Assembly (NCBI GenBank): GCA_003214815.1
Contig: QCLE01000013.1
Span: 1 to 55,981 of the forward strand
Reading direction: 5' to 3'
DNA: 55,981 nucleotides
Source of the DNA: Prochlorococcus sp. AG-412-J13
GTDB taxonomy: Bacteria > Cyanobacteriota > Cyanobacteriia > PCC-6307 > Cyanobiaceae
Position 1 is the first letter of the stretch, and every line of letters starts with the position of its first letter. The notes below the pieces were generated by a model. That model was not told the DNA's origin. It saw only the letters and a list, made by a program, of their open reading frames with translations, and did no database searches. The position numbers and the translations under genes were made by a program. Of this stretch, positions 1 through 55,981 are shown one piece after another.

Positions 1-189
1 GCATTATCTAAGGGATAATATACATATTTTATAAAAAGAAATTTAAAGAAATCATCTTAAACCATTTAATTAATTTATAGCAAGACTAATAGTGTGACAA
101 TTCGAAAACAATCACTTAGAAGGTTTTTGGGATTAAATAAATCTTCTATCGCGACCTAATTTGATATTAAAAGAGCAAATTTTTAAAAA

Positions 190-504
190 TTATTTTTTAA
201 TTAGTTCAAAGTACCCATTTTTATTTAACAAGTACCTGTCAAACCAAAGGCTTAATAGATTGTCTAATCCTATTCCATTCATTTTATTAAATTGAGAAGT
301 CTTGTAGTCCGAAAGTGCTAACAATAAATACGGAAAAATCATATCAGAAACCCCTTTGGGGAGTTTTTCTAAAGGTACTCCATGAGCCCTATCCCACAAA
401 ATTTGCATATCCTGAGAGAACAAAGAACTCCAATAATTAAAGTTGCAATATAACTTATCTGGGGGAAGCAAATTTACAGATAAAATTGGTACAGAAGAAT
501 TCAT
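190..504 (-). CDS. Hypothetical protein, 104 aa
   Basis: I do not recognise this protein. It is soluble-looking with no signal peptide or clear membrane helix. It is rich in aromatic residues and Leu, with a WDRAHG motif near residue 37 and a second WFDRYLL motif near residue 87. Codon use and AT content match the neighbours, so it looks like a real gene rather than a chance frame. It starts with ATG and is transcribed away from the mini-ORF that follows at 522-677. Its downstream side faces the left window edge, where positions 1-189 hold no gene I can support. Confidence 0.6.
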   Translation of the reverse strand: MNSSVPILSVNLLPPDKLYCNFNYWSSLFSQDMQILWDRAHGVPLEKLPKGVSDMIFPYLLLALSDYKTSQFNKMNGIGLDNLLSLWFDRYLLNKNGYFELIKK

Positions 505-521
505 AATAATTTAGTATTTTT

Positions 522-677
522 ATGGATAAATTAAATTAGGATGATCTACTTTCTTCAGATATTAATTTGTTGAAAGGGGAACTTGATTTTCTTCTTATGC
601 AAGATTTATTTAATTCTATAGATTTAAAGCTTATAAATAAAACTGAAACTGAAGATAACGAATCATTAGCTGCTTAA
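522..677 (+). pseudogene. Mini-ORF with in-frame amber codon (or 35-36 aa protein from TTG)
   Basis: Reading from ATG at 522 gives MDKLN, then TAG at 537-539, and then the same frame stays open to TAA at 675-677 (DDLLSSDINLLKGELDFLL and onward, ending NESLAA). The downstream part reads like a normal acidic, helical small protein. Either this is a 51-residue gene broken by one point change to TAG, or translation starts at TTG 567 or 570 and yields 35-36 residues. There is no strong Shine-Dalgarno before 522, and the distance to the divergent gene ending at 504 is only 17 nt, which favours the shorter form. I recognise no family. Confidence 0.4.
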
Positions 678-683
678 TTTATT

Positions 684-800
684 ATGAAATATTTTTATGA
701 AAAGTTTTGGGTTCCAGTTTTTGGTTATATTTTATCAAAATTTGTTTTTTTAATAGAAGGTAAAAAGCAAGGTATTAAAAAAAAGAAAAAAATAGATTAA
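684..800 (+). CDS. Small lysine-tailed hydrophobic protein, 38 aa
   Basis: The frame starts with ATG 6 nt after the preceding mini-ORF stop and ends at TAA 798-800. Residues 8-23 are hydrophobic and aromatic (WVPVFGYILSKFVFLI), followed by a basic tail with a run of lysines, so it could be a short membrane-anchored peptide. It is likely cotranscribed with the ORF just upstream. No family recognised. Length alone makes the call uncertain, but the close spacing and start-to-stop structure support it. Confidence 0.45.
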   Translation: MKYFYEKFWVPVFGYILSKFVFLIEGKKQGIKKKKKID

Positions 801-937
801 TTTCTTTTTGTCTCTATAAAGTATCTTTTAATACATAATTTAAGTCAATATGTTTTGATAACAACAAAAGATGTACTTTTAATTTATTAACGTATGCATT
901 GTTGAGATATGTAATAATTGCTTTTTAGCAAATTAAA

Positions 938-1117
938 ATGAACAAAAATAATATTTTGAAGCCATATACGGTGCATTACCGTGATTTTCAAAATATAAGA
1001 TTAGAAAATTGTTTTTATGCTTTTGATGCTTACGAGGCTAGAACACTAGCAATGGAATTCAATAAGTATATAAATGAACATCCAAATAGTATAGACCTTA
1101 TAAGATGTGAAAAATGA
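938..1117 (+). CDS. Hypothetical protein, 59 aa
   Basis: An ATG-to-TGA frame of 60 codons with a balanced, soluble composition. It includes YTVHYRDF near residue 10 and an acidic-aromatic segment, YAFDAYEARTLAMEFNKYI, at about residues 27-45. It reads like a small globular picocyanobacterial protein, not noise. It converges on urtE, whose stop is at 1153; the 35-nt gap holds no clear terminator. I do not recognise a family or function. Confidence 0.55.
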   Translation: MNKNNILKPYTVHYRDFQNIRLENCFYAFDAYEARTLAMEFNKYINEHPNSIDLIRCEK

Positions 1118-1152
1118 ATAAAAGTTTTTAGTAATTTAAAATAATAATCTAT

Positions 1153-1863
1153 TTAAACACTTAAGAATTTATCTATAACGGCTTGACTCAGTTCACTAGT
1201 ATTTCCGCTAGCAACAATACCTCCGCGTTGCATCGCATAATATCTATTGGCTTGTCTTACAAAATGCAAGTGTTGTTCAACTAATAAAACACCAATTCCT
1301 GTATCTCTAATTATCTGATTGATTGCATTTTCTATGTCTAAAACTATATTGGGCTGTATACCTTCCGTTGGCTCGTCAAGTAATAGAAGTTGAGGTTTGC
1401 CCAGCAATGCTCTTGCAATAGCAAGTTGCTGTTGTTGTCCTCCACTAAGATCTCCTCCTTTCCTTTGTAGAAAATCTTTTAGGATTGGGAATAGATCAAA
1501 AATAAATGGATCTATTTTCTTGTTCTTAGATAATCCACCTGGCAGAGATTCCATTCCTAACATAAGATTTTCTTCAACTGATAGATATGGAATAATTTCT
1601 CTCCCTTGAGGAACGTAAGCCATTCCTTTCCTCGCCCTCTGATGTGGTGCTTTTCTATTGATATTTTCTCCAATCAAATAAATATCACCATTTTTTTGTT
1701 TTAACAGACCAATAAGTGATTTCAATAAAGTAGTTTTGCCAACTCCATTTCTCCCAATTAAACAAACCATTTCTCCTGATTTAACATTTAAATCTACATC
1801 TCTGAGAATATGACTCTCGCCATAATAAGTATTTAACGATTTTATTTCCAGTAAATTTTCCAT
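1153..1863 (-). CDS. urtE: Urea ABC transporter ATP-binding protein UrtE
   Basis: One of two ATPases of the high-affinity urea importer (branched-chain amino acid transporter-like family, LivF type). Walker A GRNGVGKTT is at residues 37-45, the signature is LSGGQQQQ, and Walker B LLLLDEPTEG and the H-loop LVEQH are present. The length of 236 aa is normal for UrtE. It lies last in urtABCDE, 2 nt after urtD, so it should be cotranscribed and act on the cytoplasmic face with UrtD to power the UrtBC permease. Confidence 0.96.
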   Translation of the reverse strand: MENLLEIKSLNTYYGESHILRDVDLNVKSGEMVCLIGRNGVGKTTLLKSLIGLLKQKNGDIYLIGENINRKAPHQRARKGMAYVPQGREIIPYLSVEENLMLGMESLPGGLSKNKKIDPFIFDLFPILKDFLQRKGGDLSGGQQQQLAIARALLGKPQLLLLDEPTEGIQPNIVLDIENAINQIIRDTGIGVLLVEQHLHFVRQANRYYAMQRGGIVASGNTSELSQAVIDKFLSV

Positions 1864-1865
1864 AA

Positions 1866-2615
1866 CTAGTCCTCTGGTCTTCCTAAATAAACATCAATGA
1901 CTTTTTTGTCTTTTTGTATAGTTTCCATTGTCCCTTCACATAATACTGTGCCCTGATTTAATACTGAAACATTACTATCAAGTCTTCTAATAAATTCCAT
2001 ATCGTGATCTATTACTACTACAGTATTTTCTCCTGATAATGATTTTAATAAATCAGCAGTAAGATCAGTCTCTTCATCAGTTAAGCCAGCAACCGGTTCA
2101 TCTACAAGCATTAAGTCTGGCTTCTGTCCTACTAACATGGCTATTTCAAGCCATTGTTTTTGTCCATGTGACAAAGAACCTGCTTTTGAATTGACTTCTT
2201 GAGATAAATTAACAATTTTCAAAAGACGTTCAATCTCATCAAGTTGCTCCTCTTTAATATTTTTATTAATGAGGTTTAGGGGACTTTTAGGAGTTGTTAC
2301 TGATATCTCAAGATTTTCTTTAACTGTTAGATTTTCAAAGATTCTTGGACTTTGAAATTTTCTTCCTACTCCAAGTCGAGCAATCTTATGCTCTTTTCGA
2401 CCTATTAAAGATTTTCCTTTAAAAATTACTTCACCTTTTGTTGGTCTAACTTTACCAGTTATTACATCAAGGAATGTTGTCTTGCCAGCGCCATTGGGTC
2501 CTATTACAGCTCTTAATTCTCCTTTCTTTAAATTTAAATTAAGTTTGTTAAGAGCTAAAAAACCTTCAAAACTCACAGTAATATCAATCAAATTTAATAG
2601 ATCTCTATTAATCAT
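1866..2615 (-). CDS. urtD: Urea ABC transporter ATP-binding protein UrtD
   Basis: LivG-type ATPase of the urea importer. Walker A GPNGAGKTT is at residues 39-47, followed by the signature LSHGQKQWLEI (His in place of the usual first Gly, as is typical of UrtD/LivG) and Walker B LMLVDEPVAGL. The length of 249 aa is usual. The start overlaps the end of urtC by 8 nt, indicating translational coupling. It pairs with UrtE on the inner face of the membrane. Confidence 0.96.
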   Translation of the reverse strand: MINRDLLNLIDITVSFEGFLALNKLNLNLKKGELRAVIGPNGAGKTTFLDVITGKVRPTKGEVIFKGKSLIGRKEHKIARLGVGRKFQSPRIFENLTVKENLEISVTTPKSPLNLINKNIKEEQLDEIERLLKIVNLSQEVNSKAGSLSHGQKQWLEIAMLVGQKPDLMLVDEPVAGLTDEETDLTADLLKSLSGENTVVVIDHDMEFIRRLDSNVSVLNQGTVLCEGTMETIQKDKKVIDVYLGRPED

Positions 2616-3738
2616 TATTCCCCTCCTTATTGTTAATTTCTAAGCTTGGATAAGTTTCGATTTTTCTTTTTAAACCAAATTTTTGAAGAACATTCCTAGG
2701 TCCATCTCCTTGAATCCATCCTAGAACTCCTTCTGGTAGAGCTGTTACAACTAAAATAAATAACCCTCCTTGAATAAACATCCAGCTAGCAGGAAGAGCT
2801 TCACTCACAAGACTTTTTGCATAGTTGATGAAAACTGCTCCTAATATTGCTCCCAACAAAGTTCCCCTCCCTCCAACTGCAACCCAGATAACCATTTCTA
2901 TAGAAAATGGAACAGTCATAAATTGAGGCGATACTATTCCTGATTGAACAGTATATAAAGCTCCCGAAATACCTGCTAGAGCTCCAGCGATAGAAAATAT
3001 TATCGTCTTGAATATCACCGGATTGTAACCTGTAAACCTAACTCTTGGTTCATCATCTCGTATTCCTATAAGAATATTGCCAAATCTTCCTTTAACTACC
3101 CACTTTGCAAAAAACCATGCTGCTATAACTAGTATGGCAGTTAACCAAAAGAAGAGTCTTTGCATGGATTCGGAACCTACCATCTGACCAAATAGTTGGG
3201 TTACATCTGTTTTTAACCCATTTGTTCCATTTATAAGTTTTTGTTGCCCATTAAAGAAGTTAAAGAATACAAGAAGAGAAGCTTGAGTAAGTATAGAAAA
3301 ATATACCCCTTTGATTCTATTCCTGAAAACAAGAAATCCAAGTAAACCAGCAACCAATGCTGGGATGATCCAGATAGCGAAAAAAGTGAAAACCGGCGAT
3401 CTAAATGGTTCCCAGAAAAAGGGTAATTTTTCTACACCATATAAAGCAAAAAATTCAGGAATGTTATTTGGAAATTCAGAAGAGCTGGTTATTTGCAAAT
3501 ACATAGCTGCACAATAACCACCTAGTGCAAAAAATATACCTTGTCCAAGGCTTAGTAAACCTGTATATCCCCAGATAAGATCAACTCCAAGAGCAACTAT
3601 GGATAAGGATAAGTATCTACCCAGGAGGTTTAGTCTAAATACAGGGAGTAAAGTTGGTGCTGCAATAATTAGAGCTATTAATATTATCCAGAATGAAAAT
3701 AATATTTTTTTATCAAATTTAAATTTAGTTAGGGACAT
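2608..3738 (-). CDS. urtC: Urea ABC transporter permease UrtC
   Basis: LivM-type permease of 376 aa with many hydrophobic helices. The core carries the family motif GYTGLLSLGQGIFFALGGY near residues 58-76, and a second motif, VAVGGRGTLLGAILGA, at about 286-301, which matches the EAA-loop region that contacts the ATPases. The start overlaps the end of urtB by one base and the end overlaps urtD by 8 nt, so all are in one operon. With UrtB it forms the urea channel in the plasma membrane. Confidence 0.95.
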   Translation of the reverse strand: MSLTKFKFDKKILFSFWIILIALIIAAPTLLPVFRLNLLGRYLSLSIVALGVDLIWGYTGLLSLGQGIFFALGGYCAAMYLQITSSSEFPNNIPEFFALYGVEKLPFFWEPFRSPVFTFFAIWIIPALVAGLLGFLVFRNRIKGVYFSILTQASLLVFFNFFNGQQKLINGTNGLKTDVTQLFGQMVGSESMQRLFFWLTAILVIAAWFFAKWVVKGRFGNILIGIRDDEPRVRFTGYNPVIFKTIIFSIAGALAGISGALYTVQSGIVSPQFMTVPFSIEMVIWVAVGGRGTLLGAILGAVFINYAKSLVSEALPASWMFIQGGLFILVVTALPEGVLGWIQGDGPRNVLQKFGLKRKIETYPSLEINNKEGNND

Positions 3739-4892
3739 TAGTTCTCAACCATCCTGCCTTTTTGAGGAAATAAACCTGTGGGTTTAAATTGTAAGAATAT
3801 AACTATTAATGCAAATATCATTACTCTTGCCATACTTGTTGTAGCAAAAAAGTTTATTGTGTTTGAGAGAGGTAAAGGCATATCTGGCCATATTGATAAG
3901 AGTCTTCCGGCTCCAATTAAATCAGTCATTATTCCTATTCCAAATGAAGCAAGTACTGTACCTAATAAATTTCCTACTCCTCCAAGAACTACAACCATAA
4001 AACAACCAACTATATAATTTCCTCCAACATTTGGTCCTACAGAACCTAATAGTGATACTGCTACTCCTGCAACTCCTGCTAGGCCAGATCCAATTCCAAA
4101 GGTAATTATATCCACTTTTTCAGTAGATATACCAAGGCAATCACTCATTTGTCGGTTCTGAGTAACTGCTCTAATACGCATTCCCCAAGCACTTTGATTA
4201 AGAAATAATGTTATTGCTATTACAGAGATAAGTGTAATTACAATTATCATTAATCTAGTTTTAGGAAATGCATTTCCAATGATTTCTACTTGACCTCTCA
4301 TCCATGAGGGAGCTGTTACATCAACATTACGAGCACTTGCTCTACTAAGTTTGCTTACAGTAGATGAAATAACGCTACCGGTGAGAACTCCAGTTAATGC
4401 AGCCAATATCCAAGAACCAAATTTAAAATATTTGAAATTTATTGATTCTTTTATTTTTGAAGTAAACGTTGTTGGTAAAAATAAACCAATTATTAGACTT
4501 ATAACTATACCAGTCCCATAAGCCAAAGGTACACTTCTGACAAATTGTTGAAGAATTAAGCTTACGCCCCATGTGGCGAGAAGTGTTTCTAGTGGACTTC
4601 CATAAAGCTTTCTTATTATTGTTTTTTCAAGGAGAATGCCAACTACTCCACTAACAATAAAAGCAAGGAAAATTGAAACTATTATGTATGAATTGTAGAA
4701 GGGTTTTAATATAGGTAATTTGAAAATTAATTGTGTAACGTATGTTGTGTAAGCCCCAAGCATCATAAGTTCTCCATGAGCAAGATTAATTACGCCCATA
4801 AGACCAAAAACAATTGCAAGACCTAATGCAGCAACAAGAAGTACAGATCCGATTGCAACACCATTAAAAAGACTATCGAGAAGTAACTCCAA
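3738..4892 (-). CDS. urtB: Urea ABC transporter permease UrtB
   Basis: LivH-type permease, 384 aa, with multiple transmembrane helices. The N-terminal motif GVINLAHGELMMLGAY is near residue 33, and the late motif VVVLGGVGNLLGTVLASFGIG is in the ATPase-contact loop. It forms the urea pore with UrtC. It is separated from urtA by 83 nt containing a strong hairpin at 4922-4953, so urtBCDE probably receives only part of the transcription that starts before urtA. Confidence 0.95.
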   Translation of the reverse strand: MELLLDSLFNGVAIGSVLLVAALGLAIVFGLMGVINLAHGELMMLGAYTTYVTQLIFKLPILKPFYNSYIIVSIFLAFIVSGVVGILLEKTIIRKLYGSPLETLLATWGVSLILQQFVRSVPLAYGTGIVISLIIGLFLPTTFTSKIKESINFKYFKFGSWILAALTGVLTGSVISSTVSKLSRASARNVDVTAPSWMRGQVEIIGNAFPKTRLMIIVITLISVIAITLFLNQSAWGMRIRAVTQNRQMSDCLGISTEKVDIITFGIGSGLAGVAGVAVSLLGSVGPNVGGNYIVGCFMVVVLGGVGNLLGTVLASFGIGIMTDLIGAGRLLSIWPDMPLPLSNTINFFATTSMARVMIFALIVIFLQFKPTGLFPQKGRMVEN

Positions 4893-4921
4893 TTTAGAAA
4901 AAGAAAATATTTGATTATATA

Positions 4922-4953
4922 AAATAAAAGGAGGTGTTAACCTCCTTTTATTT
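4922..4953 (-). terminator. 14-bp perfect hairpin between urtA and urtB
   Basis: The arms AAATAAAAGGAGGT and ACCTCCTTTTATTT are exact reverse complements around a 4-nt loop. The stem is followed by a short run of T on both strands. It lies 22 nt past the urtA stop and 29 nt before the urtB start. It probably acts as a partial terminator or an mRNA-stabilising structure that keeps the binding protein more abundant than the membrane parts, a usual arrangement in ABC-importer operons. That function is inferred. Confidence 0.75.
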
Positions 4954-4975
4954 AGAAGTATAGGTTTTAATTAAA

Positions 4976-6253
4976 TTAAAGCTTATACTTTTCTCCTTTT
5001 GAAGGGTCTGTCCAATCGCATGCATATCCTTTTGAACTAGGATGCTTTTGGTTCCACGCTTGAGGGAGAACAACTCCTGTCTCTTCAAGAATTGTAAATC
5101 CACCTTCTGCATTAATCTCACCAATTCTTACTGTTTGAGATAAGTGGTGATTAGGCATAACTTCAACAGGACCTTGTGGGGCATCAAACTTTTGTCCAAC
5201 TAAGGCTTCTCTTACTGCGTTATCGTCGAAGGTCCCAGCCTCTTCAACTGCCTGTTTCCATAAATAAACCATATTGTAAGCAGATTCTTGAGGATCAGCT
5301 ACAACACGATCATCTCCCCATCTTTTCTTGAAGCTTGCAGCAAATTTCTTAGATGCTGGAGTATCAATTGACATCATGTAGTTCCATGCACCGTAATGAC
5401 CTTCAAGGAACTCAGGACCAATCGTACTAATCTCTTCTTCCGCAATCGAATAGTTCATTACGTAGTAGCCACTTGAAGGTGTAATACCTGCGTCTTGAAT
5501 CTGTTTGAAGAATGCTACGTTTTGGTCACCATTAAGTGTGTTAATGATTATCCCACCATCAGGTAAAGCTTCTTTGATTTTTGAGATAATTGGAGCAACC
5601 TCAGTATTTCCTAATGGAAGATAATCTTCCCCAACTACCTTACCCCCTAACTGTGCTACCTGAGCTTTTGTGATCGTATTAGAAGTTCTTGGGAAAACAT
5701 AATCTGAACCTACAAGGAAGAAATCTCCGCCAGCTGCTGGAGAACGCTTATACATAAAATCTGTAGCAGGTTCTGATTGTTGGTTTGGTGTGGCTCCTGT
5801 ATAGAAAATGTTGTTAGAGCATTCCTGAGCTTCATATTGAATTGGGTAGTAAAGGAAGGCATCTTTTGATTCGTAGACTGGTAACATTGCTTTTCTACTT
5901 GCAGATGTCCAACCACCAAATACAACAGGAACACCGTCTTGGTCTATAAGTTTTTTGGATTTTTCAGCAAATGTAGGCCAGTCAGATGCGCCATCTTCAA
6001 CTATGTACTCAATTTTGTAGCTTTTACCGCCAACTTTTACACCACCAGCATCATTTATCTCTTCAATAGCCATTTTTTCTGTATCAACAAGAGTTGATTC
6101 AGAAATAGCCATCGTTCCGGATAACGAATGCAAAATACCAACGGTTACTGTGTCATCGAAACTTCCGGAGGTTCCACCTCCACCACATGAAGTTGCTGTG
6201 ATCGCTAGTGAGGCAGTAGCTAATCCTGCCAAAATACGCCTTGAAATTCTCAT
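4976..6253 (-). CDS. urtA: Urea ABC transporter substrate-binding lipoprotein UrtA
   Basis: Periplasmic urea-binding protein, 425 aa. It has a twin-Arg-like basic start, a hydrophobic segment and an ATSC lipobox, giving lipid attachment at Cys23, followed by a Gly-rich linker. The mature part is a type I periplasmic binding protein (VTVGILHSLSGTMAISEST near residue 36, then AIEEINDAGGV). It captures urea and delivers it to UrtBC. It is first in the operon and is preceded by an NtcA-type site (6329-6342) and -10 box (6301-6306), so induction under nitrogen limitation is expected. Confidence 0.96.
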   Translation of the reverse strand: MRISRRILAGLATASLAITATSCGGGGTSGSFDDTVTVGILHSLSGTMAISESTLVDTEKMAIEEINDAGGVKVGGKSYKIEYIVEDGASDWPTFAEKSKKLIDQDGVPVVFGGWTSASRKAMLPVYESKDAFLYYPIQYEAQECSNNIFYTGATPNQQSEPATDFMYKRSPAAGGDFFLVGSDYVFPRTSNTITKAQVAQLGGKVVGEDYLPLGNTEVAPIISKIKEALPDGGIIINTLNGDQNVAFFKQIQDAGITPSSGYYVMNYSIAEEEISTIGPEFLEGHYGAWNYMMSIDTPASKKFAASFKKRWGDDRVVADPQESAYNMVYLWKQAVEEAGTFDDNAVREALVGQKFDAPQGPVEVMPNHHLSQTVRIGEINAEGGFTILEETGVVLPQAWNQKHPSSKGYACDWTDPSKGEKYKL

Positions 6254-6300
6254 GAATTAGGATAAATTAATTAATTGACCCTCTTTAGGGGTTAAAATAA

Positions 6301-6306
6301 AAGTTA
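6301..6306 (-). promoter_or_regulatory. Predicted -10 box of urtA (TAACTT)
   Basis: On the minus strand TAACTT fits the TAN3T pattern of NtcA-activated promoters. It lies exactly 22 nt after the end of the NtcA-type site at 6329-6342, which is the usual class II activator distance. The predicted transcript would have a leader of roughly 40-45 nt before the urtA ATG. This is a sequence-pattern prediction only. Confidence 0.6.
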
Positions 6307-6328
6307 TAAACGAGTGAGAATTAGTTTT

Positions 6329-6342
6329 GTATCAGTCGTAAC
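6329..6342 (-). promoter_or_regulatory. NtcA-type binding site upstream of urtA
   Basis: The minus strand reads GTTACGACTGATAC, which is GTN10AC and differs from the classical GTAN8TAC by one base. Together with the TAN3T box 22 nt downstream it forms a textbook NtcA-activated promoter. The same half-sites (GTT, TGATAC) and the same spacing recur upstream of glnA at 51260-51273, which strengthens both calls. Confidence 0.72.
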
Positions 6343-6386
6343 TTTTTGTTGAATCCAATATATTAGTAATGAATATTTTTCTAGTC

Positions 6387-6992
6387 TTAATTATTAGGTA
6401 TTTGCGATTCCAAAAATTGAGTTATTTCTTCAACTCCTTTGCCGTTACTTAGGTTGGTAAAAAACCAAGGTTTACCTTTTCTCATGAATTCCGTATCACT
6501 TTTCATAATATTTAAATCAGCACCAACCATATCTGCTAAGTCAATTTTGTTTATTAATAATAAGTCCGACCTTGTTATTCCAGGACCACCTTTTCTAGGT
6601 ATTTTATCTCCAGCAGATACATCAATCACATATATTGATAAATCTACAAGTTCTGGACTAAAACTAGATGCTAAATTATCTCCTCCACTTTCTACAAAAA
6701 CAAAATCTAAAGGATTATATGTATTTTCTAAATCTAAAACTGCATTTTTATTTAAGGAACAATCTTCTCTTATGGCTGTATGAGGACAACCGCCTGTTTC
6801 TACACCAATAATCCTTCCTTCCTCTAAAACTTTTTTATTTATAAGAAAGTTAGCGTCTTCTTTGGTGTAGATATCATTGGTGACAACTGCTATCTCATAA
6901 TTTTTCTTCAGGCTTAAGCATAGAGTCTCTACTAATGCAGTTTTTCCTGAGCCTACCGGCCCAGCAACTCCTACTCTCAATTTACTGCTCAT
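6387..6992 (-). CDS. ureG: Urease accessory GTPase UreG
   Basis: SIMIBI-class GTPase that drives nickel insertion into urease, 201 aa. The P-loop GPVGSGKTA is at residues 11-19, the metal-binding motif [13 protein letters not shown] is at about residues 65-77 with the Cys-Pro-His nickel site, FVESGGDN gives the switch region, and NKIDLAD gives base recognition. It follows ureF by 3 nt in the ureEFG run. It works as a dimer with UreF and UreD on apo-urease. Confidence 0.96.
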
Positions 6993-6995
6993 AAA

Positions 6996-7682
6996 TTAAT
7001 TTCTAAAAAGTTTTGTATAAAGGTCATTATGATTTTGTTGTGCCATAGCTAGACCTACATTGCCAAAATAAATGTCATCAATTTCTTTGTCCATAATTTC
7101 TTTAGAAACTTTTGAAATTATTACTAACAAGTCTCTCTGAATTAATTGTGCTTTTGTTGAACCGATAGGAATAATCCTTAATGCTGCACTTAGTTGGTTT
7201 GCACTCCAAGAGTAGAAAAAATTCTCAACCATTTCTAATTTAGTAATTTCAAAACAATAACAAGTCCAACTCCACGCTAATGGCCAGGAGCTTTTTTCAT
7301 TTTTTTCATATAGATATTCAAACCCAAATTCTTTGGTTAATTCAAAGAGAGATTTTGACATTTGAGTTTGTTGTTCTCTCATTTCGACAGAATCCTTCGA
7401 TGAGAGGATCCACTTATCCAAACTTAATAGCTTTTGCAAATTACTTTTTAAATTTTTGCCGTCGTTTATCTCTTTGAAAATATCAAAAAAATCTATTAAG
7501 AGCTTTGCATCTAGTCTAATCTGGCCAATTTTTAGTTCACTAATGATTAATTTTTTTACTGAATTTGAGTCTTTTAAATTTTTATTATGAAGAAAACTCT
7601 CCATGCCCTCAGAATAACAAAATCCTCCCACTGGTAAGTTAGGGCTTATTAATAAGTATTTAAATAAGTGACTTTTACTCAT
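6996..7682 (-). CDS. ureF: Urease accessory protein UreF
   Basis: UreF, 228 aa from the chosen start. The N-terminal motif LISPNLPVGGFCYSEGME and the later DAKLL and WSWTCY segments fit the all-helical UreF family, which bridges UreD and UreG in the urease activation complex. The frame is open back to 7763, but the ATG at 7682 is preferred because it overlaps the ureE stop by 8 nt in a coupled arrangement and gives the family-typical N-terminus. Confidence 0.92.
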   Translation of the reverse strand: MSKSHLFKYLLISPNLPVGGFCYSEGMESFLHNKNLKDSNSVKKLIISELKIGQIRLDAKLLIDFFDIFKEINDGKNLKSNLQKLLSLDKWILSSKDSVEMREQQTQMSKSLFELTKEFGFEYLYEKNEKSSWPLAWSWTCYCFEITKLEMVENFFYSWSANQLSAALRIIPIGSTKAQLIQRDLLVIISKVSKEIMDKEIDDIYFGNVGLAMAQQNHNDLYTKLFRN

Positions 7683-8130
7683 GCTTATGGGCACCTCTTT
7701 CAGGAAAAAATTTTTTCTGGGTATCTGTGATATCAACATTGAAATTTTTAAGCATATTTTCAATAACGTAATTACTTTTTGTGAGGAGAATGTTTTCTTG
7801 AATTTCTACTTCTACGTGCCTATTGCCCAGATGATAAGCAGTTTTAATAAGTTCAATTTTATAATTTGAACTTATTTCAATTAAATTTTCTGTTTTGGCA
7901 ATTATTTCTATATAAAAATTGGACTCATTAGTTGAAAGAATATCTCCATCATTTAATTTGCCCTCTCTAGGTAATTGTAAAATTATTTCTTGATCACAAT
8001 CAGTTAATCTTTTACCTCGTAAGATTCTTCTTTCATCTGAACTTAGGGTAAGTTTTAAAAATGAACCTAGTCGAGGTTTTTCTTTAATCCAATCGGTTAC
8101 AACTATTTGTTTATTCATTCTCATAATCAA
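7675..8130 (-). CDS. ureE: Urease nickel chaperone UreE
   Basis: UreE, 151 aa. The N-terminal domain contains the characteristic SSDERRILRGKRLTDCDQEI region around residues 30-49. The C-terminal domain has AYHLGNRHVEVEIQ near residues 95-108, with the conserved interface His that binds nickel. It ends GAHKHE, a very short His tail compared with the His-rich tails of some bacteria, so bulk nickel storage is unlikely. It is first of ureEFG and divergent from ureD across only 42 nt. Confidence 0.93.
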   Translation of the reverse strand: MIMRMNKQIVVTDWIKEKPRLGSFLKLTLSSDERRILRGKRLTDCDQEIILQLPREGKLNDGDILSTNESNFYIEIIAKTENLIEISSNYKIELIKTAYHLGNRHVEVEIQENILLTKSNYVIENMLKNFNVDITDTQKKFFPERGAHKHE

Positions 8131-8172
8131 AATTTATGGTTACTTTAATTTAATAATTAAAGAAAACAATTT

Positions 8173-9075
8173 ATGATTAAAACTTCTTGGGAAGGTAATT
8201 GTTTCTTAAATTTTTTTAATAATAAAGCAAGTTTAGGAAATGTTGATAAAACAATCTTTAAATCTAAATCAACTTCTCCTTACAAGTTATTAAAGTCTAC
8301 TCATGATCAGGAGGGGAGATGCATTTTACCTGTTCTTCATACTGCAGGGGGATTGGTTGGAGGCGATTTACTTGAGTTTGAGGTAAACCTTGAACAAAAC
8401 TCTAAGGTATTGTTGACTACTTCTTCAGCTCAGAAAGTATATGGATCAGTTGGGATATCTAAAATTAATCCAAAAGGTACTTTTTCAAAGCAAAAAAATT
8501 TCATAAAGATTCTTGATAATTCTCATTTGGAATATCTTCCCCAAGAAACAATTATCTTTGCAAATGGTTTATATGAGCAAAAGTTTAAAGTATCTATTTC
8601 AGAAACTTCAAGTTTTTTATTTACCGATTTAATAAGACTTGGAAGATCTTCGTCAGGAGAATCTATTGAGAGTGGAGTTTTTAGGTCTAAATTAGAAATT
8701 ATGAGAAATAATGATTTATATGATGATTGGGAATATGTTGATCTAATTGAATTATCTAAGGAAAGTTATGTGGCCAAGTCAGGTATGGATTATATGCCTG
8801 TTTTTGGCTCCTTAATTTGGATTTGCGAAAAAGATTTTTCCAAGTCAAAAATAAATAACCTTGTGGGAAATATAAAAAAGATTTTCAATGAAACTGATAA
8901 TAATTTATCTATTGGGATCCTTGAAAATGGAATCTCTGTCCGATTCCTAGGGAGTTCTTCTCAAGAAGCTAGGAAATGTTTTTTTTGTATTTGGAAACAA
9001 ATTAGGTCTGTTTGTGGATTTTGTGAGCCAAAATATCAAGGTGTATGGCCTTTACAAGATTCTATGAATTATTAA
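8173..9075 (+). CDS. ureD: Urease accessory protein UreD
   Basis: UreD (UreH), 300 aa, the scaffold that docks UreFG on the urease apoenzyme. Family landmarks are [16 protein letters not shown] near residue 56, [12 protein letters not shown] near 76, and [12 protein letters not shown] near 118. It is divergent from ureEFG and precedes ureABC by 50 nt, so the seven urease genes sit in two back-to-back blocks. Confidence 0.94.
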
Positions 9076-9125
9076 TTATGTTTAGAATGAACCTTTTTTA
9101 TGAATTTATAGATTAATTTTTTATT

Positions 9126-9428
9126 ATGCATCTTTCACCTCAAGAAAAGGATAAATTATTGATTTTTTCTGCTGCGCTCTTAGCTGAAAGAAGGCTAAGT
9201 CGAGGTCTTAAGCTTAATTATCCTGAAACAATTGCTTTTTTGAGTTTTCAAGTTCTTGAAGGAGCTCGAGATGGAAAAAGTGTAAGTCAATTAATGGCAG
9301 AAGGAACCAACTGGCTTTCAAAATCACAAGTTATGGAGGGCATTCCTGAAATGGTTGATGAAGTCCAGATAGAAGCAGTTTTCCCTGATGGGACAAAGTT
9401 AGTTACTATTCACAATCCGATTAACTAG
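9126..9428 (+). CDS. ureA: Urease gamma subunit UreA
   Basis: Urease gamma subunit, 100 aa, the standard bacterial length. It begins [24 protein letters not shown] and contains [15 protein letters not shown] and [11 protein letters not shown], which are family-typical. It assembles with UreB and UreC into the cytoplasmic (ABC)3 enzyme that hydrolyses urea to ammonia and carbamate. It is 2 nt from ureB. Confidence 0.97.
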
Positions 9429-9430
9429 TT

Positions 9431-9751
9431 ATGAGTAATTTAATTCCTGGCGAAATAATTCCTGAAAAAGGTGAAATAGAATTAAATCTTGGTAAGGAAG
9501 TTAAAACAGTAAAAGTTTCTAATTCTGGAGATAGACCTGTACAAATTGGATCTCATTATCATTTTTTTGAAGCTAATAAGGCTTTAATTTTTGATCGCGA
9601 ATTAACACTTGGTATGCGTCTTGACATTCCTGCAGGAACAGCAATTAGATTTGAACCTGGAGATACAACTGATGTCAAATTAGTTCCATATACAGGTTTA
9701 AGAATTGCACATGGTTTTAATTCATTGGTTAACGGTTCTTTAGATACTTAA
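9431..9751 (+). CDS. ureB: Urease beta subunit UreB
   Basis: Urease beta subunit, 106 aa, starting [19 protein letters not shown]. It has the conserved [21 protein letters not shown] segment near residues 30-50 and [12 protein letters not shown] near residues 69-80. It is a structural subunit of the urease trimer. It starts 2 nt after ureA stops and ends 4 nt before ureC, so the three are translated from one message. Confidence 0.97.
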
Positions 9752-9755
9752 AATT

Positions 9756-11465
9756 ATGTCCTATAAAATTGACAGAAATACTTATGCGCAAACTTACGGA
9801 CCCACTACCGGAGATAGAGTAAGGCTTGCTGATACAGAACTTTTTATAGAAGTAGAAAAGGATTTAACTACATACGGAGATGAAGTTAAATTCGGTGGAG
9901 GTAAAGTTATTCGAGATGGGATGGGACAGTCTCAAGTGAGAAGAGTTGATGGAGTTGTAGATACCGTAATTACTAATGCTTTGATCGTAGATTGGTGGGG
10001 AATAATTAAGGCTGATGTGGGTATAAAAGATGGAATGATTTTTGAAATTGGTAAGGCTGGTAATCCTGATATCCAGGATAATGTCGATATTGTTATTGGT
10101 GCATCAACAGAAGTAATAGCTGGAGAAGGCCATATTCTTACTGCAGGTTCAATAGATACCCACATTCACTTTATCTGTCCCCAACAAATTGAGACAGCAT
10201 TAGCCTCCGGAATTACAACCATGTTGGGAGGAGGAACTGGACCTGCAACTGGCACAAATGCCACTACTTGTACTCCCGGTTCTTTTCATATTTCAAGAAT
10301 GCTTCAATCTGCAGAAGCATTTCCCATGAATTTAGGTTTTTTTGGAAAAGGAAACTCAACAAACGAGAGCAATCTTATTGATCAGGTTGAAGCTGGTGCA
10401 TGTGGATTGAAGCTTCATGAGGATTGGGGAACAACTCCCTCTACAATAAATTCTTGTCTTAATGTTGCAGATAAATTTGACGTACAAGTATGTATACATA
10501 CTGATACTTTGAATGAGGCAGGCTTTGTTGAAGATACCATCAACGCTATTGCAGGAAGAACTATACATACTTTTCATACCGAAGGAGCAGGTGGAGGTCA
10601 TGCTCCAGACATCATAAAAATTTGTGGAGAAAAAAATGTTCTTCCAAGTAGTACTAATCCAACAAGACCCTATACGAGGAACACATTAGAAGAACATCTT
10701 GACATGTTAATGGTTTGTCATCATTTAGATTCTAAAATCCCAGAAGATATCGCATTTGCTGAATCAAGGATCAGAAGAGAGACTATTGCAGCTGAGGATA
10801 TCTTGCATGATTTAGGTGCTTTTTCAATTATTGCTAGTGATTCTCAGGCTATGGGAAGAGTTGGTGAAGTAATTACAAGAACTTTTCAAACAGCTCATAA
10901 AATGAAAGTCCAAAGGGGACCGCTATCGCAGGATTCTGATAGAAACGATAATTATAGAGTAAAGAGATATATTTCTAAAGTCACTATTAATCCTGCAATA
11001 GCTCATGGTATTGATAAACATGTTGGGTCTATAGAAAAGGGTAAAATTGCGGATTTGGCATTGTGGAAACCTTCCTTTTTTGCGGTAAAGCCTGAATTAG
11101 TTGTTAAAGGAGGATCTATAGTTTGGTCCCAAATGGGTGATGCAAATGCTTCAATTCCTACTCCAGGTCCTGTACATGGTCGACCTATGTTTGCAAGTTT
11201 CGGTCAATCTCTAATTAAGAGTTCTTTTACCTTTTTAAGTAAAAATTCAATTGATCAAAATATTCCAAATAAATTAGGCTTACAAAAGAAATGTATTGCC
11301 GTAGAAAATACCAGGAATATTAATAAATCACACTTAAAACTTAATAGTAAACTACCAAATATTTCAGTTAATCCTCAAACTTATGAAGTTTTTGCTGATG
11401 GGGAACTTCTTACTTGTGAACCTCTTGATGAAGTCCCAATGGCTCAAAGGTACTTTTTACTTTAG
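9756..11465 (+). CDS. ureC: Urease alpha (catalytic) subunit UreC
   Basis: Catalytic subunit, 569 aa, full length. The dinickel-site residues are all visible: His136 and His138 in THIHF, carbamylated Lys219 in GLKLHEDWG, His248 in CIHTD, His274 in HTEGAGGGH and Asp362 in ASDSQAMGR. The flap Cys321-His322 is in MVCHHL, and Arg341 follows in RIRRET. The enzyme should therefore be active. The stop overlaps the gpgS stop on the other strand by 4 nt. Confidence 0.98.
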
Positions 11466-12688
11466 AAGTTTTTAATTAATTCTTTTTCAGTTGTCTTTAT
11501 ATCTTGTGAACCAGCGATTGCCAAATCTTCTTGCAGTTTGTTCTCACAAGATAGAACTCTTGACCAACTTGGTAACTGCTGTGTCGTAGGGCAAGCTAAA
11601 TAATCTTCTGTAGCAGGTCTCAATAGTTTCGCAAATTTTTGGACTGATAGCTCTTCTTCATGCCTATCGTATGGAAGTTGATTAACTGCTGAATCTAATC
11701 CAAATTGTTTTACCCGATCTTCTCCAACTCTTTTATAAAGAACTTCTAAGGTTGCCAGTTGAGTACTTGTTAAGGTCTCTGCTTGATGCTCCATGAGACC
11801 TCTTAAAACACTTGAAAGTATTTCTGTACACATTTTTTGCAATCCTTCTTTAGATGAATCACCAATATTCTTATGTTTATGATCAAACAAACCTAGGTCA
11901 ACTTGGGCTATTTTTGACGTTCTTACGTTTCTGTAAACCTCTGATAATAAACCTATTTCTAAACCCCAGTCACAAGGAATTCGTAAATTCATAGCAAGGT
12001 CTTTAGTGAAAGCAAACTCACCTGCTAATGGATATCTAAATGATTGAAGATATTGTAAAAAGGGACCCTTCCCAACTAACTGCTCAAGACTTGCCAATAA
12101 GGGACCCACAAATAATCTTGTTGCTCTACCTTGTAATTGATTGGTCTCTAAGGATAACCTGCTGTAAAAAGCCTTTACATATGATATACCATATGATTCA
12201 TCCAGAAGGGGAAGTATCATTCTTGAAGGATACAAAGGACTAAATGTCCTTATGTCAGCATCAAAAAGAGCAACAACTTCTGATTTTCTCGTCGCAACTC
12301 CTATGCCTTGCCAGACAGCCCATCCTTTCCCTGGAGTTCCTAAAAGTTCTAACCCATTTTTTTCTTGGCTTTTTAATAGTTCTATTACAGAGGGAGAATT
12401 AGTCCATTGAACGTGAACTGGAAATGGCATTGAGTCAAAAAATGATTTTGCTGCTTTAACTTGCTCAACAGTTTTTGCAGATAGAGCAATAACTAATTCA
12501 TTTAAGCCTGTAAGGTCTTTTAAAACTTTTTTTATATCTTTTAATGCTGGACGCTCAAACTCTTCATATAAGCAAGGTATTAAAATGCTAGTTGATCTTT
12601 TTTTAAGACTTTTGTTTAATTCTTTAAGTAAATTTCTTGTAACTCCATATTCATGTATTGTTGTGATTAACCCTTGTTGAAAGTCCAT
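11462..12688 (-). CDS. gpgS: Glucosyl-3-phosphoglycerate synthase (GT81)
   Basis: Transfers glucose from NDP-glucose to 3-phosphoglycerate, the first step of glucosylglycerate synthesis. The protein is 408 aa. It has a GT-A fold with LIPCLYEE near residue 37, a Gly-Lys-Gly loop [12 protein letters not shown] near 117-128, and the metal-binding DAD at 143-145. [12 protein letters not shown] follows downstream. It is divergent from the phosphorylase-phosphatase-kinase genes, across 50 nt containing the palindrome AGTATTAATACT (12710-12721). Family membership is clear; the exact donor nucleotide is not. Confidence 0.9.
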
Positions 12689-12738
12689 TTTCTAATTGAT
12701 GTGCAGAATAGTATTAATACTTCGTTGATTTTTTCAAA

Positions 12739-14499
12739 GTGAAGCAAATTGATTCAGAGAAAAAATTAGATAGATTAAAGATTGATAAATTGTTAAAAAC
12801 AATTTATTCAAATAATACTACAGAAGAAATTAATTTTATTTCAAACCAATTATTACAGATTTTAGATGATTTCTCAGAGAAATCTGCTTATGAAGAAATA
12901 AGAGATAAGGAAAGGTGGAATGAATCTCATTCGGTTTTGATAACTTATGCAGATAGTATTTATAAAAATGGCGAGGCAACATTAATAACTCTTAGTGATT
13001 TGTTAAGCAAACATTTTGGCAGCCTTTCTAAAGTTGTACATATTCTTCCTTTTTTGAAATCTACAAGTGATGGAGGTTTTGCAGTCTCAAGTTATGATTC
13101 CTTAGAAGAAAAGTTTGGTGATTGGGACGATCTCAAAAGTATTTCTAAAAATCATGATTTGATGGCTGATTTAGTATTAAACCATGTTTCATCATCTCAC
13201 CCATGGGTTCAACAATTTATTAAATCCCTAGAACCGGGTATATCACATGTTTTTTCACCGAAACAAAATCTTGACTGGTCAAATGTAGTTAGGCCAAGAA
13301 GTTCTTCCTTGTTTTCTCAAATAAATACTGAAGATGGCCCTAAACAAGTTTGGACAACTTTTGGTCCAGACCAAATTGATTTGAATTGGCATAATCCAAA
13401 AATGACTCTTGAGTTCTTAAATTTAATTATTACTTATTTATCTAGTGGAATTAAATGGTTCAGGCTTGATGCTGTAGGTTTTATTTGGAAGGAATCAGGG
13501 ACAACGTGCTTGCATTTACCAAAAGCACATTCAATTGTGAAACTCTTAAGAGTTCTTTTAAATAATCTTCTTAATGAGGGAGTTATAATAACTGAAACTA
13601 ATGTTCCTCAGAAGGAAAATCTATCTTATCTGATTCCTGATGATGAAGCCCATATGGCATACAATTTCCCATTGCCTCCTCTTCTCCTAGAAGCAATTAT
13701 TACTTCAAGAGCTGATATTCTAAATTTATGGATTTTTGACTGGCCAGAATTACCTGATGATACTACTCTTTTTAATTTCTCTGCATCGCACGATGGCGTT
13801 GGCCTAAGAGCTCTTGAGGGTTTAATGGACGAGCAGAGAATAAAAGATTTATTAATCAATTGTGAGAAAAGAGGCGGATTAGTAAGTCATAGACGTTTAT
13901 CAAATGGTGATGATAAACCTTATGAATTGAATATTAGTTGGTGGAGTGCAATGGAAGACTCCAGTAGAGATGCTAAAAGATTTCAATATGAGAGATTTAT
14001 TTTGAGTCAATTATTAGTAATGGCTCTGAAAGGGGTTCCTGCCTTTTATTTGCCAGCATTACTAGCTTCAGAAAATGATATCAAAAGTTTTTCTATGACA
14101 GGTCAAAGAAGAGACCTAAATAGAGAAAAGTTTAAATCAGAAAATCTTTTAGCCGTTTTAAATAATCCTGAATCTAATGCTAATAAAAACTTAAAATATC
14201 TTCGTAATGCTATGGATGTTAGATCAGAATTAAAGCAATTTCACCCTTGTTCGGAAATGAAATGTTTGTCTAAAGGTAGAAGTGATATTGTTGTAATCAA
14301 AAGGAGTAAAGGTCCTGAGTCTGTTTTTGCAATCCATAATATGACTGAAAATAAAATTAATTATCAATTGAATGATAATGATCTACCAAAAATAATTGAT
14401 AATGATTTCAATACCCAAGATTTTTTAACATCCACTAAATACAATTGCAAAAATATTAGTCTTGATCCTTTTCAAGTAATTTGGCTTAGCGCTTTATAA
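12739..14499 (+). CDS. GH13_18-type phosphorylase, probably glucosylglycerate phosphorylase
   Basis: GH13 subfamily 18-type enzyme, often labelled sucrose phosphorylase, 586 aa, GTG start. The catalytic set is present: nucleophile Asp244 (RLDAVGF), acid/base Glu286 (ITETN) and transition-state Asp352 (ASHDGVGLR). DLVLNHVS near residue 144 is region I. Characterised relatives split sucrose, glucosylglycerol or glucosylglycerate with phosphate to give glucose-1-phosphate. Its neighbours make glucosylglycerate and use glycerate, so glucosylglycerate is the likely substrate here (inference). The next gene starts 2 nt later. Confidence 0.82.
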   Translation: MKQIDSEKKLDRLKIDKLLKTIYSNNTTEEINFISNQLLQILDDFSEKSAYEEIRDKERWNESHSVLITYADSIYKNGEATLITLSDLLSKHFGSLSKVVHILPFLKSTSDGGFAVSSYDSLEEKFGDWDDLKSISKNHDLMADLVLNHVSSSHPWVQQFIKSLEPGISHVFSPKQNLDWSNVVRPRSSSLFSQINTEDGPKQVWTTFGPDQIDLNWHNPKMTLEFLNLIITYLSSGIKWFRLDAVGFIWKESGTTCLHLPKAHSIVKLLRVLLNNLLNEGVIITETNVPQKENLSYLIPDDEAHMAYNFPLPPLLLEAIITSRADILNLWIFDWPELPDDTTLFNFSASHDGVGLRALEGLMDEQRIKDLLINCEKRGGLVSHRRLSNGDDKPYELNISWWSAMEDSSRDAKRFQYERFILSQLLVMALKGVPAFYLPALLASENDIKSFSMTGQRRDLNREKFKSENLLAVLNNPESNANKNLKYLRNAMDVRSELKQFHPCSEMKCLSKGRSDIVVIKRSKGPESVFAIHNMTENKINYQLNDNDLPKIIDNDFNTQDFLTSTKYNCKNISLDPFQVIWLSAL

Positions 14500-14501
14500 A
14501 A

Positions 14502-15299
14502 ATGATAGAAAATTCTTCTCTTTGGGTAGTAAGTGATGTAGATGGTACTTTAATGGATCACTCCTATGATTTATCACCTGCTAGAGAAACTATAAAAAAA
14601 CTACAAAAATTATCTATACCCGTAATTCTTTGTACAAGCAAAACCGCTTCGGAAGTAAAAGTTATTAGAAAGGAACTTAACTTGACAGATCCTTATATTG
14701 TTGAGAATGGTGCAGCAATATATGGTGAATCCCTTAAAAGAGTAAATGGAGAAATTATTCTTGGAATAAAATACGAATCTCTTGAAGAAATCTTAAATTT
14801 TATTTCTAATGAAATTGATTATAAACTTACTCCTCTTAACAATCTCACTGATCAAGAAGCCACTCAGCTAACAGGTTTAGAAGGCAACTCATTGGACTTA
14901 ATGCGTGATAGGCATTGGAGCATGCCTTTTTTAAATCCGCCAAGTTATTTAGAAGAGAAAATTAATATCTGTTGTAAAAAGTTCGATGTTGATATTTTTA
15001 AGGGAAATAGAATGAGTCACTTATTATCTACAAAATCTAATAAAGGTAAAGCAATAAATGCTCTTAAAGAATATTCAAATGTTCAAAATATTGAAATTAT
15101 AGGTTTAGGTGATTCTCCAAATGATTTGCCTCTGCTTTTAAACTCAGATATTAAAATTGTTATTCCTGGAATAGATGGACCTAACTTAAATTTACTAGAT
15201 CAATTAAAAGATTTGGAATTTACTTTAGCTTCTGAACCAAATGGATATGGTTGGAAAAATGAAATCAATAAATTGATAAATAAACGAGTATTAAATTAG
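14502..15299 (+). CDS. HAD phosphatase, probable glucosyl-3-phosphoglycerate phosphatase
   Basis: HAD-IIB phosphatase of the mannosyl-3-phosphoglycerate phosphatase family, 265 aa. The nucleophile motif DVDGT is at residues 12-16 (Asp12 and Asp14), motif II is LCTSKTASEV near 42-51, and the C-terminal GLGDSPNDLPLL carries the magnesium-binding acids. Beside gpgS, the natural role is removing phosphate from glucosyl-3-phosphoglycerate to give glucosylglycerate. The sequence cannot separate glucosyl from mannosyl substrates; gpgS context favours glucosyl. Confidence 0.85.
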   Translation: MIENSSLWVVSDVDGTLMDHSYDLSPARETIKKLQKLSIPVILCTSKTASEVKVIRKELNLTDPYIVENGAAIYGESLKRVNGEIILGIKYESLEEILNFISNEIDYKLTPLNNLTDQEATQLTGLEGNSLDLMRDRHWSMPFLNPPSYLEEKINICCKKFDVDIFKGNRMSHLLSTKSNKGKAINALKEYSNVQNIEIIGLGDSPNDLPLLLNSDIKIVIPGIDGPNLNLLDQLKDLEFTLASEPNGYGWKNEINKLINKRVLN

Positions 15300-15303
15300 A
15301 AAG

Positions 15304-16248
15304 ATGAAAGATTTAAATATTAATTTTCCTCTTGATAAATTTGAAAAATTAATTATTGATATTGGTTGGAAATCCGTGGATGATTGGTTCAACTTTTGGA
15401 ATAATCAAAGAAACATTCTTTCAATTGATCAATATTGGAACAATAAAGTAAATGATGATTGGATTTGGGGTTTAGCTTTACCTCTTTTATCTCAGGCTTA
15501 TAAATTTCAAAATAATTTTTCTGATAGAAAAATAATTGGGATCTCGGCACTACCTGGTACAGGTAAAACAACACTAGGTAAATGGCTTGAGGCTATATCG
15601 TTAAAATTAAACTTCAAAATTGCGGTTATTTCAATTGATGACTTTTATCTCCCATCAGATGAAATGAAATTAGCTATTAAGAATAATCCATGGAATGTTT
15701 CAAGAGGGTTTCCTGGGAGTCACTCAGTAAAATTAATGCATGAAAAATTATTAAATTGGAAGATAAATGGAGAATTAAATGTACCAGTTTTTGATAAATC
15801 TTTAAGAAATGGTTTAGGAGATAGATCTCATTGGAGATTAGATAATCCTGATTTATTAATTCTTGAGGGATGGTTTTTGGGAATAAAACCTTATTCTATT
15901 GACACAAATTATCGATCTATAAATACAACAAATTTGAGTCTTGATGAGTCTTCTTATATATCAACCATTCAAAATAACCTAAACGAATATTTAGATATTT
16001 GGACTTTAATAGACAATATTTGGCACTTAAAGCCACTGAAGATTGAATATATGAATATATGGAAAACACATCAAGAAAAAGAAATGTTACTTGAGAAAGG
16101 GAAAGCCCTTAAAGATGAAAAATTATCTAATTTCTTGAGAATGCTTAATGTCTCTATCCCTCATAAAAGTTATGATTTTATAAATTCTTATGCGCTTTTA
16201 TTAATTGATCAAGGAAGAAATTTAGTTGAGGCTGGATTAAATTTGTAG
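15304..16248 (+). CDS. D-glycerate 3-kinase (plant/cyanobacterial GLYK type)
   Basis: P-loop kinase, 314 aa, with Walker A ALPGTGKT at residues 82-89, a kinase-like VISIDDFYLPSDEM segment at about 103-116, and VPVFDKSLRNGLGDR plus LLILEGWFLG further on. These match the GLYK family that phosphorylates glycerate to 3-phosphoglycerate, the last step of photorespiration. In this operon it could also recycle glycerate released from glucosylglycerate. It starts 4 nt after the phosphatase gene. Confidence 0.87.
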   Translation: MKDLNINFPLDKFEKLIIDIGWKSVDDWFNFWNNQRNILSIDQYWNNKVNDDWIWGLALPLLSQAYKFQNNFSDRKIIGISALPGTGKTTLGKWLEAISLKLNFKIAVISIDDFYLPSDEMKLAIKNNPWNVSRGFPGSHSVKLMHEKLLNWKINGELNVPVFDKSLRNGLGDRSHWRLDNPDLLILEGWFLGIKPYSIDTNYRSINTTNLSLDESSYISTIQNNLNEYLDIWTLIDNIWHLKPLKIEYMNIWKTHQEKEMLLEKGKALKDEKLSNFLRMLNVSIPHKSYDFINSYALLLIDQGRNLVEAGLNL

Positions 16249-16338
16249 AATTCCTAGATTTCTTTTTTTTCAGTTATTTTTTATACATTTTTTTTAGTTC
16301 TAAATGGTGTTTAATTGTACTTATTTTGCTTTTTCGAG

Positions 16339-16566
16339 ATGGTTGAGTTTTCTTACAAAAATGAAGGCTGTAGGATGGTTGTCTTGAGATGTATTGGCCC
16401 ATCAAATTTTTTCTTAGAGAGAGTTTTATTCCCAACTGACATTCTTACTTTTATGGCCCCAAATGACTCAAGAGTTGAAATCTGGGGAAATGAATTATAT
16501 GGCCCCAAGTTGGAAGAGAGAATAAGAATTTCGGCTGATAACGAAGATTCGACTCTAGTGGCTTAG
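16339..16566 (+). CDS. DUF1830-family cyanobacterial protein, 75 aa
   Basis: Small protein matching the DUF1830 pattern, including CRMVVLRCIGPSNFFLERV, then FPTDILTFMAPNDSRVEIWG. The family is cyanobacterial and of unknown function. The frame opens at TTG/ATG-like codons from 16315, but ATG at 16339 (MVEFSYKNEG) is the better start because it gives a family-like N-terminus. No membrane helix is present. It follows the glycerate kinase gene by 90 nt of T-rich DNA. Confidence 0.72.
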   Translation: MVEFSYKNEGCRMVVLRCIGPSNFFLERVLFPTDILTFMAPNDSRVEIWGNELYGPKLEERIRISADNEDSTLVA

Positions 16567-16655
16567 AAAAGATATTGTCTAATTGTCTTCGAGTCAAAAT
16601 TTTTTACAAATACCTAGTTTTTATTGATATTATCAATCTAGTTTTAGTTTCATAG

Positions 16656-16781
16656 ATGTATTATTTTTCTTCTTTTAAAATAGGAGGTTTTATTCCTTCT
16701 GCAGCTATCTCTGGAATTTTACTTTTAGTTGGGTTAGGAGCCTTCTTTTATCTTGGTATTAAAGGAACCACAGATTATTAA
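16656..16781 (+). CDS. Single-helix membrane mini-protein, 41 aa
   Basis: ATG-to-TAA frame encoding a short polar start, then one clear transmembrane helix (PSAAISGILLLVGLGAFFYLG, residues about 14-34) and a polar KGTTDY end. The size and layout are those of the low-molecular-mass thylakoid subunits of photosystems or NDH-1, but I do not recognise it as any specific one. It is the first of two mini-genes between DUF1830 and the minus-strand gene at 16981. Confidence 0.6.
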   Translation: MYYFSSFKIGGFIPSAAISGILLLVGLGAFFYLGIKGTTDY

Positions 16782-16837
16782 ACATAAATTAATGAACAAA
16801 TTGTAATTTTTATAACCTTCTTTAATAATTTAACACT

Positions 16838-16972
16838 ATGGATTTAACAACTATTTTATTTATATTAAGCTTACCTTTCGTTTTATTAACAGTATATTTT
16901 GGGACAAAAAATGATTTTTACGAGAGTGAAAACTATAAAGGAGATGGTTGTGCTCACGATGTTAAAAGGTAA
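16838..16972 (+). CDS. Single-helix membrane mini-protein, 44 aa
   Basis: ATG-to-TAA frame with an N-terminal transmembrane helix (residues about 3-20, TTILFILSLPFVLLTVYF), then a conserved-looking soluble tail with GTKNDFYESENYKGDGCAH. The tail pattern looks evolutionarily constrained, and from memory resembles the small NDH-1 subunit NdhP; I cannot confirm that here. It lies 56 nt after the preceding mini-gene and 8 nt before the convergent gene end at 16981. Confidence 0.65.
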   Translation: MDLTTILFILSLPFVLLTVYFGTKNDFYESENYKGDGCAHDVKR

Positions 16973-16980
16973 CTTTATTA

Positions 16981-17253
16981 CTAATCACCACTAAATACAC
17001 AGGTCCATCTACTATCAAATTGCCAAACAGGTTTGTATATTTCATTAGTAATTTTTTCTCCTGCTTTATTACAAGTATCTAAATCTTTCATTGGAATAGA
17101 ATGTAACGAAGGACTTGTTATTCCACTAACCTCTGGCCTTCTTCCAGGTCCTTGTCTATAAGTTCCAATTATTAACCAATAGTTAGCTTTCGCAGAATCA
17201 GAAAAGATTAAGGAAAAAAGAAAAAATAATATTAAGATAGATTTTTTTTTCAT
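16981..17253 (-). CDS. Exported hypothetical protein, 90 aa
   Basis: Lys-rich start followed by a hydrophobic core (SILILFFLFSLIFSDSAKA, residues 5-23) with an AKA-type cleavage site, so it is probably secreted to the periplasm or lumen. The mature part has YWLIIGTYRQGPGRR and two Cys (in DTCNKAG and WTCVFSG) that could form a disulfide. No family recognised. It converges on the mini-gene ending at 16972. Confidence 0.65.
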   Translation of the reverse strand: MKKKSILILFFLFSLIFSDSAKANYWLIIGTYRQGPGRRPEVSGITSPSLHSIPMKDLDTCNKAGEKITNEIYKPVWQFDSRWTCVFSGD

Positions 17254-17321
17254 TTTTCTATACTAGCTTTTAATATTTAAATGTAAATTGCTATTAATTA
17301 ATTAAGTAGTTTACTAATTTT

Positions 17322-18122
17322 TTGGAATATTTAAAATTTGTTTTATATGGATTAATTCAAGGTTTGACGGAATTTATTCCTGTAAGTAGTACAGCTCATT
17401 TAAAAGTTATATCTCTTTTTTTAGGTATTGATGATCCTGGAGCATCTCTTTCCGCTACTATTCAATTTGGAAGTGTTTTAGCTATAGCTTGGTATTTTAG
17501 GAATGATATTTTTAATTTCAGAAGTCAATCTTCCAAAAAATTTCTTGAATATCTCTTGCATGAAAGATTATTAAGGTCTATTTTGATTGGTACTATCCCA
17601 ATTGTTTTGCTTGGTGGGAGTATAAAATTATTTGTCCCTTATTTTTTTGATAACGTTCTTCGTTCAAATATTTCAATAGCATTGGTATCATTTCTAATGG
17701 CTTTTTTTATGTACTTGGCAGATAGTTCGAAAAGAGGTTTTATTAATATTAAAAACCATAATTATTCAGATAGCTTTTTGATAGGTTTCTTTCAGGCATT
17801 TGCTATTTTCCCGGGGGTGTCAAGATCGGGTGTTACTATTTCTAGCGCTCTAATATCAGGATGGGAAAGAAGCGATGCTGCGAAATTTTCTTTTCTTTTA
17901 GGTATGCCAGCTATCTCTATTGCTGCGATTGTTGAGTTTATTTCTACTTTTAATGATTTCTTTTCATTAGGTTTTCTCCCTCTTTTTGTTGGTCTTATTA
18001 CGACATTTTTGTCCTCGTTATTAGCTATAGATTTCTTATTAAAGTATTTTTCTTCAAATGGCTTGAAAATATTTATTATCTATAGGGTTATTTTTGGTGT
18101 TGTAATTCTTCTGAATTTATAA
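17322..18122 (+). CDS. uppP: Undecaprenyl-diphosphatase UppP (BacA)
   Basis: Integral membrane phosphatase that regenerates undecaprenyl phosphate for peptidoglycan and polysaccharide export; 266 aa, about eight helices. The two catalytic motifs are present: TEFIPVSSTAH at residues 16-26 and PGVSRSGVTIS at roughly 165-175. The start is TTG, placed directly before the conserved EYLKFVLYGLIQGLTEF. It appears to be a single-gene unit. Confidence 0.94.
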   Translation: MEYLKFVLYGLIQGLTEFIPVSSTAHLKVISLFLGIDDPGASLSATIQFGSVLAIAWYFRNDIFNFRSQSSKKFLEYLLHERLLRSILIGTIPIVLLGGSIKLFVPYFFDNVLRSNISIALVSFLMAFFMYLADSSKRGFINIKNHNYSDSFLIGFFQAFAIFPGVSRSGVTISSALISGWERSDAAKFSFLLGMPAISIAAIVEFISTFNDFFSLGFLPLFVGLITTFLSSLLAIDFLLKYFSSNGLKIFIIYRVIFGVVILLNL

Positions 18123-18175
18123 TTGGTTGTAAAAAATTTTTGCAATTGTGTTAATGTTTAAAAAAATTATTTCTA

Positions 18176-18328
18176 ATGAATATTTTTATATCTTTCCAAC
18201 TAGGTGAAGTGGAAGTTTCAAATCTTACTATATTGGTATTAGCGTTTTTTTCTTCTTTTACATTCATAGCTGTAGGCATAAGTTCATATAAACTATACAA
18301 ATCCCTTATAAATGAAGACGATAAGTAA
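18176..18328 (+). CDS. Single-helix membrane mini-protein, 50 aa
   Basis: ATG-to-TAA frame. An N-terminal acidic segment (GEVEVSNLT) is followed by a transmembrane helix (ILVLAFFSSFTFIAVGIS, residues about 20-37) and a charged tail ending INEDDK. It has thylakoid-subunit-like size and topology but is not a subunit I can name. Its stop codon abuts the 3' end of the convergent tRNA-Pro gene, leaving no intergenic base. Confidence 0.6.
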   Translation: MNIFISFQLGEVEVSNLTILVLAFFSSFTFIAVGISSYKLYKSLINEDDK

Positions 18329-18402
18329 TCGGAACGGCGGGATTTGAACCCACGACCCCCACTACCCCAAAGTGGTGCGCTACCAAACTGCGCTACGCCC
18401 CG
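18329..18402 (-). tRNA. tRNA-Pro (TGG anticodon)
   Basis: The minus strand folds as a full cloverleaf. The acceptor arms CGGGGCG and CGTTCCG pair over 7 bp with two G-T pairs. There is a D arm with GCGC pairs, the anticodon arm CCACTTTGGGGTAGTGG places TGG in the loop, and the T loop contains GGTTCAAATCC. The discriminator is A and CCA is not encoded, so it must be added after transcription, as is usual in cyanobacteria. It reads the CCN proline codons. Confidence 0.95.
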
Positions 18403-18429
18403 TGTCTTTACTATAAAGATAAGATTGAT

Positions 18430-19158
18430 TTAAATGTTATTATTTATTGGATTGTTATCAGATATCAATACACACTTATCTACTTCCCAATTAAAGTTTT
18501 CCCATATATGGTCTTTTAATTTGTAGTTGCTTCCAGTAAAAACTCCTAACTTAACTTTTGTAGGAGACGCAGAACAATATTGTCTGCTTCCAGCTGATGC
18601 AAGATATTGTTGATGGTATTGTTCTGCATAAAAATATGCATCAATCATTTTTATTTCCGTTTCAATTAAACCAAGATTTTTTTTGTTTAGTTCTTTTTGA
18701 TATTGATCCTTACTAGCTAATATTGTTTTAGAATTATTTTCATTTGTGTAATATATTGCTGATCTATATTGAGTTCCCATATCATTACCTTGCCTGTTTT
18801 TTTGAGTAGGGTCATGACATTCCCAAAACATTTTTAATAAATCACTTATATCAATTTCTCTTTTATCCCATATAACTCTTACAACTTCTGAATGACCAGT
18901 TAAGCCGGAACAAACTTCATTATAAGTTGGATTGCTTTTTTCACCACCAGCATAACCTACAGAAGTTGTAACAACTCCAGGAAGTTTCCAAAAACATTTT
19001 TCGGCTCCCCAGAAACAACCACATCCAAAAATTATTTCATCTTCTTGGATATTAGGATCTTTTTTAATATCTGTTTTTAATATTCTATGTAATGAATAAG
19101 AATCATTAGTTAAATTTACCTCCTCATTGAGCATAATGTTTTTCAGGAATTTAAACAT
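18430..19158 (-). CDS. msrA: Peptide methionine sulfoxide reductase MsrA
   Basis: Repairs methionine-S-sulfoxide, protecting proteins from photo-oxidative damage. It is 242 aa, with the catalytic motif CFWGAE beginning at Cys48 (also Cys46 two residues earlier). GYAGGEKSNPTYNEVCSG, then the GHSEVV and FWECHDPTQ motifs, are typical. A C-terminal Cys in SRQYC likely resolves the disulfide. The roughly 40 residues before the domain and 30 after are longer than the minimal enzyme but common in picocyanobacteria. Confidence 0.94.
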   Translation of the reverse strand: MFKFLKNIMLNEEVNLTNDSYSLHRILKTDIKKDPNIQEDEIIFGCGCFWGAEKCFWKLPGVVTTSVGYAGGEKSNPTYNEVCSGLTGHSEVVRVIWDKREIDISDLLKMFWECHDPTQKNRQGNDMGTQYRSAIYYTNENNSKTILASKDQYQKELNKKNLGLIETEIKMIDAYFYAEQYHQQYLASAGSRQYCSASPTKVKLGVFTGSNYKLKDHIWENFNWEVDKCVLISDNNPINNNI

Positions 19159-19196
19159 AATTTAAATTTCTTAATTATAAGTAAAAAAATTTACTT

Positions 19197-20942
19197 TTAG
19201 CTTTTAACAATTCTGATAGCTAGTTCTCTTTCCCAAAGTTGTTTATATAGTCCATTCTCTTTTACTAAATCTTTATGGCTCCCTTCTTGTACTATTTTGC
19301 CTTTATCCATTACTAAAACCCTATCACAGGTTGCTGCAACAGAAAGTTGGTGACTAATCATTATGATTGTTTTATTATTTCTATCGCTCATTTCATCGAT
19401 TATTTTTGCTGCTGTTTTATTATCTACGCTTGCTAAAGCATCATCAAGAACAACAATAGGAGAATTAACAAGTAGTGCTCTTCCTAGTGCAGTTCTTTGC
19501 CTTTGTCCACCACTTAATGTAATACCTCTTTCACCAACAATAGTTTTAAACCTTTGTGGAAAACTATTGATATCATCAATTAATCCAGCTTTTGTAGCGC
19601 TTTCTTTAACTAAATATTTAGAAGCTTTGGGTTCTCCAAAACTTAGGTTTTCTGAGATTGTAGAAGTAAATAAGAATGCTTCTTGAGGAACGATTGAAAT
19701 ATTTTTTCTAAGATCACTTAATTTTAAAGTTTTAACATCAATTTCATCTAAAAATAATTGATTGTCTGGAATTTCAATAGTCCGTCCTAGAGACTTCGCT
19801 AGTGTTGTCTTGCCACAACCTACTGGGCCAACTATAGCAATAAGCTCTCCAGGATAAATTTTAAAATTGAGACAATTTAATGAATTAAATTTTGATCCTG
19901 GATACTTTATTGTTAAATTTTTTGCTTCTAAGAATCCTTTAACCTTTCTTTTTAAAAATTTAGTCTCTGCTCTATCTACAATATTTGGATTGTTCTGAAA
20001 GATTTCTTCCACACGATCTAAACTTACTTGACCGAGTTGAAAAGTATTTAAGGTAAAACCTAATAAAGCTGTAGGGAAGACAAGTCTTTCTACGTAAAGA
20101 ATTAAAGCAACTAAACCACCTATCGAAATAAATCCACTCTCTAGTTGAAAAGTCCCTAATGATAATAAAATCAATAATGAAATTGAAGAAATACCTTGCA
20201 ACAATGGGAATAGGGTACTTGCTGTTCTTGCTAATTTTATAGCTGAATTTCGATAGGCATTGTTGTATAAGTTAAATTCTTTTATCTCAGCATTCTCTTG
20301 GGCATAAATTTTAATTGCGCTTATGCCAGAAAGATCTTCCTGTATTAGATCACTAAGTTTTGATAATGATTCTTGTTGAGCTTTTCTTTGATTAACCATT
20401 CTGCCACCAAATAGACTTACAATTCCAAGGATTAATGGAAATATCATTAAAGCTGATATTGTTAGTGTTTTATTAATCGAAAACATTGAAGGAATAGTGA
20501 ATGAATAAGCTAAGACAATGTTGCACAAGCTTAAAACAGTGAAGCCTAAAAGTCTTCTTATGTTTTCAACATCGCTTGTAGCTCTACTAATAATGTCTCC
20601 ACTACCTTTTTTTTGGATCCATTCTGGATCTTGAATAAGTAAATGGTCAAAAAGTTTTTGACGAAGATTTACCTCTACTTTTCTACCTATGCCAAAGACA
20701 ATCTGTCTTGAAAATAATCTTATTAAACCCATACAAGTTGCTAAAAATATTAACCACAAAGATTTAGAAATAATAAAATCTGAAGAAAATCCAGTTTGTA
20801 ATTGATCAATTATATTTTTTACTTCTAAGGGTATTACCACACTCAATATATTTACTACCAATAGAGCTAAAGCTCCATATAAGAATTCTTTTTTATATGG
20901 TCTTAGGTATTTAGATATAACTTTTATCTTTAAATTTTTCAT
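19197..20942 (-). CDS. Half-size ABC exporter (ABCB/MsbA-like)
   Basis: 581 aa with six N-terminal helices (residues about 15-300) fused to a nucleotide-binding domain. It has Walker A GPVGCGKTT, Q-loop, signature LSGGQRQR, Walker B IVVLD and H-loop ISHQ. The residue after Walker B is Asp501, not the usual catalytic Glu (LDDALASVD), as in the weak ATPase half of some heterodimeric exporters, but no partner gene is nearby. The substrate is not predictable; lipid or drug export are the family norms. Confidence 0.9.
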   Translation of the reverse strand: MKNLKIKVISKYLRPYKKEFLYGALALLVVNILSVVIPLEVKNIIDQLQTGFSSDFIISKSLWLIFLATCMGLIRLFSRQIVFGIGRKVEVNLRQKLFDHLLIQDPEWIQKKGSGDIISRATSDVENIRRLLGFTVLSLCNIVLAYSFTIPSMFSINKTLTISALMIFPLILGIVSLFGGRMVNQRKAQQESLSKLSDLIQEDLSGISAIKIYAQENAEIKEFNLYNNAYRNSAIKLARTASTLFPLLQGISSISLLILLSLGTFQLESGFISIGGLVALILYVERLVFPTALLGFTLNTFQLGQVSLDRVEEIFQNNPNIVDRAETKFLKRKVKGFLEAKNLTIKYPGSKFNSLNCLNFKIYPGELIAIVGPVGCGKTTLAKSLGRTIEIPDNQLFLDEIDVKTLKLSDLRKNISIVPQEAFLFTSTISENLSFGEPKASKYLVKESATKAGLIDDINSFPQRFKTIVGERGITLSGGQRQRTALGRALLVNSPIVVLDDALASVDNKTAAKIIDEMSDRNNKTIIMISHQLSVAATCDRVLVMDKGKIVQEGSHKDLVKENGLYKQLWERELAIRIVKS

Positions 20943-21022
20943 TTTATTTTGCCAATATGATTAAGATAATGTTTCATTTTTAAATATGTGAGCTAATTTT
21001 ATAAATGATTTAGTATTTATTT

Positions 21023-21319
21023 ATGGGTAACGAACAAACTCATCCATTACATGCAACCGACAAATATATTATAGATTCCCTTATCACAAAAAAAACACCA
21101 GAAGATCTTGATTATATAAATTTAGCTAGATTAATAAATCGTTATATCAATTTCCCTGGAGAAATTGAAATTAAAAATGATATTGAAAAAATTTTAAAAT
21201 TTTGGAAAATCACTAAAAATGAACTTTTTTTAAAAACAAAAAATATTTGGTCAAAAAACTTCAGGCCTTCTAATACAAATAAAGATTTAGTTGGCTCAGG
21301 TTTTGATACCTCAAATTGA
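21023..21319 (+). CDS. DUF3288-family cyanobacterial protein, 98 aa
   Basis: Soluble protein starting GNEQTHPLHATDKYIIDSL, followed by INLARLINRYINFPGEIEIKND, a pattern I associate with DUF3288, a cyanobacterial family of unknown function. It is divergent from the ABC exporter by 80 nt and leads the long plus-strand run that continues with trpD 32 nt later. No catalytic motif is visible. Confidence 0.72.
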   Translation: MGNEQTHPLHATDKYIIDSLITKKTPEDLDYINLARLINRYINFPGEIEIKNDIEKILKFWKITKNELFLKTKNIWSKNFRPSNTNKDLVGSGFDTSN

Positions 21320-21351
21320 ATTTTTCTGCATAATTTTTCTTCAATAAATAA

Positions 21352-22386
21352 ATGTTTTCTAATCTATCAAACGCTGAAATCCTAAATAATTTGTTAGAGG
21401 GAATTAATCTTGATGATTTAACTGCTAGATCTTTAATGCAAAGATGGCTTAATGATGAAATTTCAGATGTTGAAACAGGAGCTTTTTTGAGTGCTTTGAG
21501 AGCTAAAAGCTCTACAGGAGTTGAACTAAGTTCTATGGCTGAGGAACTCTTAAATGTTTGCGAATTGCCAGTAGCAAGACCAAATTTGTATTTGGTAGAT
21601 ACTTGTGGAACAGGAGGGGATGGAGCTAATACATTTAATATTTCAACTGCAGTAGCATTTGTAGCTGCATCTTGTGGGGTAAAAATTGCAAAACACGGAA
21701 ATAAAAGTGCTAGTGGAAAAGTCGGATCTGCTGATGTGTTGTTGAATCTTGGTTTGAATTTAAATTGTTCATTAGAAAAAGTAATCACAGCAGTAAGTGA
21801 AATTGGAATAACTTTTTTGTTCGCACCTGTTTGGCATAAATCTTTAATAAAACTTGCTCCATTAAGAAAGACCCTTGGAATAAGGACAATATTTAATCAA
21901 CTTGGACCATTGGTAAATCCTTTAAGACCCAATGCGCAAGTTTTGGGTGTTGCTTCTGAGGATCTTTTAAAACCTATGGGAAGTGCGCTTTTAAAAATGG
22001 GTATGAATAGAGCAATAGTCGTTCATGGTTTTGGTGGCCTTGATGAAGCTTCGCTTCAAGGAGAAAATAAATTAGTGTTTGTTGAAAATGGTGAATTACG
22101 ATTTTCAGAAATAAATTTTTCAGATTTTAACCATGAAAATATTGCCAACGAAAAGCTTGTGGTTTCTGATCTTGAGTCTAACGAGGAAATATTAAAGTCT
22201 GTTTTAAATGGTTCTGGACAAAAGTCTCATATTTATGTTGTTGCGTTGAATACTGCCTTAGTGCTTTGGGCAGCAGGAATTGAGAATGATATAAATGAAG
22301 GCTTTACTAAAGCTTTATTTTCGATTAATCAAGGAGATCCTTGGAAAAAGTTTTTACTCTTAAAAAATTATTTATCCGCAAATTAA
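21352..22386 (+). CDS. trpD: Anthranilate phosphoribosyltransferase TrpD
   Basis: Second step of tryptophan synthesis, joining anthranilate and PRPP. 344 aa, normal length. The PRPP-binding motif [17 protein letters not shown] is at about residues 83-99, followed by [17 protein letters not shown] and [19 protein letters not shown]. All hallmark residues are present. The next gene (carA) starts 14 nt after its stop. Confidence 0.96.
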
Positions 22387-22400
22387 TTAATTTCAAATTG

Positions 22401-23540
22401 ATGATTAATCCATATAAGAAAAACGCAAAATTAGTTTTAAGAAATGGAATTGTATTCCCAGGATTCTTTTTTGGTGCTTCTGGTACAGCCATTGGTGAAA
22501 TAGTTTTTAATACTGGAATGACCGGATATCAAGAAGTTATTACTGATCCAAGTTATTATGGACAGATATTAACATTCACTTATCCAGAGATTGGAAATAC
22601 AGGTATTAATTTTGAGGATTCAGAATCTAATATTAATGTTAAAGGGATAATTGTTAGAAATTTTTCATCTAATAACAGCAATTGGAGATCTAAAAAGAAT
22701 TTTAATCAATGGTTAGTTGAGAAAAACATCATAGGTCTTTATGGAATTGATACAAGGGCTCTTGTTAAAATTTTAAGATCTAGTGGCGCGATGAATGGAG
22801 TTATTACTTCTCTAGATAAAACTAATGAAAGTTGTTTAAAGATAATTCATGATACACCTAAGATGGAGGGATTAAATTTATCAAAATTAGTTTCAACAAA
22901 GCATCAATATTTATGGAAAAGTCATACACAAACAAGTTTTGATTTAAGAAAAATATATGATGAATCGTCAAAAAAATTAAAAATAGTTGCAATTGATTTT
23001 GGAATTAAAAATTCAATTCTAAAGAGACTTGTATCTCATGGTTGTGAAGTTTTGGTTTTGCCTTCTCGATCTTCTCTAAAAGATGTTCTATCTAACAAGC
23101 CGGATGGTATATTTTTCTCAAATGGTCCAGGCGATCCTTCTTCTGTTTCTGAAGGTATAGAATTAGCAAAATCACTTATTGAATATGGTGAAATACCTAT
23201 GTTTGGTATTTGTCTTGGCCACCAAATATTTGGATTAGCATTAGGAGGCTCAACTTATAAATTGCCATTTGGACATCGTGGTTTAAATCATCCATGTGGT
23301 GAAAATAATAAAATTGAGATAACTAGTCAGAATCATGGTTTTGCTATTGATCCTAATTCTCTCTCAAAGGACATAGTTAGAGTAACCCACTACAACCTTA
23401 ACGATAATACTTTGGCTGGCTTAGAAGTTAATAATAAGCCAATATTTAGTGTGCAGTATCATCCAGAAGCAGGACCTGGCCCGCATGATTCAGATTATTT
23501 ATTTAAAAAATTTGTTTCTCTAATGTTAGAAAGATGTTGA
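22401..23540 (+). CDS. carA: Carbamoyl-phosphate synthase small subunit CarA
   Basis: Glutamine amidotransferase subunit supplying ammonia for arginine and pyrimidine synthesis. 379 aa from ATG 22401. The N-terminal domain begins AKLVLRNGIVFPGFFFG; the GATase triad is Cys271 (GICLGHQ), His354 and Glu356 (YHPEAGPGPHD). The frame extends upstream to 22341 inside trpD, but those residues do not fit the family. carB is not in this window. Confidence 0.96.
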   Translation: MINPYKKNAKLVLRNGIVFPGFFFGASGTAIGEIVFNTGMTGYQEVITDPSYYGQILTFTYPEIGNTGINFEDSESNINVKGIIVRNFSSNNSNWRSKKNFNQWLVEKNIIGLYGIDTRALVKILRSSGAMNGVITSLDKTNESCLKIIHDTPKMEGLNLSKLVSTKHQYLWKSHTQTSFDLRKIYDESSKKLKIVAIDFGIKNSILKRLVSHGCEVLVLPSRSSLKDVLSNKPDGIFFSNGPGDPSSVSEGIELAKSLIEYGEIPMFGICLGHQIFGLALGGSTYKLPFGHRGLNHPCGENNKIEITSQNHGFAIDPNSLSKDIVRVTHYNLNDNTLAGLEVNNKPIFSVQYHPEAGPGPHDSDYLFKKFVSLMLERC

Positions 23541-23604
23541 CATATTGTTTTCTTTTGATTTGATAATTACATTTGATACATTAATTTTTTGGAGGTATTA
23601 GATC

Positions 23605-23967
23605 ATAGAAGATTTCCAGAAGCTAACGGTTTCTTTAAGAGGAAACCTTGAGGTTAAAACAAACATTATTATTTTTACTTTTAAAGGTCAACTTGATGCT
23701 TTCTCAGAAAAACAATTTAAGACTTTTGTTACTAGTAACTTAAAAAATGAGCTTCCATTCGTTATTGATCTTACAAAAATAGATTTTTTAGATTCCTCGG
23801 GTCTTGGAGCTCTTGTTCAGACTGCTAAAGAATGCAAAAAGTCGAAACTTGCTTTCTCTGTTGTTGGCAATTCGAGAGTGGCCCAAACAATTAAACTTGT
23901 TCGCTTAGGGGATTTTCTTAACTTGAAGTCAAGTCTTGAAGATGGATTAAATTATTTAAGAAATTGA
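23605..23967 (+). CDS. STAS-domain (anti-anti-sigma-like) protein with non-standard start
   Basis: The frame is closed upstream by TAG at 23599-23601 and has no ATG, GTG or early TTG, so translation must begin at ATC 23602 or ATA 23605. A strong Shine-Dalgarno GGAGG at 23591-23595 sits at the right distance. The 120-residue product is a STAS domain like SpoIIAA. It has TFKGQLDAFSE near residue 25, VIDLTKIDFLDSSGLGALV at 53-71 with the phosphorylatable Ser64, and VVGNSRVAQTIKLV near 86-99. It probably works in a partner switch with an anti-sigma kinase. Its stop overlaps the start of the next gene. Confidence 0.8.
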   Translation: MEDFQKLTVSLRGNLEVKTNIIIFTFKGQLDAFSEKQFKTFVTSNLKNELPFVIDLTKIDFLDSSGLGALVQTAKECKKSKLAFSVVGNSRVAQTIKLVRLGDFLNLKSSLEDGLNYLRN

Positions 23968-24362
23968 ATTATTGGATTCAAAACTTGGTTCCATATGGAT
24001 CTCCCGAGGATATAGGTGTTATTCAACTCGCGTGGCTTGGAGATTCGGTATGGGAGCTTCACCAAAGACTAAGGCATGTTCATTTCCCTTTAAAATCTAA
24101 AGACCTCCATTTATCTGTAGTAAACGAAGTAAAAGCAAAATCTCAGTCAAATTCATTAAGTCAAATTGAACATTTATTAAATTCAAATGAAATAGATCTA
24201 ATTAGGCGTGCTAGAAATAAAACAAAGAGATATCCAAAATCATCAGACCCTACTATATACTCTAGAGCAACTGGTTTTGAAACTCTCATTGGCTGGCTAT
24301 TTTTAAAAGATCCTCAAAGATTATCAAAACTTTTTGAATATTTAGAATTAAAAATAAATTGA
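23964..24362 (+). CDS. Mini-ribonuclease III
   Basis: Mini-RNase III (MrnC type), 132 aa: an RNase III catalytic domain without the double-stranded RNA-binding domain, matures 23S rRNA in relatives. The signature region is IQLAWLGDSVWELHQRLR at about residues 19-36, with the catalytic Asp-x-x-x-Glu, then the second acidic region near FETLIGWLFL. The start is TTG, overlapping the STAS stop. It is followed 4 nt later by an rRNA methyltransferase gene, a fitting partner. Confidence 0.88.
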   Translation: MNYWIQNLVPYGSPEDIGVIQLAWLGDSVWELHQRLRHVHFPLKSKDLHLSVVNEVKAKSQSNSLSQIEHLLNSNEIDLIRRARNKTKRYPKSSDPTIYSRATGFETLIGWLFLKDPQRLSKLFEYLELKIN

Positions 24363-24366
24363 AACT

Positions 24367-25374
24367 ATGAAAAACTCCTCTAAAAAAAAGTTTCCCAAAA
24401 AAAATAATAAAGATTACCAAAAAAATTCAGATTTTAGTTATTACTCAAAAAACACAAAGCGTTCAGAAAAAAATGAAAGATTTTTGAACTATTCCGCTAA
24501 AAATAAGAATGTTGAAAATTTAAATAAAAATGATAAAAATAATACTTTTTCATCTTTAAAAAGAAGAAAGCCAATATTTAAATCTAATCAAGAATTTCCT
24601 AATAAAAATCCTGATATTCATCAAGAGTTTTCTAACAAGAGGAATTTTGATGATTGGATATGGGGTAAACATTCGGTTTATGAGGCTCTTATTAGTGATA
24701 GTGCAATTAATAGGATTTGGTGTACTTCGGAAATCTTTTCTTCAGACAAATTCTATATTTTGCTTAAGGACCTTAAATCAAAAGGAGTCCTCATTGAAGA
24801 AGTTTCTTGGAACAGGCTTTCGCAATTGACTTATGGTGCTTCTCATCAAGGTGTCGCATTACAATTAGCATGCTCTAAAACAATATCCCTAGAACAATTA
24901 ATCGATTTTTCTAAACACAACTGTGCAAATCCAATAATTCTTGCATTGGACGGTATAACTGATCCACATAATGTTGGTGCGATAATAAGATCAGCGGAAG
25001 CATTTGATTGCAAGGGCATTATCATTCCTCAGAGAAGATCTGCTGGATTGACGGGAACAGTTGCCAAGGTAGCTGCAGGAGCCTTAGAACACTTGCAAGT
25101 AAGTAGAGTTGTTAATTTAAATAGAGCACTTGAGGAGCTTAAGAAAAATGGTTTTCTTGTTGTTGGTTTATCTGGAGATAGTCAATTATCTATCTCAAAT
25201 TTTCTAGAAAAAGCACCCTTGGTTGTTATCGTCGGTGCTGAAGATAAAGGTATTTCTTTGCTTACTCAAAAAAAATGCGATTTTTTATTAAGCATTCCTC
25301 TTAAAGGTAAGACTTCAAGTTTAAATGCCTCTGTGGCGGCGGCCATATCACTCTTTTACTTGACAAGTAAATAA
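24367..25374 (+). CDS. rlmB: 23S rRNA 2'-O-methyltransferase, TrmH/RlmB type
   Basis: SPOUT-class ribose methyltransferase, 335 aa. The first ~90 residues are a Lys/Asn/Ser-rich, probably disordered extension. Then comes a substrate-binding domain (DWIWGKHSVYEAL) and the catalytic domain with LDGITDPHNVGAIIRSAEAF, IVGAEDKGIS and IPLKGKTSSLNASVAAA, which form the knot and SAM pocket. It likely modifies G2251-equivalent in 23S rRNA, but the precise target is inferred. It is coupled to the Mini-RNase III gene. Confidence 0.9.
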   Translation: MKNSSKKKFPKKNNKDYQKNSDFSYYSKNTKRSEKNERFLNYSAKNKNVENLNKNDKNNTFSSLKRRKPIFKSNQEFPNKNPDIHQEFSNKRNFDDWIWGKHSVYEALISDSAINRIWCTSEIFSSDKFYILLKDLKSKGVLIEEVSWNRLSQLTYGASHQGVALQLACSKTISLEQLIDFSKHNCANPIILALDGITDPHNVGAIIRSAEAFDCKGIIIPQRRSAGLTGTVAKVAAGALEHLQVSRVVNLNRALEELKKNGFLVVGLSGDSQLSISNFLEKAPLVVIVGAEDKGISLLTQKKCDFLLSIPLKGKTSSLNASVAAAISLFYLTSK

Positions 25375-25456
25375 TTTTATTTTCTAATAATCACTGTTAT
25401 TAAAGACCTCTAAAATGTTGTTGTTTCAATACATTTATATGATTAATAAAAATTTA

Positions 25457-25484
25457 TTGAATTTTCACTACAAAATTGTATAGA
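25457..25484 (+). promoter_or_regulatory. Possible promoter before DUF1816 gene
   Basis: TTGAAT (25457-25462) and TATAGA (25479-25484) are spaced by 16 nt, close to sigma-70 -35 and -10 boxes. The predicted start of transcription would fall only about 10 nt before the TTG start at 25501, with no Shine-Dalgarno, so either the message is nearly leaderless or the true promoter or start is elsewhere. Pattern match only. Confidence 0.3.
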
Positions 25485-25500
25485 ATTTAACAAGAATTGA

Positions 25501-25737
25501 TTGCCTTGTAGGCCAATAAAATTGATTAGAAACTTTGGAAACAAACTCGGATTAGCCTGGTGGGCTAAAATTGAAACAAATCAACCTAGTGGTACTTACT
25601 GGTTCGGACCATTTATTACTAAACGTAGTTTAAAAGAAAATATGTCTTATTTTATTAAAGATCTTTCTGATGAAGGTTCTCAAAATATTAAACATAGTTT
25701 GGTTCGCTGCAACAAAGAAGAACCACTAACTGTTTGA
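25501..25737 (+). CDS. DUF1816-family protein, 78 aa
   Basis: Matches the DUF1816 pattern: LGLAWWAKIETNQPSGTYWFGPF near residues 17-39, then YFIKDLSDEGSQNI. The family is found across cyanobacteria, some members near phycobilisome-linker-like proteins; a role here is unknown because this lineage lacks standard phycobilisomes. TTG at 25501 is the first possible start after the in-frame stop at 25498-25500; TTG 25522 is an alternative. It is followed 30 nt later by gatA. Confidence 0.7.
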   Translation: MPCRPIKLIRNFGNKLGLAWWAKIETNQPSGTYWFGPFITKRSLKENMSYFIKDLSDEGSQNIKHSLVRCNKEEPLTV

Positions 25738-25767
25738 TAACTTTAATTTTTAAAAATAAATTAAGAA

Positions 25768-27216
25768 ATGAATTTTAATTCTTTAAGAAAAGAAATTATT
25801 AACAATAATGCTTCAGTTAAAGAATTAGTTAATGATATTTTTTCCAAAATCGATTATAAAGATCCTGAAATTAACTCATTTATCCGTACTACAAAAGATA
25901 AGGCATTCTCGCAAGCAGAGAAAATAGACAAATTAATTCAAAATAAGGAAAAACTACCTCCTCTTTCTGGGATGCCAATAGCAATAAAGGATAATATTTG
26001 CACCAAAGGAGTTGTAACCACTTGTGCAAGTAAAATGCTCAAAAGCTTTGTTTCACCTTATGAATCCACAGCTTCAAGTAAATTATGGTCTTCAGGGGGA
26101 ATTTTTTTAGGAAAAACAAATTTAGATGAATTTGCAATGGGAAGTTCAACGGAAACCTCTGTATTTGGTGTCACTTCAAATCCTTGGGATTTTAATAGAG
26201 TGCCAGGAGGAAGTTCAGGAGGTAGTGCTGCTTCTGTTGCCGCTGGGTTTTGTGCGGCTGCTTTAGGTTCTGACACAGGAGGATCAATAAGACAACCAGC
26301 TTCTTTTTGTGGAGTTGTAGGTCTTAAACCTACTTATGGCAGAGTTAGCAGGTGGGGACTGGTAGCATTTGCTAGCTCTCTTGATCAAATTGGCCCAATT
26401 ACCAATACTGTCTCAGATGCTGCTGAAATACTTTATTCAATATCTGGTAAAGACCACTTTGACTCAACATGTCTTGATAAACCAGTGCCAAATTATTTGA
26501 CTGATTTAAATAAATCTATAAAGGGTTTAAAAATTGGAATTATTAAAGAATGTTTTGAACACCCAGGCCTTAATTCAGAAGTTAAGGAATCTGTTCTTTC
26601 TGGAGTTGATAGATTCAAAACTTTAGGAGCTGAAATTATAGAAGTTGAATGTCCTAGATTTATCGATGGAATTGCGACATATTATGTCATCGCACCATCT
26701 GAAGCTTCTGCAAATTTAGCTAGATATGATGGTGTTAAATATGGCTACAGATCGAATGAAGGTTCAAATCTTATTGATATGACTTCCAAAAGTAGAGCTG
26801 AAGGTTTTGGAGATGAAGTACAAAGAAGAATCTTGATAGGAACTTATGCTTTGTCAGCTGGATACAGTGATGCTTATTACAAGAAGGCACAAAAAGTCAG
26901 GACACTTATAAGAAAAGATTTTGATAATGCTTTTAAGAAAGTAAATGTTTTATTAACTCCAACTTGCCCAACCACCGCTTTTTTGAAGGGTGATTTTGTC
27001 AATGATCCACTTTCAATGTATTTGTCTGATCTATTAACTGTTCCTGTTAATTTAGCAGGCCTCCCAGCAATCAGTATTCCTTGTGGTTTTGATAGTAAAG
27101 GATTACCTATAGGATTGCAATTAATAGGTAATGTATTAGATGAGGCTAGAATATTGAACGCCGCAAATATTTTTGAAATTGATGCTCAGGTAATTAAGAA
27201 TAGACCTTTATTCTAA
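25768..27216 (+). CDS. gatA: Asp/Glu-tRNA amidotransferase subunit A (GatA)
   Basis: Amidase subunit of GatCAB, which converts Glu-tRNA-Gln (and possibly Asp-tRNA-Asn) to the amide. It is 482 aa. The Ser-cisSer-Lys triad is intact: Lys74 (AIKDN), Ser149 (GGSSGGS) and Ser173 (DTGGSIRQP), with the same spacing as in characterised GatA. Ends normally. The other subunits are not in the window. Confidence 0.96.
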
Positions 27217-27300
27217 ATTTGTATTAATAATTAATTTGTAATCACAAAGTATAGATCTTTTAGAAATTTTCTCTATCTTATATATATAAATTATTTGAAT

Positions 27301-30300
27301 ATGGGTTTCGTTCCACTTCATAATCATAGTGACTACAGCTTACTTGATGGAGCCAGTCAAATTTCAAAAATTGTAGATAGAGCTACTGATCTTGGAATGG
27401 AATCTATAGCTCTTACTGACCATGGAGTTATGTATGGTGTTCTTGATTTGGTCAAGAAGTGTAAGGAGAAAGGCATAAAACCAATTATTGGTAATGAAAT
27501 GTACGTGATTAATGGTTCTATTGATGACCCTCAACCTAAAAAAGAAAAAAGATATCATTTGGTAGTGTTAGCAAAAAATTATACTGGTTATAAGAATCTA
27601 GTGAAGTTAACAACAATTAGTCACCTTAATGGGATGAGAGGTCGAGGCATTTTCTCTAGGCCATGTATTGATAAATCTCTTTTAAGTAGATATAGTGATG
27701 GTCTTATAGTTTCTACAGCTTGTCTTGGTGGAGAGATACCTCAGGCTATCTTAAAAGGGAGATTAGACGTAGCAGAGGATATAGCTCTTTGGTATAAAAA
27801 ATTATTTGCAGATGATTTTTATCTAGAAATACAAGATCATGGCTCTATTGAGGATAGAATTGTTAACGTTGAATTGATAAAAATTGGGAAGAAGCACCAA
27901 ATAAAAGTCATCGCTACTAACGACGCGCACTACTTATCAAATATGGATGTTGAAGCACATGATGCTTTGCTTTGCGTATTAACAGGAAAACTAATAAGTG
28001 ATGAAAAAAGATTGAGATATACCGGTACAGAATATATTAAAAGTGAAAACGAAATGCTTGAACTTTTTAAAGATCATATTGATGATGAATCAATTAATGA
28101 GGCAGTGAACAATACAGTAGAAATTTCTCAAAAAGTTGAAGTATTTGATTTGTTTGGTAATTATAGAATGCCAAAATTCCCTCTTAATGACGACACAGAT
28201 TCTTTTTCTTTTTTAACACAATTATCTAACGAAGGTCTTTTAAAAAGGCTTAAAAAAAATGATCTTACAGAAGTAGATGAGAACTATAAAAAAAGACTAA
28301 CTTCTGAATTGAAAATTATAAAAGATATGGGTTTCCCAGATTATTTTTTGGTTGTTTGGGACTACATCAAATTTGCTAGAGATAACTCTATCCCAGTAGG
28401 ACCAGGCAGAGGTTCTGCAGCAGGCTCACTAGTAGCTTATGCCCTTCAAATCACCAATATAGATCCTGTCGAGCATGGATTGTTGTTTGAGAGATTTTTA
28501 AACCCAGCTAGAAAGTCTATGCCAGATATTGATACTGACTTTTGTATTGATAGGAGAAATGAAGTTATTGATTATGTCACTAATCGTTATGGAGAGGATA
28601 AAGTTGCACAAATAATTACTTTCAATAAAATGACCTCTAAAGCGGTTTTAAAAGATGTTGCTAGGGTTCTAGATATACCTTATGGAGAGGCGGATAAATT
28701 GGCTAAATTAATACCTGTTGTAAGAGGGAAACCATATAAACTAAATGAAATGATTGATATGAATTCTCCTAGCCAAGAGTTTAGAGAAAAATATATTAAT
28801 GATAATAGGGTGAAAAAATGGGTTGATTTAGCTTTGAGAATTGAAGGAACTAATAAAACATATGGAGTTCATGCTGCTGGAGTTGTTATTGCATCAGATC
28901 CTCTTGACGAACTTGTACCTCTTCAAAGGAATAATGAAGGACAAATAATAACCCAATATTCTATGGATGATATTGAATCACTTGGATTATTGAAAATGGA
29001 TTTCTTGGGTCTTAAGAATCTTACGATGATTGAAAAGACAGTTTCTCTTATTAATCAATCTACTGGAAAGAAAATAAATATAGATGAGTTGCCTCAAAAT
29101 GATGGTAAAACTTTTGAGCTTATTGGGAGAGGAGATCTCGAAGGTGTTTTTCAACTTGAATCTTCTGGTATGAAACAGGTCGTTAAGGATTTCAGGCCTA
29201 ATTCTCTAGAGGATATCTCTTCCATACTTGCTCTTTATAGACCTGGTCCTCTTGATGCAGGCCTTATACCTAAATTCATAAATCGAAAAAATGGGAACGA
29301 AAAGGTTGATTTCCCTCATCCTTTTATTAAGTCAATTCTCACTGAAACCTATGGAATTATGGTTTACCAAGAACAGATCATGAAAATTGCTCAAGACCTA
29401 GCCGGTTATTCTTTAGGTGATGCTGATTTACTTCGAAGAGCAATGGGAAAAAAGAAAGTATCTGAGATGGTTAAGCATAGAAATATTTTTGTAGAAGGTT
29501 CTATGAAGAAAGGTGTAAATGAAAAATTAGCAAATGATCTTTTTGATCAAATGGTTTTGTTCGCAGAATATTGTTTTAACAAAAGTCATTCAACTGCTTA
29601 TGGTGCTGTAACTTATCAAACTGCATTTTTAAAAGCCCATTTTCCTGTTGCATATATGGCAGCGCTTTTAAGCGTTAATTCTGGCTCTAGCGACAAGATG
29701 CAAAGATATATTTCTAATTGTTATGCCATGGGAATAGAAGTTATTTCTCCGAGTATTAATTTTTCTGGGGTTGATTTCACTATTAAGAATAATCAGATTT
29801 TATTCGGGCTATCTGCAATCAAGAATTTAGGAGATTCAGCAATAAGAAATATAATTGAAAACCGAAATAGTTTTGGAATCTTTAAGTCATTATCTGATTT
29901 GTGCGACCGCTTGCCTTCTAATGTTCTTAACAAAAGAAGTCTTGAATCTCTAATTCATTGTGGAGCACTAGATGAGTTTTCAAATGATAATAATAGAGCG
30001 CAGTTATTGTCAGACCTCGAACATGTTATTGAATGGGCCTCTTCAAGAAATCGTGATAGGTTATCCGGTCAAGGAAATCTATTTGATTCTAAAGAAGAAT
30101 TTTCTAATGTTGCTTTTTCAGATTCACAATTAGCTAAGGTTGATGATTATTCACTTATTGAGAGGTTAAAGTTAGAAAAACAGCTATTAGGCTTTTATTT
30201 ATCTGATCATCCTCTAAAGCATTTAACTAAGCCAGCAAAACTTATATCTCCTATAAGCGTTTCCCAGTTAGAAGAAACAAAAGATAGAACCAAAGTCTCT

Positions 30301-30798
30301 TTAGTTGGAATGATCCCTGATTTGAAGCAAATTACCACGAGAAAAGGAGATAGGATGGCTATAGTTCAGCTAGAAGATCTTTCTGGAAGTTGCGAAGCAA
30401 TAGTTTTTCCAAAAACCTATGTCAGATTATCAGAATTTCTTCTGACTGATACTAGATTATTGGTATGGGGAACAATTGATAAAAAAAGTGATAAGACTCA
30501 ATTAATAATTGATGATTGTAGAGAAATTGATAACCTTAAATTGCTAATTATTAATCTTGAAAGTTCTCAAGCATCAGATGTAAGAGTACAAAATACTTTG
30601 AGAGACTGTTTAATTAAATTTAAACCAGATAAAGGTAGATGTGGCATAAAGATTCCAGTTTTAGCTGCAGTAAGAAATAAAAATAGTGTTACCTACGTTA
30701 GATTTGGGGAGCAATTTTGTATTAGTGATATACAAGGAGCATGCAAATTATTAGAAGATAAATCATTCCAAGTTAATTTGAAATCTTTAGTTTCCTAA
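27301..30798 (+). CDS. dnaE: DNA polymerase III alpha subunit DnaE
   Basis: Replicative polymerase, 1165 aa. It has an N-terminal PHP domain (PLHNHSDYSLLDG and LTDHGVMYG), a palm with the catalytic PDIDTDF motif at about residue 410, then a YQEQIM/AGYSLGDADLLRRAMGKKK fingers region. The C-terminal part has an OB-fold segment (VSLVGMIPDLKQITTRKGDRMA). It is a single full polypeptide without an intein, unlike the split dnaE of many cyanobacteria. ATG 27301 is preferred over TTG 27295 because it gives the conserved MGFVPLHNHS start. Confidence 0.96.
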   Translation: MGFVPLHNHSDYSLLDGASQISKIVDRATDLGMESIALTDHGVMYGVLDLVKKCKEKGIKPIIGNEMYVINGSIDDPQPKKEKRYHLVVLAKNYTGYKNLVKLTTISHLNGMRGRGIFSRPCIDKSLLSRYSDGLIVSTACLGGEIPQAILKGRLDVAEDIALWYKKLFADDFYLEIQDHGSIEDRIVNVELIKIGKKHQIKVIATNDAHYLSNMDVEAHDALLCVLTGKLISDEKRLRYTGTEYIKSENEMLELFKDHIDDESINEAVNNTVEISQKVEVFDLFGNYRMPKFPLNDDTDSFSFLTQLSNEGLLKRLKKNDLTEVDENYKKRLTSELKIIKDMGFPDYFLVVWDYIKFARDNSIPVGPGRGSAAGSLVAYALQITNIDPVEHGLLFERFLNPARKSMPDIDTDFCIDRRNEVIDYVTNRYGEDKVAQIITFNKMTSKAVLKDVARVLDIPYGEADKLAKLIPVVRGKPYKLNEMIDMNSPSQEFREKYINDNRVKKWVDLALRIEGTNKTYGVHAAGVVIASDPLDELVPLQRNNEGQIITQYSMDDIESLGLLKMDFLGLKNLTMIEKTVSLINQSTGKKINIDELPQNDGKTFELIGRGDLEGVFQLESSGMKQVVKDFRPNSLEDISSILALYRPGPLDAGLIPKFINRKNGNEKVDFPHPFIKSILTETYGIMVYQEQIMKIAQDLAGYSLGDADLLRRAMGKKKVSEMVKHRNIFVEGSMKKGVNEKLANDLFDQMVLFAEYCFNKSHSTAYGAVTYQTAFLKAHFPVAYMAALLSVNSGSSDKMQRYISNCYAMGIEVISPSINFSGVDFTIKNNQILFGLSAIKNLGDSAIRNIIENRNSFGIFKSLSDLCDRLPSNVLNKRSLESLIHCGALDEFSNDNNRAQLLSDLEHVIEWASSRNRDRLSGQGNLFDSKEEFSNVAFSDSQLAKVDDYSLIERLKLEKQLLGFYLSDHPLKHLTKPAKLISPISVSQLEETKDRTKVSLVGMIPDLKQITTRKGDRMAIVQLEDLSGSCEAIVFPKTYVRLSEFLLTDTRLLVWGTIDKKSDKTQLIIDDCREIDNLKLLIINLESSQASDVRVQNTLRDCLIKFKPDKGRCGIKIPVLAAVRNKNSVTYVRFGEQFCISDIQGACKLLEDKSFQVNLKSLVS

Positions 30799-30799
30799 A

Positions 30800-31234
30800 T
30801 TATCTATTCTCTTCAAAATTTTGGGTTGCAGGTTTAAAGGCTGCTTTTGCTCGTTGAATATTCATTGGAATATTTTCAATACCAAAAAAAGATCCAGGCT
30901 CTTTATCCCAACTAGCTGATAATATTCCAAAACTTAATCCCGCTAGACCTAACAAGAAAAACAATGCTGAAATTGCAATTGTTGAGGATGGAGGTATTTC
31001 AGCAATATTTCTTGTAACAATAATGTAGCTAACAACAAAAACAGACATTCCTAATATTGTCGGTATTCCAGCAGTAAAAAATATTCTTCTTGCCATTCTA
31101 TCGGCAACATATTTAGGTATCCCACTTGTTGATCGCTTTGGGGTTGTTTCAGAATTATATGTTTTTTCTAGATTAGCGAAAGCAGTTTTCTCTGTATAAT
31201 TTTTTTTCTTTTTTTTTGATTGCTTTTTTTTCAT
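30800..31234 (-). CDS. PAM68-like membrane protein (DUF3464)
   Basis: 144 aa with a Lys-rich disordered N-terminus (residues 1-40), the conserved IPKYVADRMARRIFFTAGIPT segment near 39-59, two transmembrane helices (about 55-75 and 84-105), then SWDKEPGSFFG. This is the PAM68 family, which assists photosystem II assembly in chloroplasts and cyanobacteria. It lies 9 nt after rpsO on the same strand and converges tail-to-tail on dnaE with a one-base gap. Confidence 0.88.
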   Translation of the reverse strand: MKKKQSKKKKKNYTEKTAFANLEKTYNSETTPKRSTSGIPKYVADRMARRIFFTAGIPTILGMSVFVVSYIIVTRNIAEIPPSSTIAISALFFLLGLAGLSFGILSASWDKEPGSFFGIENIPMNIQRAKAAFKPATQNFEENR

Positions 31235-31243
31235 TAACGGTAA

Positions 31244-31513
31244 TCATCCTCTGATTCCGATTTTCTTTACTAAATCTTGATATCTCTGAACATTTTTGTC
31301 TTTTATGTAAGATAGTAATCTTTTCCTTTTACCAATCATTTTTAGTAATCCTTGTCTAGATGAGAAATCATGAATGTTTCCCTGAAGGTGGTCACTTAAT
31401 TTAGAAATTCTTTTAGAGAGCATTGCAACCTGAACTTCTGCTGATCCTGTATCAGTCGCATGTACTTGATGAGATTCAATAAGCTTCTGTTTTTCAGCTG
31501 TATCTAGTGACAT
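31244..31513 (-). CDS. rpsO: 30S ribosomal protein S15
   Basis: 89 aa, exactly the usual length. Motifs are [19 protein letters not shown] near residues 17-35, [19 protein letters not shown] near 36-54, and [12 protein letters not shown] purine-rich AAGGAAG sits in ribosome-binding position before the ATG. Binds 16S rRNA in the central domain. It is between ruvA and the PAM68-like gene on the minus strand. Confidence 0.97.
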
Positions 31514-31546
31514 AAAATTTATCTTCCTTTTATCTATAATACTACG

Positions 31547-32224
31547 TCATCTAGCTATATTACTATTATCGTTATTAAGATAATTCATAGCAAATTTCAA
31601 TAAATTTTCAAATGATATTTTCTTTTCTTTTTTTGTAAGGACATCTATTTCTTTAATAAGAATTGGCAAAATAGTCTTTATTTCTTTATTCTTATAATTT
31701 AAAGATTCAAGGGTTAACTGAAGGTCTCCCACCATTTTGTTAATTTCAGTATTGTTAATTTCAAATTCATCTTTGGTTTTTAATTTTTCAATATGTATTT
31801 TATTTTTAAATTTACTTTTTAATTCTAAAATTAATCTATCACTCATTTTTTGTCCTATACCAGGTACTGAACAAATTAATTTTTTGTTTTCTGTATTTAT
31901 TGCATTGATAACTTCACTAATGGATAATTTATTTAATATCCCCATCCCAATTTGAGATCCGACACCTCGAATATTTAAAATATCAATAAAGAAATTCTTT
32001 TGATCCTTTGATGTAAAGCCAAATAATAAATCTGAATCTTCTTTTTTAATATGTTTTATCCAAAGAGTGACGTTTTTATTAGATATCTGATTTGTTTTTA
32101 ATTTTAGAAAAAAGGATTCTAATATTTGAACTTCATATCCTAATCCTTGACAGTTTATTAAAACAAAAAATTTTTGATCAGTTTGCCATGATTCGACCAG
32201 CTCTCCATTTATCCAACTAATCAA
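31547..32224 (-). CDS. ruvA: Holliday junction DNA helicase subunit RuvA
   Basis: Binds four-way junctions and loads RuvB. 225 aa, with an N-terminal OB fold (ISWINGELVESW, then VLINCQGLGYEVQI) and helix-hairpin-helix motifs (LNIRGVGSQIG and ICSVPGIGQKMSDRLILELKSK near 107-140), and a flexible linker to a C-terminal RuvB-binding domain. The upstream gene's stop lies immediately before its start, so they are cotranscribed. ruvB is not in the window. Confidence 0.93.
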   Translation of the reverse strand: MISWINGELVESWQTDQKFFVLINCQGLGYEVQILESFFLKLKTNQISNKNVTLWIKHIKKEDSDLLFGFTSKDQKNFFIDILNIRGVGSQIGMGILNKLSISEVINAINTENKKLICSVPGIGQKMSDRLILELKSKFKNKIHIEKLKTKDEFEINNTEINKMVGDLQLTLESLNYKNKEIKTILPILIKEIDVLTKKEKKISFENLLKFAMNYLNNDNSNIAR

Positions 32225-32581
32225 TTAACCACCATCCACCTGACATCCAATAAGTGCTCCTGCGGTTCCGCCAGCAGGAACAGCCCAAAATCTATCTTTC
32301 CCTCTAGAGGAAGAAAGTGCTATTCCAGCACCTAGAAGTCCTCCAATTACAGAGCCTTCACTACAATCATTATCATCTATTTTATTCGCTTGACTTTCTC
32401 CTCCACAGGGAATAACGACATCGATCTCATAACTCTTTACGTAGCCTGGGTTCAATTTTGTTCCAGGAATGTACTCCTCTCTATATTCAGTTCTTGTACA
32501 AGTAACTGACTTTGGGGTTGTTGCATTAACTTGAATAATAGGAGAAAAACAAACTAATAAACCTAAATAGAAAATTTTCAC
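32225..32581 (-). CDS. Exported glycine-zipper protein, 118 aa
   Basis: Signal peptide (MKIFYLGLLVCFSPIIQVNA, cleavage near residue 20), then a short domain with three Cys and two aromatic YREEY motifs, then a glycine-rich hydrophobic segment (GSVIGGLLGAGIALSSSRG and AVPAGGTAGALIGCQV) of glycine-zipper type. Such proteins associate with the outer membrane or periplasm. Four Cys suggest disulfides. I cannot name a specific function. It ends one base before ruvA starts. Confidence 0.72.
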   Translation of the reverse strand: MKIFYLGLLVCFSPIIQVNATTPKSVTCTRTEYREEYIPGTKLNPGYVKSYEIDVVIPCGGESQANKIDDNDCSEGSVIGGLLGAGIALSSSRGKDRFWAVPAGGTAGALIGCQVDGG

Positions 32582-32606
32582 CGTTTTTTTTTACTTTATA
32601 TATATT

Positions 32607-33497
32607 CTAGGTCTTTTTGATTATTTTGGTAGTAGTAACAATAGTTCCTAATAAAACAAGTGAGGCGCCAAATAAAAAATTTAAGTTTATTATTTCACTG
32701 AAAAATAAAACCCCCCAAATTGACCCGAATAAAACTTGTAAATAGTTAATTGTTGAAGCTTCAGAAGCAGGTAATTTTTTTAACCCTATAGTTAAGAATG
32801 TCTGACCTAATTGAGTAAATAAGCCAATGCCAATTATCCAAACTAATTCATTCCAATTTGGGGTAACCCAGTTGATTAATACAATTGGCAATAAAGTTAT
32901 AAAAGAAACAAGTGGAAAATATTCAATAATTACATAAACATCTTCACTAAATGAAAGTTTCTTAACTGTAACGTAAGCTAATGCAGTGCAGATTGCTCCA
33001 AGAAATGCTACAGAAATCGAAACATTGTCAATCTCAACGTCTATATTTGACAATTGAATTGGATTTAAAATTACTAATATTCCAATCCAACCAATAATTA
33101 AAGCAATAATTATATTCCGAGTTATTTTTTCATTTATAACTATGCCAGCAAATATAGATATAAAAATAGGATATGTGTACTGAATGACAGTAGATATACT
33201 AAGAGGCATATTTCTAATAGCATAAAAAATACAAACTAAAGCTAAAGTTCCTAAAAGACCTCTTAAGATAAGTAATGGCCTATTGTTGCCCCAAGGATTT
33301 ATATTTTTTAGATTAATTATGAATAATGTAATCATTAAACTTAAAAATGATCTGAATAAAACTAATTCATAAATAGGTATCCTTTTATCAATATTTTTTA
33401 CGCACAAAGTCATCAAACTAAAGAAGAATGAGGCCAATACCAAATTAAACTTATTCAATGAATTAAATTTTTTTTCAAATTCTGCGAAACTTATCAT
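32607..33497 (-). CDS. EamA/DMT-family transporter
   Basis: Drug/metabolite transporter superfamily, 296 aa with ten predicted helices in two EamA repeats; repeat 1 holds ILRGLLGTLALVCIFYAIRNMP and repeat 2 has LGAICTALAYVTVKKLS. The end of the second repeat, PASEASTINYLQVLFGSIWGVLFF, is characteristic. The substrate cannot be deduced. It is the first gene of the minus-strand run to the PAM68-like gene. Confidence 0.88.
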   Translation of the reverse strand: MISFAEFEKKFNSLNKFNLVLASFFFSLMTLCVKNIDKRIPIYELVLFRSFLSLMITLFIINLKNINPWGNNRPLLILRGLLGTLALVCIFYAIRNMPLSISTVIQYTYPIFISIFAGIVINEKITRNIIIALIIGWIGILVILNPIQLSNIDVEIDNVSISVAFLGAICTALAYVTVKKLSFSEDVYVIIEYFPLVSFITLLPIVLINWVTPNWNELVWIIGIGLFTQLGQTFLTIGLKKLPASEASTINYLQVLFGSIWGVLFFSEIINLNFLFGASLVLLGTIVTTTKIIKKT

Positions 33498-33590
33498 TTA
33501 AAAATATTTTTATTGTGAAATTAAGTAGATTCTTATTTCATTTTGACCTATAACAAATAAATCATTATTTGTTTTTTTATAAAAATCTCA

Positions 33591-35624
33591 ATGGTTCATT
33601 CTATACACCCAAGAACTGTTCAAGAGGTTAAGGAAAAGGCAGATATTGTTGACGTTATATCTGAACATATTGTTCTTAAGAAGAAAGGCAAGGAATTTGT
33701 TGGGATTTGTCCTTTTCATGATGATACTAAGCCATCTATGACAGTATCACCAAGTAAACAATTCTATTATTGTTTTTCTTGTGGTGCTGGTGGTAACTCT
33801 ATTAAATTTTTAATGGAATTTACTCGTGCAAATTTTTCTGATGTTGTACTTTCTCTTGCTAAGAAAAATAATATTAATGTTGAAAATCTTGAAGGTCTCC
33901 AAGTAGAGGCATATAAAAAACAATTATCTAGAAAGGAAGAGCTTTATAAAATATTAAGAGTCACTAAAAATTGGTTTAAGTCTCAATTAAATAATTCTCT
34001 AGGTGTTGAAGCTATGAAATATTTAACATCCAAGAGAAAATTAAGTAATAAAATTATTGATGACTTTGAATTAGGTTTTGCCCATAATTCATGGAATGAT
34101 TTATTTAACTATCTATCCAAGGTAGAAAAATTTCCAATTAATTTAATATTGGCCTCAGGTCTTGCAATTTCAAAAGATAATTCTGACAAGATATATGATC
34201 GTTTTAGAAATCGATTAATAGTTCCAATACATGATATGCAAGGACGAGTAGTGGCCTTTGGTGGGAGATCTCTTGATGGGCAGGAACCCAAATATCTTAA
34301 TTCTCCTGAATCAGAGATATTTGAAAAAGGGAAAATGTTGTTTGCATTTGAAAAAGCATCTAGCAATATAAGAAAAAGAGATAAAGCTATTATTGTTGAA
34401 GGTTACTTTGATGTAATTTCTCTTCATGCAAAAGGTATTAATAATTCTGTAGCTTCTCTAGGTACCGCATTAAATAAATATCAAATTTCTCAATTATGTA
34501 GATGTACAGATAATAAAAATATAATCTTGAATTTTGACTCTGATAATGCAGGAATATTAGCTACAAAGAGAGTAATAAAAGAAGTCGAAAGCTTATCTCT
34601 CCATGATCAAATTAATCTAAAGATACTTCAACTAAATGATTTTAAAGATCCTGACGAATTCTTGAATAATCATACTCCAGAAGATTATTTTAACTTAATT
34701 GATAATTCATCCTTTTGGATTGATTGGGAGATTGATCAGATTTTTAAGGATAAAGATTTAACTAAGTCTGAAAATTTCCAGAGTGTAATTTCATTATTGG
34801 TAAAATTGATGAGTAAATTACCACAATCATCAACCAGAACATATTACTTACAAAAAGTTTCCGAACGATTGAGTAAGGGTCAAGCAAGGTTAGCGATACA
34901 GTTTGAACAAGATTTACGAAATCAAGTTAAGGGATTTCGTTGGCACGGTAGATCAAAAAAATTTGAACAACCAAAAGAAATCTCTCGGCGAGAGAAAAAT
35001 GAATCTGAAATAATTTTTTATTATTTGCATTGTCCTGATCTTCGTCTTTTCATTCGCGATGAATTTCTTAAAAGAGAAATTAATGGTTTTAATACTAAAT
35101 ATATTCAAAATTTGTGGGAAATTATTTCAAAAATTGAACAAACTAATTTGGGTTTAAATTATTTAAATGAATTAAAACAATCAAACAGTCAAATTCTACA
35201 AAAAGAGTTTTCTGCTATTAACTTAATTTCATTTCTGGCTGACTACTTAGCTATTAATAATCCTGATTCATCAAATAAAATTAATAATTTTGTTAACCCA
35301 AATGAATTGTTTTTAACATTGCTGAGTAACCCTAAAGATAATTTACTTGGAACTTTATCACTTCTTGAGAAATATAATTCTTTAAAAAGATGTAGACACT
35401 TGATTGAATCTTGGGGATCTCAAAGATTAAAAACGTTAGAAAATTGTATATCTATCTTGATTGATAATCCCTCTACAGGTTTATCAGAGACTAATAAAGA
35501 GATAGATGATCTTTTTAAGGATTTAAACTCTGATGCTATTAAATTTCAGGAATTATATTATCTAGAAAGACGACATATGAATTTTTTAGATAAACAACGC
35601 TGTGGCAATTTTATTGCTAGTTAA
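33591..35624 (+). CDS. dnaG: DNA primase DnaG
   Basis: Makes RNA primers for replication. 677 aa. The N-terminal CHC2 zinc finger (CPFHDDTKPS at about residues 40-49 with YYCFSCGAGGNS near 59-70), the catalytic core with LIVPIHDMQGRVVAFGGR near 210-227, and the TOPRIM domain (IIVEGYFDVISLH at about 269-281, then NFDSDNAG) are visible. The C-terminus is long and AT-rich, for helicase binding. Convergent with the zincin gene at 35641. Confidence 0.96.
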   Translation: MVHSIHPRTVQEVKEKADIVDVISEHIVLKKKGKEFVGICPFHDDTKPSMTVSPSKQFYYCFSCGAGGNSIKFLMEFTRANFSDVVLSLAKKNNINVENLEGLQVEAYKKQLSRKEELYKILRVTKNWFKSQLNNSLGVEAMKYLTSKRKLSNKIIDDFELGFAHNSWNDLFNYLSKVEKFPINLILASGLAISKDNSDKIYDRFRNRLIVPIHDMQGRVVAFGGRSLDGQEPKYLNSPESEIFEKGKMLFAFEKASSNIRKRDKAIIVEGYFDVISLHAKGINNSVASLGTALNKYQISQLCRCTDNKNIILNFDSDNAGILATKRVIKEVESLSLHDQINLKILQLNDFKDPDEFLNNHTPEDYFNLIDNSSFWIDWEIDQIFKDKDLTKSENFQSVISLLVKLMSKLPQSSTRTYYLQKVSERLSKGQARLAIQFEQDLRNQVKGFRWHGRSKKFEQPKEISRREKNESEIIFYYLHCPDLRLFIRDEFLKREINGFNTKYIQNLWEIISKIEQTNLGLNYLNELKQSNSQILQKEFSAINLISFLADYLAINNPDSSNKINNFVNPNELFLTLLSNPKDNLLGTLSLLEKYNSLKRCRHLIESWGSQRLKTLENCISILIDNPSTGLSETNKEIDDLFKDLNSDAIKFQELYYLERRHMNFLDKQRCGNFIAS

Positions 35625-35640
35625 TATGTTTTCTTTAAAT

Positions 35641-36108
35641 TTATAGGCAGTATTTTTTAATCATTCTTTTTACCTTTTTGGGTTTGTCTTCAAGAATATA
35701 TGCTTCTACTTCTTTTGCATAAGTTCCAGAAAAATTGGAAGTAGAAAACTCTAATGCTCTTCTCTTACTTTGATGTAATTTAGTTTCTAAATTTTTTATA
35801 TCTCCCACTGTTTTATTGTCATTACATTTTTGTACGGCATGAGTTGCTTCATGTCTTAACGCTTTTCTTATTGCCAGTGCTGTTTTGAAATTATCTTTAT
35901 TACGATGCTGCTTTTCATTTCTATAATTTGTTTTCCTTTTTGCATTTTCAGTACATATTATTATTTTATTTTTTTCAAAATTATGTAGTCCTTTGATTTC
36001 TTTGTTTAAAAGACATTCAATTTTATTTTCTTCAACTATGTAGTTTGCTTTTATTAATAATTCAAGAATCTCTTTATCTAATTTGCTTAAAAATATTATA
36101 AATTCCAT
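35641..36108 (-). CDS. Small HEATH-motif putative zinc protease, 155 aa
   Basis: I do not recognise a named family. The sequence carries an HExxH zincin motif (LRHEATHAVQKC, His86-Glu87-His90) in a helix, a preceding strand (KNKIIICTEN near 47-55), and two acids in AKEVEAY (Glu133, Glu135) that could supply the third zinc ligand. The strand-Cys-HExxH arrangement resembles Atp23-type zincins. It lies 8 nt after umuC in the same transcription unit. Function, including any link to UmuD processing, is inference. Confidence 0.7.
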   Translation of the reverse strand: MEFIIFLSKLDKEILELLIKANYIVEENKIECLLNKEIKGLHNFEKNKIIICTENAKRKTNYRNEKQHRNKDNFKTALAIRKALRHEATHAVQKCNDNKTVGDIKNLETKLHQSKRRALEFSTSNFSGTYAKEVEAYILEDKPKKVKRMIKKYCL

Positions 36109-36116
36109 TTTATTTT

Positions 36117-37403
36117 TTACTTTACTATAGTTGGAATCTGTTCTATATCAGTTGTAGATGAGCGACTTAAGAAATTCTTATTCATCGTCCAACTTTTTGG
36201 CGTTTTTGTAATAGCCCATGTAATTGCATTGTTATTAAATCTTTTATTTAATAAATCAATAGTTCTCATGAGATTTGCTGATTTTTTTAGGTCTTTCTGA
36301 GATTTGTAATTGATAACTGATTGCTGTAAATATTCTCTATTAGTTAAATCCTGCATTAAAACACCAGCTTTTGAAAATTTATATTCGGGATTATAAATTT
36401 CTTTGGATAATTCAACTACTATTTTTAAAATGCTGTTTGTGTCGTCTGTTGCATTTGTAAGTTTTCTATGAGCACTTCTTCGATAATTTTGACTTGAATA
36501 TTTACTGGTTCTTGCAAATACTCTAATATTAGATGATTGCAAATTCTGACTTCTCATTTTTTCAGATGCTTTTATTGCGTGAGTCGCCAGTGCTTGAGTT
36601 AAGTCTTCTGATTTTGTGACAGGAGTACCGAAACTCCTGCTTACCTGAATTTCTTTTTTTGATTTCTTGTTTTTTTCTATAGGCAGACATTTATAACCTT
36701 TCAGTTCTAATTGCAATCTTTTTCCTACTATGCCTAGTTTCTTGATGATTTCATTTTCTTCCATATCTCTTAATTCTCGCGCATTCTTAATACCTTTACT
36801 TTGCAGCCAATTAGAGGTTTGTTTCCCGACTCCCCATATCTTATCTACATTAATTCTTTTTAAATAATTATTCTCATTTCTGGCTCTAGCCAAATCAAAT
36901 ATTCCAGCTGAATAATCAATATTTTTAGCTAATTTATTAGCAATTTTTGCTCTTACTTTATTTTCTCCTATTCCTATTGTTATGGTAATCCCTAAATTCT
37001 GATATATTAATGATCTTATGTTTCTTGCCCAAGGATATAGATTTTTATCATTAGGTCTAGAAATTGAGACAAATGCTTCGTCAATAGAATAAATTTCTAT
37101 TTCTTCACAGTAGTTTTTTAGTAAATTCATTAGTCTTCTGCTCATATCGCCGTAAAGCGAGTAGTTTGAGCTTAAGACTGTTACATCTAATTTATTTAGT
37201 GTTTCTTTGACTTTAAAATAAGGAGTTCCCATTTTAATTTTTAAAGCTCGCGCTTCAGGACTTCTCGCAATGATACATCCGTCATTATTAGATAAAATCA
37301 CTACTGGTTTATTTCTCAAATGAGGATTAATATTTTGTTCACATGACGCATAAAAATTATTGGCATCTATGAGAGCTATAGCATCAATACTTGGAATTCT
37401 CAT
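36117..37403 (-). CDS. umuC: Error-prone DNA polymerase V subunit UmuC
   Basis: Y-family translesion polymerase, 428 aa. It begins with the palm motif ALIDANNFYASCE (catalytic Asp), then VVILSNNDGCIIARSPEARAL; the second catalytic acids are in IYSIDEAFVSI. TIGIGENKVRAKIANKLAK is the helix-hairpin region, and the C-terminus has the NKRFNNNAITWA segment of the UmuC tail domain. I see no obvious QLxLF-type clamp motif. It overlaps umuD by 4 nt. Confidence 0.95.
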   Translation of the reverse strand: MRIPSIDAIALIDANNFYASCEQNINPHLRNKPVVILSNNDGCIIARSPEARALKIKMGTPYFKVKETLNKLDVTVLSSNYSLYGDMSRRLMNLLKNYCEEIEIYSIDEAFVSISRPNDKNLYPWARNIRSLIYQNLGITITIGIGENKVRAKIANKLAKNIDYSAGIFDLARARNENNYLKRINVDKIWGVGKQTSNWLQSKGIKNARELRDMEENEIIKKLGIVGKRLQLELKGYKCLPIEKNKKSKKEIQVSRSFGTPVTKSEDLTQALATHAIKASEKMRSQNLQSSNIRVFARTSKYSSQNYRRSAHRKLTNATDDTNSILKIVVELSKEIYNPEYKFSKAGVLMQDLTNREYLQQSVINYKSQKDLKKSANLMRTIDLLNKRFNNNAITWAITKTPKSWTMNKNFLSRSSTTDIEQIPTIVK

Positions 37404-37816
37404 AAATAGCTATGTATTGAATAAATAACAACCCCCCATATCTGTACATCAATATGGTTTTTAAATCTAAAATCAGGATAATTATGATTTTCTGCTTTTA
37501 AATATAATTCATCATTTTTTATAGATAATCTTTTTATTGTAAATTCCCCATCGATCATTGCAATGATAATATTCCCTGGCTTGGCTATTAAACTCTTGTC
37601 TACTATTATTAAATCTTTATCTTTAATTCCTGCATTTATCATTGAGTCACCTTTAACTCTAAGAAAAAAGGTGCTAAACGGATTAGATATTAAATGTTCA
37701 TTTAAGTCAATATTTTCTTCCGTATAGTCATCTGCCGGAGAAGGAAACCCTGCAGATACCGAATCATTTAATAAGGGGATTCTTAACCTTTTAGTAGTTG
37801 AATCAAAGGAATCCAA
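37400..37816 (-). CDS. umuD: UmuD-like S24 peptidase
   Basis: 138 aa LexA/UmuD-type self-cleaving protein that, after trimming, joins UmuC as polymerase V. The Ala22-Gly23 cleavage bond (SAGFPSPADDY), Ser58 in VKGDSM and Lys95 in FTIKRL form a complete catalytic dyad system. There is no N-terminal helix-turn-helix, so it is UmuD and not LexA. It has a TTG start and a LexA-like palindrome 13 nt upstream. Confidence 0.93.
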   Translation of the reverse strand: MDSFDSTTKRLRIPLLNDSVSAGFPSPADDYTEENIDLNEHLISNPFSTFFLRVKGDSMINAGIKDKDLIIVDKSLIAKPGNIIIAMIDGEFTIKRLSIKNDELYLKAENHNYPDFRFKNHIDVQIWGVVIYSIHSYL

Positions 37817-37828
37817 GACTTAAATTAA

Positions 37829-37844
37829 TAGTATATATGTACTA
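37829..37844 (-). promoter_or_regulatory. LexA/SOS-like operator of umuDC
   Basis: The minus strand TAGTACATATATACTA is a 16-bp near-perfect palindrome (7 of 8 positions symmetric). It matches the cyanobacterial LexA pattern (RGTAC-N3-DGTWCB, from memory) with one mismatch. It includes TATACT, which could be the -10 box of the umuD promoter. It ends 13 nt before the umuD TTG. SOS control of this operon is the expected logic. Confidence 0.65.
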
Positions 37845-37915
37845 TACAACAAAAATTCAAAAAATAGTTGGTTATTAAAGTTTTATAGATTAATTTTAGA
37901 TTAAATCTAATTTTT

Positions 37916-38332
37916 CTAAGAACGATGGTAAGGGGAGTTGTTAGATATAGAAAGAGCTCTATAGATTTGCTCGATTAGGATTAATCTAGCTAATTCATGA
38001 GGAAAAGTTAAAGGAGAAAGACTTAGTATAAGATCTGAATTTTTTTTGATATCTGAGCTTATTCCATCAGTATCACCGATTAAGAAATTAATTTTTTTAT
38101 TTTTAAAATTTAAGAGTAAAGAATATAGTTCAACTGAATTAAACTGCTTCCCTTCTTCACTTAGGCAGATAATAATATTGTTATTGGATCTAAGATTATT
38201 TAAATTAAAAGTTTTTAACTCATTAATGATAAGTTCAGGCATTCTTTTTTTGTATTGATTAATTCCATCTCTAATCCAAAGTTTCTTTATTTTGCCGATA
38301 GCATAAATTGTTAATCTATTACTCTGAAGCAT
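37916..38332 (-). CDS. rlmH: 23S rRNA (pseudouridine1915-N3)-methyltransferase RlmH
   Basis: SPOUT methyltransferase, 138 aa, modifying helix 69 of 23S rRNA. Hallmarks are a knot segment with [12 protein letters not shown] near residues 80-91, [24 protein letters not shown] near 103-126, and the C-terminal PYHR motif. There is no clear terminator between it and umuD (99-nt gap). Confidence 0.92.
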
Positions 38333-38351
38333 AAGTGAATATTAAAACTAA

Positions 38352-38684
38352 TTATTCATCAAGAAGATAATTAAATTCATCATATAGTTCCTCTTCGGTT
38401 GTTAATTTCTTAGAAAAATTAGCTTTTATAGAATTCATCTTAATTTGATTCGGCTCACTTTTTCTTAGTGAATTATTAACGTTAGAAGTCTCTTCTAAAG
38501 ATTCTGAATTATCAATTAACGAATAAAAAATTTTATTGGGATCTTCTGAATTAAGTGGATTGGTAATTAAATTATCATTGTTAGGTATATTTGTGTAATT
38601 ACTTATATTTTTACTTTCGTTATTTAAATTTTTATTTTTTTTAAATTTATGGAGTTTATCTAAATTTTTTTTTGATAAGCTCAT
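38352..38684 (-). CDS. Asn/Ser-rich probably disordered protein, 110 aa
   Basis: Not recognised. The protein is very rich in Asn, Ser, Lys and Glu, without hydrophobic core segments, and ends TTEEELYDEFNYLLDE, an acidic helix that could be a short interaction motif. It has an ATG start and lies 19 nt before rlmH on the same strand, so they may be cotranscribed. A picocyanobacterial conserved hypothetical protein is the most likely label. Confidence 0.55.
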   Translation of the reverse strand: MSLSKKNLDKLHKFKKNKNLNNESKNISNYTNIPNNDNLITNPLNSEDPNKIFYSLIDNSESLEETSNVNNSLRKSEPNQIKMNSIKANFSKKLTTEEELYDEFNYLLDE

Positions 38685-38740
38685 GATATAAAGTATTAAA
38701 TAAATTTATATTTAATTTAAACATATTATTTATCTTTTAG

Positions 38741-39565
38741 ATGAATTCTAAAAACTATCATCAAAAAAAAAGATTTGGACAACACTGGTTGGTAAATAAA
38801 AAAATATTAGAAAAAATTAAAGAAATTGCTGTTCTTAATGAAAATGACTTTATTTTAGAAATTGGTCCAGGGAAAGGAGCTTTAACATCTAAGTTATTAG
38901 ATTCAGAAATTAAAAAATTACATGCGATTGAATTAGATAAAGATTTAATAAATTTATTAAATGATAAATTCAATAATAATGATAAGTTTTCACTTCAGCA
39001 GGGAGATATTCTTTCTGTAAATTTAGGTTCGATGAATAAGAAGATTACAAAAGTGATTGCAAATATTCCTTACAATATAACTGGCCCAATACTGGATATT
39101 TTTATAGGGCGATTGGGCATTATAAGAGACTATAATTACGAAAAAATAATTTTTTTAATGCAGAAAGAAGTTGTAGATAGGATTTTGTCAGAAGAAGGTA
39201 CTCCTAATGCTGGTGCGCTTAGTATAAGAATGCAACTCTTATCAAAAATAAAAAAAATTTGCGATGTACCGCCTTCATCATTTAGTCCGCCTCCAAAAGT
39301 TTTTTCTTCTTTAGTGGTTTTCGAACCAATTAAAAATGATTTAAGATTAGATATTAGTCTAGAAAAATATATAGATAAACTTCTTAGAATTTCATTTAAT
39401 TCAAGAAGAAAAAAGCTTAGAAATACTCTTAATTCAATACTTTCAAATGAAGAGATAAATGAATTATCTGAATCTTCAAAAGTTTGTTTTAATTTAAGAC
39501 CACAAGATATTTCAATTTACCAATGGATTAAGCTTGCAGAAAGTTGTATTAAAATTAAAAAATAA
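38741..39565 (+). CDS. rsmA: 16S rRNA dimethyladenosine transferase RsmA (KsgA)
   Basis: Dimethylates two adjacent adenines near the 3' end of 16S rRNA. 274 aa. The N-terminal [17 protein letters not shown] motif, SAM-binding [11 protein letters not shown] near residues 40-50, and the catalytic [10 protein letters not shown] segment near 109-118 are all there, with the C-terminal helical RNA-binding part ([13 protein letters not shown]). ispE follows 12 nt later. Confidence 0.96.
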
Positions 39566-39577
39566 AAATTTAAGTAT

Positions 39578-40513
39578 ATGCAAGATTTAGCTGAAACGAA
39601 AATTGTTATAAAATCTCCTGCCAAAATAAATTTGCACCTTGAAGTTATTGGTAAAAGAGAGGATGGATTCCATGAGTTAGCAATGATTATGCAAAATATT
39701 GATCTTTCTGATTATTTAGAATTTCAAATTAATAATGAAGGTTTAATTAAACTTGAATCTGATTGTAATGATTTAAGCTTATCTAGTGAAAACTTAATTG
39801 TTAAATCGGCAAATCTATTAAGGAAAAAATCAAATATAGATTTCGGTGCGAATATATTTTTAAGAAAAAATATTCCAATTGGTGCAGGATTAGCTGGTGG
39901 ATCCAGTAATGCAGCAGCAACATTAATTGGTCTTAATAAGTTATGGGATTTGAGCTTAGATCAAGAAACATTATGTTCATTAGCATCAACTTTAGGATCT
40001 GATATTCCCTTTTTTATAAATGGTGGCATTCAATTATGTTTTGGAAGAGGCGAAATTTTGGAGAAATTAGATTCAAACTTTGAATATGGAGTAATTCTTA
40101 TAAAAAATCCAAATGTATCAGTATCTACTGCTGAAACTTATAAAAAATATAGTAATAAATTTTGTGATCAATATCTTACTAATAGAGAAATGATTGAGAA
40201 CATAAGAAAAAATTTAAGAGAAAATTGTTTAAATAATTTAAATTTTGATAATCAATATTTAACTATAAAAAATGATTTGCAGTTAGTTGTTGAAAATGAT
40301 AATGATTCTGTAAAGCAGGCATTAATTTTACTTTCTAAATTAGAGAATTGTTTGACATATTCAATGAGTGGATCAGGCCCTACATGCTTTGCACTCTTTA
40401 AAGATATAGAGACTGCTAAAAAAGAATTAGCTGCAAATTATAAACTATTTCAAGATAAAGGTTACGATTCATGGGTTTGCACTTTCCTTGAAAAAGGAAT
40501 AACATTCATTTAA
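39578..40513 (+). CDS. ispE: 4-diphosphocytidyl-2-C-methyl-D-erythritol kinase IspE
   Basis: GHMP kinase of the MEP isoprenoid pathway, 311 aa. The N-terminal SPAKINLHLEVIGKREDGFHEL motif, ATP-binding PIGAGLAGGSSNAAA near residues 105-119, and C-terminal SMSGSGPTCFALF are intact. It supplies precursors for carotenoids, chlorophyll phytol and quinones. It is translationally close to rsmA, an arrangement common in bacteria. Confidence 0.96.
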   Translation: MQDLAETKIVIKSPAKINLHLEVIGKREDGFHELAMIMQNIDLSDYLEFQINNEGLIKLESDCNDLSLSSENLIVKSANLLRKKSNIDFGANIFLRKNIPIGAGLAGGSSNAAATLIGLNKLWDLSLDQETLCSLASTLGSDIPFFINGGIQLCFGRGEILEKLDSNFEYGVILIKNPNVSVSTAETYKKYSNKFCDQYLTNREMIENIRKNLRENCLNNLNFDNQYLTIKNDLQLVVENDNDSVKQALILLSKLENCLTYSMSGSGPTCFALFKDIETAKKELAANYKLFQDKGYDSWVCTFLEKGITFI

Positions 40514-40536
40514 ATTTTTTTATACAAAATTTTATT

Positions 40537-40839
40537 GTGGCTGAAAATAGTAATGAAAATATGGAAAAAAATATTCCCGAAAAAGGACCATTAAGTTTTA
40601 TTGTTGGATCATTAACCAGTTTTTTATTATTTATATTTTTTTATTTCTTAAGTAATAAAATTGCAATTTATTTTTCAATACATAAACCATCTAATTCTTC
40701 TGAAATTGTCCAAAATATTTCTTCTAGTATTAATACCTTAATAATTGGATTATCTTTTTTACTAACTTTTTCATTTGCTTTTATAGGCATTGGACTTTTC
40801 ATTGTATTTATTCGAAGTTTTTTTCTGAAGAAAAGTTGA
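40537..40839 (+). CDS. DUF3082-family membrane protein, 100 aa
   Basis: Two transmembrane helices (about residues 20-40 and 68-92), separated by a short polar loop. The segment LSFIVGSLTSFLLFIFFYFL and a matching later helix fit the cyanobacterial DUF3082 pattern. It has a GTG start. It lies 23 nt after ispE. Function is unknown. Confidence 0.7.
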   Translation: MAENSNENMEKNIPEKGPLSFIVGSLTSFLLFIFFYFLSNKIAIYFSIHKPSNSSEIVQNISSSINTLIIGLSFLLTFSFAFIGIGLFIVFIRSFFLKKS

Positions 40840-40875
40840 ATTACCAATATTATTAAAAAAAAACACTTTCTTTGA

Positions 40876-40971
40876 ATGTCTTTACATGACCTAGGCCTTT
40901 TGATTCTTTTGCTCTCACCAGGAATGATTTTGTCAATATTACTACTTATAACCTTTGCAGAAGGAGGATAA
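40876..40971 (+). CDS. Hydrophobic mini-protein, 31 aa
   Basis: ATG-to-TAA frame encoding MSLHDLGLLILLLSPGMILS and ending in LLLITFAEGG. It is almost entirely one transmembrane helix, of the size of the smallest photosynthetic subunits (PetL, PetN, PsaM), though it is not one I recognise. It sits alone in the 185-nt gap before pdhB. Chance occurrence cannot be ruled out, but the DNA has no stop codons in this frame and the gap has no other explanation. Confidence 0.5.
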   Translation: MSLHDLGLLILLLSPGMILSILLLITFAEGG

Positions 40972-41024
40972 CTTAATTAATCAAAGTGGTAGGATTATAT
41001 ATGTGATCAATTAGGTAATTAATT

Positions 41025-42008
41025 TTGGCTGGAACATTATTGTTTAATGCTTTGAAAGAGGCAATTGATGAGGAAATGGCAAATGATGTTAATGTTTGTG
41101 TCATGGGTGAGGACGTTGGACAATATGGAGGTTCTTATAAGGTAACTAAGGATTTATATGAAAAATATGGTGAATTAAGAGTATTAGATACTCCTATTGC
41201 AGAGAATAGCTTTACAGGTATGGCAGTTGGTGCTGCAATGACGGGGTTAAGACCAATAGTTGAAGGAATGAATATGGGCTTTTTACTTTTAGCGTTTAAT
41301 CAAATATCAAATAATATGGGCATGCTTCGATATACAAGTGGAGGAAATTATAAAATACCAGCAGTAGTTCGGGGGCCTGGAGGAGTTGGTCGTCAACTTG
41401 GAGCTGAACACAGTCAAAGGCTTGAAGCATATTTTCATGCTGTTCCAGGCATAAAAATAGTGGCATGTAGCACTCCCACAAATGCTAAAGGTTTAATGAA
41501 AGCAGCGATAAGAGATAATAATCCAGTTCTGTTTTTCGAACATGTTCTTCTATACAACTTATCTGAAGAATTGCCTGAGGGTGACTATACTTGTGCCTTA
41601 GATCAGGCGGACATTGTAAAAGAGGGTAAAGATATTACTTTATTAACCTATTCAAGAATGAGGCATCACTGTCTCAAAGCTGTTGAAGAATTAGAAAAAA
41701 AAGGAATAGATGTTGAATTAATTGATTTGATAAGTTTAAAACCATTTGATATGGAAACTATTGCCAAATCAGTAAGAAAGACAAATAAAGTAATTATCGT
41801 TGAAGAATGTATGAAGACTGGAGGTATTGGAGCCGAATTGATTGCATTGATTACGGAAGAGTGTTTCGATGATCTTGATGCCAGACCAATTAGGTTATCC
41901 AGTCAGGATATCCCAACACCCTATAATGGTAATCTTGAGAATTTGACAATAATTCAACCACATCAAATAGTTGAAAAAGTTGAACATTTAATTAGTGGGA
42001 GTATATAG
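41025..42008 (+). CDS. pdhB: Pyruvate dehydrogenase E1 beta subunit
   Basis: Thiamine-diphosphate-dependent E1 beta of the pyruvate dehydrogenase complex, 327 aa, TTG start. Motifs: [20 protein letters not shown] near residues 25-44 with the conserved acid, [18 protein letters not shown] near 62-79, [16 protein letters not shown] near 115-130, and HVLLYN. It forms acetyl-CoA with E1 alpha, E2 and E3 encoded elsewhere. Followed by secD 3 nt later. Confidence 0.95.
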
Positions 42009-42011
42009 TCA

Positions 42012-43481
42012 ATGAAAAGAAGGCAAGGTTGGCTTTTTTTTATAATATTTCTACTTACTTTATCTGTTTATTTATTAATAAATTACCCCTTACAGTTGGG
42101 ATTGGATTTAAAAGGGGGTTCTCAACTTACACTACAAATCATTAAAGAGGAAGGTAAAGTAACCAAGGATGAACTTGAAGCAGTTAATTCGGTTATAGAT
42201 AGACGCGTTAACAATTTAGGTGTTTCGGAGTCTAACTTGCAAACACTTGGTGGAGATCAATTAATATTAGAATTGCCCGGAGAACAAAATCCATTAGTTG
42301 CTTCAAGAGTTTTAGGTAAGACTGCCTTATTAGAATTTAGAACCCAAAAAGAAGGGACATCTTCAGATTTAAAAAGTTTGCAACTTCAGAGATTGAATAT
42401 TAAAGAATTAATTGAACAATATTCCTCTTTAGAAAAAAGTCAATATGATGATAATTTCTTGAAAATTATTCAGGATGATCTTCAAGAAACTCAGCAAGAA
42501 TTAAAGTATTCATCTAATAGTAAGGATTTATATGGGAAGTTAATTGATATTAAAAGTTATATTGACAATGAAATTACGAATTTATTTGTAAAAACCAATT
42601 TATCTGGAAAGGATCTAATTAACGCAGGAAGAAGACAAGAACAAACAAATAGTAGTTGGGAGGTTTTTTTAACTTTCAGTAATTCAGGAGGAGATAAATT
42701 TGCCGAGATCACAAAGTCAATTGCTGGCACTGATCGACTATTAGCTATCATTCTTGATGGAGAATCTATAAGTGAAGCTAGTGTTGGTAGTCAGTTTGCT
42801 AATACTGGCATTACAGGTGGATCAGCAACTATAAGTGGTAATTTTAGTGCTGAAAAAGCGAGAGAATTAGAGGTTCAACTTAAAGGTGGTTCCTTGCCCT
42901 TGCCTATTGAAATAGTAGAAACTAACACTATTGGTGCTCTGCTGGGATCCAAAAATATTTTAAAAAGTCTTTATGCAGCTATTAGTGGATTAATTATTGT
43001 GGGTATATTTATGATTTTTAATTATAGAATATTAGGTTTTGTTTCAGTTCTCTCTCTAGTACTTTATGGATTCTTTAACTTGGCCTTATATTCTTTAATT
43101 CCTGTTACTTTAACTTTACCTGGAATATCTGGGCTTATACTTAGTATCGGAATGGCTGTTGATGCGAATATTCTTATATTTGAGAGAATTAGAGAAGAAT
43201 TATTTAATGGCAATACTCTTACAAGATCTATTGATAGCGGTTTTCAAAGAGCTAATTCATCAATAATTGATGGCCATATTACAACTCTTCTAAGTTGTTT
43301 TGTATTGTTTTTATTAGGAACAAATTTTGTTAAAGGTTTTGCTGCAACATTAGGGATTGGTGTCTTAATAAGCTTGTTTACATCATTAAATTGTTCCAAA
43401 ACTATTTTGCGATTTTTTACAACATATCAATCTCTAAGACAAAAAAATCTTTACCTACCAAGGAACAATTTTTCTAATTAA
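42012..43481 (+). CDS. secD: Protein translocase subunit SecD
   Basis: 489 aa. One N-terminal helix, a large periplasmic P1 region beginning GLDLKGGSQLTLQ, and about five C-terminal helices with GMAVDANILIFERIREEL, the conserved D4-type motif. With SecF it uses the proton motive force to complete export through SecYEG. It overlaps translationally with secF by close spacing (22 nt). Confidence 0.95.
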   Translation: MKRRQGWLFFIIFLLTLSVYLLINYPLQLGLDLKGGSQLTLQIIKEEGKVTKDELEAVNSVIDRRVNNLGVSESNLQTLGGDQLILELPGEQNPLVASRVLGKTALLEFRTQKEGTSSDLKSLQLQRLNIKELIEQYSSLEKSQYDDNFLKIIQDDLQETQQELKYSSNSKDLYGKLIDIKSYIDNEITNLFVKTNLSGKDLINAGRRQEQTNSSWEVFLTFSNSGGDKFAEITKSIAGTDRLLAIILDGESISEASVGSQFANTGITGGSATISGNFSAEKARELEVQLKGGSLPLPIEIVETNTIGALLGSKNILKSLYAAISGLIIVGIFMIFNYRILGFVSVLSLVLYGFFNLALYSLIPVTLTLPGISGLILSIGMAVDANILIFERIREELFNGNTLTRSIDSGFQRANSSIIDGHITTLLSCFVLFLLGTNFVKGFAATLGIGVLISLFTSLNCSKTILRFFTTYQSLRQKNLYLPRNNFSN

Positions 43482-43503
43482 ATTTTTTATTTCTAATTTA
43501 TCC

Positions 43504-44418
43504 ATGAAATTCAACCTTGAACTAATAAAAAATAAAAGAAAGATAATTGCTTTTTCAACCTTTCTTATTTTATTGAGTCTTTTAGGAATTTTATATTCAA
43601 CATTTAATACTTCTTATAAGAAACCAATAAATCTAGGGATGGATTTTGTTGGGGGTAACGAATTAAGAATAGAGAGAGTTTGTGAAGAGGAATGTTCTAA
43701 TATTTCCCCTGATTTAGTTTTAGAAAATTTAAGAGAGATCTCCAAAAATAAAAACGTTTTCAATAATATTAAATTACAATTTCAAAATTATAATAAATTA
43801 ATTTCAATAAGAACACCTTATTTGAGTATTGAAGAATCAAATAATCTTATTACTAATCTTGAAAATATTATTGGGCCTCTAAATTATGAGAGTAAGGATT
43901 CAAGATTAATAGGTCCAAAGCTTGGGAAAAGATTACTTACTAATTGTGTTACTTCTTTGTTAGTTTCTTTATTTGCAATATCTTTATATATAACTATTAG
44001 ATTTGATAAGAAATATGCACTATTTGCATTATTAGCTTTATTCCATGATTTGTTAATTGTTTTCGGTATCTTCTCCTGGTTGGGAATTATCTTATCTGTC
44101 GAGGTAAATAGTTTATTTGCTGTGTCCTTGTTAACTATTGCTGGTTATTCTGTAAATGATACTGTTGTTATATTTGATAGAATTCGTGAAAATTTAAGAT
44201 CAAGGAAAGAAGGCTTTAACGAAACTATTCAATTATCAGTTAATGAATCATTTAGGAGGACAACGTTTACAAGTATTACAACCCTTATCCCTTTATTAAG
44301 CTTAATTTTGTTTGGATCTTACTCACTATTTTGGTTTTCTGTGGCCTTATCATTAGGAATTATAGTTGGAAGTTATTCAAGTATTTTATTGGCTCCATCT
44401 TTTTTGCTTAAAGACTGA
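43504..44418 (+). CDS. secF: Protein translocase subunit SecF
   Basis: 304 aa, SecF of normal size. It has an N-terminal helix, GMDFVGGNELRI near residue 46, SLFAVSLLTIAGYSVNDTVVIFDRIREN near 205-232 and RTTFTSITTLIPLLSL near 256-271. It is the partner of SecD encoded just upstream. The two Cys-containing positions near residue 60 (CEEECS) are a local oddity. Confidence 0.95.
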   Translation: MKFNLELIKNKRKIIAFSTFLILLSLLGILYSTFNTSYKKPINLGMDFVGGNELRIERVCEEECSNISPDLVLENLREISKNKNVFNNIKLQFQNYNKLISIRTPYLSIEESNNLITNLENIIGPLNYESKDSRLIGPKLGKRLLTNCVTSLLVSLFAISLYITIRFDKKYALFALLALFHDLLIVFGIFSWLGIILSVEVNSLFAVSLLTIAGYSVNDTVVIFDRIRENLRSRKEGFNETIQLSVNESFRRTTFTSITTLIPLLSLILFGSYSLFWFSVALSLGIIVGSYSSILLAPSFLLKD

Positions 44419-44436
44419 GATTAAGATTCTAACTTT

Positions 44437-44619
44437 ATGAAATTGAATTACTATTTAATTATTTTACTTTCATTAGTTTTAATAGATCTTTCTACTGAGT
44501 TAAGAATATTATTTGATCATTTTACTTTTAGTTCACTATATTTTGCTATCGGTAAACATCCTTTAGCTTTTTTTATACTTTTTTCCTACCCATATTTATA
44601 TAAAAAATTAATTAAGTAG
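44437..44619 (+). CDS. Small membrane protein, 60 aa
   Basis: A frame of 61 codons beginning 18 nt after secF. The protein has two probable transmembrane helices (residues about 4-20 and 38-55) and a basic C-terminus, YLYKKLIK. It is probably in the secDF transcription unit. Not recognised; the convergent gene at 44623 ends 3 nt later. Confidence 0.55.
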   Translation: MKLNYYLIILLSLVLIDLSTELRILFDHFTFSSLYFAIGKHPLAFFILFSYPYLYKKLIK

Positions 44620-44622
44620 TTT

Positions 44623-45666
44623 TTAAATATCTTTAATTGATTCTTTGATTAAAACCTGTATTACTACAGCTAATGGAAGAGATAGAATTAGGCCTAATGG
44701 ACCAAAAATGAAGGTAAATCCAAATTGTGATATTAATGTCAAACCAGGAAGTAAGTTTGCTTTTTTCTTCATAATAGATGGCATTATTATATAGCTTTCA
44801 ATATTTTGAATGATTACATATGCTCCTAAAACGGCAAGTGGCTTCCAAAAATTATCTAATAGTGCAATTGAAATTGGAAATATACCACTAATAACTGGCC
44901 CTATATTTGGAATTATATTAAGAACCATCGCTATTAAAGCATTTGAGACAACATATTTTACATCTAATATAGATAAAACTATTAATGATAATAGACCTAC
45001 TGATAATGAGCTTATGACCATAGAAAAGGACCAATTTGCTAATGCAATATTGCATTTATCCAGAATATTTCTAAATTTATTGCGATAATTTTTTGGAATT
45101 AATAGAAGAATATTTTCTTTATATTCTTTAGGTTCAATAGAAATCATCAAACTGACTACTAATACGAATATTAATTTCAAAAGACCTGAACCCAGATTCC
45201 CCGCTATATTAATTAAATTTCTAAAACTTTCTTGAATAGCTTTTGCAATAGTTGCAGCATCTGGAATAGTAACAATATTATTTATAAGATTGAATATGTC
45301 TAAAACATTTTCTGATTTTCCGCCATAAAGTAGGCTATTCAATTTGTTCAGATTTGTATTAATTAAAATATTTATTTTTGATAAACCATTTGGAATATCA
45401 ACTAGTATTTCATTGAATTCATTTATAAATGGAGGCAGAACAAGAATAAAAATAGTAAATACTATTACTGATATAAAAGTTAATACAAGAAACAAAGAGA
45501 GCAATCGGGGAAGTTTTAAACCCTTTTGCATTTGATTACATAAATTACATACAATATTTGAAATTACTAAAGAGCAAATTATTAGGAGTAGAAAATCTCT
45601 TAAAGTCCATATTATTAACGATGTGATTAAAATTACTACTAACTTGAAATATGATGAACTACTCAA
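44623..45666 (-). CDS. AI-2E-family (PerM/YdiK) transporter
   Basis: 347 aa with about eight helices and the family's VLNIIPNIGPVISGIFPISIAL motif near residues 243-264 and LTLISQFGFTFIFGPLGLILSLPLA near 314-338. AI-2E members export autoinducer-2, Na+/H+ or peptides in different bacteria, so the substrate is unknown. It ends next to the secDF-side mini-gene and starts 13 nt after psb28 ends, so it may be cotranscribed with psb28. Confidence 0.85.
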   Translation of the reverse strand: MSSSSYFKLVVILITSLIIWTLRDFLLLIICSLVISNIVCNLCNQMQKGLKLPRLLSLFLVLTFISVIVFTIFILVLPPFINEFNEILVDIPNGLSKINILINTNLNKLNSLLYGGKSENVLDIFNLINNIVTIPDAATIAKAIQESFRNLINIAGNLGSGLLKLIFVLVVSLMISIEPKEYKENILLLIPKNYRNKFRNILDKCNIALANWSFSMVISSLSVGLLSLIVLSILDVKYVVSNALIAMVLNIIPNIGPVISGIFPISIALLDNFWKPLAVLGAYVIIQNIESYIIMPSIMKKKANLLPGLTLISQFGFTFIFGPLGLILSLPLAVVIQVLIKESIKDI

Positions 45667-45679
45667 TTTACAAAATATT

Positions 45680-46033
45680 CTACTTCTTCTCAGAATATCC
45701 TAATCCATTTGATTTGGCATAACTATTTGCAAATCTCATAAATCTCTCAAAGTCTGAAGTATTTTTCCAAATATAAACTGCCTCTAAAAATATGGGTTCT
45801 CCATCAACAAATTTTACTTTAACTTCCCTTGTTAGTATTTCACCTTCACTATCAATCATACGCATACCTGTGATTTCACCTTCTGTAATTGAAGATAATG
45901 CCTGAGGTTTCTCGAACAAAAATAATGCTTGACCAGTTGTACCATCTTTACTCCTAGTCAGTCTTATTTCAGGAACAACTGGTTCATCTGTTCCTTGATA
46001 AAATTGTATTTTTGCAGTTTTATTTACTGTCAT
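45680..46033 (-). CDS. psb28: Photosystem II assembly protein Psb28
   Basis: 117 aa, a soluble protein that binds CP47-containing assembly intermediates on the cytoplasmic side of thylakoids. Family motifs: [20 protein letters not shown] near residues 9-28, [16 protein letters not shown] near 31-46, and the C-terminal [19 protein letters not shown]. Its full length is normal. It sits between the AI-2E gene and selU on the minus strand. Confidence 0.95.
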
Positions 46034-46092
46034 AATATTCTTAAGATATTTTTTATTTTAAGAAAAAATTTTTACTTTCGTTTTCAAATATT

Positions 46093-47136
46093 TTATATAA
46101 CATTATTTATTAACTCTAAGATCTTTTCATCATAATTTTTATCTGTTAAATCTAATATCGTTATATTTTCTTTACCAACCTTTTCATATTCATAACACTT
46201 ATCATAATAATCTAAAACTGATCTACATACTAAATCCCATTTCTCCTTATCAATTGATTCAAGAGCTATTTTTGTTCTTTGAGGACCTAATCTTTTTTTA
46301 ATCCTTTGTACAGATTCTTTGAGTTCCTCTTTTTTAAATACACTATAAGTATCTATTAACTCATCTAACCTGTTTGATTCGCTCCTTAATATCTCAATTC
46401 TCCTTGATTTCCTCATCTTATTAAAGAATTCATGAGGGATTTTGCATTTACCTATATTCGCACTTTCTGCTTCTACAAAAATATTATTGCTAGTATTAAA
46501 GGAATATAATTTTTCTCCTATTTTATTTTCAAATTGTTCGTTAGAAGGTTGTTCTTTCATTCCTAAACCACCAAATGTGCTTCCTCTATGACAAGCATAT
46601 CCTTCAAGATCTATAGTTTGATATTTGTATTTCTCTAGTAATGACAATAACCTTGTTTTCCCAGAGCCTGTTTTACCGCCAATAATTAAAATATTCCACT
46701 TTTTAGAGAAACAATCTAATATCCATCTCCTGTACGTTTTGTATCCTCCTTTAAGTGTTATTGGATTTAATTTATATTTTTCCAGTAACCAAGCAATACT
46801 TTGTGACCGCATTCCTCCTCTAGAACAATATATTCTGATAAATAATTCATTATTATTGCTATCAGGAATAGTTTTATAAGAGTCAATATTCATAAACAAA
46901 TTATCAAGAAGATATTCCAATTTCTTTTCAAAAAATTTTAATCCCTCTATAATTGCTTTTTTGCGACCCTCTTTTTTATAACTTGTCCCAATTATTGATC
47001 TCTCATCATTATCAAATAATGGAATGTTAATAGAATTAGGCATATGTCCTTTATAATATTCACTCGGGCTCCTAACATCTATAAGTGGTCCATTAAAACT
47101 TCTAAATTTCTCTAGTTCTATTCTTTTGAAATACAT
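46093..47136 (-). CDS. selU: tRNA 2-selenouridine synthase SelU (MnmH)
   Basis: 347 aa: an N-terminal rhodanese domain with catalytic Cys104 in YCSRGGMRS and a C-terminal P-loop domain with GGKTGSGKT at residues 153-161. PLIDVRSPSEYYKGHMPNSINIP near 17-39 is the rhodanese start. It converts 2-thiouridine at the tRNA wobble position to 2-selenouridine, via geranyl-2-thiouridine. selD, needed for the selenium donor, is not in this window. Confidence 0.88.
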   Translation of the reverse strand: MYFKRIELEKFRSFNGPLIDVRSPSEYYKGHMPNSINIPLFDNDERSIIGTSYKKEGRKKAIIEGLKFFEKKLEYLLDNLFMNIDSYKTIPDSNNNELFIRIYCSRGGMRSQSIAWLLEKYKLNPITLKGGYKTYRRWILDCFSKKWNILIIGGKTGSGKTRLLSLLEKYKYQTIDLEGYACHRGSTFGGLGMKEQPSNEQFENKIGEKLYSFNTSNNIFVEAESANIGKCKIPHEFFNKMRKSRRIEILRSESNRLDELIDTYSVFKKEELKESVQRIKKRLGPQRTKIALESIDKEKWDLVCRSVLDYYDKCYEYEKVGKENITILDLTDKNYDEKILELINNVI

Positions 47137-47171
47137 GGATAGTTTTTATTTTTTAGGTTAATTTATTGAAA

Positions 47172-47891
47172 ATGACTAACAAAGAACAAGATAACTATAG
47201 TAATGCTACATTAGATCTTATAAAAAAATTTGTAGATTCTAATCAAAGAAAAAGATTAAATTTATTAACTCTAATAGAATCTGAAGTCGATAATATTTTT
47301 AAACTTGGACCAACATTGTTTGAAATATTTGATAGCAATGGAGATGACTGGGCTGCAGGGTGGTTATTGCAAGTTTTAAAAAAATATAAGCCAATTTTCT
47401 TTGAAAACAATAAATTCAATAATTGGTTTGATACTTATTCAGACGTTGATATAAATTATGATAAATTGCAATTAGTTTTAGTTGAGCAAGAATTTGAAGA
47501 GGCTGATAGATTAACAAGTTCATACCTGCGAAAATTAGCTGGAAAATTAGCTGAAAAACGTGGATATGTTTTCTATAGTGAGGTTAAGAATATGTCAGGT
47601 AAAGATTTACAAACCATTGATAGATTATGGACTATTTATTCTACGGGTAGATTTGGATTCTCAATTCAAGCAAAGATATTAAAATCAGTAGGAAAAAAAT
47701 ATGAATCAATGTGGCCTAAAATAGGTTGGAAAAAAGAGGGCTTATGGACTAGATATCCTGGATCTTTTTGCTGGTCATTGGATGCACCTGATGGACATAT
47801 GCCTTTAATAAATCAACTAAGAGGTGTAAGACTTATGGATTCCATCCTACGACATCCTGCTATTGCTGAGAGACATAACAATATCCTTTAA
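47172..47891 (+). CDS. gun4: Magnesium chelatase regulator GUN4
   Basis: Binds Mg-protoporphyrin and activates magnesium chelatase in chlorophyll synthesis. 239 aa. The helical N-terminal domain (residues 1-90) is followed by the GUN4 domain, with LTSSYLRKLAGKLAEKRGYV near 114-133, then GRFGFSIQAKIL and GSFCWSLDAPDGHMPLI. ATG 47172 is preferred over TTG 47166 because it starts the typical charged N-terminus. Divergent from selU. Confidence 0.92.
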   Translation: MTNKEQDNYSNATLDLIKKFVDSNQRKRLNLLTLIESEVDNIFKLGPTLFEIFDSNGDDWAAGWLLQVLKKYKPIFFENNKFNNWFDTYSDVDINYDKLQLVLVEQEFEEADRLTSSYLRKLAGKLAEKRGYVFYSEVKNMSGKDLQTIDRLWTIYSTGRFGFSIQAKILKSVGKKYESMWPKIGWKKEGLWTRYPGSFCWSLDAPDGHMPLINQLRGVRLMDSILRHPAIAERHNNIL

Positions 47892-47939
47892 ATTGAGCTA
47901 TTTAATAAGTTAAAATTAAGCTAGTATCAAAATATTATT

Positions 47940-48374
47940 ATGTCCTTGTTTCGGGGCAAAAATATTTTAAAAAAGTTTTTTAAAAGGCCAAGGATTAACT
48001 GGTCAAACTACGAATTCGAATCATCATTACAGCTAAATGAATTTGTTGAACAATTATTAGAACCTATTAAAAATTCTCAATCAAGCTATCTCATCAAACT
48101 TGGTTTACATGAAGCTCTTGTTAACGCAGTAAAACACGGAAATAAATTAGATCCTACAAAAAATATTAGAGTAAGAAGAATAATTACTCCTAATTGGTGT
48201 GTTTGGCAAATTCAAGACCAAGGCAATGGTTTAGAAATAAAAAAAAGAAACTATAAATTACCAAAAAAAATAAATAGTATAAATGGTCGAGGCTTATACA
48301 TTATTAATGAATGTTTTGATGACATTAGATGGAGTAGTAAAGGTAATAGGCTTCAGTTGGCTTTAAAAAGGTGA
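47940..48374 (+). CDS. Anti-sigma regulatory factor-type histidine-kinase-like ATPase
   Basis: GHKL (HATPase_c) protein of the RsbW/SpoIIAB class, 144 aa. N-box: LHEALVNAVKHGNKLDP near residues 58-74; G1: IQDQGNGLEIKKR near 97-109; G2: GRGLYIINECFDDI. The usual role is sequestering a sigma factor and phosphorylating a STAS antagonist such as the one at 23605-23967. The end overlaps the convergent gene by 22 nt. Confidence 0.85.
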   Translation: MSLFRGKNILKKFFKRPRINWSNYEFESSLQLNEFVEQLLEPIKNSQSSYLIKLGLHEALVNAVKHGNKLDPTKNIRVRRIITPNWCVWQIQDQGNGLEIKKRNYKLPKKINSINGRGLYIINECFDDIRWSSKGNRLQLALKR

Positions 48375-48616
48375 TTTTTACTAGGGCAAGGTTGATCTAC
48401 GTTAATTTCTTTTAACCATTTAATACTTTCTTCTATGTACTCAATAGTTTCCTTCTCATTACAAGAAATAATTAAATGGCATAATCCCGCCGAAATTAGT
48501 TCTGCAGCTCGTTTATATTTATTTCCTTTATCTTTATGCCATTTAGAATGATCAATCTTTAATTTGTCATTAAGACTTTGAACAAGTTGAATAGTATCTT
48601 TATCCCAATAGGTCAT
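48353..48616 (-). CDS. Small hypothetical protein, 87 aa
   Basis: Soluble, mostly helical protein with WHKDKGNKYKRAAELISAGLC near residues 26-46, a picocyanobacterial pattern possibly belonging to DUF6439, though I am not sure. It is 12 nt downstream of the methyltransferase gene on the same strand and its end overlaps the anti-sigma gene tail by 22 nt. No catalytic motif. Confidence 0.6.
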   Translation of the reverse strand: MTYWDKDTIQLVQSLNDKLKIDHSKWHKDKGNKYKRAAELISAGLCHLIISCNEKETIEYIEESIKWLKEINVDQPCPSKNHLFKAN

Positions 48617-48628
48617 AGAATTTTTTAT

Positions 48629-49684
48629 TTACTTTACAGCAGACCATACTTTGGTCATAAAAAAGGAATTTGATTTTACATCTTTAAACCCTACTTCCTC
48701 TATTTTAGAATCTATATCCTCTTTTATGTAATCACAATAAAAAGGCTCATGAAAAGATTTATAAAAGTTTTCCATTACGGATGTAAAGTCAGGTGAATCA
48801 CTTATTTGAATTGAATCAGCTAATACTAATATCCCCCCAGGTTCAAGAACTCTAAAAAATTCATTTAATACTTTAGCTCTAATTGTTCTAGGTAATTCAT
48901 GAAATAAGTAAACACAAGAAATGCATTGAAAACTATTATTTTCAAAAGGTAATTCTTCAGCATTACCTTTTATTAACTGAATTAAATCTCCATCTAAATC
49001 TGAAATATATCTACTTGCCTCTTTTAAGTATGAATCAGATAAATCAATTCCTGTAATTTTTTCTTTAGGAAATGCGGCTCTTAATTGTTTTAATGTTCTT
49101 CCTGATCCTGTAGCCACATCAAGTATTTTAATAGAACTTTTTTTTCTATCGCTAAAAATTTCAAGTCCTTCTTTTATTGGCTTAATTATTCTTCTCCTCA
49201 TTGAGTCAGCACTTCCATTGAAAAGTATCTCTACTTGTAGGTCATAAATGCTAGCTGAAAAATCTGATAAATAACCATCTGTTTGATGATGAAAATTTCT
49301 CAAGTAATATTGAGGATAATTATCTTTATCAATTGATTTTGGAAGATCATCAAAGTTTTGTTTTCTGCGTCTATCCCATGTATTAGGCATATCGAGCCAA
49401 ATTTTAGGATATTGAGTTAGATATCTAAGCCATGGCTCGTCAAATAATAATTTTTTTGGATATATATTTTTTTCTGCATCATTCCAATCTTCTTCTCTTA
49501 AGATATTCATTGAATTTTGGATTTGCATTAGAAGATCCTTATCTATATCAATGTTTTCAAGCTTCGAATCGGGAAGAATAAAATTCATTAATCTTGAACT
49601 TATCTGCTTGTGAGCGAAACCTGCAATGCTTTTACTTTGTTGTAGCGTTTTATATGCAATTTTTGAAATAGATTCCCTAGCCAT
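48629..49684 (-). CDS. Class I SAM-dependent methyltransferase
   Basis: 351 aa. A helical N-terminal half (residues 1-180) precedes a Rossmann-fold methyltransferase with motif I ILDVATGSGRTLKQLR near residues 184-199, acidic motif II (GIDLSDSYL) and the post-I FQCISCVYLFHELP segment. The substrate is unknown; UbiE/COQ5-like or sterol-type enzymes share this fold. The gene follows the glnA terminator and is 12 nt upstream of the 87-aa gene. Confidence 0.85.
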   Translation of the reverse strand: MARESISKIAYKTLQQSKSIAGFAHKQISSRLMNFILPDSKLENIDIDKDLLMQIQNSMNILREEDWNDAEKNIYPKKLLFDEPWLRYLTQYPKIWLDMPNTWDRRRKQNFDDLPKSIDKDNYPQYYLRNFHHQTDGYLSDFSASIYDLQVEILFNGSADSMRRRIIKPIKEGLEIFSDRKKSSIKILDVATGSGRTLKQLRAAFPKEKITGIDLSDSYLKEASRYISDLDGDLIQLIKGNAEELPFENNSFQCISCVYLFHELPRTIRAKVLNEFFRVLEPGGILVLADSIQISDSPDFTSVMENFYKSFHEPFYCDYIKEDIDSKIEEVGFKDVKSNSFFMTKVWSAVK

Positions 49685-49712
49685 TTTTCAATTTATATAT
49701 CTATATTCCAAC

Positions 49713-49761
49713 AAAAAAAAAATCAATTTGAGAATATTTTGTGATATTTCTCAAATTGATT
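49713..49761 (-). terminator. Rho-independent terminator of glnA
   Basis: On the minus strand, after the glnA stop at 49787, arms AATCAATTTGAGAA and TTCTCAAATTGATT (14 bp, perfect) form a stem with a 13-nt loop, followed by a run of eight Ts. It lies 26 nt beyond the glnA stop and upstream of the methyltransferase start. It should isolate glnA from the next gene. Confidence 0.85.
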
Positions 49762-49786
49762 AATTTAAACTAATGTGTTCTTTTAA

Positions 49787-51208
49787 TTATGCATCGTAGT
49801 ACATGAAGAATTCATGTGGATGAGGCCTTTGTCTTAGTTGTTGTACCTCTTCGTATTTTATATCGATAAAGTTATCAATAAAATCTTCAGTAAATACTCC
49901 ACCAGCTAATAGATAATCCTTATCTGCTTTTAGCGCATTAAGTGAGTCATTTAGAGATGAAGGTACTGTATCAATTTTTGCAAGTTCATCAGCTGGAAGT
50001 TCAAATAAATCTACATCTACTCCATCACCAGGATCAATTTGATTTTTAATTCCATCAATACCAGCAAGCATCATTACAGAAAATGCTAAGTAAGGATTTG
50101 CAAGTGCGTCACCTGATCTGAATTCTAATCTTTTAGCTTTAGGGCTTGGTCCTGTTAAAGGTATTCTTACTGCAGCTGATCTATTACCCTCAGAATAAAC
50201 TAGATTTACAGGTGCTTCGAATCCTGGAACCAATCGTTTATAACTATTTGTAGTTGGGTTAGTAAATGCTAAGAATGATGGAGCATGTTTAAGTATGCCT
50301 CCGATGTACCATCTTGCTGTTTGAGATAAATTTGCATATGCTCCTTCACCAAAAAATAGTGGCTGACCACTCTTCCATAAACTCTGGTGAACATGCATTC
50401 CAGTTCCATTATCGTTAAATACAGGCTTGGGCATAAATGTTGCAGTTTTCCCATATTTTTTAGCAACATTTCTGACAACGTATTTATAAGTCATTACGTT
50501 ATCGGCAGAATTAATTAACGAATCGAATTTCATTCCAAGTTCGTGTTGACCGGCACCAGCAACTTCATGGTGATGCTTTTCTGTGGGTATACCCAATTCA
50601 CCCATTAAAAGTAGCATTTCTGATCTGATGTCTTGAGCAGTATCATTTGGAGAAACTGGGAAATAACCTTCTTTGTATTGGATCTTGTATCCTAAATTTC
50701 CACCTTCTTCAATTCTTCCTGTGTTCCATGGAGCTTCAATTGTATCTACACTGTAAAAGCAGGAACCTTCTTTTGAGTCGTATCTCACGTCATCAAATAA
50801 AAAGAATTCTGGTTCCGGTCCAAAAAATGCTGTATCAGCAATCCCTGTAGATTCTAAGTACTTTAACGCCTTTTGAGCTAAAGATCTTGGGCATCTATCA
50901 TAAGGCTCACCACTTCTAGGCTCTTGGATAGAGCAAATCATACTTAGAGTTTTATGTTTATAAAAAGGATCTATCCATGCTGTACTTGCATCAGGGACCA
51001 TTGACATATCGGAGGCATTAATTGCTTTCCAACCTCTTATTGATGAGCCATCAAATGCTAGACCTTCTGTAAATGAATCCTCTTCTATCATGTCTGATGT
51101 AAGAGTTAAATGTTGCCATTTACCATGGATGTCTGTGAATTTTAAATCGATGAGTTCAATTCCTTCGTCTTTAATTTGACTTAAAACATCTTGTGGAGAC
51201 TTAGACAT
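49787..51208 (-). CDS. glnA: Type I glutamine synthetase GlnA
   Basis: Joins ammonia, here including that from urease, to glutamate. 473 aa. Motifs: [10 protein letters not shown] near residues 51-60, [13 protein letters not shown] near 128-140, [15 protein letters not shown] near 215-229, and [18 protein letters not shown]. The usual adenylylation Tyr (LYDLP) is Phe402 (LFELP), so covalent adenylylation control is absent, as known for cyanobacteria. An NtcA-type promoter precedes it and a strong terminator follows it. Confidence 0.97.
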
Positions 51209-51231
51209 AACTTTTGAGATACCTTACTAAG

Positions 51232-51237
51232 AAATTA
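51232..51237 (-). promoter_or_regulatory. Predicted -10 box of glnA (TAATTT)
   Basis: Minus strand TAATTT fits TAN3T and is exactly 22 nt after the NtcA-type site at 51260-51273, the same offset as upstream of urtA. Pattern-based prediction. Confidence 0.6.
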
Positions 51238-51259
51238 ATAACTTGATGATTCTTATTAT

Positions 51260-51273
51260 GTATCAACCATAAC
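51260..51273 (-). promoter_or_regulatory. NtcA-type binding site upstream of glnA
   Basis: Minus strand GTTATGGTTGATAC fits GTN10AC, sharing the GTT start and TGATAC end with the urtA site at 6329-6342. glnA is a classic NtcA target in cyanobacteria, and the position, 52 nt before the ATG with a properly spaced -10, makes activation under nitrogen limitation likely. Confidence 0.75.
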
Positions 51274-51368
51274 TTTTTTCAACACTAGATGTCTTCTTTC
51301 AGTGTTTCAAGTCATAACTTTAATAAATATTTACTTAATTATTTAAATTGAATTAATTTCTATAAAAA

Positions 51369-51391
51369 AATATCGCTTAAGCGACGATATT
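51369..51391. repeat. Inverted repeat in the leader of the aminotransferase gene
   Basis: AATATCG and CGATATT are exact complementary 7-base arms around a 9-base loop; the loop together with the left arm also contains the 12-bp palindrome TCGCTTAAGCGA. It lies 33 nt before the TTG start of the aminotransferase gene and between two divergent genes. It could be a regulator site or an mRNA leader structure; no known family is evident. Confidence 0.5.
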
Positions 51392-51423
51392 AGTCTAATT
51401 TAAAAGTAATTGAATATGATGCT

Positions 51424-52608
51424 TTGACAGAAGCAAAACTTATTTCGGCTTTAAATAAAGAGAATTTATCTCATTTTTCAAAGACTTATGTTCCCTCTAG
51501 ACTTTTATTAGGACCTGGACCATCAAATGCACATCCAGAAGTCTTGAGTGCTCTTTCTTTGAATCCCATTGGTCATTTAGATGAAGCATATATCTCATTG
51601 ATGTCTGACGTACAGCAACTTTTAAGGTATGCCTGGCAGTGCAATAATCGTCTTACACTCCCAATGAGTGGTACTGGCAGTGCAGCGATGGAAGCTTCAA
51701 TAGCTAATTTTATTGAAGACGGCGAAAAAATTCTTATTGCTAAAAATGGATATTTTGGAGATAGATTAGTTGATATGGCAACTAGATATAAAGCTCAAGT
51801 TTCCGTTATTGAAAAACCATGGGGTGAGGCTTTTGCTTATGAGGAAATTAAGTACGAAATAGAGACTAAAAAACCAGCTATTTTTGCTATTGTCCATGCT
51901 GAAACATCAAGTGGTGTTTTACAACCTCTTGATGGTATTGGGGATATATGCAGAAAAAATAACTGCTTGTTTTTAGTTGATGCAGTTACTTCACTTGGCG
52001 CTTTAGAATTATTGATAGACGAATGGAAAATTGATCTAGCATACAGTTGCAGTCAAAAGGGATTAAGTTGTCCCCCAGGATTAAGCCCTTTTACAATGAA
52101 TAAAAGAGCTGAAGAAAAACTAAGTTCAAGAAAAACAAAAGTACCTAACTGGTATTTAGATTTATCTCTATTAAATAAATATTGGGGTTCTGATCGTGTT
52201 TACCATCATACTGCTCCCGTAAATATGAATTTTGCTATTCGTGAAGGTTTACGATTAATTGCGAATGAGGGTTTAGAAAATGTTTGGAATAGACATAATA
52301 CTAATGCAAAGAAACTGTGGAATGGTTTAGAAAGTCTTGGAATGGAATTACATGTATCAGAGGATTATAGATTGCCAACTTTAACCACAGTTAAAATACC
52401 TCCAGCAGTTGATGGAGATGGATTTAGAAATCATCTCTTAAGAAATTTTGGAATTGAGATAGGAAATGGACTTGGAGAATTATCCGGTAAGGTGTGGCGT
52501 GTAGGGCTGATGGGTTTTAATTCATGTGAGGAGAATGTTGACAGATTATTAAACCTATTTGATAGTGAGCTAAAGAAATTTTCTATTTTTGAGTCCTCAG
52601 CTTTTTGA
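51424..52608 (+). CDS. Alanine-glyoxylate / serine-pyruvate aminotransferase
   Basis: Class V PLP aminotransferase, 394 aa, TTG start. Motifs: RLLLGPGPSNAHPEVLSALS near residues 26-45, MSGTGSAAMEASIANF near 80-95, VDAVTSLGALEL, and the PLP-Lys motif SCSQKGLSCPPGLS. It likely transfers amino groups from alanine or serine to glyoxylate in photorespiration. The tail overlaps tadA's 3' end on the other strand by 26 nt. Confidence 0.9.
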   Translation: MTEAKLISALNKENLSHFSKTYVPSRLLLGPGPSNAHPEVLSALSLNPIGHLDEAYISLMSDVQQLLRYAWQCNNRLTLPMSGTGSAAMEASIANFIEDGEKILIAKNGYFGDRLVDMATRYKAQVSVIEKPWGEAFAYEEIKYEIETKKPAIFAIVHAETSSGVLQPLDGIGDICRKNNCLFLVDAVTSLGALELLIDEWKIDLAYSCSQKGLSCPPGLSPFTMNKRAEEKLSSRKTKVPNWYLDLSLLNKYWGSDRVYHHTAPVNMNFAIREGLRLIANEGLENVWNRHNTNAKKLWNGLESLGMELHVSEDYRLPTLTTVKIPPAVDGDGFRNHLLRNFGIEIGNGLGELSGKVWRVGLMGFNSCEENVDRLLNLFDSELKKFSIFESSAF

Positions 52609-53098
52609 ACCAAATCTGTAAAATTTGACTGCATTCATCTTCTAGGATACCTCCAATTATTTCCATTTTGTGATGAGCACTTTCATGTTTTGATAGGTCA
52701 ATTGAGCCACCCAATCCACCTCTCTTCTTATCGTAAGCACCGAAAATAACTTTACCCATCCGGGCTTGAATAAGAGCAGAAGAACACATAGTACAAGGTT
52801 CTAAATTTGTGATAATAGTACATTCATTAAATCTCCAATCATTTTTTATTAGAGATGCCTGCCTAAGTGCCATTATCTCAGCATGACCTAAAGGGTCTTT
52901 ATTTTTATTCCTCCTGTTAACCCCTCTCCCGATACATCTTCCTCTCTCATCTAAAATTATTGAACAGATTGGTAGCTCAACTTTTCCAATTTCTTTGGAT
53001 CTTCTTAATATCGAATTCATCCACAAAGTGTATTTTGAATTATTTGTTTTTTTTTGTAGATCTTTATTACTATTTCCATTTTCAAAAATATATCTCAT
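52583..53098 (-). CDS. tadA: tRNA-specific adenosine deaminase TadA
   Basis: Makes inosine at the wobble position of tRNA-Arg(ACG). 171 aa. Zinc ligands and catalytic Glu are present: GHAEIMALRQ (His72, Glu74) and NLEPCTMCSSALIQARM (Cys102, Cys105), followed by VIFGAYDKKRGG. The 35-residue N-terminal extension (MRYIFENGNSNKDL) is longer than in E. coli. Converges on the aminotransferase gene with a 26-nt overlap. Confidence 0.93.
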   Translation of the reverse strand: MRYIFENGNSNKDLQKKTNNSKYTLWMNSILRRSKEIGKVELPICSIILDERGRCIGRGVNRRNKNKDPLGHAEIMALRQASLIKNDWRFNECTIITNLEPCTMCSSALIQARMGKVIFGAYDKKRGGLGGSIDLSKHESAHHKMEIIGGILEDECSQILQIWFKKLRTQK

Positions 53099-53141
53099 TT
53101 ACCAATATTGAGAATAGAATTATTAATAGATATCTTATCTG

Positions 53142-54527
53142 ATGGCTGAAGATTTAATTAATAATAAAGATATATATTTCCCTTCATATTTAGGGACTAA
53201 TGACAAATTGATTACTCTTCTGAATAGAGCAAGTCAAACTCTTTGTGACTGGTTCTCTAAAGCTGATAAAAATGGTCCTTTACCTTTTGATGAGAGTTTC
53301 AAGTGCATTATGCCTGCGGAAGATGGTAACTCTGTAGAAGATTTGTTTTCTGAGATTGAATCTCTTTTGAATAATTCATTTAATCCCGTTCATCCTGGTT
53401 CACTAGCTCACCTTGATCCCCCACCCTTAATTTTCTCTATTTTGGGAGATTTAATTGCTGCTGGTTTAAATAATAATCTTCTCGCTTACGAGTTATCACC
53501 AAGTGTAACTTTGCTTGAGGAATCATTATGCAAATGGTTTGCCAAGAAAATAGGGTTTAATGATTTCTCAGGAGGTATAGCTGCTAGTGGAGGTACATTA
53601 AGTAATCTGAATGCGCTTATAGCAGCTAGAAATAATGCTGGATTAGCTACAAATCCTAATTCTGTATTACTTATTAGTGAAGATGCTCATTCTTCCTTCG
53701 TTAAATGTATAAGAATAATCGGTCTTGATACTACCAATCTTGTCAGGATTAAAACTGATAATCAAGGTAGAATGGATATAAACGATCTCAGAAAGTCTTT
53801 AGATAAATGTTCAATAGAAAATAAAAAAATATTTGCTATTGTTGCCACCCTTGGGACAACTGTAAGGGGAGCAATTGATCCTATTAAAGAAATAAGTGAA
53901 ATCTGTAAACAAAGAAACATATGGTTACATATTGATGGTTCAATTGGAGGGGTTTTTGCTATAACTTCTATTCCAATAGAAGGTCTAAATAATATTAATC
54001 AGGCTAATTCGATAACGATAAATCCACAAAAAATCATTGGCATTACAAAGACTTCATCGTTGTTATTAGTTTCAAATATGAGTACTTTAGAAAATACTTT
54101 TAATACTGGACTACCATATATATCATCTAAAGAAAATATTATAAATAGAGGAGAAATAGGCATACAAGGTTCTAGACCTGCAGAGGTTATCAAACTATGG
54201 CTTGGGTTACGTTTTCTAGGTCTGAATGGAATAGAAAATATATTAAAATCATCAATTAAAAGAAAAGATTTTTTTATAAAAAATATTAGTAAAAATAAAT
54301 TTGATATATATTCAGGTCCTCTTCATATTGTTTCATTCTTACCAAAGAAACTTGAACCAAAAGACTCTGATGCATGGACTCAAGCTAAAGTTAATGAACT
54401 AATTAACAATAATTTTATGCTTTCTAGACCAAAATTTAAAGGTAAATATTTTTTACGGGTTGTTATGGGAAATTACAATACAAAAGAATCTCATATTGAA
54501 GAACTTTTGAGACTTTTAGATGCTTAA
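53142..54527 (+). CDS. Group II PLP-dependent decarboxylase, substrate unknown
   Basis: 461 aa member of the aromatic-amino-acid/glutamate/2,4-diaminobutyrate decarboxylase family. Motifs: HPGSLAHLDPPP near residues 85-96, SGGIAASGGTLSNLNAL near 143-159, LHIDGSIGGVF near 265-275, and the Schiff-base Lys in NPQK. Substrate specificity cannot be read from sequence. It is divergent from tadA and followed 3 nt later by a mini-ORF. Confidence 0.85.
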   Translation: MAEDLINNKDIYFPSYLGTNDKLITLLNRASQTLCDWFSKADKNGPLPFDESFKCIMPAEDGNSVEDLFSEIESLLNNSFNPVHPGSLAHLDPPPLIFSILGDLIAAGLNNNLLAYELSPSVTLLEESLCKWFAKKIGFNDFSGGIAASGGTLSNLNALIAARNNAGLATNPNSVLLISEDAHSSFVKCIRIIGLDTTNLVRIKTDNQGRMDINDLRKSLDKCSIENKKIFAIVATLGTTVRGAIDPIKEISEICKQRNIWLHIDGSIGGVFAITSIPIEGLNNINQANSITINPQKIIGITKTSSLLLVSNMSTLENTFNTGLPYISSKENIINRGEIGIQGSRPAEVIKLWLGLRFLGLNGIENILKSSIKRKDFFIKNISKNKFDIYSGPLHIVSFLPKKLEPKDSDAWTQAKVNELINNNFMLSRPKFKGKYFLRVVMGNYNTKESHIEELLRLLDA

Positions 54528-54530
54528 TTT

Positions 54531-54668
54531 ATGAATATGGGTAGACCAAAAATTATTGCAAAAGTTACAGGGTTTATATCTATAGCTATTTGTATTGCTT
54601 ATTTACTCTTAATAACTATCTTTGATTTCAGAACTTATCTAAATGATCAATTTTTCAATTTTACATAG
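54531..54668 (+). CDS. Single-helix membrane mini-protein, 45 aa
   Basis: ATG-to-TAG frame starting 3 nt after the decarboxylase stop (ATG 54537 is an alternative, giving 43 aa). One hydrophobic helix (ISIAICIAYLLLITIF, residues about 17-32) lies between a basic N-terminus with GRPKIIAKV and a polar tail. Its stop overlaps the convergent GTPase's 3' end by 8 nt. Family not recognised. Confidence 0.55.
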   Translation: MNMGRPKIIAKVTGFISIAICIAYLLLITIFDFRTYLNDQFFNFT

Positions 54669-55981
54669 TAAATGGAGGCAAACTTTTATTTGATTTAAAA
54701 TACTTTTTCATTTCAATTTTTGAAATAGCTTCTTTTACGAAGTTTTTTAAAATGTCCTCTCTCTTACTTATTCTATAGATCTTATCTACTACTTCTTGGA
54801 TTCCTCCATCTCCCCAATCTTGCCCATTTTTAAAATATTCAATCAAACTTAGTCCTACTATTCTTATTAACCAGCCTGCTGTAACTGATTGTATAGATTT
54901 AGATAATATTATTTTAGTAAAGCTTGTTGCTAAAGCAGGAGAAAGAATTGCGAGACCCCCTTTTAGTATTCCTTGTTTAGCCAATGTGCTTAGTAATGAA
55001 GTCGCTAAATCTTTTGCATCTTTTTTTGTAAGCTTTATTTCATATATTTTTGATAATTCCATTATCATTTGAAGGTTTACGGAGGTAGTAGTAAGGAAAT
55101 CAACAGCTGGTAGTGGATTAACTAGTATTACTCCTCCTGTTATCCACATATATTTATTAATCACTTTATTTGACATTAAATATCTTTGTTCTTGCACGAA
55201 ATTTTTACTTTTAATACCTAACTTATTTGAGCGAAAAAGAATATTATCAGCCAACAACTCTTCACCATTATTATCGAGCGTTTCAATTATTTCTCTAAAT
55301 AAACTTCCTACCTCTGGAACTAAATTTAAAGCATCTGATTTTATATAGGGAGATTGTTGAGGTACTGCAATTGATTGAACAACTGAAATTTTATTTTTTC
55401 TAGCGGAAGTTATAGAAATTATATTTTCTTTGATGAGGTTATTTTCATCTCTAGATCTCAAATCACATTTATTTAGAACTATTATTATTTTTTTTCTTAA
55501 TTTTAATAATTCTTTAATTAAATAGTTTTCGTATTTATTTATGTCCTGATCTAACACAAAGAGAACCAAGTCGGAATTTGATGCTTGTATAATTGTTGCT
55601 TTCTCTCTTTCTTCTCCTAATTTAGATGGTTCGAATAAACCCGGAGTATCAACTATATTAATGTTTCTTTTTAAGATTGGGATACGAATTTTATAGCTAT
55701 TAATTTGCTTTGTTGTACCTATTTTTGCGGAAGTTTGTCCGACAATATTTTTCAATAAAGATCTTGCTATAGATGTTTTTCCTGAGGATCCTGCTCCAAA
55801 AAGAGTAACTTTATAATCTCCTGTTTTTAATTGGGACTCTAGTTTGTTTTTTTGGTAATTTAACAATTCAACTTTTACTTTATCGTTAATTTTTTTATTA
55901 ATATTCTCGACTCCTTCTAAACTTATCTTGGCAGCACCATATGTATTTTTGAATGAAAGTGTATTTTTTTTATTTTTATAT
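54661..55981 (-). CDS. GTPase with DUF697-like C-terminus, 5' end beyond window
   Basis: The P-loop GTPase domain has GAGSSGKTS (G1), IVDTPGLFEPS (G3) and VLNKCDLRS (G4). The C-terminal half has hydrophobic segments (TGGVILVNPLPAVDFLTTTS) like DUF697-containing membrane-associated GTPases. TTG at 55864-55866 is not the true start: the frame stays open to the window edge, adding at least 38 residues that read like protein, and no Shine-Dalgarno precedes the TTG. The target is unknown. Confidence 0.8.
   Translation of the reverse strand, partial: YKNKKNTLSFKNTYGAAKISLEGVENINKKINDKVKVELLNYQKNKLESQLKTGDYKVTLFGAGSSGKTSIARSLLKNIVGQTSAKIGTTKQINSYKIRIPILKRNINIVDTPGLFEPSKLGEEREKATIIQASNSDLVLFVLDQDINKYENYLIKELLKLRKKIIIVLNKCDLRSRDENNLIKENIISITSARKNKISVVQSIAVPQQSPYIKSDALNLVPEVGSLFREIIETLDNNGEELLADNILFRSNKLGIKSKNFVQEQRYLMSNKVINKYMWITGGVILVNPLPAVDFLTTTSVNLQMIMELSKIYEIKLTKKDAKDLATSLLSTLAKQGILKGGLAILSPALATSFTKIILSKSIQSVTAGWLIRIVGLSLIEYFKNGQDWGDGGIQEVVDKIYRISKREDILKNFVKEAISKIEMKKYFKSNKSLPPFTM

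What the first reader, a model, noticed from the sequence alone, without database searches (positions are those of the whole stretch)
35641..37844. umuD-umuC-zincin: a three-gene SOS cassette
A 155-residue HEATH protein follows umuC by 8 nt in a LexA-box operon. Its motif and strand-Cys arrangement resemble Atp23-type zincins. A protease induced with polymerase V could trim UmuD, UmuC or a stalled-fork protein, which I have not seen described.
Basis: partly seen in the sequence, partly recalled or inferred. Interest (0 to 1): 0.7.

Follow-up and report, generated by a model that had tools for sequence, protein, structure and literature searches.

The report
Metalloprotease gene in polymerase V operon
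In the ocean cyanobacterium Prochlorococcus, the genes for an error-prone DNA-repair polymerase are followed by a gene for a small predicted zinc protease of an uncharacterised family, and cyanophage-like viruses carry relatives of that protease directly behind the gene for their DNA-replication clamp, which suggests a protease working at damaged replication forks.

Summary
Window 35641-37844 contains a conserved LexA-type box, umuD, umuC and, 8 nt behind umuC, a 155-residue protein with H86-E87-x-x-H90. The third gene is real: dN/dS about 0.16; all 80 near-relative loci compared keep the catalytic residues and four cysteines. In family genomes it lies directly behind umuC at 81 of 104 places (17 unlinked, 6 undetermined). 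It fits the gluzincin pattern (HExxH plus E133-x-x-A136); its AlphaFold model is nearest IrrE/PprI, lethal factor and ArdC, at middling Z (6-7.3). The Atp23/M76 resemblance exists only below Pfam's cut-off and only in phage relatives.

Unexpected: viral relatives form a sister clade, and in 108 of 115 distinct viral loci (28 of 29 clusters) the gene directly follows the T4-type sliding clamp gene, usually with a pyrimidine-dimer glycosylase and the clamp loader downstream. Two contexts tied to lesions or replication favour a protease at stalled forks over trimming of UmuD, which keeps its own cleavage residues. No function was tested. Zincins in SOS polymerase neighbourhoods are in print for another family (DUF955 with DinB/ImuB-C). 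New variant of a known kind.

The parts
37829..37844 (.). LexA-type operator upstream of umuD (TAGTATATATGTACTA, palindromic)
   Evidence: 1 mismatch to TAGTACANNTGTACTA (consensus from PMC2921402); 0 of 2000 shuffles as good; conserved in 78 + 21 relatives
37400..37816 (-). umuD-like gene (Peptidase_S24; Ala22-Gly23 cleavage site, GDSM Ser and FTIK Lys retained)
   Evidence: Pfam S24 2.4e-33; NCBIfam Pol V autoproteolytic subunit over cut-off; residues
36117..37403 (-). umuC-like Y-family polymerase, overlaps umuD by 4 nt
   Evidence: Pfam IMS, IMS_C, DUF4113; NCBIfam PRK03609 1.4e-98, below its curated cut-off
35641..36108 (-). 155-aa predicted gluzincin metalloprotease, 8 nt downstream of umuC; four invariant cysteines C32, C52, C95, C154
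   Evidence: phrog_16003 1.9e-10
35839..35853 (-). HEATH (H86-H90), catalytic HExxH motif
   Evidence: H86, E87, H90 in 80 of 80 near-relative loci; invariant in A1 and A2
35701..35712 (-). E133-V-E-A136, presumed third zinc ligand (Glu) on the 'glutamate helix', pattern (E,H)xx(A,F,T,S,G)
   Evidence: E133, E135, A136 invariant in A1 and A2; helix 130-139 in the model; pattern as given in PMC7213743

Best explanation
The third gene encodes a small cytosolic gluzincin-type zinc protease that is co-expressed with polymerase V when LexA is inactivated. It most likely works at damaged or stalled replication forks, by cutting a protein that obstructs or is held on the DNA there (a DNA-crosslinked protein, or a clamp-bound replication protein), so that Pol V, or in phages the clamp-bound replisome, can proceed. 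Shown here: gene, operon order, operator sequence, conserved catalytic residues, a model compatible with a gluzincin fold, and repeated linkage to Pol V genes (cell) and to sliding clamp, UV-dimer glycosylase and clamp loader genes (virus). Inferred: co-transcription, zinc binding, proteolysis, cytosolic and fork location, and substrate class.
For: Linkage to umuC in the same orientation at 81 of 104 places in 101 of 300 family genomes; outside the window's genus 41-365 nt lie between the umuC match end and the zincin match start. LexA-type box conserved. Purifying selection and invariant HExxH...ExEA in near relatives. In viruses, 108 of 115 distinct loci have the T4-type clamp gene directly upstream (54 overlap it by about 1 nt, 44 have a gap of about 2 nt), 93 have the clamp loader within 4 kb and 88 the dimer-glycosylase homologue within 1.5 kb downstream; 28 of 29 clusters at 70% identity have the clamp. 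The order clamp-zincin-loader is also in isolates S-SRM01 and DSL-LC02; the glycosylase homologue was found only in S-SRM01. Pfam confirms clamp (gp45-slide_C), glycosylase (PF03013) and Gp44 lid in L055. Viral-type and cellular sequences split at 100/97 support. Nearest folds include IrrE and ArdC, both DNA-linked gluzincins. UmuD keeps its self-cleavage residues.
Against: No biochemical or genetic data. Fold matches are middling (Z <= 7.3, IrrE and lethal factor tied) and Foldseek has no significant PDB match. 17 of 104 cellular places are not beside umuC (6 by coordinates, 11 judged from the few kb fetched), and most family genomes with a UmuC match lack the zincin (265 against 101 of 300). 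One viral cluster (L252, L255, L260, L273) has no clamp in the stretch held. More distant relatives in cyanobacteria and T7-like cyanophages have, by eye, signal peptides or a membrane anchor, and two podoviral ones lie beside phage RNA polymerase, so the wider family is not only about DNA. Gene order in phages may reflect one old insertion kept by descent, and only the best-scoring viral matches were examined. No DNA-binding domain or clamp-binding peptide was identified.
Confidence: 0.4

Rival explanations
1. Pol V off-switch: the protease degrades or trims UmuC, UmuD' or the Pol V complex (or its contact with the clamp) to end mutagenic synthesis. This is the first reader's substrate idea, recast as turnover rather than UmuD activation.
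For: Tight operon linkage with umuDC; proteolysis is a common way of controlling SOS proteins (PMC3765255, passages).
Against: Phage relatives sit next to a clamp and a clamp loader with no UmuD or UmuC in the conserved set. 17 of 104 cellular places are away from umuC. UmuD keeps its self-cleavage residues.
Confidence: 0.2
2. Regulatory protease of the IrrE/PprI or ImmA kind: on DNA damage it cuts a transcriptional repressor and so tunes the damage response; in phages it may act on a host or phage regulator.
For: IrrE is the top structural match of the window model (3dte Z 7.3, 84 residues, rmsd 2.7). DUF955 zincins in SOS neighbourhoods were proposed in PMC3765255 (passages). T4 gp45 is also the activator of late transcription (PMC2988020, abstract start in listing), and two podoviral relatives lie beside phage RNA polymerase.
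Against: No repressor or HTH gene in the cassette. No DUF955/M78 Pfam hit up to E 1 in the window protein or among the 19 families listed for A2. Being inside a LexA-box operon would place it downstream of the switch. The IrrE match is tied with lethal factor (Z 7.3 and 6.7), so it is not specific.
Confidence: 0.15
3. Passenger gene: a general-purpose protease (or counter-defence protease in phages) whose neighbours reflect insertion hot spots and inheritance, not shared function.
For: Unlinked chromosomal copies exist, e.g. near groEL, gpmI and secG genes or behind rplT (names read from the sequences). The stretch between clamp and loader carries other inserted genes in SynMITS9220M01. Distant relatives look exported.
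Against: Linkage persists across cellular genera whose zincins are 37-50% identical to the window's and across 28 of 29 viral clusters, often with overlapping start and stop codons. Both contexts concern lesions or replication.
Confidence: 0.17
4. Non-proteolytic metal-binding accessory protein that needs the fold, not the protease activity.
For: Precedent in ArdC, whose antirestriction function did not need protease activity (PMC7213743, passages).
Against: The catalytic Glu87 and both His are kept in 80 of 80 near-relative loci, and HExxH together with ExEA is present in 112 of 113 viral proteins, the exception (L357) keeping HExxH but not ExEA.
Confidence: 0.08

Closest known systems
DUF955/ImmA-IrrE (Pfam Peptidase_M78; IrrE/PprI of Deinococcus)
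   Same: Gluzincin with HExxH and a downstream Glu; DNA-damage context; nearest fold of the window model, tied with lethal factor. DUF955 zincins already noted beside DinB and ImuB-C (PMC3765255, passages).
   Different: No profile match; no room for HTH or sensor domains in 155 aa; neighbours are UmuDC (cell) or clamp and loader (phage); four conserved cysteines.
Peptidase M76 (Atp23)
   Same: Weak local profile matches in phage relatives; in L055 over residues 31-85, which span two cysteines, the HExxH and a third cysteine.
   Different: Below Pfam's cut-off in the members whose scores were shown, best E 0.0029, and absent for the window protein. Atp23 is a mitochondrial intermembrane-space protein (recalled); this one shows no signal peptide by eye.
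SPRTN/Wss1 (SprT-like, WLM) DNA-protein crosslink proteases
   Same: Small zinc protease core associated with replication and translesion synthesis (function recalled; PMC6375733 and others seen as listings).
   Different: Only chance-level matches (SprT-like in 2 of 35 members, best E 0.058; WLM in 3 of 35, best E 0.04). No extra domains in 155 aa.
ArdC antirestriction protein of plasmid R388
   Same: Gluzincin domain aligned at Z 6.0 over 92 residues; linked to ssDNA and an SOS response (PMC7213743, passages).
   Different: [quoted passage not shown] not found by sequence.
PHROG 16003 (unknown function)
   Same: Window protein matches at 1.9e-10 and phage relatives up to 9e-26; same family in the broad sense.
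   Different: The PHROG also takes in proteins with signal peptides (by eye), such as L181 and L182.

Membership tests
Gluzincin-type zinc metallopeptidase | HExxH on the active-site helix | tested here: met
   H86-E87-H90 invariant, on helix 71-95 of the model
Gluzincin-type zinc metallopeptidase | third ligand Glu in a following helix, pattern (E,H)xx(A,F,T,S,G) | tested here: met
   E133-x-x-A136 invariant in A1 and A2, helix 130-139; pattern from PMC7213743
Gluzincin-type zinc metallopeptidase | fold | tested here: inconclusive
   best Z 7.3 to IrrE and 6-7 to other gluzincins; phage model best Z 6.5; Foldseek not significant
Gluzincin-type zinc metallopeptidase | zinc binding and proteolysis | not testable with these tools
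   needs purified protein
Peptidase M76 (Atp23) | Pfam PF09768 gathering score (25.2 bits) | tested here: not met
   window: no hit; L055 17.8 bits, L182 18.8 bits; 9 of 35 members of A2 hit, best E 0.0029
ImmA/IrrE (DUF955, Peptidase_M78) | Pfam profile match | tested here: not met
   no such family at E<=1 for the window protein, nor among the 19 families listed for A2
ImmA/IrrE (DUF955, Peptidase_M78) | fold | tested here: inconclusive
   3dte Z 7.3, 84 aligned, rmsd 2.7; lethal factor within 1 Z
SprT-like / WLM | Pfam profile match | tested here: not met
   window: no hit; 2 of 35 members at best E 0.058 and 3 of 35 at best E 0.04
PHROG 16003 | profile match | tested here: met
   E 1.9e-10 over residues 11-154
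umuDC operon under LexA control | S24 UmuD with cleavage site and Ser/Lys, plus Y-family UmuC | tested here: met
umuDC operon under LexA control | LexA operator sequence in front | tested here: met
   binding itself not tested
umuDC operon under LexA control | co-transcription of the third gene | not testable with these tools
   8-nt spacing only

The most novel reading that the evidence does not exclude
A lineage of clamp- and lesion-coupled proteases shared by cyanobacteria and their phages: the gene lies directly behind the phage sliding clamp and, separately, behind Pol V, and its product clears proteins from damaged template during replication. It would be a bacterial and phage counterpart of SPRTN built on a different zincin family.
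Probability: 0.22. Interest if true: 0.85.

Novelty: new variant of a known kind. Interest (0 to 1): 0.62.

Why it matters
Bacterial proteases dedicated to protein-blocked or lesion-stalled forks are poorly known (my own knowledge). Here a small, expressible protein with a clear predicted active site is genetically tied to polymerase V in a very abundant marine phototroph and to the replication clamp in related viruses. That makes the question of what is being cut at the fork directly testable with two proteins and one active-site mutant. It also gives a function hypothesis for an unnamed phage family (PHROG 16003) and shows one isolate gene very likely wrongly annotated as serine hydroxymethyltransferase.

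Tried and rejected
Co-loss as evidence. 25 of 37 same-genus genomes have the zincin, the same 25 have umuC, and 12 have neither. This looked like a cassette gained or lost as a unit. I rejected it: 11 of the 12 also lack a match to the neighbouring primase gene, which should be essential (the twelfth has it cut at a contig end), and three have the pdhB-like gene within 600 nt of a contig start. The stretch therefore seems missing from the held assemblies (inference).

UmuD trimming as the main function: UmuD keeps its own cleavage residues.

Membership of M76, DUF955 or SprT/WLM: profile tests not met. Foldseek against the PDB gave nothing significant for either model; VIA Z values below 8 were used only as hints. 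Against predicted viral structures, 5 matches had E <= 0.001, all without a stated function. Sequence search of solved structures gave only chance matches.

Plasmids: no match. A Prochlorococcus-type zincin in viruses: the best viral identity with A4 was 40% among the 80 loci kept, so no recent host-phage transfer was seen. The UmuC clamp motif seems changed in the window (LQQSVIN, against QxxLL or QxxLF in many relatives; motif recalled); I drew no conclusion.

The Rfam 5_ureB_sRNA match was set aside as urease-gene conservation. Literature: no paper on this gene, or on an umuDC-linked or clamp-linked zincin, was seen in searches of the held open-access library; each showed only its top 9-15 titles (48 found none). 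'PMM0936' is a locus tag that I guessed from PMM0937 = umuC.
Full report
WHAT IS THERE. The minus strand of the window carries umuD (37400-37816), umuC (36117-37403) and a third ORF (35641-36108, 155 aa) in one direction. umuD and umuC overlap by 4 nt, and eight bases separate the umuC stop from the third ATG. A primase-like gene (dnaG, named from its sequence) converges from the other side and an RlmH-like SPOUT methyltransferase gene lies upstream. Pfam and NCBIfam identify UmuD (S24, over the NCBIfam cut-off) and UmuC (IMS, IMS_C, DUF4113; NCBIfam UmuC below its cut-off) but give nothing for the third protein; PHROG 16003, unknown function, matches it at 1.9e-10. Of the 80 nearest named loci, 77 have Prochlorococcus in the title and 3 'Synechococcaceae cyanobacterium'.

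OPERATOR. TAGTATATATGTACTA at 37829-37844 differs at one position from TAGTACANNTGTACTA. A search of the whole window with up to 3 mismatches finds 4 sites where 3.2 are expected, so the loose count means nothing, but no shuffle of the upstream stretch gives a site this good (0 of 2000). In relatives the best site upstream of umuD has 1 (74 of 78) or 2 (4 of 78) mismatches in near loci, and 1 (9), 2 (9) or 3 (3) in 21 more distant loci; shuffles reach two or fewer in 0.1-0.2% and three or fewer in 1.4-2.2% (one short locus dropped; loci without a umuD match not counted). PMC3091678 (passages) predicts LexA sites for umuCD in several Prochlorococcus strains. PMC2921402 (passages) reports umuC expression that stays high longer under UV in PCC9511. 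The genome has a lexA over the NCBIfam cut-off.

A REAL GENE WITH A ZINCIN ACTIVE SITE. Across 46 diverse sequences the columns conserved in at least 85% include C32, C52, C95, C154, H86, E87, H90, E133, E135, A136 and E140 (one row, L171, is truncated). In 80 of 80 near-relative loci all of these are kept, without stops; median dN/dS against the window is 0.16, beside 0.13 for umuC and 0.11 for umuD (79 loci each for the latter two). The AlphaFold model from 35 sequences has pLDDT 88.8 and pTM 0.86, with the HExxH helix at 71-95 and a second helix at 130-139 holding E133-x-x-A136. A phage relative gives pLDDT 95.1. The (E,H)xx(A,F,T,S,G) pattern of the glutamate helix is that given for gluzincins in PMC7213743 (passages). 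VIA-align places the window model nearest IrrE (Z 7.3, 84 residues, 2.7 A), then lethal factor (6.7, a tie) and ArdC (6.0); the phage model is nearest lethal factor (6.5) and IrrE (6.4). These values are middling, and Foldseek alone finds nothing significant in the PDB; among predicted viral structures its five matches with E <= 0.001 have no stated function. No signal peptide is seen by eye; no predictor was run.

SYNTENY IN CELLS. In 300 family genomes (drawn from a larger group), 101 have the zincin at 104 places and 265 have a UmuC match. By coordinates 78 of 104 places lie directly behind umuC on the same strand: 24 in the window's genus, the rest with 41-365 nt between the match ends. 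Three more (L140, L152, L160) are linked in fetched sequence, two of them to a umuC that is split. Seventeen are not linked: 6 by coordinates and 11 with no umuC in the few kb fetched (one of these, L174, did not re-match by tblastn, and L170, L172, L173 and L175 are of the viral type). Six are undetermined (one at a contig end, five not fetched). Genomes with a UmuC match but no zincin are common, so umuC does not need it. The apparent joint absence in 12 same-genus genomes looks like an assembly effect.

PHAGES. The first phage hit, Synechococcus phage DSL-LC02, has the gene between the sliding clamp and the clamp-loader ATPase. S-SRM01 is the same with two genes before the loader, one of them the glycosylase homologue. 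Profile searches of IMG/VR found 332, 326 and 242 related stretches, of which the best 80 each were kept. Of 169 loci held, 115 remain after removing repeats (same zincin and same flanks). Of these, 108 have the T4-type clamp gene directly upstream, 3 are cut off, and 4 (one cluster) have no clamp in the stretch held; 28 of 29 clusters at 70% identity have it. The start codon overlaps the clamp stop by about 1 nt in 54 and follows after about 2 nt in 44. 93 have the loader within 4 kb and 88 a pyrimidine-dimer glycosylase homologue within 1.5 kb downstream; Pfam confirms gp45-slide_C, PF03013 and the Gp44 lid for L055. The lower-ranked matches were not inspected, and contigs from different samples may be one virus. 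SynMITS9220M01 has a shorter, divergent relative behind clamp and DenV.

HISTORY. A 66-sequence tree separates 22 viral sequences and four from cell assemblies from the cellular clade at 100/97. The 28 umuDC-linked copies lie in one part of the cellular clade with some unlinked copies among and below them (bootstrap not fully settled; L139, at a contig end, is labelled unlinked there). I infer that the umuDC and clamp contexts arose separately. A profile search of 292 genomes of the phylum gives strong matches (E < 1e-40) in 17, all in the window's family. Of the weaker ones the three inspected (L269-L271) have, by eye, a signal peptide or membrane anchor. Podoviral relatives in Syn5 and P60 also look secreted and lie beside the phage RNA polymerase. 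The cytosolic clade may thus derive from exported enzymes; this is inference.

HOW IT MOST LIKELY WORKS. The common theme of both contexts is lesions met during replication: Pol V in the cell; clamp, UV-dimer glycosylase and clamp loader in the phage. A protease made together with these is best explained as one that removes or cuts proteins at damaged forks. Regulation of Pol V lifetime, an IrrE-like role, a passenger gene and a non-catalytic role remain open. Trimming of UmuD is the least attractive, since UmuD keeps A22-G23, the GDSM serine and the FTIK lysine. Zinc binding, proteolysis and substrate are untested.

NOVELTY. The thought that zincins take part in SOS polymerase neighbourhoods is in PMC3765255 (passages) for DUF955 with DinB and ImuB-C. 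I saw nothing in the held library on this family, on an umuDC-linked zincin, or on a clamp-linked phage zincin (top listings of searches). I rate it a new variant of a known kind.

Noticed in passing
window 9912-10197 (-): Rfam 5_ureB_sRNA match (87.6 bits) lies antisense inside the urease large-subunit gene 9756-11465(+) (named from its sequence); probably coding conservation rather than an sRNA.
   Followed up: partly
L178 6001-6411 (OR032571.1): The zincin homologue of phage DSL-LC02 is annotated 'serine hydroxymethyltransferase', very likely a misannotation.
   Followed up: partly
L272 3667-4116 (Syn5 gp14) and L359 1472-1960 (P60 gp06): HExxH relatives with signal peptides (by eye) directly upstream of the phage RNA polymerase in T7-like cyanophages: perhaps an exported early phage protease.
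   Followed up: partly
L173 2985-3413 and L175 2884-3246: In two cell assemblies a viral-type zincin is convergent with a gene of about 775 residues whose start looks like a P-loop kinase.
   Followed up: no
L166, L168, L169; L146: Unlinked zincin copies sit between the groEL region and gpmI/secG in three assemblies, and behind rplT/rpmI in another; G085 carries two copies. Gene names are read from the sequences.
   Followed up: partly
L252 4445-4876 and 5652-6410; L260 216-647 and 960-1718: Two viral contigs of the cluster without a clamp carry a second, exported-looking HExxH protein downstream of the zincin.
   Followed up: no
window umuC, about residues 358-365: The presumed clamp-binding motif of UmuC reads LQQSVIN in the window, whereas many relatives have QxxLL or QxxLF.
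   Followed up: partly
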